In this document: positions 1-40,849 of the stretch, in pieces
How the letters are laid out: each line of letters begins with the position of its first letter
Position numbering within the stretch: position 1 is the first letter of the stretch
From: Candidatus Gastranaerophilales bacterium
GTDB taxonomy: Bacteria; Cyanobacteriota; Vampirovibrionia; Gastranaerophilales; Gastranaerophilaceae
Reading direction: 5' to 3'
DNA length: 40,849 bases
NCBI GenBank assembly: GCA_947594025.1
Contig: CANQDZ010000011.1
Coordinates: forward strand, 1-40,849
The notes under the pieces: model-generated
The model's input: the letters and a program-made list of their open reading frames with translations, nothing else
Databases searched by the model: none
Told to the model about the DNA's origin: nothing
Position numbers and translations under genes: made by a program

Positions 1-704
1 AATTCAGGCTGTCTGTCCGCTCTTAGGTCTTCATCCCTAAAGCATTTTGCTATTTGATAGTATTTTTCAACGCCTCCAACCATCAACAACTGTTTGAATA
101 CTTGAGGCGATTGCGGTAATGCATAAAATTTACCATCATGAATTCTTGAAGGTACAAGATAATCTCTGGCGCCTTCCGGAGTTGAATTCATCAAAATCGG
201 TGTTTCAACTTCCAAAAAACCAAGATTGTTTAAATAATTTCTCATAGCCGCAACTACTTCATGTCGAAGTTTTAAATTACTCATCATTTTTTCACGGCGA
301 ATATCTAAATAACGATATTTGAGCCTTACATCTTCCGAAACATTTTCGTCTTCCAGTACAAAAGGTAGTGTTTTTGCTTTTGATAATATTTCAACTGAAG
401 TCGGATACATTTCAATTGTGCCTGTTTTAAGCTTTTCGTTTAATGTGTCATCGGGACGTTTTGAAACTTTGCCGACAACTTTTATAACATCTTCTGTTTT
501 TAAATTTTGAAATACGTCATGCACCTCTTTGTTAATTTTAGGGTCTGCAACTATTTGAAACAGTCCTGATCTGTCCCTTAATTCAACAAAGATTATACCG
601 CCCAAGTCCCTAATTGTAGACGTCCAGCCGGCAAGAGTGTATTTTTCGCCTATATTTTCTTCACTTAATTCTGTACAGTTTTTGTTCTTGTAAGCTAATT
701 CCAT
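1..704 (-). CDS. aspS: Aspartyl-tRNA synthetase, N-terminal part (runs off the left edge)
   Basis: Class II aminoacyl-tRNA synthetase that charges tRNA-Asp (or both Asp and Asn tRNAs if non-discriminating) in the cytoplasm. About 234 residues are present, read from the ATG at 704 to the window edge; the rest of the catalytic domain lies outside. The N-terminal OB-fold anticodon domain carries [10 protein letters not shown] and [12 protein letters not shown]. It is followed by the RYLDIRR linker and the class II motif 2 region, with [16 protein letters not shown], and the [13 protein letters not shown] stretch that binds ATP and the amino acid. The start is supported by an AAGGA Shine-Dalgarno just upstream and by the family N-terminus. 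It is divergent from metK, 121 bp away. The identification is secure. The residues that decide Asp versus Asp/Asn specificity were not assessed. Confidence 0.95.
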
Positions 705-825
705 AAAATTTTCCTTCTATACTGTTCTTAAATTATAATAGTACAAATATAATAAAAATAAAATAAATTGATTATATTTATTTTTGCTATAAAATGTTAT
801 GAGCAATACATAAGGAGAGAGATTA
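705..825. promoter_or_regulatory. Divergent aspS/metK promoter region
   Basis: A 121-bp A+T-rich spacer between two divergent genes. Toward aspS, a TATAAT box reads on the minus strand at 737-732, with an AAGGA Shine-Dalgarno before the ATG. Toward metK, an extended -10 (TGC-TATAAA, hexamer 788-793) is followed by a clear AAGGAGA Shine-Dalgarno at 812-818, eight bases before the ATG. No SAM-riboswitch-like structured leader fits in the short metK 5' region. Confidence 0.6.
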
Positions 826-2088
826 ATGTTAAAAGACTTTTTGTTTACATCTGAATCAGTGACGGAAGGACATCCTGATAAAGTATGTGATCAAATATCT
901 GATGCTATACTGGACGAATTTTTATCAAAAGACCCAAAATCAAGAGTCGCTGCAGAAACTACCGTTACAACAGGTATAGCTCTTGTTTGCGGCGAAATAA
1001 CTTCAGAGTGCTACGTTGATATTCCATCCATTGTAAGAAGAACAATAAAAGATATAGGTTATAAAGGTGAAGAAGGCGGAGGATTTGATTATAAAACCTG
1101 TGCTGTTTTAACAAGCATAGATGAACAATCTTGTGATATTGCAAGCGGCGTCAATAAAGCACTTGAGGCAAGAGATAATCACGCTGATATTTCAAACGAT
1201 GAAACACTTGATATCGGTGCGGGCGACCAAGGCATTATGTTTGGCTTTGCATGCGACGAAACACCGGAATGTATGCCTCTTCCGATTTCTTTAGCACATA
1301 AACTTTCACACAGATTGGCACAAATAAGAAAAGAAAAAATTGTTGATTATTTAAGACCTGACGGTAAATCTCAAGTCAGCGTTGAATATAAGAACGGAAA
1401 ACCGTACAGAATTGATACAATAGTTTTGTCAACTCAACATGATCCAATCGTCAACGGCGAAAAAGATAACAAGAAAATTCAAGAAATAATCAGAGAAGAC
1501 TTAATTAAAAATGTTATTGACTATGTTTTCTCAACTCAGGAAATTAAACCTGATTGCAACACAAAATACTTAATTAATCCGTCAGGAAGGTTTGTTGTAG
1601 GCGGCCCGCAAGGCGACGCAGGTTTAACCGGCAGAAAAATAATAGTTGATACCTATGGCGGTTATGCAAGACACGGCGGCGGTGCTTTTTCAGGCAAAGA
1701 CCCGACAAAAGTTGACAGATCTGCTGCTTATGCCGCACGCTGGGTTGCAAAAAATATTGTTAAAGCCGGGCTTGCAACACATTGCGAAATAGAGCTTGCA
1801 TACGCAATCGGCGTATCTAAGCCTGTTTCAATTTTGGTTGATTCATTTGGTACGGGTAAAATATCGGATGAGGCACTTGCAAAGCTTGTAAATGACAATT
1901 GCGACTTAAGGCCGGCATCAATTATTAAGCAATTTGATTTAAGAAACTTACCCGCTAAAAATGGCGGAAAATTTTATCAAAAGCTTGCCGCATACGGACA
2001 TATGGGACGTACCGATATTGATGTTCCCTGGGAAGATACTTCTTTATCCGTAAAATTTAAAGAACAGGCTTTGGCTTTAAAGGCATAA
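826..2088 (+). CDS. metK: S-adenosylmethionine synthetase
   Basis: Makes S-adenosylmethionine from methionine and ATP in the cytoplasm. SAM feeds methylation, radical-SAM enzymes (such as the HydG encoded in this window) and, after decarboxylation, polyamine synthesis. The 420-residue protein is full length, slightly longer than the roughly 385-residue E. coli enzyme. It shows the N-terminal ATP-site motif GHPDK (residues 15-19), the GAGDQG signature (131-136), and the glycine-rich phosphate-binding signature [19 protein letters not shown] near residue 283. The start is fixed by a strong Shine-Dalgarno (AAGGAGA). Its TAA stop is followed with no intervening base by the ATG of the dciA-like gene, so the two are almost certainly co-transcribed and probably translationally coupled. 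Confidence 0.98.
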
Positions 2089-2610
2089 ATGGAAGAAGAA
2101 GCAAAAATTGAATCTATAGGCGATATACTCGGCTCTACGTTTAAAGATGGAGCCGAGTATTCTAATACATCCAAAATTGCAATTTTCTTTTCTTTTTGGG
2201 GCGAAATTGTAGGCAAAAAATATTCCGAAAATTCTAAACCATACTCTTTTAATCTCGGCAAGCTTTATGTAACTTGCAAAAATTCTTTTGTTTTACAAGA
2301 GATTAGCATGTACAAAAAAGATATTTTAAAGAAGGCAAACATATATTCAAAAGCTGTTGATTTGAAAATTGACGATATCGTTTTTTCTTATAAAAATTGG
2401 AGCAGCTTATTTGATAATTATGACGATTTAGAAGAAGACAATTATGACTCAATAATTGATTTTAATAATTATGAAATCGATAAAAACGAGCACGATAAAG
2501 TTAAAAAAATGGCGGATAGGGTAAGTTTCTTGAATGGAGCGCAAAAAGAAAAATTGGTTAACGACATAAAGAATAATTTAATTAAAGAAAAACTAAAAAA
2601 TAAGGAATAG
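2089..2610 (+). CDS. DUF721/DciA-like protein (putative replicative helicase loader)
   Basis: A 173-residue protein starting directly after the metK stop. The region around residues 5-110 has the DUF721/DciA pattern: an N-terminal helix, FFSFWGEIVGKKYSENSKPY, then LGKLYVTCKNSFVLQEISMYK and KKANIYSKAVDLKIDDIVFSY. This matches the family's W-x2-ivG, L-x-V and 'eL' core. DciA proteins load or recruit DnaB in many bacteria lacking DnaC/DnaI loaders, including cyanobacterial lineages. The C-terminal third (about 115-173) is acidic then basic and probably disordered or helical. There is no signal peptide or membrane segment. It is translated immediately after metK and ends in a small terminator shared with the secA 3' end. 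The family match is by eye and the loader role is inferred from the family. Confidence 0.7.
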   Translation: MEEEAKIESIGDILGSTFKDGAEYSNTSKIAIFFSFWGEIVGKKYSENSKPYSFNLGKLYVTCKNSFVLQEISMYKKDILKKANIYSKAVDLKIDDIVFSYKNWSSLFDNYDDLEEDNYDSIIDFNNYEIDKNEHDKVKKMADRVSFLNGAQKEKLVNDIKNNLIKEKLKNKE

Positions 2611-2640
2611 CCGTGAGAAACACGGACAGTTTTTTTATTT
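2611..2640 (+). terminator. Rho-independent terminator after the metK-dciA operon
   Basis: A 5-bp G+C-rich stem (CCGTG 2611-2615 / CACGG 2621-2625, loop AGAAA) is followed shortly by a T run from 2630. The T run overlaps the secA stop codon (2635-2637), so the two convergent genes share this end. The stem is short, so efficiency is uncertain. Confidence 0.55.
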
Positions 2641-5460
2641 TTTATTTCTGCCGCAGCATTGTTTATACTTTTTGCCGCTTCCGCAAGGGCAAAGCTCATT
2701 TCTGCCCACTTTTTTATCTTGTCTTACGTAAGGCTTTGAATTGTTTTCGTCATCCTTTACCTCATTTGTTGTAGAGGTTTTAAGCGCCCTGGTAAGCTCT
2801 GTTTCAACTTCATGATTTTGTTCGTTTATCGGTTCGTTATCCACAATTTGAATGCCAAATTTTGACCTAAAGACGTGTCTTACGGTTTCTGATTGAATTT
2901 CTGCCATCATTGAGTTAAATAAGTTAAATGCCTCTTTTTTATATTCAATTAACGGGTCTTTTTGACCGTATGCAACAAGTCCTATTCCGTCTTTCAATAC
3001 ATCAATATTATTTAAATGGTCAATCCATTTAGCGTCAATTACGCGGAGCAGAATATCTTTTTCTATGCTTCTTAATATATTTGTGTCGCTAAAAGCTTCT
3101 TGAACCTCATTGGGGTTGCCGTATCTGGCAATAAATTCATTAAATGCGCTGATTATGTTGTTTTCATGGGTTGCATACGCATCTTGGGCAATCTTTTTAA
3201 GCTTTTCTTCTATATCATTGTATCTTAAATCTTTAATACTTTCTGTCGTAAGATTATCCGCATATACAAACACCATTTTTATTTCATTTACAAGAAGTTT
3301 TAAATCATCTTCAATATATTCACTCGGTGACATTGAAGGAGAGAGGTTTTTGCCTAAAATTCTTTCCACTTCGCAATCTATCATATATTTAATTTCAGAA
3401 GATAAATTCTTTTCTTTTAAAACTTCATGTCTTTGGGCGTAGAATTTCTCTCTTTGAACGTTTATAACATCATCATATTCCAATACGCTTTTTCTTATGT
3501 CAAAGTGATAAGTTTCAACTTTCTTTTGAGCTGACTGAATTTGCCTTGAAATGAGCGGACTTTCAATTGCCAAATCTTCATCAATATTTAACATATTCAT
3601 AAGATTTGTAATTTTTTCACCGCCAAAAATTCTCATCAAATCGTCTTCCAAGGATAAGAAAAATCTTGTAGAGCCGGGGTCGCCTTGTCTTGCGGCACGA
3701 CCTCTTAATTGGTTATCAATACGTCTTGACTCATGTCTTTCCGTACCTATAACGTGTAATCCGCCAAGTTCAATAACTTTTTCATGCTCTTTTTTTGTTA
3801 TTTCCTGCGCTCTTTTAAATGCTTCATTTTTTATGGTTTCATAATTAGGGTTATCGGAAGTTATATTATTTCTTTCGAGTTCTTCTTTTGCCAGATATTC
3901 AGGGTTGCCGCCAAGCAATATATCCGTTCCTCTGCCTGCCATATTGGTTGCAATGGTAACTGCACCCACACGACCTGCCTGTGCGATAATATAGGCTTCT
4001 TTTTCGTGATGTTTTGCGTTAAGTACGTTATGTTTAATTCCTCTTTTTTTAAGCAGAGATGACAGCAATTCAGACTTTTCAATACTTATTGTGCCGACAA
4101 GAGTTGGCCTTCCTATTTTCGCCATTTCTTCAATTTCGTCAACAACTGACATATATTTTTTGGTAATTGTTTTATAGATAACATCCGGATAGTTTTTTCT
4201 TATGTCCGGTTTATTTGTGGGTATAGTCGTAACAGGTAAGTTATAAATCTTTCCAAATTCGGCTTCTTCAGTCATTGCGGTACCCGTCATACCTGATAAT
4301 TTCGGATAAAGTCTGAATAGATTTTGGAATGTTATGCTTGCAAGAGTTTGAGTTTCATCTTGTATGGGGACTCCCTCTTTTGCTTCAATTGCTTGATGAA
4401 GACCGTCAGACCAACGTCTTCCTTCCATGATACGACCGGTAAATTCATCAACAATCATAACTTCATTGTTTCTGACAACATAGTCCGTATCTTTAATATA
4501 AAGCTCTTTTGCTTTCAAGGCTTGCAAAAGATGATGAGCGTATTGCGTGTTCATATCAAATAATTCATCGACCTTTAAAAGCTCTTGCGCCTTATCTATG
4601 CCTTCTTCTGTTAAAATAATGTTTTTATTTTTTTCATCAACCTCATAATCGGTTATTTTTTCAAGCTGAGGGGCTATTTTTGACATTAAAAGATAGGTTT
4701 CTGCCGATTTTTCAAGATGACCTGAAATGATTAAAGGCGTTCTTGCTTCATCAATCAAAATGCTGTCAACTTCATCCACAATTGCGTAATTATAGGGTCT
4801 TTGAACGCAATTATCAAGAGATGAAGACATATTATCTCTTAAATAATCAAAACCAAATTCGTTGTTTGTACCGTACGTGATATCGGCATTATAGGCTGCT
4901 TTTTTTAGTTCAAATTCATCAGGTGAATAATGGGAATTTGATAAAATAACGCCAACGGTTAACCCTAAAAATTCATAGATTTTGCCCATCCAATCACGGT
5001 CACGCTTTGCCAAATAATCGTTTACGGTTACAATATGAACACCTTTTCCCGTTAAGGCGTTAAGATAAGCGGGAAGTGTTGCGACAAGGGTTTTGCCTTC
5101 ACCTGTTCTCATTTCTGCAATATGTCCGTTATGAAGATAAATACCGCCTATAAGCTGAACATCGAAGTGACGCATATTTAAAACGCGTTTTCCCGCTTCT
5201 CTGACCGTTGCAAACGCTTCAGGTAAAATTTTATCAAGAGCCTCCTTCTCAAGCTCCAAATCCTTTTTATAATCGGTGCTTGTTGGTCTTTGGGCAAGAA
5301 TATCTTTAAATTCCTGCGTTTTTGCTTTTAGTTCTTCATCTGTATATTTTTCAAATTCAGGCTCCAACGCGTTGATATGATCAACAATCGGCATAACCTT
5401 AGTTATTTTTCTTTTTTGCGGATCGCCAAAAATTTTAAGTAATATATCTGTAAGCGACAT
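2635..5460 (-). CDS. secA: Preprotein translocase ATPase SecA
   Basis: The motor of the general secretory pathway. It binds preproteins and pushes them through SecYEG using ATP. The 941-residue length is typical for a full SecA. NBD1 carries Walker A GEGKT (residues 120-124, within MRTGEGKTL) and the DEVDSILIDEAR Walker B region (229-240). The preprotein cross-linking domain, NBD2 (TNMAGRGTDILLGGNP, GLHVIGTERHESRRIDNQLRGRAARQGD) and the helical scaffold/wing domains follow. The C-terminus is a SEC-C zinc motif, CPCGSGKKYKQCCG (924-937), which contacts SecB or phospholipids in other bacteria. The start has a strong AAGGGGAGA Shine-Dalgarno. It is convergent with the metK operon and followed upstream by its own promoter region near the ABC gene end. 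Confidence 0.98.
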   Translation of the reverse strand: MSLTDILLKIFGDPQKRKITKVMPIVDHINALEPEFEKYTDEELKAKTQEFKDILAQRPTSTDYKKDLELEKEALDKILPEAFATVREAGKRVLNMRHFDVQLIGGIYLHNGHIAEMRTGEGKTLVATLPAYLNALTGKGVHIVTVNDYLAKRDRDWMGKIYEFLGLTVGVILSNSHYSPDEFELKKAAYNADITYGTNNEFGFDYLRDNMSSSLDNCVQRPYNYAIVDEVDSILIDEARTPLIISGHLEKSAETYLLMSKIAPQLEKITDYEVDEKNKNIILTEEGIDKAQELLKVDELFDMNTQYAHHLLQALKAKELYIKDTDYVVRNNEVMIVDEFTGRIMEGRRWSDGLHQAIEAKEGVPIQDETQTLASITFQNLFRLYPKLSGMTGTAMTEEAEFGKIYNLPVTTIPTNKPDIRKNYPDVIYKTITKKYMSVVDEIEEMAKIGRPTLVGTISIEKSELLSSLLKKRGIKHNVLNAKHHEKEAYIIAQAGRVGAVTIATNMAGRGTDILLGGNPEYLAKEELERNNITSDNPNYETIKNEAFKRAQEITKKEHEKVIELGGLHVIGTERHESRRIDNQLRGRAARQGDPGSTRFFLSLEDDLMRIFGGEKITNLMNMLNIDEDLAIESPLISRQIQSAQKKVETYHFDIRKSVLEYDDVINVQREKFYAQRHEVLKEKNLSSEIKYMIDCEVERILGKNLSPSMSPSEYIEDDLKLLVNEIKMVFVYADNLTTESIKDLRYNDIEEKLKKIAQDAYATHENNIISAFNEFIARYGNPNEVQEAFSDTNILRSIEKDILLRVIDAKWIDHLNNIDVLKDGIGLVAYGQKDPLIEYKKEAFNLFNSMMAEIQSETVRHVFRSKFGIQIVDNEPINEQNHEVETELTRALKTSTTNEVKDDENNSKPYVRQDKKVGRNELCPCGSGKKYKQCCGRNKK

Positions 5461-5485
5461 AATTCTCCCCTTGTTATTCTTTATA

Positions 5486-6448
5486 TTATCTCAAATATAA
5501 TAAGCAAGCAACTTTTGAATTATTTTCTAAAGAAATAAGTTCGGGAACGGTTATTCTGCACTTATCGAAAACGCACTTGCATCTCGGATTAAAAATGCAG
5601 CCCTCTATTGTTTCCGTTATTGTTTTAGGACTTCCCTCGATATTTTCAAGTCTTTCTTTTGAGTTTTTGTTTGGAATTGCATTAAGCAAAGCCTTTGTAT
5701 AAGGGTGTTTTGGTTTGTTAAACAAATCTTTTGTTTTAGAATATTCAACAATTTTGCCTGAATACATTATGTAGATATCATCACAATATTTTGAAACTAT
5801 CCCGAGATTGTGCGTTATAAGGATAATCGTTTTTCCTTCTTTTTTTATTTTATCTAAAAGCTCAAGAATTTGTGCTTGTATTGTGACATCAAGAGCAGTA
5901 GTCGGTTCATCCGCAATTATTATTTCAGCATTTGATGATAATGCCATTGCAATTATTATCCTTTGCTTCATACCTCCGGACAATTCATGAGGGTATGATT
6001 TTAAGACTTTATCAATATCTCTTATTTCGACGTCTTTTAACACCTTTTTAGCAAGTTTTATTCCATCTTCTCTGCTTATATCATTATGGAGTAAAATTGT
6101 TTCTAAAAGTTGATTTTGAATGGTATAAAGCGGATTTAACGACGTCATCGGGTCTTGAGGAATAAGCGCAATTTTTTTCCCTCTTATATTTTGCATTTCA
6201 AATTCTTTTAACTTTGTTAAATCAAAGTCTTTAAATATAATTTTACCCGTGTCTATCCTTGCATTTTTAGGCAAAAGACTTAATATGCTCATCATGCTGA
6301 TTGTTTTTCCGCAGCCTGATTCGCCAACTATTGCGTGCATTTTTCCCTTATAAAAATTCATTGAAATATTATTTATCGCCTGATAATAATTTTCATCAAT
6401 TTCAAATGAAAGGCTTAGATTTTCAATTTTAAGTACTAATTCGTTCAT
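5486..6448 (-). CDS. Oligopeptide/dipeptide-type ABC transporter ATP-binding protein (OppD/DppD-like)
   Basis: A 320-residue ATPase of the peptide-importer class. It shows Walker A GESGCGKT, a Q-loop (ALIPQDPMTSLNP, typical of Opp/Dpp ATPases), signature LSGGMKQR, Walker B IIIADEPTTALDV and the switch His (LITHNLG). The C-terminal oligopeptide-transporter extension has a Cys pattern, CIFNPRCKCVFDKC, that in this subfamily is seen around a [4Fe-4S]-like cluster. I place the start at the ATG at 6448, because the family begins with a short segment before the first strand (NELVLKIENLSL). Longer readings would run into the upstream gene. No permease, binding protein or OppF partner is in the window, so the gene is an orphan here. 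It has its own -10 box seven bases before the ATG and no Shine-Dalgarno. Confidence 0.88.
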   Translation of the reverse strand: MNELVLKIENLSLSFEIDENYYQAINNISMNFYKGKMHAIVGESGCGKTISMMSILSLLPKNARIDTGKIIFKDFDLTKLKEFEMQNIRGKKIALIPQDPMTSLNPLYTIQNQLLETILLHNDISREDGIKLAKKVLKDVEIRDIDKVLKSYPHELSGGMKQRIIIAMALSSNAEIIIADEPTTALDVTIQAQILELLDKIKKEGKTIILITHNLGIVSKYCDDIYIMYSGKIVEYSKTKDLFNKPKHPYTKALLNAIPNKNSKERLENIEGSPKTITETIEGCIFNPRCKCVFDKCRITVPELISLENNSKVACLLYLR

Positions 6449-6464
6449 AAAATAAATTATAGCA
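6449..6464 (-). promoter_or_regulatory. Leaderless-type extended -10 for the ABC ATPase gene
   Basis: On the minus strand TGC-TATAAT (hexamer 6461-6456) is followed by seven bases and then the ATG at 6448. With usual sigma-70 spacing, transcription would begin at or one base before the start codon. No Shine-Dalgarno is present, which favours a leaderless mRNA. Confidence 0.6.
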
Positions 6465-6482
6465 TTGAAATTTAGCAGAAGG

Positions 6483-7622
6483 CTACTCTTTTGAAGCTTC
6501 AACAAGGCTATTATCAAAGTTTTTTTTCATTTTCTTTCTGTTCATTAAGTCGACAAATGCTTCAAGTCTTGTTAAATAGCCCGCCTTTCCCGTTTGTTCA
6601 TCCATAATTAAACTTAAAATCGGAATATTTACATCCTCTCTCATTTTTGGAAATATGTTTTGAGACATGATTTCAGGCATACATGTGAAAGGAGAAATGT
6701 GTATAATGCCGTCTTTACCTTTTTCTTTTGCGTACATAACATCACTTACGCACTCAAGCGCATCTCCTCCTATATCTCGCATAAGATAAGGTTGTGCAAG
6801 CCTGTATGCTCTTTCAAGGTGTGTTTCTCCCTTTCTAAACCATTTTGGTATGATGGCATCCTTTAAAAAACCGCTTACGGTTAAACTGCGCCTTACTTGG
6901 ACGCCCATTTTTCCAAGCTCTCTGCATATATTTTGATTTGCAAAATAATCAAGTACAAGGAATATTTCGCCCGTTAAGTCAACATATAGTACGTCTTTTT
7001 CTTTATTAATTTTAATTTTTGACATTTCACTTAATGCCGTCTTAACGGCTTTATTTGTTTCTCTTACCGTTTTTGCATTTTTTATAAGTTCAAGTGTTTT
7101 TTTAAATTTTTTTTCACTCTCGCCTGAATTAATTTCTCTTGCTCTGTAGTAGGAAAGGCAATCCTCAATTTTATCCAGTGCAAAAACTTTTGCAATTGCA
7201 ATTATAATTGCGTTTAGTTTTTTAATCGGATTATGAGAATTTGTGATAAGTGATATGTAATTATACATGCCCTTAATTCCGTCATAGAGATTTAATTCAA
7301 TATATTTTTCGCCATATCCCAATTCTTTTAAAGTATTATATATACTTTTGCCGTATTCACCGAGTCTGCATATGCCGGGGGATGTAATCATGGAAACGTA
7401 ATCCGCGCCGCCTTCAATTGCTTCAATAAAATTACCTAAAATAAGTTTATAAGGCAGACAAATTGCTTCGGGCGAATATTTTGTACCTATAGATAACGTT
7501 TTTCTGCTTGTGTAAGGCGGAACATGTGCTTCGATGCCCAATTTCTCAAGTGCTGCCGCCCATGCTATATAAACCGTACCCATATGAGGGAACGAAACTT
7601 TTATCTTTTTTTCTTTTTTCAT
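6483..7622 (-). CDS. Acyl-CoA dehydratase activase-related protein (DUF2229/CoA-activase-like)
   Basis: A 379-residue protein resembling the N-terminal DUF2229/'CoA protein activase' branch of the 2-hydroxyacyl-CoA dehydratase activator and component family, an oxygen-sensitive iron-sulfur system of anaerobes. Visible conserved elements are VSFPHMGTVYIA near the start, a Cys in EAICLPYK (C55), a Cys in SPGICRLGEYG (C85), and a Cys in HISPFTCMPEIMSQ (C314). These three Cys are in the positions expected for cluster ligands. No signal peptide or membrane segment is seen. It sits between rplL, from which it is separated by a terminator, and an ABC ATPase, with no dehydratase subunits nearby. Its exact reaction is unknown. 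The family assignment is by motif recognition, and the cluster role is inferred. Confidence 0.72.
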   Translation of the reverse strand: MKKEKKIKVSFPHMGTVYIAWAAALEKLGIEAHVPPYTSRKTLSIGTKYSPEAICLPYKLILGNFIEAIEGGADYVSMITSPGICRLGEYGKSIYNTLKELGYGEKYIELNLYDGIKGMYNYISLITNSHNPIKKLNAIIIAIAKVFALDKIEDCLSYYRAREINSGESEKKFKKTLELIKNAKTVRETNKAVKTALSEMSKIKINKEKDVLYVDLTGEIFLVLDYFANQNICRELGKMGVQVRRSLTVSGFLKDAIIPKWFRKGETHLERAYRLAQPYLMRDIGGDALECVSDVMYAKEKGKDGIIHISPFTCMPEIMSQNIFPKMREDVNIPILSLIMDEQTGKAGYLTRLEAFVDLMNRKKMKKNFDNSLVEASKE

Positions 7623-7638
7623 AACATAATTATTGCAT

Positions 7639-7672
7639 AAAAAAACCGTTCAGTAACCCGAACGGTTTTTTA
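7639..7672 (-). terminator. Bidirectional-looking intrinsic terminator after rplL
   Basis: An 11-bp perfect stem (7641-7651 paired with 7660-7670) with an 8-base loop. The core CCGTTC/GAACGG is G+C-rich, and there is an A run on the left and a T run on the right, so it can terminate in either direction. It ends the rplJ-rplL transcript and separates it from the activase-like gene. Confidence 0.9.
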
Positions 7673-7693
7673 TTTATTAAAGTATGGCTAAAA

Positions 7694-8074
7694 CTATTTA
7701 ACTTCAACAGCTCCGCCTGCTTCTTCAATTTTCTTTTTAATTTCGTCAGCTTCTTCTTTCTTAACGTTTTCTTTAATGGCCTTAGGAGCATTATCAACAA
7801 GATCTTTAGCTTCTTTAAGACCTAAGCCTGTTACTTCTCTAACGATTTTCAAAACTGCGATTTTGTTAGCACCTGCTGAAGTTAATGTAACTGTAACTTC
7901 TGAAGGAGCATCTTCTGCCGGAGCTGCTGCACCTGCTGCAGGAGCTGCTGCTACTGCTGCAACCGGAGCTGCTGCAGATACGCCGAATTTTTCTTCCATA
8001 GCTTTAACAAGTTCAGCTGCTTCGATTAAAGTTAATTTTTCAATTGATTCTAAAATTGTTTCTACGTTACTCAT
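7694..8074 (-). CDS. rplL: 50S ribosomal protein L7/L12
   Basis: The stalk protein of the large ribosomal subunit. Dimers bind the C-terminus of L10 and recruit and activate translational GTPases. The 126-residue protein has the N-terminal dimerisation segment ([20 protein letters not shown]), the Ala-rich flexible hinge (about residues 36-55, [17 protein letters not shown]), and the conserved C-terminal domain ([47 protein letters not shown]). An AAGG Shine-Dalgarno precedes the ATG. It is downstream of rplJ by 23 bp and followed by a strong terminator. The usual rpoBC neighbours do not follow. Confidence 0.98.
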
Positions 8075-8097
8075 TTTCTTTACCTTTCTATAATAAA

Positions 8098-8631
8098 TTA
8101 ATTACTTTTCTGCTCTTTAACTGCATTAATTGCACGTACAAGTGCACTCATAACACCATTTACGCTGTATACAATACCGGATGCCGGTGAATTGATAGAG
8201 CCCAAAATCTTTGCATAAAGTTCTTCTTTTGAAGGAAGTTTTGCAAGGGCTTTTGCTTCTTCTGCACCCAAAACATTACCGTCTAATACGGCACCTACGA
8301 TTTCACATTTTTTCGTTTCATTAATGAAATCCATAAGCACTTTTGTTGCTGAAACTTCGTCAGCAAAACCAAATGCAACCGCAGTAGGTCCTTTTAAAAG
8401 TTTGTCAATAACTTCAAAGCTTGTACCCTTTGCTGCAATTTTACATAGTGTGTTTTTTGTAACGGTAAGATCACCTTGTTTTTCTTGAAGGCCTCTTCTT
8501 AATTTAGTGATTTCTTCAACTGTAAGGCCTCTGTAATCAGCGACAACGGCAACTTTTGCATTTTTAAAATGTTCTGTGTAGTCTTGAATTTTTTCATTTT
8601 TAAAAGCTTTTGTTGACATTTTAACCGACAT
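8098..8631 (-). CDS. rplJ: 50S ribosomal protein L10
   Basis: L10 anchors the L7/L12 stalk on 23S rRNA and acts as autogenous regulator by binding the leader of its own mRNA. It has the family landmarks [20 protein letters not shown], the [10 protein letters not shown] element, [10 protein letters not shown], and [21 protein letters not shown] in the L12-binding C-terminal helix. I chose the ATG at 8631 (MSVKMSTK), about 178 residues. A second ATG at 8619 is equally possible, because the GGAGA Shine-Dalgarno lies very close to the first and 13 bases from the second. It is preceded by an L10 leader motif and an attenuator hairpin, and forms an operon with rplL only. Confidence 0.96.
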
Positions 8632-8665
8632 TCTCCTTTCTTTTTCTTTTTTATTATTTAAAAAT

Positions 8666-8697
8666 AAAAAAGTTTTGCTTATAACTATACGCAAAAC
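8666..8697 (-). terminator. Attenuator hairpin between the L10 leader and rplJ
   Basis: Reading the minus strand, GTTTTGC (8697-8691) pairs perfectly with GCAAAAC (8678-8672) around a 12-base loop and is followed directly by a run of six T's. It lies downstream of the L10-binding leader and upstream of the rplJ ATG, where a regulatory terminator would act. It is therefore read as a transcription attenuator for rplJL. Confidence 0.65.
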
Positions 8698-8703
8698 ACA
8701 AAA

Positions 8704-8770
8704 TAACAAATTAAATTTTTGTTACCTCGGTAGGAAATTAAGGCTCAAGGCCACCTACTGTCTGCAGTAC
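8704..8770 (-). promoter_or_regulatory. Ribosomal protein L10 leader
   Basis: The minus-strand sequence shows the conserved features of the L10 leader RNA: GCAGACAGTAGGTGG, then GAGCC, TTAATTTCCTACCGAGGT, with CAGTAGGT pairing to the CCTACCGAGG side. It is followed by a short TAACAAA/TTTGTTA stem (8704-8710/8718-8724). In other bacteria L10(L12)4 binds this kink-turn-like element and represses the operon. Here the attenuator just downstream suggests control by premature termination. It matches by motif recognition; a covariance search was not run. Confidence 0.8.
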
Positions 8771-8777
8771 ATTAACT

Positions 8778-8805
8778 ATCGTAACATAAAAATATCTGTA
8801 GTCAA
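8778..8805 (-). promoter_or_regulatory. rplJL promoter
   Basis: On the minus strand a TTGACT -35 (8805-8800) is separated by 16 bases from a TACGAT -10 (8783-8778). Transcription would start a few bases before the L10 leader, which is the expected placement. Confidence 0.65.
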
Positions 8806-8890
8806 CATGGTGTAAATATAAAAATATATACTTGAAAAATGTTTTTATTTTGCTATTATTTTAATATAATATTATAGCTATAACTTTGAT

Positions 8891-9517
8891 ATGAACAGCC
8901 AAAAAGAAAAAATAGAAAAAGATATTATACTTCGTCAATATCTTGACTTAATAAACAGAATATCCAAAGCGGAGTACCGCAGTATGGGGGTTCAGCATCT
9001 TATTGAATACGGCGAACTTGTTAATATCGGCATTCAAACGGTTGACATTTTAATCGGTAACGAAAAAATGGATAGATATAATGAGTCTTACATTGCAACT
9101 GCCGTTAAGTGGGCAATAAGAAACGAATTAAGACGCAGATACAGGTGGCACGGCGTTAAATCCGAGAATATTATTAAGGCTGATGATAGCGATAAAGCGG
9201 AAATAAGAGAGGCAATTTACAAGACAATATTGTCAACGGAAGAAATGATTGAATCGGATAATCCGTTTGAAGTTAAAGATATAAGAAAAACTCCTGAAGA
9301 AAATGTTGAATTTTTGCATATGTCTGAAGCAATCAGGAATGCAATAACAAAACTTCCGAGAAGGGAAAGGGAACTTATTGAGGCTAAATTCTTTAAAGAA
9401 AAGAAGCTTCATGAGCTTGCTGATGAATTTTCCATATCTCCGTCGAGAATATCCAGAATTATTAGAAGCGGACTAGATAAAATAAAAGAAGAACTCAAAA
9501 AATCGGATATTTTCTAG
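8891..9517 (+). CDS. Sigma-70 family RNA polymerase sigma factor (FliA/group 3-like)
   Basis: A 208-residue sigma factor. Region 2 spans about residues 12-95: YLDLINRISKAEYRSMG, then LIEYGELVNIGIQTVDILIG, then YIATAVKWAIRNELRRRYRW. It resembles the FliA/WhiG pattern more than an ECF factor. Region 4 spans about 150-203 (AITKLPRRERELIEAKFF, KKLHELADEFSISPSRISRIIRSGLDKIKEEL), with a clear helix-turn-helix. There is no region 1.1. A TATAAC box at 8879-8884 lies six bases before the ATG with no Shine-Dalgarno, predicting a leaderless mRNA. The gene ends one base before aroA and heads a three-gene operon ending in an OmpR regulator. Its regulon is unknown. Confidence 0.88.
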   Translation: MNSQKEKIEKDIILRQYLDLINRISKAEYRSMGVQHLIEYGELVNIGIQTVDILIGNEKMDRYNESYIATAVKWAIRNELRRRYRWHGVKSENIIKADDSDKAEIREAIYKTILSTEEMIESDNPFEVKDIRKTPEENVEFLHMSEAIRNAITKLPRRERELIEAKFFKEKKLHELADEFSISPSRISRIIRSGLDKIKEELKKSDIF

Positions 9518-9518
9518 T

Positions 9519-10811
9519 ATGACAAATAATCTAAAAACCATATTTCAAAGTAAACCGTTAAAAGGAGAGATTGTTATACCTGCCGATAAATCCATATCTC
9601 ACAGGTCTTTAATTATTGGCTCTCTTACAAAAGGAAAAATCAGAATAAGCAATTATTCTTCCTCTCTTGATTGTCTTTCCACTTTAAAAATTATAAAAAA
9701 TCTTGGTGCGGAAATTGAATTTATTGATAACAAAAATCTTATTTTAAATGCAAAAAATTGTTTTAGGATATATGACGGTATGCTTGATTGCGGAAACTCC
9801 GGAACGTCGATGAGACTTCTGAGCGGAATTCTCGCGGGACAAGATTTTAAAAGTACTTTAATCGGAGATATAAGTTTATCTAAAAGGACGATGACTCGTG
9901 TTATAAAGCCTCTTGAGCTTATGGGCGCCCGCATTTCTTCAAATGAAGGAAAAGCCCCCCTGACTTTTTATCCGAGCAAGCTTTCAGGCATAAATTACGA
10001 ATCATATATTGCATCCGCACAGGTCAAATCTTGTGTTTTACTTGCAGGATTAAATGCGGAAGGTAAAACAACCTTTAAAGAACCGTATTTATCAAGAAAT
10101 CATACAGAGTTAATGCTTCAATATTTTGGCGCAGATTTATCTGTTGAAGGGGATAAAATTTCAATACATAAATCCGCTCTTGAACCAAAGGACATTGAAA
10201 TTGTCGGTGATATATCATCTGCGGCATTTTTTGCGGTTGCTGCGCTTTGCATTAAAAATTCAGATATTACACTTAAAAATGTCGGTATAAATCCAACAAG
10301 GGCAGGTATTATAGAAGTTTTGCATAAAATGAATGCAAATATTGAAATTTTGAATAAACGCAGAGTTTCAATGGAATATGTTGCCGATATCAGAGTTAAA
10401 TATACCGAAAACCTTAAATCTGTTGTGATTGAGGGTGATATTATCCCAAGACTTATTGACGAGCTGCCCGTTATTGCCGTTCTTTTAACGCAAGCACAGG
10501 GTGTTTCTTGTGTTAAAAATGCGGAAGATTTAAGGAATAAAGAAAGTGACAGAATAAAACTTATAGTATCCGAACTTTCGAAATTGGGCGCGAACATCAA
10601 AGAAACGTCTGACGGATTTATTGTTGAGGGTAAAAGCAGGCTTATCGGCGAAAAAACGCTTTCAATTTCTCATGACCACAGGCTTGCAATGAGTTTGTTT
10701 GTTGCATCGCTTTTAATTGAAAAACCAAATATAATCGAAGATTTTAACTGGGTTAATACTTCATTTCCCGAGTTTTTAGAATTGATGTCTGATGTTGGGG
10801 TTCAAATATGA
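9519..10811 (+). CDS. aroA: 3-phosphoshikimate 1-carboxyvinyltransferase (EPSP synthase)
   Basis: The sixth step of the shikimate pathway: shikimate-3-phosphate plus PEP gives EPSP, toward chorismate and aromatic amino acids. The 430-residue protein is full length. Family motifs are PADKSISHRS (residues 21-30), the PEP-site loop LDCGNSGTSMRLLSG, the second-domain SSAAFFAVAAL, RNKESDRI and DHRLAMSLFVASL. The ATG follows the sigma factor stop after one base, and the TGA overlaps the ATG of the downstream regulator (ATGA). All three genes therefore read as one translationally coupled unit. No other shikimate genes are nearby. An unusual point is that a metabolic enzyme is flanked on both sides by transcription regulators. 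Confidence 0.97.
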   Translation: MTNNLKTIFQSKPLKGEIVIPADKSISHRSLIIGSLTKGKIRISNYSSSLDCLSTLKIIKNLGAEIEFIDNKNLILNAKNCFRIYDGMLDCGNSGTSMRLLSGILAGQDFKSTLIGDISLSKRTMTRVIKPLELMGARISSNEGKAPLTFYPSKLSGINYESYIASAQVKSCVLLAGLNAEGKTTFKEPYLSRNHTELMLQYFGADLSVEGDKISIHKSALEPKDIEIVGDISSAAFFAVAALCIKNSDITLKNVGINPTRAGIIEVLHKMNANIEILNKRRVSMEYVADIRVKYTENLKSVVIEGDIIPRLIDELPVIAVLLTQAQGVSCVKNAEDLRNKESDRIKLIVSELSKLGANIKETSDGFIVEGKSRLIGEKTLSISHDHRLAMSLFVASLLIEKPNIIEDFNWVNTSFPEFLELMSDVGVQI

Positions 10812-11530
10812 TTAGAATTATAGCTATAGATGATGATGCTTCAATATGTGAATTGATAAAAACAAATATTGAATTAAGCGGAATAAAATGTATTACGGCA
10901 ACTGACCCGAATATCGGCTTTGCACTTGTAAAACAAGAACTGCCCAATCTTGTAATTTTAGATGTAATGATGGGCGAAACAGACGGCTACAGTGTTGCAC
11001 TTAAAATAAGACAAAACGGACCGACAAAAGATATTCCGATTATAATGCTCACGGCACTCGGAGAATTACAAGATAAATTAAGGGGCTTTAACGTTGGCGT
11101 AGACGATTATTTAACTAAGCCTTTTGAAGTCGAGGAGTTAAAAGCAAGAGTTAAAGCATTAATTGCAAGGGCATCCAAAAACAGCATTTTTGCTTCAAAT
11201 AAGGTTAATGAGGTTTTAAATGTGGGAGATATAACGCTTATGCCCGAAACTTATGAAGTTAAAATTCTTGAAAATACCGCGAAATTAACCCCTACGGAAT
11301 ATGATATTTTAAATATTTTGGTCCAAAATTACGGCAAAATCGTCTCTCTAAAAACCATGCTTAAGGAAATTTGGGGGTACAGCGAGGATGATGAAGGAGT
11401 GGACATTATAAGAGTTCACATGAGACATTTGCGCTCTAAGATAGATAAAATTACGCTTGACGGCAAAAAATACATAGAAACCGTGTACGGAGGCGGATAT
11501 AAGCTTGTGCCTGCCGGCGCTATATCTTAA
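10808..11530 (+). CDS. OmpR/PhoB-family response regulator
   Basis: A 240-residue two-domain regulator. The receiver domain (about 1-120) has the acidic pocket IDDD (residues 7-10), phosphoacceptor D52 in VILDVMMG, T82 in IIMLTALG and K104 in DDYLTKPF. The C-terminal winged helix (about 135-235) has LTPTEYDILNILVQNYGKIV, then RVHMRHLRSKID and YIETVYGGGYKLV. The overall style is close to the cyanobacterial RpaA/RpaB group. No histidine kinase is encoded in the window, so it is an orphan here. It overlaps aroA by four bases. Its 3' end overlaps the convergent FAD oxidoreductase gene by 11 bases. All phosphorylation residues are intact. Confidence 0.95.
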   Translation: MIRIIAIDDDASICELIKTNIELSGIKCITATDPNIGFALVKQELPNLVILDVMMGETDGYSVALKIRQNGPTKDIPIIMLTALGELQDKLRGFNVGVDDYLTKPFEVEELKARVKALIARASKNSIFASNKVNEVLNVGDITLMPETYEVKILENTAKLTPTEYDILNILVQNYGKIVSLKTMLKEIWGYSEDDEGVDIIRVHMRHLRSKIDKITLDGKKYIETVYGGGYKLVPAGAIS

Positions 11531-12761
11531 GTCTTATATCACGCGCAGCGGCTTCACCCATTGAGGCGCAGCTTTGTTGAACCCTAAGAGCTGCTTGTGC
11601 TTCAAATTCTGCACCAAGGCATTTACCTATAATGTATAAATTTTCATAGTTAAAAGACATTAAGCTTTCAAGCGGAAGGTAATATTTTCCGACACGTTCA
11701 AGCTTTGATTTTTCTTGTTTTTTCGAATGTACATCTATCGGATAATTTGAGCAAAGAGCCGTATTTTTATATTTTTTTCCGCCCCTTATATCTTTTGTCG
11801 TGTAGATATATTTTGTTTTAACTCTCCCGTCTTCCCTTTTTCCTACAATATCCGAGATGTTCGATATGTATGAATTTTCAAACCCTTTTAAGTATTTTTT
11901 GCAAAAGTTTTGAAGTCTGTATATTGCACTTCTTCCCTCTATAATCGAATTTGAATATGAATAAATATCCTTTTGTTCTTCTTTTAACCTCGGACAATTA
12001 AAAGCAACTGAATTTTTCATTCCTGCAATTGTAAAAATTTGAAAATAATCCGTGTCGCTCTCTTTTAAAACATTTTCCTTAACGGCTTTTTCAAACAACG
12101 GTCTAAGTGCCCAATTTCCGCTCGAAGTGCAGGCTGTGCTCAAATGTATTTCGCCATTTATGGTATAAGATGCGGTAACGCTTCTATCCTTATCTGTCTC
12201 AAGTAAAAAGTCCGATAATTTCTTTAAATTAACCCCTGACATAATAAATCTGAGCGAAGGTAATTGCTTTTTGTCTTTGTCCTCAATAAAATCACACCCT
12301 AACAGCTTTGAAAAACTGCCGTTACCCGTTGAATCAATATAATATTTTGAGGATATGTTAAATTCATCAAATTCAACGGAGGTGATATTTTGACCATATT
12401 TCTTAAAAAAGAGAGGCATTTTTTCATATATTATTTTGCAGCCCGCATCTTTTAACATTTTTTCAAACACAATTTTTAATAAAACAGGGTTAAACCAACC
12501 CATATTGCCGTCCCCGTACGTTATTTGCGCGTTAATTTTATTTGAATATCCGACTAAATCGTTAAAAAATTCCTCGTTTATACCCTCTGAATTAACTTTC
12601 ATTGAAGGAACAACAAGACCGCCGGTTACAAGTCCGCCGAGATAATTGTTTTTTTCTATAAGTATTGTATCTAAATTATTTTTTGCGCTTATGTATGCTG
12701 CTGCAACGCCGGCTATTCCGCCGCCTATAACAAGAACATCCGATTTAATTTCTTTTTTCAT
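11520..12761 (-). CDS. FAD-dependent oxidoreductase (PF12831-type)
   Basis: A 413-residue flavoprotein. The N-terminal Rossmann dinucleotide motif is DVLVIGGGIAGVAAAYISA with the downstream acidic residue in TILIEKNNYLGG. Family features continue with GGLVTGGLVVPS and YYIDSTGNGSFSKLLG, and the C-terminal FAD-contact region has ENLYIIGKCLGAEFEAQAALRVQQSC. There is no signal peptide. The substrate is unknown; the family includes enzymes acting on diverse small molecules. I chose the ATG at 12761 (MKKEIKSDV), because the Rossmann strand starts immediately after it. An extended -10 (TGT-TATTAT, hexamer 12773-12768) lies six bases before this ATG with no Shine-Dalgarno, so the mRNA is likely leaderless. 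Confidence 0.85.
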   Translation of the reverse strand: MKKEIKSDVLVIGGGIAGVAAAYISAKNNLDTILIEKNNYLGGLVTGGLVVPSMKVNSEGINEEFFNDLVGYSNKINAQITYGDGNMGWFNPVLLKIVFEKMLKDAGCKIIYEKMPLFFKKYGQNITSVEFDEFNISSKYYIDSTGNGSFSKLLGCDFIEDKDKKQLPSLRFIMSGVNLKKLSDFLLETDKDRSVTASYTINGEIHLSTACTSSGNWALRPLFEKAVKENVLKESDTDYFQIFTIAGMKNSVAFNCPRLKEEQKDIYSYSNSIIEGRSAIYRLQNFCKKYLKGFENSYISNISDIVGKREDGRVKTKYIYTTKDIRGGKKYKNTALCSNYPIDVHSKKQEKSKLERVGKYYLPLESLMSFNYENLYIIGKCLGAEFEAQAALRVQQSCASMGEAAARDIRLKI

Positions 12762-12831
12762 AAGTGCATAATAACACATGCTTTAAATAAATGATAAATA
12801 AAATATACTCGTTTTAAAACATTTAATATAC

Positions 12832-12860
12832 TTGATTTTAATTAAAAAAGTATTCATAAT
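12832..12860 (+). promoter_or_regulatory. Promoter of the pilin-like gene
   Basis: TTGATT (12832-12837), a 17-base spacer, and CATAAT (12855-12860). The start of transcription would fall about 10 bases before the ATG at 12877, leaving a very short leader with no Shine-Dalgarno. This placement favours the ATG at 12877 over earlier in-frame codons. Confidence 0.55.
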
Positions 12861-12876
12861 TATTTTGGTAAAATAT

Positions 12877-13707
12877 ATGAATAAAATTTTTAATAAAAAA
12901 TTCAAAAAATCCGTCATTATTGCAATATTATGCGTATTAATAATATTTTTAACCCCTTTATTTTTTAAATATTGCGAAAAAAGAATTTACGTACGTGAGC
13001 TTAAAAAATCATATTCCGCTTTGTCTTACATATTTAAAAATATAATGAAAACTTCAAGCGATAATGATATATCGAAAACCGTACTATGGTCTAAAATTCC
13101 GACTTCAATAGATGATATATATGCTGAAGATTTACAAAAAAAAGAGTGCAAAGACTTTAAAGACGAATTCTTGAAAACCTTTGATGTTACGTCTGTTTAC
13201 GGGGATGAAAATTTTCCTGCTGAATTTGACCCGAATTACAAAGGACTGGATGGACGAGAATTTGGCACGTTTTCTGAAGGAGTAGTTTACTTGAAAGATA
13301 AAACGCTTATGTGGTTTAGCTTTTCAAGAAGACCGAGAACCGCATATTGCAACAATTTTCCTTGTAAAACACTTGATGACTATCAAAAATCAAGAAAAGC
13401 ACCCGTTAAATTTTGGATTGAGGCAGGATTTGTCGTTCTGGATGTTAACGGCGTAAAAGGACCAAATGTTATGGGGCGCGATTTATTCGCTTTTTCTTTA
13501 AGCGGAGACGGAATACTTTACCCTATAGGCAGCAAAGATTATGCCATTTTTGCAGGCGAAGGCGCCTGCGATTACAACAATCTCGGAACCTGTATGAGGT
13601 ATTGGAATTCGGATGATGATTACGTTTCCTGCAGGAGATGGGGAAGGTCTGAAGGCGACGGCTGCGCGGGTCGTATAATTGAAGAAGGTTGGAAGATGAA
13701 ATACTAG
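12877..13707 (+). CDS. Pilin/pseudopilin-like membrane-anchored protein
   Basis: A 276-residue protein with a basic N-terminus, then one hydrophobic helix (about residues 12-30, SVIIAILCVLIIFLTPLFF), then an extracytoplasmic domain rich in Cys, Asp and Gly. The segment after the helix (YVRELKKSYSALSYIFKNI) and the C-terminal elements VVLDVNGVKGPNVMGRDLFAF, AGEGACDYNN, GDGCAGRIIEEGW and GWKMKY resemble type II secretion/type IV pilin-like proteins abundant in gut Melainabacteria. Several C-terminal Cys could form disulfides or a calcium-type loop. A canonical prepilin peptidase site (G/FTLIE) is not visible, so it may be an uncleaved relative. No pilus assembly genes are in the window. Family assignment is moderate. 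Confidence 0.6.
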   Translation: MNKIFNKKFKKSVIIAILCVLIIFLTPLFFKYCEKRIYVRELKKSYSALSYIFKNIMKTSSDNDISKTVLWSKIPTSIDDIYAEDLQKKECKDFKDEFLKTFDVTSVYGDENFPAEFDPNYKGLDGREFGTFSEGVVYLKDKTLMWFSFSRRPRTAYCNNFPCKTLDDYQKSRKAPVKFWIEAGFVVLDVNGVKGPNVMGRDLFAFSLSGDGILYPIGSKDYAIFAGEGACDYNNLGTCMRYWNSDDDYVSCRRWGRSEGDGCAGRIIEEGWKMKY

Positions 13708-13753
13708 TGATTTAATGCACCATATTACTTCTATTATACTTTATTATATCAAG

Positions 13754-13776
13754 TAGATATATATTGATAATATTTT
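13754..13776 (+). repeat. A+T-rich dispersed motif, copy 1
   Basis: A 23-bp copy, TAGATATATATTGATAATAT followed by TTT. It differs from copy 2 at one position. Confidence 0.65.
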
Positions 13777-13926
13777 CATCTTTTTTATTAATATAAATAA
13801 AACCAAATAAAATTTAGAATAAACTTTGAATATAAATAAAAATTAAAAAATATAAAAATATAAAATGCTGATTAAAATTTTTAAGCTTAAAATGTTTAAA
13901 AATTAAATTTTAGTATAATCTATCAT

Positions 13927-13950
13927 ATAGATATATAATGATAATATTTT
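13927..13950 (+). repeat. A+T-rich dispersed motif, copy 2
   Basis: A 24-bp copy whose core is AGATATATAATGATAATAT. It matches the inverted copy at 15774-15797 base for base. A shorter partial relative (TATATTGATAA) lies at about 13998-14008. Confidence 0.7.
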
Positions 13951-14757
13951 ACCGAAAATAACAAAATTTTTATTTAAAATATTGAATCTAAACGACATAT
14001 ATTGATAAATTTTTTAATAATTTTAATTTATAAATTCTTTTAAAATAAAAAACATGATATTTAAACTTTAAAATTTTATTAAAATATTTTCAATTAATTA
14101 AGTATAGTTTTATTTTTTATAAATAAAAATACATTTTAAATTTTTTATTTAAAATTGTTTTTAATTTAAAAATTGCTTTAATTTTAAAATTTTTTAAATA
14201 ACATTTTATTACTCAAAAAATCTTTACATTTTTGAAAATATTATTTAAAAATAATATAATAAGCGTACTGTTAATTTTATATAGTATTTAATTTAAACTG
14301 CCATATAACAATAATGTTGTTATATAATTAAATTTTATTTTTTAATATATATTTAATGTTTTAATAAAAAACAGAAAAACAGGCATTTATAGCCCATATT
14401 AAATCTATTCGATAGGTATCTATAATAGATATTATGTAAATTTATCATTAAATTAAGAAACAAAATAAAAGAAAATACAATATCAACTAAACTATAATTT
14501 TTCCCGGAGTACAATTTCAATTAAGTTACATTTTGCCTAAGATACAATTTTGACCTGAAAATAAGGGTGTTTTGTTTTAAGATGTCAAAAAAATAGTGCT
14601 GAATTTTGGCTTAAGTTATAAATTTATAATATAAAAATAGACTGATTGTAAGCTTAAATATTGATTTAATAATAAAAAACGCTTTATCTATAAAAAAATT
14701 AAATGTTTTTAGCAAATTTTTAAAAGTATATATCTTTCTTTGCGTACAATTTAAAAA

Positions 14758-14892
14758 TAAAAATGGATATAATTCCCACAATTTTAATTGCTAAAATTAA
14801 TTAAAGAATTTATTACTAATTTTTATAAATAACACTTATAAAATTTTTGCTGCACATTTTAGATAATATTTATAAAAATATATCCATTTTTA
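14758..14892. repeat. Inverted repeat bounding a 107-bp insert
   Basis: TAAAAATGGATATA (14758-14771) and its exact reverse complement TATATCCATTTTTA (14879-14892). The arms could form a long-looped hairpin or mark the ends of a small element. The insert has no recognisable gene. Confidence 0.6.
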
Positions 14893-15340
14893 CTCGAGCG
14901 AAAATCGATTTTAAGGCGTTTAAATTATTTTGTCATGTGTTTTTATATGCGTTGAATTTATAACCCCTCTTAAAATTCATTTTAACGCGTCTTAATCTGA
15001 AACCCTTATGCTGTAAGAATTATCAGCTTAATATAATCACTAATATAAATTTTTAAGTATTTTTTTAAACTTTTATTTAAAACTCGAGCTTTTTATAAAA
15101 ATTATTTTCAACTTGACATCTAAAACATCCTGATAAATATTTTAAATATTTATGAAAAATTTCTTAAAATGTTTTTCAATTTTAAATCTATAAATCTTTG
15201 ATAATTTAAAATTAAAGAATTTAAAAATTAAGAGAAAAAATTTAAAATGTAAAAATTTAAAAATAAAGATTCAGATATTAATGAAACAAAATAAAGCCAA
15301 AAAATAAAAATATAGAATTTTAGATAAAAAAATAAAAAAA

Positions 15341-15370
15341 ATAAAAAATAAAAAATAAAAAATAAAAAAT
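15341..15370. repeat. 7-bp tandem repeat (ATAAAAA)
   Basis: Four complete ATAAAAA units plus two bases, preceded by similar A runs. Simple-sequence DNA of this kind can be bent or prone to slippage. Confidence 0.85.
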
Positions 15371-15391
15371 TCTCCGATACTCTTTTTGTGC

Positions 15392-15407
15392 AAAATATTA
15401 TCAATAT
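15392..15407 (-). repeat. A+T-rich dispersed motif, partial inverted copy
   Basis: AAAATATTATCAATAT matches the reverse complement of copy 1 over 16 bases and then diverges. Confidence 0.45.
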
Positions 15408-15453
15408 CATTCGTATCGATATAATATAATAAAATTTTTTTAGTTTTATATGC

Positions 15454-15475
15454 TGATATTATCATTACCTATCTA
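15454..15475 (-). repeat. A+T-rich dispersed motif, diverged inverted copy
   Basis: It keeps ATATTATCATTA and TATCTA of the inverted motif but has CC replacing the middle bases. Confidence 0.5.
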
Positions 15476-15773
15476 TAAGATATAAAATTAGGTTTTAATA
15501 ATATTTTTTAAAAAAATATTATATTTAAAATAAAATTATTTTTAATTTAAATTTATTTTTAATTTAAGTTTAATTTTAATTTTAATTACAAATAAATTTA
15601 AACATGTAATATAAATATTTAATTAAATTAATTAATTTTAATTATAAATATATACATTAACATATCTATAAGTTCCGTACTTTAAAAAACCCTGCTAAAG
15701 AATTTATATCTAATTGATATATTATACCTCTTGTTTTAATTATTTAAAAGCACATTATTTATAAAAAATTCTA

Positions 15774-15797
15774 AAAATATTATCATTATATATCTAT
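15774..15797 (-). repeat. A+T-rich dispersed motif, inverted exact copy of copy 2
   Basis: Reverse complement of 13927-13950 with no mismatch over 24 bases. The pair encloses about 1.8 kb of the gene-free block. Confidence 0.7.
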
Positions 15798-16006
15798 TAG
15801 TTATATATTTTAAAATAATTTTAATATTATTACTAATAACGCTTGATTTAAAATAATTCTTGAAATTTATAGAGCAATTTTGCTCAAAATTTTAAGCTTT
15901 ATAGTATTTTTCATTTAAATTTTTATTTTTAGAAGTTAAATAATATGCTCAGTTTTTCTGCTTTTGATAATGAAATCCTGAATTCGAATATTAAAATTAT
16001 AGTATT

Positions 16007-16669
16007 ATGAACAGAATTAGAGTAATTTTAATAGACGACCACAAGCTTTTAAGAAACGGACTCAGAGGTCTTTTAGAAAAAAATAACGAAATAATAGTTA
16101 TAGGTGAAAGTGAAACGGGAAAAGAAGGTATATCAAAGGTTATCAATCAAAAACCCGATGTTGCAATTGTAGACATAGGACTTTTAGATATGTCCGGAGT
16201 CAAAGTTATAGAAAAAATAAGACAAGGTGCCTTAAATACAAAAGTTATTGCGCTAAGCTCGCATGATGATCCTAAAGATGTGATAGGCGCTCTTAATGCA
16301 GGTGCTAACGCCTATGTTTTAAAAGATATTTCAGACGATGATCTTATATTTGTCATTAAAAATGTTGCACGTGATGCTATATTTATTGATGCAAAAGTTT
16401 CTGAAATATTCAAAAATACAATTTACAAAGATTCTCCGCAAAAGAAATTATCAAGAGCAAGTTTTAAAGAACAGCACGCTAATTTAACGGAAAGAGAGTA
16501 TGAAGTTTTAAAACTTGTTGTAGACGGAAAATCAAATCAACAGATTGCTGATATTTTAAGTATCAGCGAACATACCTCAAAAGCCCACGTATGCAGTATT
16601 ATCCAGAAATTAGTTGTTGATGACAGAACCCAAGCAGCTGTTAAAGCCATAAAGGAAGGAATAATTTAA
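16007..16669 (+). CDS. NarL/LuxR-family response regulator
   Basis: A 220-residue regulator. The receiver domain (about 1-120) has LIDDH (residues 8-12), phosphoacceptor D56 in VAIVDIGLLD, S84 in IALSSHDD, and K106 in AYVLKDIS. The LuxR-type helix-turn-helix (about 155-215) shows LTEREYEVLKLVVDGKSNQQ, then IADILSISEHTSKAHV and KLVVDDRTQAAVKAIKEG. The VDDRTQAAV recognition-domain end is typical of cyanobacterial NarL-type proteins. No sensor kinase is nearby. It lies at the right edge of the A+T-rich block and 72 bp before an acyl-CoA synthetase gene. Whether it controls that gene or the pilin-like gene is unknown. No Shine-Dalgarno precedes the ATG. Confidence 0.94.
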   Translation: MNRIRVILIDDHKLLRNGLRGLLEKNNEIIVIGESETGKEGISKVINQKPDVAIVDIGLLDMSGVKVIEKIRQGALNTKVIALSSHDDPKDVIGALNAGANAYVLKDISDDDLIFVIKNVARDAIFIDAKVSEIFKNTIYKDSPQKKLSRASFKEQHANLTEREYEVLKLVVDGKSNQQIADILSISEHTSKAHVCSIIQKLVVDDRTQAAVKAIKEGII

Positions 16670-16741
16670 ATATTTGCAGTTTTTGACATTTAATATAAAA
16701 TATAAGCAGGAATATTAGATATAGCGTATAACAAGTTAAGT

Positions 16742-18667
16742 ATGTTAAATTATTTAAAAAATGATTTGAGCATTCCGAGTTTTCTCGGAAAACACCTCGG
16801 TTTTTTTGCGGAAGCAAAAGAGATTAGCGGTTTACCAAAAGTTTGGTTTGATTTAGCAAAGAAATACCCCGATTCGGTTATTTTAAACGATGATTATTCC
16901 CATATAAGATGTACGGTTTCAGAATTTACAAAATACATTAGTATTATTGCTGCCGGCCTTCAAAAACTCGGCATTAAAAAAGGTGATAAAATTGCACAAT
17001 TCAGCGAAAATAGTGCAAAATGGCTTATAACAGACCAATCTATTATGACGTGCGGAGCTATAAATGCTGTAAGAGGTTCGGAAGCGCCCATAAGTGAACT
17101 TGAATATATATATAAGCATTCAGACAGCATTGCGCTTGTAACGGATGAAATAAAAGTTATTGAAGGATTGTCTCACATTTTTGAAAAAGATAACCCTAAA
17201 TTTATTTTATACATAGGAAATCAGGACACATCAGCCGTAAAAGAAAATCTTAAAACTTTATTTTATACTTTTGATGATTTTATTGAATATTCAAAAGATA
17301 AAAAATTATGGAAAGCAACAATTGAAAAAAATGACCCTGCAACAATTGTGTATAGCTCAGGAACAACGGGTAAACCAAAGGGAATTGTATTAAGTCATGG
17401 CAATCTGCTTTCTCAATTTGCACCGATACACACCGTTATTAAAGTAAAAAAAGGTCGCCACCTTCTCAGTATCTTGCCTATCTGGCATATGTACGAAAGG
17501 CTCTGCGAGTATTATGGTCTTTCAAAATGCTGTGTGATTGATTATACAAATGTAAGAAACTTTAAAAAGGACCTTGTTAAATATAGTCCTCAATACTTGA
17601 TTTCGGTACCAAGGTTGTGGGTTCTTTTGTACGACGGAATTATGGCTGAAATTGCAAAAAAACCTCTTTTTGCAAGACTTATTTTTAACTGTTTGCTTCG
17701 TATTTCAAAAATATGTAAAAAGACGAAAAATATTGTTGCAAATAAAAGTATTTACCATGAAAAAACAGGTTTATTGGGTAAAATTATTCCGTTTTTCCTA
17801 ACAAATATATTGTATCCCGTCGATAAATTTTCAATGAAATTTGTATATAAAAAAATTAAAGACGCTCTTGGAGGCAAATTTATTAAAGGCATTTCAGGCG
17901 GCGGCGCGCTTCCTCATTATATTGAAGATTTTTTTGAAGCTGTCGGCGTTAAATTATATGTAGGTTACGGACTTACTGAAACGTCACCCGTATTAAGCGT
18001 AAGAAAAGAAGAAGACAATAAGCTGTATTCGGTAGGTCCTGCACTTCCGGGGTCTGAATTTATGATTGTAGATTCGGTTACTTACAATGAACTTCCCCAA
18101 GGGAAAAAGGGATTAATTTTAGCTAAGGGTCCTCAAATAATGCTCGGGTACTACAAGGATGATGAAGCAACCAAAAAAGTAATGCACGGTGATTGGTTTA
18201 TAACCGGTGATTTAGGCTGGCTTACAAAAAATAAAAATCTTGTAATTACAGGCAGAATTAAAGAAATAATTGTACTTTCCAACGGCGAAAATATTGAGGC
18301 AGACGGAATTGAAGATGTTTGTCAGGAATTACCTCTAATTTCTCAAATTGTTGTTACGGGTCATGATAAACCAAGCCTAACGGCACTTGTCGTTTTAAAT
18401 GAAGACGAATTTGCAAGAGCATTACCTAAAAAAATAGGCAAAAACCCAAATACTTTAAGCGATTTTAAGAGTATGCTTTTGAACGATATAAACAACAAAA
18501 TCAGATCCAGAGTAAACTTTAGGCCATTTGAAAGAATAAGCGATATAACCTTTATTCAAGAGCCGTTTACAGTTGAAAACGGAATGATGACACAAAGTTT
18601 AAAAATCAAAAAACACATTGTGGGCGAAAGATACAAACAAGAAATCGAAGCTATGTATAAAAAATAA
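16742..18667 (+). CDS. Long-chain fatty acid-CoA (or acyl-ACP) ligase
   Basis: An AMP-forming adenylating enzyme that activates fatty acids to acyl-AMP and then to acyl-CoA or acyl-ACP; in cyanobacteria the single homologue recycles free fatty acids. The 641 residues cover the whole family. Motifs are the P-loop YSSGTTGKPKGIVLSHGN (about residues 205-222), LPIWHMYERLCEYYG, the GISGGGALP region, YGLTETSPVLSVR (A5), and the ITGDLGWL and TGRIKEIIVLSNGENIE motifs near the hinge. The conserved C-terminal lysine region is present. There is no signal peptide or transmembrane helix, and peripheral membrane association is likely. It follows the NarL-type regulator in the same direction after 72 bp. 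The CoA versus ACP acceptor cannot be told from the sequence by eye. Confidence 0.93.
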   Translation: MLNYLKNDLSIPSFLGKHLGFFAEAKEISGLPKVWFDLAKKYPDSVILNDDYSHIRCTVSEFTKYISIIAAGLQKLGIKKGDKIAQFSENSAKWLITDQSIMTCGAINAVRGSEAPISELEYIYKHSDSIALVTDEIKVIEGLSHIFEKDNPKFILYIGNQDTSAVKENLKTLFYTFDDFIEYSKDKKLWKATIEKNDPATIVYSSGTTGKPKGIVLSHGNLLSQFAPIHTVIKVKKGRHLLSILPIWHMYERLCEYYGLSKCCVIDYTNVRNFKKDLVKYSPQYLISVPRLWVLLYDGIMAEIAKKPLFARLIFNCLLRISKICKKTKNIVANKSIYHEKTGLLGKIIPFFLTNILYPVDKFSMKFVYKKIKDALGGKFIKGISGGGALPHYIEDFFEAVGVKLYVGYGLTETSPVLSVRKEEDNKLYSVGPALPGSEFMIVDSVTYNELPQGKKGLILAKGPQIMLGYYKDDEATKKVMHGDWFITGDLGWLTKNKNLVITGRIKEIIVLSNGENIEADGIEDVCQELPLISQIVVTGHDKPSLTALVVLNEDEFARALPKKIGKNPNTLSDFKSMLLNDINNKIRSRVNFRPFERISDITFIQEPFTVENGMMTQSLKIKKHIVGERYKQEIEAMYKK

Positions 18668-18715
18668 ACCCATACTTAGCTTTCTTGAAAATAACCAAAA
18701 CTTTTAAAATTTAAA

Positions 18716-18973
18716 TTAACCAAAAGTCCAAAGCTTTGAGCCGGTACCCGCATCGGGAGTTGGTGCGCCGTATAAACCGTAAGTATGTGTATTATCGGCT
18801 TTTTGAATTCCGTATCCGGCTATTTCATCAAGTTCCTTCTTTAAGGCGCCTGCCCCTGTTCCTGAACTTTTACCGCCAAAACTTACAGGGGTTTTTTGGA
18901 CACCGTTTACAGGAGTTCTTTGTTGATAGAATTTAAACTCAGCCGATGAAATTTTTGGTACTTCAAAAGTCAT
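18716..18973 (-). CDS. Small unrecognised protein (85 residues)
   Basis: Not recognised. The 85-residue protein has an AAGGA Shine-Dalgarno eight bases before its ATG and a TATA-rich promoter-like stretch just upstream, so it looks genuine. It has no signal peptide or membrane helix. It is rich in Gly, Thr, Ser and Lys, with FKFYQQRTPVNGVQKTPVSF followed by GG near residues 12-34, a short helix-prone segment (GALKKELDEIAGYGIQK), and a C-terminus of SKLWTFG. The composition suggests a largely disordered protein. The PVSFGG string resembles short conserved segments I associate with uncharacterised gut Melainabacteria proteins, but that is an impression only. It is convergent with the acyl-CoA ligase gene and follows a 222-residue unknown gene. 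Confidence 0.6.
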   Translation of the reverse strand: MTFEVPKISSAEFKFYQQRTPVNGVQKTPVSFGGKSSGTGAGALKKELDEIAGYGIQKADNTHTYGLYGAPTPDAGTGSKLWTFG

Positions 18974-19047
18974 AAATTTTCCTTATATACATATATAAAA
19001 ACATGTTGAAAGGAAAAATTTCTGTTTTCTAAAAAAATTTACAAAAA

Positions 19048-19716
19048 TTAAAATTTAGGAAACGTAAAAGATGACTTAGGCAACTGTTCGTGGAAATTGC
19101 CTCCTGCGCATATAATTTCAATAACCTTCAATGTAAAATCGCGCGCAGCATCCGTTTGACCTATATAATACTCTTTGTTATCCATATGTTTTATAGTCAT
19201 AATAGCACTTTGAGTCTTTTCTGCAGGCAGATATAAAGATGCAATTTCCTTATCCAAAAGTATTTTTATTTGTCCCTCCGTATCATTTGCAGGTGTGCCC
19301 TCGAGCATTTGATATAAATTTCCGTTAACCGCGAATATTCTTCCGCAAAATTGGGGGGACGCATCGTTTACTCTTTGAAGTGCCTTTGGAATATTGTTAA
19401 AACGCGTTGTGAAGCTTATTGTATGCCACAAAATATTAACAATGGCAACAGTTTTAGATGAATCAACTTCACAATTTATATTTTGAACGGGTACATTTCT
19501 GACACTGAATGATTGCTTTAAGTATTCGATAATTTGATTAATATTGTCCACAATTTTTAAAAATGCATCATTTGTGTTTAATAGCGAATGTTGAAAATCC
19601 AGATATTGTTTATACATATGAACGGCAACAAGCCCTGCACGTTCCTGCACAACTGATGATTTTCTCATCTGGATTTCTCTGTTATCTATGCTGTTAAAAT
19701 TGTCGTTCACAATCAC
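19048..19716 (-). CDS. Unrecognised soluble protein (222 residues)
   Basis: Not recognised. It has no signal peptide, membrane helix or obvious nucleotide-binding motif. The first half is helical (VVQERAGLVAVHMYKQYLDF, then NTNDAFLKIVDNINQIIEYL). The middle contains SFTTRFNNIPKALQRVNDA, and the C-terminus has DAARDFTLKVIEIICAGG. The reading starts with a GTG at 19716; a GTG at 19710 with an AGGTGA sequence just before it, or the ATG at 19668, are alternatives. It lies upstream of the 85-residue gene on the same strand, separated by 74 bp that includes the likely promoter of the latter. Codon use is like its neighbours. Confidence 0.6.
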   Translation of the reverse strand: MIVNDNFNSIDNREIQMRKSSVVQERAGLVAVHMYKQYLDFQHSLLNTNDAFLKIVDNINQIIEYLKQSFSVRNVPVQNINCEVDSSKTVAIVNILWHTISFTTRFNNIPKALQRVNDASPQFCGRIFAVNGNLYQMLEGTPANDTEGQIKILLDKEIASLYLPAEKTQSAIMTIKHMDNKEYYIGQTDAARDFTLKVIEIICAGGNFHEQLPKSSFTFPKF

Positions 19717-19830
19717 CTGAATATTTGCTGCTATAATTATATAATATACTAAAATTCTAATATTTTAAAGAGGTATTTAAAAAAATCTTCCCGTTGATAT
19801 AAATATTTGGTTTTAAATTGAAAAATAAAG

Positions 19831-19842
19831 TATAATAATTTT
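19831..19842 (+). promoter_or_regulatory. Leaderless-type -10 for the recombinase gene
   Basis: TATAAT at 19831-19836 is followed by AATTTT and then the ATG at 19843, with no Shine-Dalgarno. A possible -35 is TTGGTT at 19807-19812 with an 18-base spacer. Confidence 0.6.
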
Positions 19843-20730
19843 ATGAAAGATTATCTTAAAGATTTTTATAATTATTTAAAATATGAGAAGAATTTTTCCG
19901 AACATACAATAAGGGCATACGTTTCAGATGTTTCAACATTTCTTTTATGGCTGGATAAAGAGGATATACTTTCCGTTACAAATAAAAAATTTACCGATTT
20001 TTTAAGATTTATTCAAAATATCAAATACGAAAAGTCAACTGTGGCAAGAAAAATTGCTTCAATAAGGTCATTTTACCATTTTTTGTATATAAAAGAAAAA
20101 ATATCATATAATCCGATAGATAATATTTCATCGCCAAAACAATCAAAAACACTGCCTAAATTCTTAACGACAGATGAGGTTGAGTCTATCCTTCAAAATA
20201 TTAAAATCGATTCGCCAAGCGGATACAGAAACAGATTAATACTAGAGCTTTTATGGGTTACCGGTATGCGTATAAGCGAACTCTCATCGCTTAATTTTGA
20301 AAACTTAAATCTTGAGTCCAATGAAATAAAAGTGTTGGGTAAGGGCAATAAAGAAAGAATTGTATTAATTCCGAATAAAACAAAGGATTTTTTAAACAAC
20401 TATATTCAAAATGTAAGGTCATTAATCTGTGAAGGCGCATTAAATGAATTAAATTCTCCATTGTTTATAAATAATAACGGCTACAGGCTTCAAAATCAAA
20501 GCATTAGAAAAGCAATAAAAAATGTGGTTGAAAAAATAAAATTACCTAAAAAAGTTACTCCGCACGTATTTAGACATAGTTTTGCCACAAAAATGCTTGA
20601 AAATGGCGCTGATTTAAGAATAGTACAAGAGCTTTTAGGTCATGCAAGTATCGCTAATACGCAGATATATACTCACGTTTCAACGCAAAGAATGCAGGAA
20701 GTTTATAAAGAAGCACATCCCAGAAGTTAA
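19843..20730 (+). CDS. Tyrosine recombinase of the XerC/XerD type
   Basis: A 295-residue site-specific recombinase. The N-terminal SAM-like core-binding domain is at about 1-85 (FSEHTIRAYVSDVSTFLLWL). The catalytic domain is at about 105-290, with the full set R143 (TGMRISEL), the GKGNKER beta-hairpin lysine near 168, H241 and R244 (HVFRHSFAT), H267 (LLGHASI) and the nucleophile Y276 (TQIYTHVS). Length and layout fit housekeeping Xer proteins that resolve chromosome dimers at dif. A phage or integron origin is not suggested. No dif-like site was recognised in the window. It ends overlapping the convergent AGCS symporter gene by about three bases. XerC versus XerD cannot be decided. Confidence 0.93.
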   Translation: MKDYLKDFYNYLKYEKNFSEHTIRAYVSDVSTFLLWLDKEDILSVTNKKFTDFLRFIQNIKYEKSTVARKIASIRSFYHFLYIKEKISYNPIDNISSPKQSKTLPKFLTTDEVESILQNIKIDSPSGYRNRLILELLWVTGMRISELSSLNFENLNLESNEIKVLGKGNKERIVLIPNKTKDFLNNYIQNVRSLICEGALNELNSPLFINNNGYRLQNQSIRKAIKNVVEKIKLPKKVTPHVFRHSFATKMLENGADLRIVQELLGHASIANTQIYTHVSTQRMQEVYKEAHPRS

Positions 20731-22259
20731 CTTTTAGCCGTAATATTCGGCACCTTAACTCCGAGCCAGTTTTTTATACCGTAACGTTTACAGTAATCCG
20801 CAAGGTCCGCTTTTACGTCTTTCATAAGAATTAATATGGTAATTAAGTTAGGTAATGCCATGGCAAGGTTTGTAGCATCGGTAAAATCAATAACACTTTG
20901 TAAGTTCATTGAAGAACCTATAACAATCACTATGCAAAATAATATTTGAAAAACTTTTACTCTTTTTTTGCCTTCGCCAAATATATAGCACCAGGCTTTT
21001 TGCCCGTAGTAAGACCAAGAAATAACGGTTGATAAAGCAAATAATATTATTACAAAAGATAATAAGTAAGGAAATATATTTGAAACGCTTCCAAATGCAC
21101 TTGAAGTAAGCTCTATTCCCGTAATACCTTGATTGTAGTTTAAATATTGTTTTGTAATTATTATAACAAAACCGGTCATTGAACACATAACAGCTGAAAA
21201 AAACGGCTCAAGAAGTGATACAAACCCTTGTGAAATAGGTTCTTTTGTTTTTGTTGCCGCATAAGCAATAGGTGCAGAGCCCATACCTGCTTCATTTGAC
21301 TGTATGGACCTTTTCATACCCATAATGATACATCCCAAAATACCCCCCGAAACTGCCGTGGGATGAAATGCGGTTCTTAAAATTGTGCATATAACTTCAG
21401 GAACATTGACAATATTTAAGCAAATAATAAAAAAAGAAATTATAAGGTACAATCCGCACATAACGGGAACAATTTTAGAAGCAACATTTGCTATGCTTTT
21501 AATGCCGCCAACTATAATAAGCCCCACAATAATCATTATTATGACACCGCATATCCAGCCGTTATTATAGAAAAAACTGTTTTCACCTCCGGTCATGTAG
21601 ACTATTTGCTGTGTTGCCTGATTTACCTGCATCATATTTCCGCCGCCAAGAGAACCCGGTATGCACATAAGTGCAAAAAACATTGCAAGAAATTCTCCCA
21701 GTTTTCTGTGTCCTTTTCTTGTCAGACCATGTGCCATATAAAACATGGGTCCGCCGGATACGCTTCCGTCAGGATTAAACCTTCTGTATTTAACCGCAAG
21801 TGAGCATTCTAAGAACTTTGATGCCATTCCGAAAAATGCACCCAAAAACATCCAAAACAGTGCCCCCGGACCTCCTACGGAAATTGCAATTGCAACACCT
21901 GCAATGCTGCCGAGACCCAAAGTGCCTGACAGTGCGGTAGATAATGCCTGAAAAGATGAAACCTCACCGTCACAATCATTTGAATGGTTTTTGTTTTTCA
22001 TATGTCTTAAGGCGCACTTAAAGCCCCATATGTTAACAACGTTTAAATAAAAAGTGAAAAAAATACTTGCAAAAATTAAAAATAAAATTAGTACGGGTAC
22101 AGATACGCCGTTTATTGAAATCGATGTAAAAACTATTTTTGAAAAACAGTCTGAAAAGGGCGCAAATATTTTATCAATTTGTTCGTCTAAACTTTGTGCA
22201 AAAACACTCTGAGCATTGATTAAGAACAATGCCATAAGCAATTGCTTTAAAAATTTCAT
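20727..22259 (-). CDS. Sodium:amino acid symporter of the AGCS (alanine/glycine) family, with N-terminal extension
   Basis: A 510-residue inner-membrane symporter that takes up alanine or glycine with sodium. It has about eleven hydrophobic segments and the AGCS signature LSGTLGLGSIAGVAIA followed by SVGGPGALFWM near residues 110-140. Also present are GGPMFYMAHG, SNEAGMGSAPIAYAATK and the FSTVISWSYYG-like segment LSTVISWSYYGQKAWCYIFG. Unlike the second AGCS gene in this window, it begins with an extra, signal-peptide-like stretch (MKFLKQLLMALFLINAQSVF, then AQ) and an extracytoplasmic helix, making it longer than the usual 440-480 residues. It follows a LysM-protein gene after 11 bp in an operon. 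The symporter assignment is strong, the substrate inferred from the family. Confidence 0.9.
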   Translation of the reverse strand: MKFLKQLLMALFLINAQSVFAQSLDEQIDKIFAPFSDCFSKIVFTSISINGVSVPVLILFLIFASIFFTFYLNVVNIWGFKCALRHMKNKNHSNDCDGEVSSFQALSTALSGTLGLGSIAGVAIAISVGGPGALFWMFLGAFFGMASKFLECSLAVKYRRFNPDGSVSGGPMFYMAHGLTRKGHRKLGEFLAMFFALMCIPGSLGGGNMMQVNQATQQIVYMTGGENSFFYNNGWICGVIIMIIVGLIIVGGIKSIANVASKIVPVMCGLYLIISFFIICLNIVNVPEVICTILRTAFHPTAVSGGILGCIIMGMKRSIQSNEAGMGSAPIAYAATKTKEPISQGFVSLLEPFFSAVMCSMTGFVIIITKQYLNYNQGITGIELTSSAFGSVSNIFPYLLSFVIILFALSTVISWSYYGQKAWCYIFGEGKKRVKVFQILFCIVIVIGSSMNLQSVIDFTDATNLAMALPNLITILILMKDVKADLADYCKRYGIKNWLGVKVPNITAKS

Positions 22260-22270
22260 CTGGATTATCC

Positions 22271-22804
22271 TTAGTTAGCGGGTAGTATAATTACCTGACC
22301 AATTTGAATTTTGGTAGGATTAGAAATGTTGTTAAGCTTTAAGATTTCGTTTATCTTTTCGTCGCTATATTGACCGTATTTTTTAACAACAATTTTATCA
22401 ATTGTATCACCTGCTTGAATAATATATTTCTCCTCGGCTTCAACAATATCTGCCGCCGTTTCGTCTTTTACTGCAGGTTCTTCTGTTTTTGCGGCAGCAG
22501 GCTGTTCAACTCTTTCGATATCTTTAATTTCTATTTCATCTTTTTTAGAACCGTTAGAGCTAATCGCTACAATTCCAAAAACAAGCAGCATGAAGATAAC
22601 ACCGGCAATAAAACCAACCGCAAAATATACATTCGGAGTTTTATTGGAATTTGGTCTTATAAAAGCTTTTCCTATATTTTTATACAACAAATCAAGCTCA
22701 TTGCCTTCACTTTGAGAATCATTTTTATCTAATTCCTTAGCTTCACTGTATTGAGGCATAGTATCATCATTATCTAAGTTGTTTGGTTTAATTTCGTCAA
22801 ACAT
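22271..22804 (-). CDS. Membrane protein with a C-terminal LysM domain
   Basis: A 177-residue protein with an acidic cytoplasmic N-terminus, one transmembrane helix (about residues 65-88, VYFAVGFIAGVIFMLLVFGI), a Lys/Glu/Ala-rich linker, and one C-terminal LysM domain (KYIIQAGDTIDKIVVKKYGQ, then ILKLNNISNPTKIQIGQVII). LysM modules bind peptidoglycan N-acetylglucosamine, so the protein probably tethers the membrane to the wall. I chose the ATG at 22804 (MFDEIKP), since an AAGGAAAGG Shine-Dalgarno lies six bases upstream. The ATG two codons earlier would have no spacing. It is followed after 11 bp by the AGCS symporter and has its own promoter upstream. Confidence 0.85.
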   Translation of the reverse strand: MFDEIKPNNLDNDDTMPQYSEAKELDKNDSQSEGNELDLLYKNIGKAFIRPNSNKTPNVYFAVGFIAGVIFMLLVFGIVAISSNGSKKDEIEIKDIERVEQPAAAKTEEPAVKDETAADIVEAEEKYIIQAGDTIDKIVVKKYGQYSDEKINEILKLNNISNPTKIQIGQVIILPAN

Positions 22805-22875
22805 AGACATCCTTTCCTTTGATAAACCTATTCTATGTGATGTTAAACTTTTCATAAGCAAAATTCCTACTTAAC

Positions 22876-22905
22876 ATAGTAATTTGAACAGAGGCGCAAA
22901 GTCAA
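22876..22905 (-). promoter_or_regulatory. Promoter of the LysM-symporter operon
   Basis: On the minus strand TTGACT (22905-22900), an 18-base spacer and TACTAT (22881-22876). It lies between the engB stop and the LysM gene, giving a leader of about 65 bases with a Shine-Dalgarno. Confidence 0.6.
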
Positions 22906-22933
22906 GAAAGGGGTTAAGTTTTGTAAAATAGGG

Positions 22934-23509
22934 TTATTTTATCAAACTTTCAAGCTTTATTAAAACATTTTTTACATAAAAATCATTTTTTGAAGAAAAA
23001 GGAAGTACGTCACAGCCAAAAAATATATTTAAAGAAGAAATTTTATTAAATATTTCATTTCTTGATAAATAATCGCACTTTGTCATAATTACAAAATACG
23101 GTAAATTCTTAATTTTTAACCATTCATACATCTGTAAATCATTTTTTTGAATATCGTGTCTTGCATCAATAAAAAGTATTGATGATTTTAAATTTTCACG
23201 TTTTAAAAGATATTCTTCTAAATTCTTTTGCCAAGCATTTTGTTCCGTTTTTGAAACTTTTGCATATCCGTATCCCGGTAAATCTGCAATGCAGAATTCT
23301 CCGTTTACATCAAACAAGTTTATAAGTCTTGTTTTGCCCGGAGTGTTTGATGTTTTTGCAAGCTTATAGTTATCCGTAATTCTATTTATAAAGGATGATT
23401 TACCTACGTTAGACCTTCCGAGAAGGGCAAACTCCGGTAAATTTGTTTTGGTGCAGTGATTTAAATCGGGAGCGCTAATTAAGAACTTTGTATTTTTTAT
23501 TTTCAACAT
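22934..23509 (-). CDS. engB: Ribosome biogenesis GTPase EngB/YsxC
   Basis: A 191-residue TrmE-Era-EngA-EngB-type GTPase needed for 50S subunit assembly. It has G1 GRSNVGKSS (residues 31-39), the switch I threonine region TSNTPGKTR, G3 DLPGYGYAK (76-84), and G4 TKCDYLSRN. The N-terminus (MLKIKNTKFLISAPDL) matches the family. Its first 35 bases overlap the 3' end of the small upstream gene, implying translational coupling. All G motifs are intact and the length is typical. Confidence 0.96.
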   Translation of the reverse strand: MLKIKNTKFLISAPDLNHCTKTNLPEFALLGRSNVGKSSFINRITDNYKLAKTSNTPGKTRLINLFDVNGEFCIADLPGYGYAKVSKTEQNAWQKNLEEYLLKRENLKSSILFIDARHDIQKNDLQMYEWLKIKNLPYFVIMTKCDYLSRNEIFNKISSLNIFFGCDVLPFSSKNDFYVKNVLIKLESLIK

Positions 23510-23741
23510 TTTCTCTCAGCTCTCTCATTCTTCTTTTGTACATCACCGTGCTCAACAAATTGTACATCTTATCCGAATTTATAACGTTTATTTGTATATT
23601 TCTATTCATTATATCAACGTTTACACTTTTTCTATCCGTCAAATTTGTTTTTAGGTTTACTATATGTATAATACTCCCTTTAAGTATGCTTACCGGGGTC
23701 ATTACAAAGTCTTCAAACGATTTCCAAATTGAATTTTTCAT
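23475..23741 (-). CDS. Small unrecognised protein upstream of engB (88 residues)
   Basis: Not recognised. The 88 residues are basic, Asn/Lys/Ile-rich, with an amphipathic N-terminus (MKNSIWKSFEDFVMTPVSIL) and a C-terminal basic helix (LSTVMYKRRMRELRENVENK). No signal peptide or full membrane span is seen. It overlaps engB by 35 bases. A strong extended -10 (TGT-TATAAT, hexamer 23769-23764) lies upstream, so a transcript for engB would pass through it; only a weak AGGT Shine-Dalgarno is visible. It may be a real small gene or a translated leader of engB. Confidence 0.5.
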   Translation of the reverse strand: MKNSIWKSFEDFVMTPVSILKGSIIHIVNLKTNLTDRKSVNVDIMNRNIQINVINSDKMYNLLSTVMYKRRMRELRENVENKKYKVLN

Positions 23742-23755
23742 AAACTTTCAACCTA

Positions 23756-23797
23756 ACATGTTTATTATAACATGTAAAGCTGTTTTTTTGTTATAAT
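23756..23797. promoter_or_regulatory. Divergent engB/speE promoters with a 20-bp palindromic operator candidate
   Basis: An inverted repeat with perfect 7-bp arms, ACATGTT (23756-23762) and AACATGT (23769-23775), is centred on the minus-strand -10 of the engB side (TATAAT, 23769-23764). The speE-side -10 TATAAT (23792-23797, also of extended TGT type) lies 16 bases beyond. A dimeric regulator bound here could occlude the engB-side promoter. Confidence 0.5.
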
Positions 23798-23818
23798 CGG
23801 TAAAAAATAGGAGAAATT

Positions 23819-24655
23819 ATGTACACGGAAATGACACCAAACGGCTACGGAATATCAATAAAAAAAGGGAAAGTTTTATACAGCGGAAAATCTGACTATC
23901 AGGAATTAGAAATATTTGAATCGGAAGGTTTAGGCAGAGTTTTTACGCTTGACGGGCTTATGATGACAACGGAAAAAGATGAATTTTTCTACCACGAGCT
24001 TATAGTACATATTCCTATGATAACTCATAAAAATCCCGAAAATGTGCTTGTAATCGGCGGAGGTGACGGAGGTACAATAAGGGAAGTATTAAAACACAGA
24101 AGCGTTAAAAATGTTGATTTATGTGAGATTGACGGTCTTGTAATTGATGTTTGCAAAAAATATCTTCCGACAATTTCATGCAAATTGGATGACCCGAAAG
24201 TTAAAATTTACGTTGAAGATGCAATAGAATTTATAAAAAATAAAAAGAACGTTTATGATGTTGTTCTTATTGATTCAACTGACCCTATGGGACCGGGCGA
24301 GGGCTTATTTACGGAAGAATTTTACAACAATGTTAAAGTATCGCTGAAAGAGGGGGGAATTGTTGTTCCTCAAAGCGAATCTCCATTCGGTCAAAAAGAA
24401 TCATTTGAAAAGGTTTATAAACTTTTAAGAAAGGTGTTTAAAAACGTCGCTCCTTATTGTTCGCCGGTTATTACATACCCGTCGGGATACTGGTCTTGGG
24501 CATTTTGCAGTGATGAAGTTGAAGCACCCTCATTTGATACAAAACTGAATGAAGAAATAGCGTCTGAGATAGAAAAACAATGCAAAATTTACAACTCAAA
24601 ATTGCACAAAGCCGTCTTTGCAGTTCCCAATTTTGTAAGAGAATTATCTAAATAA
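23819..24655 (+). CDS. speE: Spermidine synthase (polyamine aminopropyltransferase)
   Basis: Transfers the aminopropyl group of decarboxylated SAM to putrescine or a related amine. The 278-residue protein has the N-terminal beta domain, the Rossmann motif VLVIGGGDGGTIREVLKH (residues 76-93), the dcSAM-binding acidic residue in VDLCEIDGLVIDV, and the catalytic stretch VVLIDSTDPMGPGEGLFTEE with the gate Asp-Ser-Thr-Asp. An AGGAGA Shine-Dalgarno precedes the ATG. The downstream ffh gene is convergent, leaving only a few bases between them. No SAM decarboxylase or arginine/ornithine decarboxylase is in the window. The exact amine acceptor is not resolvable. Confidence 0.95.
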   Translation: MYTEMTPNGYGISIKKGKVLYSGKSDYQELEIFESEGLGRVFTLDGLMMTTEKDEFFYHELIVHIPMITHKNPENVLVIGGGDGGTIREVLKHRSVKNVDLCEIDGLVIDVCKKYLPTISCKLDDPKVKIYVEDAIEFIKNKKNVYDVVLIDSTDPMGPGEGLFTEEFYNNVKVSLKEGGIVVPQSESPFGQKESFEKVYKLLRKVFKNVAPYCSPVITYPSGYWSWAFCSDEVEAPSFDTKLNEEIASEIEKQCKIYNSKLHKAVFAVPNFVRELSK

Positions 24656-24660
24656 CCGAG

Positions 24661-26010
24661 TTAAAAAGGAAACTTGGAGCCCCTACCGAGCATAGACATT
24701 AGTCCGCTCTTTTTCATGCTGCCAAATTCTTTCATAACTTTTTTCATTTGATTAAATTGATTTATAAATGCGTTGAATTCTTCAAGAGAAACTCCCGCAC
24801 CAAAAGCAATTCTTCTTTTTCTGCTCGCATTAAGAAGGTCGGGATTTTTTCTTTCCTGAGGTGTCATTGATGAAATCATAACTTCAATTTTTTTAAAATG
24901 TTTTTCACCCTCATGTGAAATAATATCAATATCATTATTTTTAAGACCGGGTATCGGAAGCATTTTTAAAATACCGCCAAATGAGCCGAGAGCACTTATT
25001 TGTTTTCGTATTGTTAAAAAGTCATCAAAGCTGAATTCAGCCTTGAGCATTTTTTCTTCAAGTTTTTTTGTTTCTTCCTCGTTAATATTTTTTTGCGCTT
25101 TTTCAACAAGAGAAACAATATCGCCCATTCCAAGAATTCTGTTTGCCATTCTGTCGGGATAAAATTCCTCGAGGGGCTCAATTTTTTCGCCCATACCTAT
25201 GTATTTAACGGGTCTTTTGGTTGTATAAACAACGGATAAAGCACAACCGCCTCTTGTATCACCGTCTAATTTAGTTAAGATAATACCTGTAAGCCCTAAT
25301 TGTTCGTCAAAGTTTTTAGCAACATCTACCGCTTCCTGACCGGTCATAGAATCTATTACAAGCAATTTTTCATTTATTTGATGACTTCTTTCAATAAGCA
25401 TAAGCTCGGACATCATATCGGTATCTATTTGCAATCTGCCCGCAGTATCAATAATTACTACGGTATTATTATTTTGTTTTGCAAAATTTATACCCTCATC
25501 AACTATTTTTAAAACATCCTTGCAGTCATCAATTTTAAAAAAATCAATATTGTTATTTAAGCATAACGTTTCAAGCTGATTAATCGCCGCCGGTCTATAT
25601 ACATCACATGCAAGAATAATAGGGCTTTTACCTTCTTCTTTTAATTTAAGCGCAAGTTTTGCACATGAAGTTGTTTTACCTGAACCTTGAAGACCAAGCA
25701 GCATAATAATACTTGGATTTGTATCAAGCTTTAACGGTTTTTTTTCACTACCAAGCAACTCGCACAATGCATCATTAACGATTTTAACGAGCATTTGAGA
25801 GGGATTAACTTGCTTTAAAACTTCTCTTCCTTCAATTTCATCTTTAATTTTTGAAATGAATGATTTAACAACGATAAGCGAAACATCGGAGGCTAAAAGT
25901 GCACGTCTTATCTCCCTTAGAGCTTCATCCGTATTTTCCTGAGTAAGGGTGGAATTACCGGATGTTTTCTTTATAATTTCCTGCAGTTTTTCGGATAAAT
26001 TTTCGAACAT
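24661..26010 (-). CDS. ffh: Signal recognition particle GTPase Ffh/SRP54
   Basis: Binds signal sequences and SRP RNA and delivers nascent membrane proteins to FtsY. The 449-residue protein has the N domain (about 1-85), then the G domain with GLQGSGKT (106-113), CDVYRPAAINQL, DTAGRLQID (188-196), TKLDGDTRGG (246-255) and KPVKYIG-like KRPVKYIGMGEK. The M domain (about 300-430) carries helices rich in Met (MEKMLK-type, GILKMLPIPGL, MISSMTPQERKNPDLLNASR). The C-terminus is short (MSMLGRGSKFPF). An extended -10 (TGA-TAGAAT, hexamer 26022-26017) sits six bases before the ATG without a Shine-Dalgarno. It follows folC and is the last gene of the cell-wall cluster in this direction. Confidence 0.97.
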   Translation of the reverse strand: MFENLSEKLQEIIKKTSGNSTLTQENTDEALREIRRALLASDVSLIVVKSFISKIKDEIEGREVLKQVNPSQMLVKIVNDALCELLGSEKKPLKLDTNPSIIMLLGLQGSGKTTSCAKLALKLKEEGKSPIILACDVYRPAAINQLETLCLNNNIDFFKIDDCKDVLKIVDEGINFAKQNNNTVVIIDTAGRLQIDTDMMSELMLIERSHQINEKLLVIDSMTGQEAVDVAKNFDEQLGLTGIILTKLDGDTRGGCALSVVYTTKRPVKYIGMGEKIEPLEEFYPDRMANRILGMGDIVSLVEKAQKNINEEETKKLEEKMLKAEFSFDDFLTIRKQISALGSFGGILKMLPIPGLKNNDIDIISHEGEKHFKKIEVMISSMTPQERKNPDLLNASRKRRIAFGAGVSLEEFNAFINQFNQMKKVMKEFGSMKKSGLMSMLGRGSKFPF

Positions 26011-26016
26011 ATCTAT

Positions 26017-26025
26017 ATTCTATCA
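26017..26025 (-). promoter_or_regulatory. Leaderless-type extended -10 for ffh
   Basis: On the minus strand TGA-TAGAAT with six bases (ATAGAT) before the ATG at 26010. It lies in the 22-bp gap after folC, so ffh can be transcribed apart from the mur operon. Confidence 0.6.
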
Positions 26026-26032
26026 CAAATAA

Positions 26033-27169
26033 TTAAGAGCCTTTAAACATCTCTCCGAGCATATACAATGAACCGCAAAATATCCTTAATTTGTTTTTAT
26101 CAAGCAAACTCTCATCATATTTTTTTGCCTTATTTTTGTATTCTAAGGGAAGCTCGTTAAATTTTAAAGAATCTTTATGCTTAAATTCGTTAAATAATAG
26201 CTCGTCATCAGATTTTAACAGAATATCAAGCATTTCATTATAGTTTTTATTTCTGAGACAGCCAAAAATAAATTGCTTCTTGACGTCTTTAAAGTTTTCA
26301 TCAAGATATTTGCGCAATTCCTTAACACCTGCAGGATTATGGCAACCGTCTATTATTGTCATTTTTTCTCGGTTAAATTCAATCCTGAAACGCCATTTTA
26401 TATTCGAAAGAGCATTTTTTGTCTTATCTTTATCCAATTTGAAAGGCAAAAATTCTAATGCTTTCATGGCAAGTGCGAGATTTCTTTTCTGGTGGGAACC
26501 GACAAGAGAAAACCCTAAAGGCAAATCAATATCATCCGTTATATAAATATTTTGAGCTATGTCCTTAAAAACATCTAAACCTTTGTTATTTTTACCGACA
26601 ACTAAGGGGCATTTCCCTTTTATAATGCCTGCTTTTTCAAATGAAATTTTTTCAATCGTATCTCCGAGTCTTTCCGTATGCTCCATATCTATATCTGTAA
26701 TTATTGTTACAAGCGGATTTTTTATAACATTTGTTGCGTCAAATCTCCCGCCAAGCCCCGTTTCAAGAATAGCGACATCAACTTTTTCTTTTTCAAAATA
26801 ATAAAACGCCGCAGCGGTTAAAATTTCAAATTCCGTTAAATTAATATTATTTTTCTTTGCGATTTCTTCAATAAAAATAACAATTTCATCTAAATCAGAG
26901 GTTTTTATTTCTTCGTTATTTATTTTAATTCTCTCATTGTATCTGAACAAATGAGGACTCGTATAAAGACCTGTTTTTAGCTCATTTTCAACTAAAATTT
27001 GATTTAAAACGGCACAGGTAGAACCCTTTCCGTTGGTTCCGGCAACGTGGATAAATTTAATTTTATCCTGAGGATTATTTATAAGCGCGAGGATGCCTTT
27101 TATCCTGTCTAAACCAAGTTTTATATGGAATTTATCAGCAGAGGTTATAATGTCTTCAAATTGACTCAT
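26033..27169 (-). CDS. folC: Folylpolyglutamate synthase / dihydrofolate synthase
   Basis: Adds glutamates to folates and, in bifunctional forms, makes dihydrofolate from dihydropteroate. The 378-residue protein, shorter than the usual 420-430, has the Mur-ligase-type P-loop HVAGTNGKGSTCAVLNQIL (residues 41-59), the TSPHL loop, VAILETGLGGRFDATNVI, ITDIDMEHTERLGDT, and the C-terminal IIDGCHNPAGVKEL. The truncation relative to the family is in the C-terminal domain, which is compact but retains its core. It overlaps murG by four bases (ATGA-type), so it is part of the mur operon. Dual versus single activity cannot be told. Confidence 0.93.
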   Translation of the reverse strand: MSQFEDIITSADKFHIKLGLDRIKGILALINNPQDKIKFIHVAGTNGKGSTCAVLNQILVENELKTGLYTSPHLFRYNERIKINNEEIKTSDLDEIVIFIEEIAKKNNINLTEFEILTAAAFYYFEKEKVDVAILETGLGGRFDATNVIKNPLVTIITDIDMEHTERLGDTIEKISFEKAGIIKGKCPLVVGKNNKGLDVFKDIAQNIYITDDIDLPLGFSLVGSHQKRNLALAMKALEFLPFKLDKDKTKNALSNIKWRFRIEFNREKMTIIDGCHNPAGVKELRKYLDENFKDVKKQFIFGCLRNKNYNEMLDILLKSDDELLFNEFKHKDSLKFNELPLEYKNKAKKYDESLLDKNKLRIFCGSLYMLGEMFKGS

Positions 27170-28257
27170 TTAACAAGCTCCAAAAGCTGTTTTTTAATTT
27201 CATTTACTGCATCTAATTTTGCATTATCGGATGCGGCTTTTTTCATGGAATTAAGTTTATCTTTATCATTTATTAAAGAGTTTACTGTTTCAATCAGTTT
27301 ATCCCCCGTACAATCGCTGTCTTCAAGATAAATTGAAGCACCTAATTTCTCCTGATATTTTGCATTCAGCCTTTGATGGTCTTTTGCGGCGTACGGGTAC
27401 GGCACCAAAATTGAAGGCGAATTAGACGCGCATATTTCGGATATTGATAAAGAGCCCGCCCTTGATACAACAATATCACTTGCTATTAAAGGAATTGTCA
27501 TATCGTCAAAATAAGGTTGAATAATTGCATTATCCGGAATATTTCCTATTTTTTTGATACATTCATCGTAATTCTTTTTACCTGTTTGAAGAATTATTTT
27601 AAGATTACTTTTATCTTTAAACTCTTTTATAAGCTCAATTGATGCATTATTTATGGATTTTGCACCTTGAGAACCGCCCATGATAAGAATTAATGTAAGC
27701 TCTTTATCAATTCCAAGCTTTGTTTTTGCCTCCTCTTGCGTAAGGTTTTTAAAGTTTTCACGAATAGGGTTGCCGTTAAGTAAAATATTTTTGTTTTTAA
27801 AATGTTTTTCGGCGTCTTTAAACGCTATTGAGATTTTTTTTGCATTATTTGAAAATTTTCTTGAGACAATACCCGGAAAAACATCGCAATCATGAAGCAT
27901 ATAAGGCACATTTAAAAGATTGGCGCAAATAAGGGTCGGCGCACTAACATACCCTCCCGTTGCAAAAACAACGTCAGGTTTATATTTAATAAAATATTTT
28001 AAAGCCTGAATGCTTGCAAAAATTGTTTGAAAAAACAAAAATAAGAGTTTTAAATTTATTTTTCTCGGCATTGGTTCAATATTCGTTGATAAAAAGTTAA
28101 ATCCTTCTTTTTTGCAAATTTCATATTCAAGTTTATTTTTGTTACCTATATAAAAAAGGTTGTAACCTTCGTCTTTTAAGGCATTATATATGGCAACTGC
28201 GGGATAGATATGTCCTCCCGTTCCTCCCCCTGTAATAAATATTGTTTTAGTATTCAT
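27166..28257 (-). CDS. murG: MurG, UDP-GlcNAc:undecaprenyl-PP-MurNAc-pentapeptide transferase
   Basis: A membrane-associated GT-B glycosyltransferase that makes lipid II from lipid I on the inner face of the membrane. The 363 residues show the N-terminal loop ITGGGTGGHIYPAVAI (residues 8-23), FATGGYVSAPTLI, and HDCDVFPG; Asp replaces the more common Glu in this H-E-x-N-type position. LILIMGGSQGAKSIN and the donor-site DIVVSRAGSLSISEI follow. The start overlaps the ftsW end by 11 bp. The C-terminal PYPYAAKDHQRLNA matches the family. Confidence 0.96.
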   Translation of the reverse strand: MNTKTIFITGGGTGGHIYPAVAIYNALKDEGYNLFYIGNKNKLEYEICKKEGFNFLSTNIEPMPRKINLKLLFLFFQTIFASIQALKYFIKYKPDVVFATGGYVSAPTLICANLLNVPYMLHDCDVFPGIVSRKFSNNAKKISIAFKDAEKHFKNKNILLNGNPIRENFKNLTQEEAKTKLGIDKELTLILIMGGSQGAKSINNASIELIKEFKDKSNLKIILQTGKKNYDECIKKIGNIPDNAIIQPYFDDMTIPLIASDIVVSRAGSLSISEICASNSPSILVPYPYAAKDHQRLNAKYQEKLGASIYLEDSDCTGDKLIETVNSLINDKDKLNSMKKAASDNAKLDAVNEIKKQLLELVK

Positions 28258-29395
28258 TTACCCCTCCTGCGGGTGAAATTCTTTGAACTTTTTTTCTTGA
28301 AATGTTTAATAAAATACCAAGCATAAACATTGTAATAATAAGAGAACTTGAACCAAAACTTACAAAGGGCATCGGAATACCTGTTGCAGGCAAGAAAGAG
28401 CTTGCAACGGCCATATTAATAAGAGCCTGAAACCCGATTGAGAATGTTATGCCAAATGCAAGTAATTTTCCAAAAGCATCAGGACATCTTGAGGCAGCCA
28501 TAAAGCCTCTCCTTATAAATATCAGGAATAAAACTATTAAAAAAAGACATCCGACAAAGCCAAATTCTTCAGCAATTACAGAGAATATAAAGTCGGTATG
28601 CCCCTCGGGCAGCCAAGAAAGTTTTTGCTTTGAGTTCCCGTAACCGACACCCGTGAGCCCTCCTTCCGCAAAAGCAATTAAAGATTGAATTATATTATAT
28701 CCTGCACCTCTCGGGTCAACATCAGGATTTAACCAAATATAAAGGCGCATTTTTTGATATCCGTGAAGCAGATAAATTGATGCTAAAGGAATTGCAACGC
28801 AAACACCGCTTAAAATATATTTTATTGAACCCCCCGCACAAAAATAAATACTTAAAGTCGTAGACAATAATAATATAACCATAGACAGGTTGGGCTGTTT
28901 AAATATAAGAAATGTTGATGCTAAAAAAACAGCGTAATAAATATATTTTTCAGGTTTGAATATTTTAGCATCCTTTGAAAATACAATCGCAAAACATAGA
29001 ACAACGGCAAGTTTTGCAAACTCTGAGGGCTGAAATCTGATACCTCCGATTGAAAGCCACCTTTGAGCTCCGTTTGCAGAAATACCCAAAGGACTTGCGG
29101 TTAAAGCTAAAAGCACAAGAACAAAAACGGAATAAGGAAGCGCAAAAGACCTTAATTTTTTGTAGTCCATTTTAAAAGTTGCAAACCAGCAGCATATCGT
29201 TCCTATCACAAGTCCCGCAAGTTGTTTTAAAAGATAATAAGTGGGATTAAAACCTTCTCTGATTGCTCGTGCGGAACCTGCAGAAAATACAGACATAATA
29301 CCGATTACAATAATAAAAATTGAAACAATAATAAGTGTTTTATCGGGCGGAGTTATTATAACATTATTTTCAGCGTTAGTTCTTTTTAAGGACAT
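28247..29395 (-). CDS. ftsW: Cell-division SEDS protein FtsW (lipid II polymerase)
   Basis: A polytopic membrane protein of the SEDS family that polymerises septal glycan from lipid II with a partner class B PBP. The 382 residues have about ten hydrophobic segments and family motifs FQPSEFAKLAVVLCFA, GYNIIQSLIAFAEGGLTGVG, LPEGHTDFIFSVIAEEFG and MPFVSFGSSSL. I placed the start at the ATG at 29395, because the first membrane helix comes after a short cytoplasmic tail. It lies 20 bp inside the 3' end of murD, with an AGGAGAGG sequence about a dozen bases upstream; an ATG at 29425 is an alternative. RodA is close in sequence, but the position among mur genes supports FtsW. Confidence 0.93.
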   Translation of the reverse strand: MSLKRTNAENNVIITPPDKTLIIVSIFIIVIGIMSVFSAGSARAIREGFNPTYYLLKQLAGLVIGTICCWFATFKMDYKKLRSFALPYSVFVLVLLALTASPLGISANGAQRWLSIGGIRFQPSEFAKLAVVLCFAIVFSKDAKIFKPEKYIYYAVFLASTFLIFKQPNLSMVILLLSTTLSIYFCAGGSIKYILSGVCVAIPLASIYLLHGYQKMRLYIWLNPDVDPRGAGYNIIQSLIAFAEGGLTGVGYGNSKQKLSWLPEGHTDFIFSVIAEEFGFVGCLFLIVLFLIFIRRGFMAASRCPDAFGKLLAFGITFSIGFQALINMAVASSFLPATGIPMPFVSFGSSSLIITMFMLGILLNISRKKVQRISPAGGVNEY

Positions 29396-30701
29396 AATCT
29401 TTAAAGACCTCTCCTCTGTGTTCATAGCTTTTAAACATGTCAAAGCTTGCACAAGCAGGTGATAATAATACTACATCATTATTGGTATTTTGGGCAACAT
29501 CAATAGCTTCTTCAAGAGTTTTTGCTCTTTTAATATTATTGTAATTAAAAGATAAAAGCGCTTCTTCAAATCTGTCTGCAGCTTCCCCTATTAGGATGAC
29601 ATCCTTAATGTATTTTTTAATACATAAGCAAAAATCATCCAGAGAGGTATTTTTATCACGTCCGCCCGCAATAAGAGCAACTTTTTTATTTGGAAATGCG
29701 GATAGCGCAACAATTGAAGCCTCAGGATTTGTTGCTTTTGAATCGTTATAGAAAGATGTTTTACCTATGGTTTTTACAAATTCACATCGATGCTCGGGCG
29801 CCTTAAATGACATAATCCTCTTTTTAATATCTGCATTTGAAACATTTAAAATCTTTGCAAAGCCTAGGGCGCACATAACATTTTGAACATTATGCTCTCC
29901 GCATAAAGGAATATCTTCAACATTAATGATTTCTTCACCTTTAAAACAAACAAAATTATTTTTAAGGCATATATCGGCGTCTTTTTTTGTTGAAAAATAA
30001 AGCACATTACAATCAAGCTCGCCGCCTAATTTTTCCAATCTTTTATCGTCAAGATTTAAAATTGCGGTGCATTCTTTATCCATATTCTTAAATATTTTAG
30101 CTTTTGCGTTAAAATAATTATCGATATTTCCGTGGAAACCTATGTGGTCAGGGGTTAAATTGGTAAACGCCGCCATATGAGGAGTCAGTTCGTCAGAATA
30201 TTCAAGCTGGTATGAGCTTGCTTCGCATACAAAATAATCAAGATTTAAATCTAAATAATCAAAAGGTGAAACTCCGATGTTTCCGCAAGTTTTTGTTTTA
30301 TATTTTGCTTCAAGTATGTGATTTGCAAGCATTGTCGTTGTTGTTTTTCCGTTTGTGCCTGTAATTACAAGCATTTTATCGGGGTTAAATCTAAAACAAA
30401 ATTCGATATCACTCATATAATCAATTTTAAGAGAACGCAATTTACTTAAAATCGGAGCGGTCGGAGGAATAGACGGACTTAATATTGCAAGATACGCTCC
30501 GTTTATAAACTCATCGCTGTGTCCTCTAAACTCAACTTTAACACCAAGTTTCTCAATTTCAGAGATATCTCTGTCTTTTTTTTCCGAAAGTTCCGTTATA
30601 TAAACCTTTGCTCCATGTTTGCTAAAAAATTTAGCTGCGGCTATTCCCGTTAAAGAATAACCTACGATTAAAATCTTTTTATTTTTAAACTCCTTATACA
30701 A
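29376..30701 (-). CDS. murD: UDP-MurNAc-L-Ala:D-Glu ligase MurD
   Basis: A cytoplasmic ATP-dependent ligase adding D-glutamate in peptidoglycan precursor synthesis. The 441 residues contain the N-terminal Rossmann domain (ILIVGYSLTGIAAAKFFS), the ATP loop VITGTNGKTTTTMLANHIL (residues 113-131), LTPDHIGFHGNIDNYFNAKA, KAPEHRCEFV, YNDSKATNPEASIVAL and ALIAGGRDKNTSLDDF. The start is two bases after the mraY stop, and the 3' end overlaps ftsW. All Mur ligase landmarks are intact. Confidence 0.96.
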   Translation of the reverse strand: MYKEFKNKKILIVGYSLTGIAAAKFFSKHGAKVYITELSEKKDRDISEIEKLGVKVEFRGHSDEFINGAYLAILSPSIPPTAPILSKLRSLKIDYMSDIEFCFRFNPDKMLVITGTNGKTTTTMLANHILEAKYKTKTCGNIGVSPFDYLDLNLDYFVCEASSYQLEYSDELTPHMAAFTNLTPDHIGFHGNIDNYFNAKAKIFKNMDKECTAILNLDDKRLEKLGGELDCNVLYFSTKKDADICLKNNFVCFKGEEIINVEDIPLCGEHNVQNVMCALGFAKILNVSNADIKKRIMSFKAPEHRCEFVKTIGKTSFYNDSKATNPEASIVALSAFPNKKVALIAGGRDKNTSLDDFCLCIKKYIKDVILIGEAADRFEEALLSFNYNNIKRAKTLEEAIDVAQNTNNDVVLLSPACASFDMFKSYEHRGEVFKDYVLKKN

Positions 30702-30703
30702 AA

Positions 30704-31678
30704 TTATGCTCCAAAATGTTTAAATAAGTAATAACCAAATACTGCAAGAGCGCCCGTAATTGCATTTATAGCTACAAATGTAGCTACAATTTTAATTTCA
30801 CTCCAGCCGAGAAGCTCAAAATGATGATGAATGGGTGTCATTTTAAAAACTCTTTTTCCGAATAACTTAAAGCTCGTTACTTGAATCATAACCGATACGG
30901 TTTCGCAAATAAAAATTGCACCTATTGGTATAAGCCACAATTCAAATTTGCCCATAATTGCAATGACTGCAAGCAATCCGCCGAGTGCCAGACTTCCGGT
31001 ATCCCCCATAAATATCCTTGCGGGTTTTTTATTGTAATATAAAAAACCCAAACAAGAGGCGGCAGCGGCACCCGCAATAATCGCTATATCAATTTGCTGG
31101 TTTATTAAGCAAATGGCAACGCATGCAAAAAATGCAAAGACGGAACAAGATGCGGCAAGCCCGTCAAGTCCGTCCGTTAAATTAACCGCATTTGAAGAAC
31201 CGACTATCATAAAACCTGCAAATATCGGATAAAACCAGCCTAAATCCATGCTGAAATTCAAAAAAGAAATTTCTGTTTGAGATGAAAATATCAAATAAAA
31301 TGCGGGAAGCATTGAAACGGCAATCTGCAAAAGAAGCTTGCCTTTTGCGCTTAATCCTTCATTTTTATGACCTTTAATCTTCATAAAGTCATCCTGAAAG
31401 CCCGTAAAACCGTAAAAACATAGTGTCATTAAAATAATAAATGCCCTTGTTGTTGCTTCTTGAGCCATAAATAAAGTTATAAGAGAGGCAACAACAATTG
31501 ATATAATCATAAAAACACCGCCCGTTGTGGGTGTTTTCGCCTTTCCTGCGTGCATAGACGAAACTTCTTCTCTTATATATTGTCCGTACATTTTCTTTTT
31601 CATTAAGGCAATGTACGGGATACCAAATAAAAGCGTCAATACCAGTGTTATTAAAATGCCGACGGATGTCATTATCAT
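30704..31678 (-). CDS. mraY: Phospho-MurNAc-pentapeptide transferase MraY
   Basis: An integral membrane enzyme that joins the MurNAc-pentapeptide phosphate to undecaprenyl phosphate to give lipid I. The 324 residues have about ten hydrophobic helices and signature elements: TPTTGGVFMI, the aspartate region FQDDFMKIKGHKNEGLSAK, NAVNLTDGLDGLA, FMGDTGSLALGG and PIHHHFELLGWSE. The start overlaps the murF stop (ATGA), so the two are translationally coupled. Confidence 0.97.
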   Translation of the reverse strand: MIMTSVGILITLVLTLLFGIPYIALMKKKMYGQYIREEVSSMHAGKAKTPTTGGVFMIISIVVASLITLFMAQEATTRAFIILMTLCFYGFTGFQDDFMKIKGHKNEGLSAKGKLLLQIAVSMLPAFYLIFSSQTEISFLNFSMDLGWFYPIFAGFMIVGSSNAVNLTDGLDGLAASCSVFAFFACVAICLINQQIDIAIIAGAAAASCLGFLYYNKKPARIFMGDTGSLALGGLLAVIAIMGKFELWLIPIGAIFICETVSVMIQVTSFKLFGKRVFKMTPIHHHFELLGWSEIKIVATFVAINAITGALAVFGYYLFKHFGA

Positions 31679-33000
31679 AATTTTTCACCAACCATTTCAA
31701 TTATTTCTTCAAATTTCATAGACCTTGAAGCCTTGAATAAAAGCACATCTCCTTTTTTTAAAATACCTTTTAAATATTTTGCGCAATCAGCATTATTAGA
31801 AAAATGCACGGAGTTTTCACCGTTATTTTTACTGATATATTTTGCAAGTTTTCCTACGGTTACAAGCTTTACGTTTCCGTATTTTTTAATAAACTCACCT
31901 ATTTCTATATGATATTTTATTTCATTATGTCCCAGCTCAAGCATATCGCCCAATACTAATATATTGTTTGATTTATCGTAAACGGATAAAAATGTTTTTA
32001 AAACAGCCTTCATGGATTCCGGATTTGCATTATAACTGTCATTTATGTATGTAACGCCGTTATGCTCGGTTATCTCCCACCTTTTTTCTATAGGTTTAAA
32101 AGCCAAAAGACCTTTTTTTATGTTTTCATAGCTTATTCCGAGGTCATTTGCAAGCTCAATTGCAAATAAAGCATTTTCGATGTTATGTTCACCCTCAACC
32201 GTGATTTGATATTCAAGTCCTTTATATATAAAAGTTGTCAGATTTTTTTCAATTTTAAAACTGTCAACATCTTTAACGGATAAATATTTAATTTTTCCTT
32301 CAAAATTGATATTTTTTCTTATCAGTTTGCTGTCATGTGCATATAAAATGTCGTTTTTATTTAAATAACTTGCAATTTCACACTTTGCAACCGCAATATT
32401 ATTTAAACTGCCTAGTTTTTCAACATGGGCGGAGCCGACATTTGTTATAATCGCGTAATTTTGAAGACAGTATTCTGATAAAATTTGAATTTCGCCTAAA
32501 TTTCTCATACCCATTTCAATAACTTCCACTTCGGTATCTAAAGGCATATTAAACATTGTTTCACAAAGTCCTATTTCGTTATTGTGGTTAAGTATTGATT
32601 TATGAACTTTAAATTCAGTTGCAAGAGTGGAAGCCAGCATCTCCTTGACGGTCGTTTTTCCGCAAGAACCCGTAACCGCAATAACTTTTGGATTTATTTT
32701 TTTTCTTATATATCTTGCAAGTTGGAGATAGGTAATTAAAGAATTTTTTGTATAGAGAATAATTTTTGCATTTTTATTTATTTTTCTTTTATCCTGAGTA
32801 AAATAACCGACAGCACCTAATTCTATTGCCTTATCTATAAAATTATGCCCGTCGAAATTTTCTCCCCTTAGAGGCAAATACAAATTTCCTTTTTGTATTT
32901 TTCTTGTATCCGTAGAAATTTCAAATAAACCATCCTCAAGATTATTTGTTATTATTTCAACATCCGAATTCTTAACTATTTCATCTATACTAAATTTCAT
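31675..33000 (-). CDS. murF: UDP-MurNAc-tripeptide:D-Ala-D-Ala ligase MurF
   Basis: Completes the pentapeptide precursor by adding D-Ala-D-Ala. I trimmed the start to the ATG at 33000, giving 441 residues. The N-terminal uridine-binding domain includes ISTDTRKIQKGNLYLPLRG. The central P-loop is VTGSCGKTTVKEML (residues 109-122), followed by LNHNNEIGLCETM, VEVIEMGMRNLGEI, ITNVGSAHVEKLGS and INDSYNANPESMKAVL. It is the first gene of the mur-ftsW-folC operon here. Its -10 TACAAT lies exactly six bases before this ATG with no Shine-Dalgarno, supporting both the start choice and a leaderless mRNA. Confidence 0.95.
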   Translation of the reverse strand: MKFSIDEIVKNSDVEIITNNLEDGLFEISTDTRKIQKGNLYLPLRGENFDGHNFIDKAIELGAVGYFTQDKRKINKNAKIILYTKNSLITYLQLARYIRKKINPKVIAVTGSCGKTTVKEMLASTLATEFKVHKSILNHNNEIGLCETMFNMPLDTEVEVIEMGMRNLGEIQILSEYCLQNYAIITNVGSAHVEKLGSLNNIAVAKCEIASYLNKNDILYAHDSKLIRKNINFEGKIKYLSVKDVDSFKIEKNLTTFIYKGLEYQITVEGEHNIENALFAIELANDLGISYENIKKGLLAFKPIEKRWEITEHNGVTYINDSYNANPESMKAVLKTFLSVYDKSNNILVLGDMLELGHNEIKYHIEIGEFIKKYGNVKLVTVGKLAKYISKNNGENSVHFSNNADCAKYLKGILKKGDVLLFKASRSMKFEEIIEMVGEKL

Positions 33001-33044
33001 ACAATTATTGTAAAACAAATACCGCATGCTGTACAATAAATTTT
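33001..33044. promoter_or_regulatory. Symmetric overlapping divergent promoters murF / DUF4127
   Basis: This 44-bp spacer holds both promoters. Rightward: -35 TTGTAA (33008-33013), 18-base spacer, -10 TACAAT (33032-33037), then seven bases to the ATG at 33045. Leftward: -35 TTGTAC (33036-33031), 18-base spacer, -10 TACAAT (33012-33007), then six bases to the ATG at 33000. Each -35 overlaps the other's -10. Neither gene has a Shine-Dalgarno. Confidence 0.7.
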
Positions 33045-34388
33045 ATGAAAAATATCGCCTTAATACCTATTGATAACAGACCAATCTGCACAACTTTAAT
33101 TGAAGCGGTTTGTGCGGTTGATAAGGATATAAAACTTTTTATGCCGGATAGAAAATTGTTGGGCGACTTGAAAACCCCCTCTCGCAAGGAAGAAATTTTA
33201 ACATGGCTTAATGACATTAATGAAAAAATAGATTATTTAATAATTTCACTTGATACGATTGCCTATGGCGGGCTAATTACCTCAAGAAGATGTAATGACA
33301 GCTATAATGAAGTTATTAAAAGAATAAGAAAGCTTGAGCAAATTATTAAGAAAAAAAATTGCAAAACCTATGCTTTTTCAAGCATAATGAGAATTTCAAA
33401 CAATAATGTAAATGAAGAAGAAAAAGAATATTGGAATGTCTGGGGAAAAAAGATATTTGAATATTCTTACAATACACATAAAGCAAAAATTGAAAAAAAC
33501 AAAACGCCTTTCAAGCTTAATATCCCAAAAGAAATTTTAGACGATTATTTAAAAACAAGGGATAGAAATTTTAGCGTCAATAAATACTATTTAACTCTTT
33601 CCGATGTTTTTGACTATCTTGTATTTTCAAAAGATGACACGGGAAAATACGGCTTTAATGTTGAAGAAGCAAATATTTTAAGCGAAGAAATCAAAAAAAA
33701 TAATTTAAATGCAATAGTCAAAACAGGTGCGGATGAAATTCCCTTAAGCCTTTTATCAAGAGCTGTTACGGATAATAAAGATGTTAAAATAAGACCCGTC
33801 TTTCAAGAAGAAGACAGCACGGATAAAATTTCAAAATACGAGGATGTAACGGTTTTTAATTGCGTTAAAGACCAAATTGAACTAACGAGTGCAAAATACG
33901 GTCAAGATAAAGGTGATATAACCGCAATAATAAACAATTTTAAATGCGAACAAGGCGACCTTGTTTTAGGCGATTTAGTGAATAAATCAAGCTTTAAATT
34001 AGATAAAGCAAAAACACCGACCGTATACATTGATATAAATAACGCAAACGGGGCAGACGGTCACTTTGTAGATGAAATTTTAAATCTGGGATATTCAAGT
34101 AATTTATTTGGTTACGCCGGCTATAATACATCCGCAAACACAATAGGCTGTGCTTTATGTATGGCGCTTGTTAAATATTTTGCAAAAAACTATGATGATA
34201 ATGCCTTTAAAAAGCTTATTGCACTAAGACTTCTTGATGATTGGGCATACCAGTCGGATATAAGAAAATCCGATAAAAGTTTTAAGTCATACGAGAATAA
34301 AATAAATAAGTATTTAAATACGAATTACAAAAACATTGTCTATACAAGACCCTGGGGAAGAACTTTTGAAGTTGAAATAACTTTTTAA
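33045..34388 (+). CDS. DUF4127 family protein
   Basis: Matches the uncharacterised DUF4127 family. The 447 residues have the family's conserved blocks: ALIPIDNRPICTTLI at the N-terminus, DRKLLGDLKTPSRKEEILTW, YLIISLDTIAYGGLITSRR, YAFSSIMRIS, YLTLSDVFDYLVFSKDDTGK, AIVKTGADEIPLSLLSRAV, NGADGHFVDEILNLGYSSNL and GYAGYNTSANTIGCALC. It has no signal peptide or membrane segment in its N-terminus. The biochemical function is unknown to me. It is divergent from murF with a shared, overlapping promoter spacer and is probably leaderless. Its stop is adjacent to the prfA stop. Confidence 0.8.
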   Translation: MKNIALIPIDNRPICTTLIEAVCAVDKDIKLFMPDRKLLGDLKTPSRKEEILTWLNDINEKIDYLIISLDTIAYGGLITSRRCNDSYNEVIKRIRKLEQIIKKKNCKTYAFSSIMRISNNNVNEEEKEYWNVWGKKIFEYSYNTHKAKIEKNKTPFKLNIPKEILDDYLKTRDRNFSVNKYYLTLSDVFDYLVFSKDDTGKYGFNVEEANILSEEIKKNNLNAIVKTGADEIPLSLLSRAVTDNKDVKIRPVFQEEDSTDKISKYEDVTVFNCVKDQIELTSAKYGQDKGDITAIINNFKCEQGDLVLGDLVNKSSFKLDKAKTPTVYIDINNANGADGHFVDEILNLGYSSNLFGYAGYNTSANTIGCALCMALVKYFAKNYDDNAFKKLIALRLLDDWAYQSDIRKSDKSFKSYENKINKYLNTNYKNIVYTRPWGRTFEVEITF

Positions 34389-35468
34389 TTACTCTTGAGC
34401 CAATTTCTCAAGTTTTAATTTTTGGTCATATTCAATAAGCAGGTTGATAAGTTCATCAAGTTCACCCTCAATTACCGTCCAAACATTCAAGTTTTGACCT
34501 ATTCTATGGTCTGTAAGCCTGCCTTGAGGGAAGTTATATGTTCTAATTCTTTCTGACCTGTCTCCCGTTCCTACTTGAGAACGTCTAAGGTCGGTTACTT
34601 CTTGCATTTGTTTTTGAACTTCCATATCGTAAAGTTTTGCCTTTAAGATTTGAAGCGCTCTTTCCTTGTTTTGAAGCTGCGACCTTTCTTCCGTGCAAAA
34701 AATCATAATTCCTGAAGGTTTATGGAACACTCTTACCGCAGTTTCAACTTTGTTTACGTTTTGACCCCCTGCACCGCCTGACCTTGCAGTTGAAATTTCA
34801 AGATCTTCCGGTTTAAGTTCAACTTCAACATCATCAATTTCAGGCATAACCGCAACGGTTGCGGTAGATGTATGCACTCTGCCTTGTGATTCTGTTTGGG
34901 GGACTCTTTGAACCCTGTGAACGCCTGACTCGTATTTTAATTTTGAGTAGATGTTTTCACCCTTTACGGATATGATAACCTCGGATACACCGCCCGCTTC
35001 GCATTCATTTATTGATAAAACGGAGGTTTGCCAGCCTTGGTTGCTTGCATATCTTAAATACATTCTCATAAGGTCGCCCGCAAAAATGTTTGCCTCATCT
35101 CCGCCTGCGCCTCCCCTTATTTCAAGAATAATATCTTTATCGTCCATAGGGTCTTTAGGAAGAAGAAGAACCTTCATTTTTTCTTCATACATCGGAATTT
35201 TTTCTTCGTTTGAAGCAATTTCGTTTTGTAAAAATTCTCTCATTGAAGGGTCTTTTTCATCATGAAGCATAGCTTTCGCATCGGCAATTGCATCTTGAGC
35301 ATCCTTATAAAGCTTATATGTTTCAACGGTTTCTTCCATTGATTTTCTCTGTCTGGACAAATCTCTAAACTTTTCATAATCCTGAGCAGTTGCGGGATCA
35401 GACAGCATAATGCCCAATTCGATATATTTCTTCTCTATTTTTTGTATTTTTTCAAGCATATCGTTCAT
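34389..35468 (-). CDS. prfA: Peptide chain release factor 1
   Basis: Recognises UAA and UAG and triggers peptide release. The 359 residues start at the ATG at 35468 (MNDMLEKIQ), which overlaps the thyX stop. It has the coiled N-terminal domain 1, the PxT-type anticodon element ([19 protein letters not shown], which is RF1-like rather than the SPF of RF2), and the catalytic GGQ loop in [20 protein letters not shown]. The characteristic [20 protein letters not shown] is also present. It is in an rpmE-thyX-prfA cluster. prmC, the usual partner that methylates the GGQ glutamine, is not between them. Confidence 0.97.
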
Positions 35469-36154
35469 GACTTTTGTGGCATCCTTCCGCAAGATTTATC
35501 TTCATCACAAAAACCTAAGCGTTCACATTTTGGAACAAGGTGATTTTTAAGCCACGGTTCCGTCTTTAAGACTTCATCGCACATCTTTTTAACCATTGAG
35601 CGAATTTCGCTTTGCGCCCTTGTGCACAATCTTAGGTTTGCAAGATGAATAAGCTCTCTTAAGTTTAAGCTTGCAACGATTGAAGTTGAAATGCCGTTTG
35701 GAAGAACCGCTCTTGCATCTTCTCCTTTAATTCCGAGTTCAATAAGCCTTTGGTAAACGTCAGAAACATCTTTCATATAATTTTCATAAATTTCAAGTGC
35801 TTCTTTGTTGTTTTTTATAGCACTTGGCACAATGTAGTCAATTTCTCCTTTTTCTTTCACGTATCTTTGTGATTTTTGAGAAAAAGACATATGTCTGTGA
35901 CGTACAAGCTGGTGTGTACAAGCACGAGAAACATGCGAAATTGCAAAAGTCAGCTGAATGTGTTCAATAGTAGAATAATGACCTGAACTTATAACTCTTT
36001 CAATGAGTTCAAGCATTTTTGACTCATCCGGTGCATCATCAAAAATTTCCGATGGAAGTTTTGCGCTGTAACAGGTTTTACAAGCCGTATAAATTGTTCT
36101 TAACATGTTTTCAGGTTTTGCAATTAACCTGACACACTGCTCTTTTTCGCTCAT
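35465..36154 (-). CDS. thyX: Flavin-dependent thymidylate synthase ThyX
   Basis: Makes dTMP from dUMP with methylene-tetrahydrofolate and FADH2. The 229-residue protein carries the ThyX motif [14 protein letters not shown] (canonical RHRxxS), [20 protein letters not shown] and the C-terminal [20 protein letters not shown] plus [11 protein letters not shown]. The start at 36154 has a GGGAGG Shine-Dalgarno. It lies between rpmE and prfA. The presence of ThyX suggests ThyA may be missing from the genome. Confidence 0.97.
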
Positions 36155-36198
36155 AAAACCTCCCCTGTTATTATAAAACACCCAAATTTAAGCAAAAA

Positions 36199-36402
36199 CT
36201 ATTTTTTTTGCTCGTAACGTTTTTTAAATCTTTCAACTCTGCCTTCAGAGTCAAGGATTTTTTGGTTTCCTGTGTAAAAGGGGTGACAAGCGTTGCAGAT
36301 TTCAACAGTGATATCTTCTTGTACTGAGCCTGTTTCAATTTCATTACCGCATACGCATTTTATTTTACATTTTTTGTAATCAGGATGAATATCTTTTTTC
36401 AT
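36199..36402 (-). CDS. rpmE: 50S ribosomal protein L31
   Basis: A small ribosomal protein of 67 residues from the ATG at 36402; a GAGG Shine-Dalgarno lies six bases upstream. It has the zinc-binding Cys of type A L31 ([14 protein letters not shown] and [15 protein letters not shown]). The C-terminal FKKRYEQKK is typical. It is followed after about 45 bp by thyX and is divergent from hydG. Confidence 0.95.
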
Positions 36403-36501
36403 TTTATACCTCATAAATTGTCTGCTTGAGTAGATTATATTCCGCTAAAAATATAATTTCAAGTAATTATTAAATAGTTCGCCCAAAGATAAATTTTGGA
36501 A

Positions 36502-36530
36502 TTGACATTTATTTTTATTGGACGCAAAAT
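36502..36530 (+). promoter_or_regulatory. Putative promoter of hydG
   Basis: TTGACA (36502-36507), a consensus -35, then a 17-base spacer and CAAAAT (36525-36530). Transcription would begin about 13 bases before the ATG at 36550. No clear Shine-Dalgarno is visible. The position rules against the earlier in-frame ATG at 36496. Confidence 0.5.
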
Positions 36531-36549
36531 AATCTTGGGTAAACAAAAA

Positions 36550-37974
36550 ATGTACAACGTAAAATCTGCAAAAGCTGAAGAATTTATATCACATCAAGAA
36601 GTTGAAGATACTCTTAAATATGCTGATGAGAACAAAAACAACCTTGAACTTATAGATGAAATCTTAAATAAAGCACGTAAAGAAAAAGGGTTAACTCATA
36701 GAGAAGCAAGTGTTCTGCTTGCTTGTGAAAATGAAGAAAAAAATAAGGAAATATTTGAGCTTGCCAACAAAATAAAAAATGATTTTTACGGAAACAGAAT
36801 TGTTTTATTTGCCCCCCTGTATCTTTCAAATTATTGTGTAAACGGCTGTATATATTGTCCTTATCACCATCAAAATAAGCATATCCCGAGAAAGAAAATG
36901 ACTCAGGAGGAAATTAAAAGAGAAGTTATTGCTCTGCAGGATATGGGACATAAAAGAATTGCGGTTGAATCGGGTGAAGACCCCGTAAACAATCCCATTG
37001 AATATATTTTAAATTCCATTAAGACTATATATTCAATTCATCATAAAAATGGTGCAATAAGACGCGTTAATGTAAATATTGCGGCTACAACGGTTGAAAA
37101 TTACAAAAAACTGCATGAAGCGGGGATTGGGACATACATTTTATTTCAAGAAACGTATCACAAAGAAAGTTACGAAAAACTCCACCCGACGGGACCTAAA
37201 CATAACTATGCATACCATACGGAAGCTATGGACAGAGCTATGCAGGGGGGAATTGATGATGTCGGACTCGGTGTATTATTCGGGCTTGAAATGTACAAAT
37301 ACGAATTTGCCGCTCTTTTAATGCATGCGGAACATCTTGAAGCGGTTTACGGGGTTGGTCCTCATACAATAAGCGTTCCGAGAATTAAAAAAGCGGATGA
37401 CATTGATCCGAGTACTTTTGATAACGGAATAAGCGATGAAATATTCTATAAACTTATTGCCTGCATTAGAATTGCCGTTCCCTATACAGGTATGATAATT
37501 TCAACACGGGAATCAAAAGAGGTAAGAGAGCGGGCTTTACACCTTGGAATATCTCAAGTATCAGGCGGTTCTAAAACAAGTGTCGGCGGATATGATTCAA
37601 GCATTGATGAAGATGAAGCCGAAGAATCGGCACAATTTGATGTATCAGACAGAAGAACCCTTGATGAAGTTATAAAATGGCTGATTGATACAGGCTTCGT
37701 GCCCAGTTTTTGTACTGCATGTTACAGGGAAGGAAGAACGGGCGACAGATTTATGGAAATATGCAAAAATAAGCAAATTTTAAACTGCTGTCATCCAAAT
37801 GCCTTAATTACCCTAAAAGAATATCTTGAAGATTACGCAAAGCCCGAAACAAAAGAAGCAGGCAGCAGAAAAATTCAAGAAGAATTGGGCAGGATTGAAA
37901 ATAATGCCGTTAAAAACAAAACCGAAGAATACTTAAAAGAAATTGAAAAAGGCGCAAGAGATTTCAGGTTTTAG
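36550..37974 (+). CDS. hydG: [FeFe]-hydrogenase H-cluster maturase HydG
   Basis: A radical-SAM tyrosine lyase that makes the CO and CN ligands of the [FeFe]-hydrogenase active site. The 474 residues begin at the ATG at 36550. The SAM-cluster motif is C96-x3-C100-x2-C103 (YCVNGCIYCPYHHQNK), and the barrel includes RIAVESGEDPVNNP. The C-terminus carries the HydG-specific second-cluster motif C388-x2-C391-x22-C414 (FCTACYREGRTGDRFM, then NCCHPNALITLKEYLEDYA). This motif distinguishes HydG from ThiH. No hydE, hydF or hydA is found in the window. A conserved -35 lies just upstream. It is convergent with the LOG-family gene with two bases between. Confidence 0.95.
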   Translation: MYNVKSAKAEEFISHQEVEDTLKYADENKNNLELIDEILNKARKEKGLTHREASVLLACENEEKNKEIFELANKIKNDFYGNRIVLFAPLYLSNYCVNGCIYCPYHHQNKHIPRKKMTQEEIKREVIALQDMGHKRIAVESGEDPVNNPIEYILNSIKTIYSIHHKNGAIRRVNVNIAATTVENYKKLHEAGIGTYILFQETYHKESYEKLHPTGPKHNYAYHTEAMDRAMQGGIDDVGLGVLFGLEMYKYEFAALLMHAEHLEAVYGVGPHTISVPRIKKADDIDPSTFDNGISDEIFYKLIACIRIAVPYTGMIISTRESKEVRERALHLGISQVSGGSKTSVGGYDSSIDEDEAEESAQFDVSDRRTLDEVIKWLIDTGFVPSFCTACYREGRTGDRFMEICKNKQILNCCHPNALITLKEYLEDYAKPETKEAGSRKIQEELGRIENNAVKNKTEEYLKEIEKGARDFRF

Positions 37975-37976
37975 AT

Positions 37977-38564
37977 TTATCTTGCATAAATATCCGCTTT
38001 GTTTATTTCTTTTTCAGGTTCTTTATAATTAACTAAGTAATTAATTGCGTCTTCAGGCGTATTTGCAACGTAATAAATAGTTTTTGAAAGCTTATTTGCA
38101 AATTTATGCTCAATTAAATCATCAAAAAATTTAAGTAAATTATTATATAAATTATTTGTGTTTAAAATGATAATTGCCTTTTTATTGTAGCCTAATTGTT
38201 TTTGCACAATCATTTCGGATAATTCTTCAAGCGTCCCAAATCCGCCCGCAAGAGCAATAACCGCATCAGATAATTTATCCATTTTTTCTTTTCTGCTTCT
38301 CATGCAAGGAGTTATAATAAGCTCATTGCAATATTTTGAATTTGTAGACATATTGTTAAGTTTTTCAGGCATGACGCCTATAATATATCCGCCGTTATTT
38401 TTAGCTTCATTTGCGCAAGCCCACATTGAACCGAATTTGCTTCCTCCGTAAACAATGTTAAAACCGTTTTGGGCAAGCAATCTTCCCAGCTCGCTTGCAT
38501 CTTGATAGAATTTTTCATCAAGATAATCCGATGATGAAGCAAAAACGCAGACATTTTTTATCAT
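37977..38564 (-). CDS. LOG family protein (nucleotide 5'-monophosphate phosphoribohydrolase-like)
   Basis: A 195-residue lysine-decarboxylase-like (LOG) protein. Such enzymes cleave nucleoside monophosphates to free base and ribose phosphate. The fold landmarks are VCVFASSSDYLDEKFYQDA, IVYGGSKFGSMWACANEA, CMRSRKEKMDKLSDAVIAL and AGGFGTLEELSEMIVQKQLG. The catalytic motif normally reads PGGxGTxxE; here it is AGGFGTLEE (residues 106-114), with Ala for Pro but the Gly-Gly, Thr and Glu retained. The Arg residues of MRSRK are present. It starts one base after the AGCS stop and is translated with it. Confidence 0.85.
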   Translation of the reverse strand: MIKNVCVFASSSDYLDEKFYQDASELGRLLAQNGFNIVYGGSKFGSMWACANEAKNNGGYIIGVMPEKLNNMSTNSKYCNELIITPCMRSRKEKMDKLSDAVIALAGGFGTLEELSEMIVQKQLGYNKKAIIILNTNNLYNNLLKFFDDLIEHKFANKLSKTIYYVANTPEDAINYLVNYKEPEKEINKADIYAR

Positions 38565-38565
38565 T

Positions 38566-39912
38566 TTATTTTCCTTTTTTAATTCTTCTAAAGTATAGTT
38601 TTGTTTCTCTTATAACAACACCTGACAAAAATAAAAGCGCAATAAGATTAGGAATTGCCATAAGTCCGTTTACAATATCGGCTAATATCCATATGAGGTC
38701 AAGTTTTAAGAAAACTCCGAGTGCAATAAGAGCTATAAATATTACTCTGTAAATTTTTATACTTTTTACTCCGAAAAGGTACACGCAAGCCCTTTCGCCG
38801 TAATAATTCCAGCCGAGAATTGTGGTAAAAGCAAAAAGCACAAGAGAAATTGCGAGAACAATATTTCCAAAATACCCCATATTACTTACAAATGCGTCAC
38901 TTACCATTAAGGCGCCGTTTAAATCACCCCGCCAAACATTTGTGGTAACTATTATAAGCCCTGTCATAATACAAATAATTATCGTAACAAAAACTCCTAT
39001 CATAGAGATAAGCCCTTGCTCTGCAGCGTAATTTGTTTTTGCTGCAGCAGATACAATGGGTGCGGAACCAAGACCCGCTTCATTTGAAAAAATTCCTCTC
39101 GCAATACCGCTTTGTATCGCAACTAAAACAGTGCTTCCCACAAATCCTCCCGCAGCGGCAGAGCCCGTAAATGCGTTATTAATAATTAAATTAATTGCCG
39201 GCAATATATTTTGGTGATTGTTAAATATAATAAAAATAGCACTTAAAAAATAAATAAATGCCATAAATGGTATAAGTTTTGAGGCAACTACCGAAATATT
39301 TTTCAGACCGCCAAAGATAATTGTACCTACGATACCCGATAATACAATACAGGTGACAATCTTTGGAATTTCAAAAGTTATGCTTAAGCTGTCAGATATT
39401 GCATTTACCTGAGGAAATGTGCCAATTCCGAGACATGCAACAAGAATTGTTGCAATTGCAAAGAAAATGGCCAAAAAATTATATTTTTCGCCCATTCCGT
39501 TTTTTATGTAATACATTGGTCCGCCGGCAATTTCGCCATTTTTATCAATTGAGCGGTATCTGATTGCAAGAACACCCTCTGCATATTTTGTTGCCATTCC
39601 GAAAAATCCTGCAATGCACATCCAAAATATTGCTCCGGGTCCTCCCATTTTAATGGCGGTTGCAACCCCCACAATACTCCCCGTTCCTATTGTTGCAGCA
39701 AGCGCAACGCATAAAGATTTAAAACTGGAAACGTCGCCTTGTCCTTCGTTTTCAGCCTTAATTGTCAGCCTTAAAGCTCTTTTTAAATTGAATATCTGTA
39801 AAAAATTAAGCCTGACGCTTAAATATATGCCTACACTCATTAAAAATATTATTAAGGGTAATCCCCATATAAAAGAATCTATCTTTGTTAAATACTGAAG
39901 GCATAATTCCAT
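38566..39912 (-). CDS. Sodium:amino acid symporter of the AGCS family
   Basis: A 448-residue inner-membrane symporter, the second AGCS gene in the window and of normal family length. It shows LAATIGTGSIVGVATA followed by IKMGGPGAIFWM, KYAEGVLAIRYR, GGPMYYIKNGMG, SNEAGLGSAPIVSAAAK and FTTILGWNYYGERACVYLFG. The substrate is probably alanine or glycine. An extended -10 (TGA-TAAAAT, hexamer 39924-39919) lies six bases before the ATG and there is no Shine-Dalgarno. It forms an operon with the LOG gene downstream (1-bp gap). It is divergent from the small exporter gene, sharing an 11-bp inverted repeat. Confidence 0.93.
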   Translation of the reverse strand: MELCLQYLTKIDSFIWGLPLIIFLMSVGIYLSVRLNFLQIFNLKRALRLTIKAENEGQGDVSSFKSLCVALAATIGTGSIVGVATAIKMGGPGAIFWMCIAGFFGMATKYAEGVLAIRYRSIDKNGEIAGGPMYYIKNGMGEKYNFLAIFFAIATILVACLGIGTFPQVNAISDSLSITFEIPKIVTCIVLSGIVGTIIFGGLKNISVVASKLIPFMAFIYFLSAIFIIFNNHQNILPAINLIINNAFTGSAAAGGFVGSTVLVAIQSGIARGIFSNEAGLGSAPIVSAAAKTNYAAEQGLISMIGVFVTIIICIMTGLIIVTTNVWRGDLNGALMVSDAFVSNMGYFGNIVLAISLVLFAFTTILGWNYYGERACVYLFGVKSIKIYRVIFIALIALGVFLKLDLIWILADIVNGLMAIPNLIALLFLSGVVIRETKLYFRRIKKGK

Positions 39913-39917
39913 AAAAA

Positions 39918-39949
39918 AATTTTATCATAAATATTTTAATGATAAAATT
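39918..39949. promoter_or_regulatory. 11-bp inverted repeat with divergent -10 elements
   Basis: AATTTTATCAT (39918-39928) and ATGATAAAATT (39939-39949) are perfect reverse complements with a 10-base centre. The leftward -10 (TGA-TAAAAT) for the AGCS symporter lies within it, and a rightward mirror copy can serve the exporter gene. Such symmetry could be two mirror-image -10 boxes or an operator for a dimeric regulator. Confidence 0.55.
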
Positions 39950-39976
39950 ATGTTTATTATAAATAACGGGCAAAAA

Positions 39977-40291
39977 ATGGGTTGGTTATATTTATTAACA
40001 GCATCTGTATTTGAAGTGGGCTGGCCGTTAGGGTTAAAACTTGCGGATACGGCAGAATACAAACTTGTGTGGGTTTTGTTTGCAATTATTTCAATGGCAT
40101 TAAGCGGGTACTTTTTATTTTTAGCTCAAAAACAAATACCCATAGGAACAGCCTATGCCGTTTGGACAGGAATTGGAATGCTCGGGACTTTTGTTTTGGG
40201 TGCAGTTTTATTCCATGACACGGTAAATACAGTTAAGTCTATAGGTGTTGTTCTAATATTATCAGGAATTATAATTTTAAAACTTAATTAA
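39977..40291 (+). CDS. Small multidrug resistance family protein, Gdx/SugE-like exporter
   Basis: A 104-residue four-helix exporter of the SMR family. The proton-coupled Glu is at residue 13 (SVFEVGWPLGLK). The helix-3 signature IPIGTAYAVWTGIGMLGTFV is that of the Gdx/SugE guanidinium branch, rather than the EmrE-type multidrug branch. A start at 39977 (MGWLYLL) fits the family; the ATG at 39950 would add nine residues and lies too close to the -10. The guanidinium substrate is inferred from the subgroup. A guanidine-I riboswitch could not fit in the short upstream spacer. It is divergent from the AGCS symporter. Confidence 0.9.
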   Translation: MGWLYLLTASVFEVGWPLGLKLADTAEYKLVWVLFAIISMALSGYFLFLAQKQIPIGTAYAVWTGIGMLGTFVLGAVLFHDTVNTVKSIGVVLILSGIIILKLN

Positions 40292-40313
40292 TTTTCGTTT
40301 TAAAATAGGATAT

Positions 40314-40640
40314 TTACTTTTTAAGAATTACTTTTATTGTTCTGTATACGAGCCGCAATTTTTCATCATCCTTCTTAATTGAAGAAATGTCTTGAATAAG
40401 CTCGCTTGCAAGGTCATCATTATCCTGCATATATTCAACATCAAATAATTCTGAAGGCGTTATTTTCATAACCTCAATAATTTTATCAAGAGTTTTTGAA
40501 GTTAGGAAATTTTCTCCGCATTCAATTCCGGATAAAGTTCTCTGAGATATATTTAACAACTCGGCTAAATGTTCTTGACTGTAACCTCTTGCCCTTCTGC
40601 GTTCTTTTATTTTTTTACCTAACAATTTTTTTATATTCAT
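40314..40640 (-). CDS. XRE-family helix-turn-helix regulator
   Basis: A 108-residue transcriptional regulator. The HTH_3 domain spans about residues 8-62 (IKERRRARGYSQEHLAELLN, then ISQRTLSGIECGENFLTSKT). The C-terminal helical tail (ELIQDISSIKKDDEKLRLVY) probably supports dimerisation. I chose the ATG at 40640 (MNIKKLLGKK) over an upstream one. A TATACT box (40653-40648) lies seven bases before it with no Shine-Dalgarno. It is convergent with the exporter gene. Its target is unknown, and direct ATGAAG repeats in the upstream DNA could be its operator. Confidence 0.88.
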   Translation of the reverse strand: MNIKKLLGKKIKERRRARGYSQEHLAELLNISQRTLSGIECGENFLTSKTLDKIIEVMKITPSELFDVEYMQDNDDLASELIQDISSIKKDDEKLRLVYRTIKVILKK

Positions 40641-40849
40641 ATATTTTAGTATAAACTCATTTAAAATCAAATTTAATGAAATTTAATCGGTTATTTTATT
40701 ATATTATGAAGCAATATATCATAATTTTTATTAATTTTCATGAAGGGATATAGAGGTTTTATTTCTAGTATTTGTTAAGTTTTATGAAGCTATAAAGAAG
40801 CTTTATCTCTTGTTTTTTTCGTTTTTTTATATTTTGTCTCTTATTTTTT
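40641..40849. other. A+T-rich tail with ATGAAG direct repeats and a hairpin candidate
   Basis: The stretch holds no gene that I can support before the window ends. Three ATGAAG-xx-ATA-like direct repeats begin at 40706, 40740 and 40784. A small hairpin (ATAAAG, AAG loop, CTTTAT) lies in this tail near 40792-40806, followed by a T run, and may be a weak terminator for rightward transcription. Confidence 0.4.

Follow-up and report, generated by a model that had tools for sequence, protein, structure and literature searches.

A gene-free, extremely A+T-rich block in a Gastranaerophilales chromosome (positions 13708..16006, no strand assigned) is, judging from its sequence, very probably the dif locus of that chromosome, i.e., its Xer/dif site; it carries a dif site and two opposed arrays of a repeated element, here called R, where an mnmC-like gene stood ancestrally. 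That the block is a dif locus for chromosome dimer resolution we hold with a probability of roughly 0.9; the R module most likely forms a terminus complex. The window analysed here, 40,849 nucleotides in length, is one entire contig (C11) of the draft genome G000, which totals 1.51 Mb; most of the genomes compared with it are drafts as well, and one of them, from a congeneric species (G001), is the sole other representative of the genus among them.

An A+T-rich block and its putative dif site

An earlier note on this DNA had described about 2.3 kb without genes, richer in A+T than its surroundings and with repeats of its own, and each of these descriptions held. The block is 2,299 bp long with a GC content of 0.1505, against about 0.30–0.40 in its flanks; its longest ORF is at most 64 aa, a scan of it found no tRNA, and Rfam gave no match within it, on which grounds a small protein and an RNA gene or riboswitch were rejected as its contents. 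The single Rfam match in the whole window was the ribosomal protein L10 leader (RF00557; 8657-8785, minus strand), upstream of rplJ-rplL, where it is expected. The note had also placed genes elsewhere within about 150 bp of each other, which is nearly correct, most gaps being below 130 bp, but two measure 181 and 314 bp. The 15% GC of the block compares with 25% in the other sampled intergenic DNA and 32% at fourfold-degenerate sites of the same contig, values that leave a simple mutational equilibrium unsupported. Among the repeats, judged against dinucleotide-preserving shuffles, the direct repeat 13747-13776 / 13921-13950 scored 14.0 (null maximum at the same rank, 11.1) and the inverted matches ranked second to fourth also exceeded their null maxima; the top inverted match, identical 24-mers at 13927-13950 and 15774-15797, scored 14.9, below its null maximum of 16.7, and part of the other repeats claimed for the block is merely A/T low complexity.

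To the left of the block lie an FAD-dependent oxidoreductase gene (PF12831; 11520..12779, minus strand), which is the conserved left neighbour of dif, and a pilin-like gene of a multicopy family (12832..13707, plus strand); to the right is a NarL-type response regulator (16007..16669, plus strand), which in several relatives also adjoins dif on that side. Alignment of the locus across relatives, which the earlier note had recommended, located a block at the same place in G001, between the same oxidoreductase and regulator genes and within more than 20 kb of common gene order, although of a different size (833 bp, 10–15% GC). An A+T-rich block at the same place in the congener, amid such extensive conservation of gene order, makes an assembly artefact improbable, and the presence of the block in G001 also rules out a mobile element restricted to one strain. 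The G001 block has no pilin-like gene beside it, which excludes that gene as the origin of the block; the pilin-like gene is a lineage-specific neighbour outside the terminus module, a copy of which has come between the oxidoreductase gene and dif in G000. The pilin-like family has 23 matches in G000 (including L043-L066), several of them in tandem and 14 no more than about 530 bp from the end of a contig; the copy in the window is without the prepilin-like leader (FTLAEVLITLAIIGVVAALTIP) of its paralogues.

The putative dif site (14415..14442, plus strand) is a 28-bp sequence of dif type, in which a pair of inverted arms encloses a centre of 6 bp: the XerC-side arm GGTATCTATAA, the centre TAGATA (usually TATATA in relatives) and the conserved XerD-side arm TTATGTAAATT. 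It resembles the XerCD/dif systems of E. coli and B. subtilis in this 28-bp plan of inverted arms and 6-bp centre, with a near-invariant XerD arm (TTATGTAA), and also in its low GC, its position at a skew shift and the presence of two Xer recombinases. The blocks of G000 and G001 share an exact 23-bp match at dif and are otherwise unalignable; the shared 35-bp stretch around it (GATAGGTATCTATAATAGATATTATGTAAATTTAT in G000, GATATATATCTATAATAGATATTATGTAATTTTAT in G001) scored 17.8, where the null reached at most 13.4, making dif the best-conserved stretch between the two blocks; next after it comes the repeat that the block itself carries. The version of dif in the window was present in 21 of 59 genomes and the family consensus in 50 of the 59, compared with few for a reversed-pattern control. 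The dif pattern has a single match in G000 and a single match in G001; extra dif-like copies occur in several relatives (G005, G033, G034 and G043).

Strand-balanced GC skew switched from plus to minus, as a replication terminus should show, right at dif in two relatives (G046 and G041) and near dif in a third (G006), and was weak around dif in G001. The skew check proposed in the earlier note thus succeeded in three relatives but not in the window itself, whose 40 kb were not informative. Of the roles that the note had considered for the block, a segregation or replication element is the one to which the evidence points, in the form of a dif/terminus locus; none of the results speaks to nucleoid silencing.

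Separately, G043 contains 80 dif-like sites in all, and these include the inverted boundaries (GACCGATAATATTTTTTATGTAA) of a ~285-317-bp element with copies 91-94% alike (L209:3481-3795, L210:1396-1710, L211:5-321 and L218:1427-1711), which looks like a miniature element derived from Xer sites. Comparable inverted dif-like pairs, 400-770 bp apart, were seen in G033 and G005 (L212-L215).

Retention of dif after loss of an mnmC-like gene

The dif site is coding through most of the order. We took 30 mnmC-like methyltransferase genes (PF05430) from across the Gastranaerophilales by protein search, a choice free of DNA-search bias, and dif lay inside the gene in 30 of 30. All 30 encode the peptide HNIYY with the same codons (CAT AAT ATA TAT TAT), the sole conserved columns to use one codon only, and the peptide is missing from the mnmC-like gene of a class-level outgroup; from the invariant codons together with the peptide's absence in the outgroup it follows that selection acts on the DNA. 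This location departs from that of bacterial XerCD/dif in general: among 161 proteobacterial dif sites 96.3% were noncoding (PMC2731167), as were 93.9% of a wider set (PMC3025954). The common gene order is the oxidoreductase gene and the mnmC-like gene with dif, both on the minus strand, followed in several genomes by the response regulator on the plus strand.

Six genomes (G000, G001, G012, G021, G026 and G032) keep dif in the same place and orientation without the mnmC-like gene, for which a protein search of all six found no match. On a tree of the oxidoreductase protein, the presence and absence of the mnmC-like gene requires three changes, at least two of them forced by well supported branches. 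In both G000 and G001 the frame directly after HNIYY resembles the lost protein more than did any of 5000 shuffles; in G000 this remnant (HNIYYRYLSNRFNMGYKCLFF) belongs to a 55-aa frame (14353..14520, minus strand) that runs in frame across dif, and a profile search for mnmC remnants recognised nothing beyond the stretch adjoining dif. Given an in-frame remnant and a dif site without the gene, we conclude that the block is what is left of the mnmC-like gene's place, with dif retained. The gene would have been lost in the genus of G000 and G001, as well as in the four further genomes of the sample, while selection retained dif, and the DNA around the retained site would then have turned extremely A+T-rich.

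The earlier note had listed decay among the possible origins of the block, and this was right in part, as the mnmC-like gene of most relatives is indeed gone here but the dif site inside it is not. Decay could also be taken as the entire explanation, the block being a decayed gene in drifting A+T-rich DNA and its dif-like stretch the leftover of a conserved peptide; the missing gene, the recognisable remnant beside dif and the coding nature of dif in relatives are all as such a reading would have them. We nonetheless regard it as very improbable, since synonymous positions are invariant in 30 genomes, dif persists in six that lack the gene, no other stretch is as well conserved between two blocks that do not otherwise align, and the site fits both the XerC-N6-XerD plan and the skew shift.

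The R element around dif

The repeats of the block belong to R, a polar element of ~33 bp (consensus AAATATTATCRNTATATATCKAWTCGATATA), which is apparently an undescribed DNA repeat. In the window, three minus-strand copies lie to the left of dif (13743..13776, 30.3 bits; 13917..13950, 29.0 bits; 13981..14014, 20.9 bits) and three plus-strand copies to its right (15392..15425, 28.9 bits; 15453..15486, 23.9 bits; 15774..15807, 32.4 bits), and a further minus-strand copy overlaps the XerC arm of dif itself (14398..14431, 19.5 bits); every R match in the window of at least 13 bits falls inside the block. The first pattern used for R had 41 matches in 600 kb of dif loci compared with none for a reversed control, and positions beyond the defining pattern were also conserved, e.g., a G in 39 of the 41. 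Subsequent scans used models built without the genome being scanned. Outside dif loci there was one match in 735 kb of other DNA, and three sites lay more than 3 kb from dif.

Flanking R sites were found in 33 genomes, with both arms present in 28 of 41 loci, and their orientation is opposed about dif in 108 of 121 cases (minus on the left, 52/60; plus on the right, 56/61). Sites that had not been used to define the motif agree with this arrangement in 75 of 81 cases. The binomial p of 8e-20 for orientation conveys too much certainty, because neither the R sites of one genome nor those of related genomes are independent of each other; a vote per genome is safer, and gave 30 concordant, two ties and one against. 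Eleven neighbouring same-strand pairs have a spacing of exactly 42 bp, about four helical turns, which suggests a cooperative complex. Overlap between R and the XerC arm of dif was seen in 28 loci, four other families among them; flanking arrays were found in no family but that of the window, save for lone sites at a distance of 4.7 kb in G041 and G046. As the other families of the order have R at dif only, dif as such does not need the arrays.

In most relatives, although not in G000, the oxidoreductase coding sequence also carries R. Some of these sites occupy a near-constant position in one frame, with TTA in 40/40 and an xCG codon in 32/40 while the encoded amino acid varies, counts that are biased by the model-based selection of the sites. 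The corresponding part of the oxidoreductase protein is deleted in G000, and R is found in the block instead.

The position of R next to genes brings up a regulatory reading, in which R sites are operators of flanking genes such as the response regulator and their position round dif is incidental. R does lie 130-230 bp upstream of the regulator in G000, G001 and G033. We nevertheless consider operators improbable, given that R surrounds dif also where the regulator is missing from the locus and that many R sites are inside the coding sequence of the oxidoreductase or mnmC-like gene. The suggestion of the earlier note that the block is a control region for its flanking genes is likewise unsupported, as dif and R occur together even without an adjacent response regulator and the congener has no pilin-like gene at this place.

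The opposed polarity of R calls to mind the Tus/Ter and RTP/Ter fork traps, which similarly have two groups of polar sites, opposed, around the terminus (here 108 of 121 R sites concordant). The R arrays might accordingly be polar barriers that make replication forks meet at dif, with dif still acting as dif, a possibility favoured by the polarity of R about dif in 30 of 33 genomes, by its position at the skew shift and by its near absence elsewhere. In contrast to the fork traps, however, R sites lie mostly 0.4-2.7 kb from dif and share sequence with its XerC arm. That R overlaps this arm, and in four other families is found only there, points to Xer and not to forks, and we hold fork barriers, although the foremost alternative, to be a tentative and rather less likely explanation of the arrays.

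Xer recombinases, FtsK and the proposed terminus complex

The window encodes a XerC/XerD-type tyrosine recombinase (19843..20730, plus strand), one of two in the genome, with profile scores of 320 and 318 bits to XerD and XerC, respectively, vs 128 to XerS. Two Xer genes were present in 8/8 genomes, one of which has a third, weaker match; those of G000 are on contigs C11 (5.4 kb from dif) and C1 (19627-20487). Having two Xer genes each, these genomes do not follow the single-recombinase plan of difSL/XerS and difH/XerH, with one recombinase beside the site. Neither the FtsK/SpoIIIE motor (PF01580) nor the FtsK gamma domain (PF09397) had a match in 8/8 Gastranaerophilales genomes (G000, G001, G006, G012, G026, G032, G041 and G046), in profile searches of draft genomes that used a loose prefilter and were positive in 8/14 controls. 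In E. coli, FtsK moves to dif and activates XerD (PMC3025954). As FtsK is the usual partner of dif and not part of the site, we class the site as dif despite the missing match, which makes the system a variant of XerCD/dif. Unlike other bacterial XerCD/dif systems, it combines the lack of an FtsK match with an R extension on the XerC side and, here, flanking R arrays.

By computation alone we infer recombination at dif, along with everything said here about the binding and role of R. On the basis of the sequences, XerC and XerD would recombine two copies of dif and so resolve dimeric chromosomes to monomers as replication finishes. If FtsK is lacking, something else must time and direct this recombination. 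The R module, i.e., two opposed groups around dif and the R on its XerC arm, would most likely bind a terminus protein, or XerC itself, and the resulting nucleoprotein complex may restrict Xer to the right partners at the right time, the job that FtsK does elsewhere. We put the chances at about even that R, with its copies at the XerC arm and on both sides of dif, controls Xer recombination in this manner. Put more broadly, we lean slightly toward the view that an order which seems to lack FtsK controls XerCD/dif, or replication termination, by means of R, an element that forms part of dif and that one family also has in opposed arrays around the site, which would be a new type of terminus complex.

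The plasmid Xer sites cer and psi have accessory sequences. By analogy, selectivity of Xer without FtsK could come from accessory DNA next to the XerC arm, although R differs from the accessory sequences of cer and psi in being chromosomal, in lying on both sides of the core and in its motif. R also recalls KOPS in being a polar sequence arranged toward dif; KOPS, however, are short and chromosome-wide, whereas R is ~33 bp long, is confined to the dif locus and occurs where FtsK had no match.

The Gastranaerophilales site is thus set apart from known dif cases by its conserved coding location through most of the order, by R and by the missing FtsK. For Melainabacteria/Gastranaerophilales, a literature search on dif and FtsK yielded nothing relevant and no account of a dif site, and dif prediction had failed for Cyanobacteria (PMC3025954); the locus accordingly supplies a terminus landmark for gut bacteria of a large and uncultured group. 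The locus also offers a natural experiment, in which a selected DNA site within a coding sequence survived the loss of the gene and left a gene-free block behind. Moreover, it raises a testable question, namely how Xer recombination is timed and made selective without FtsK, for which the R arrays are a concrete candidate.
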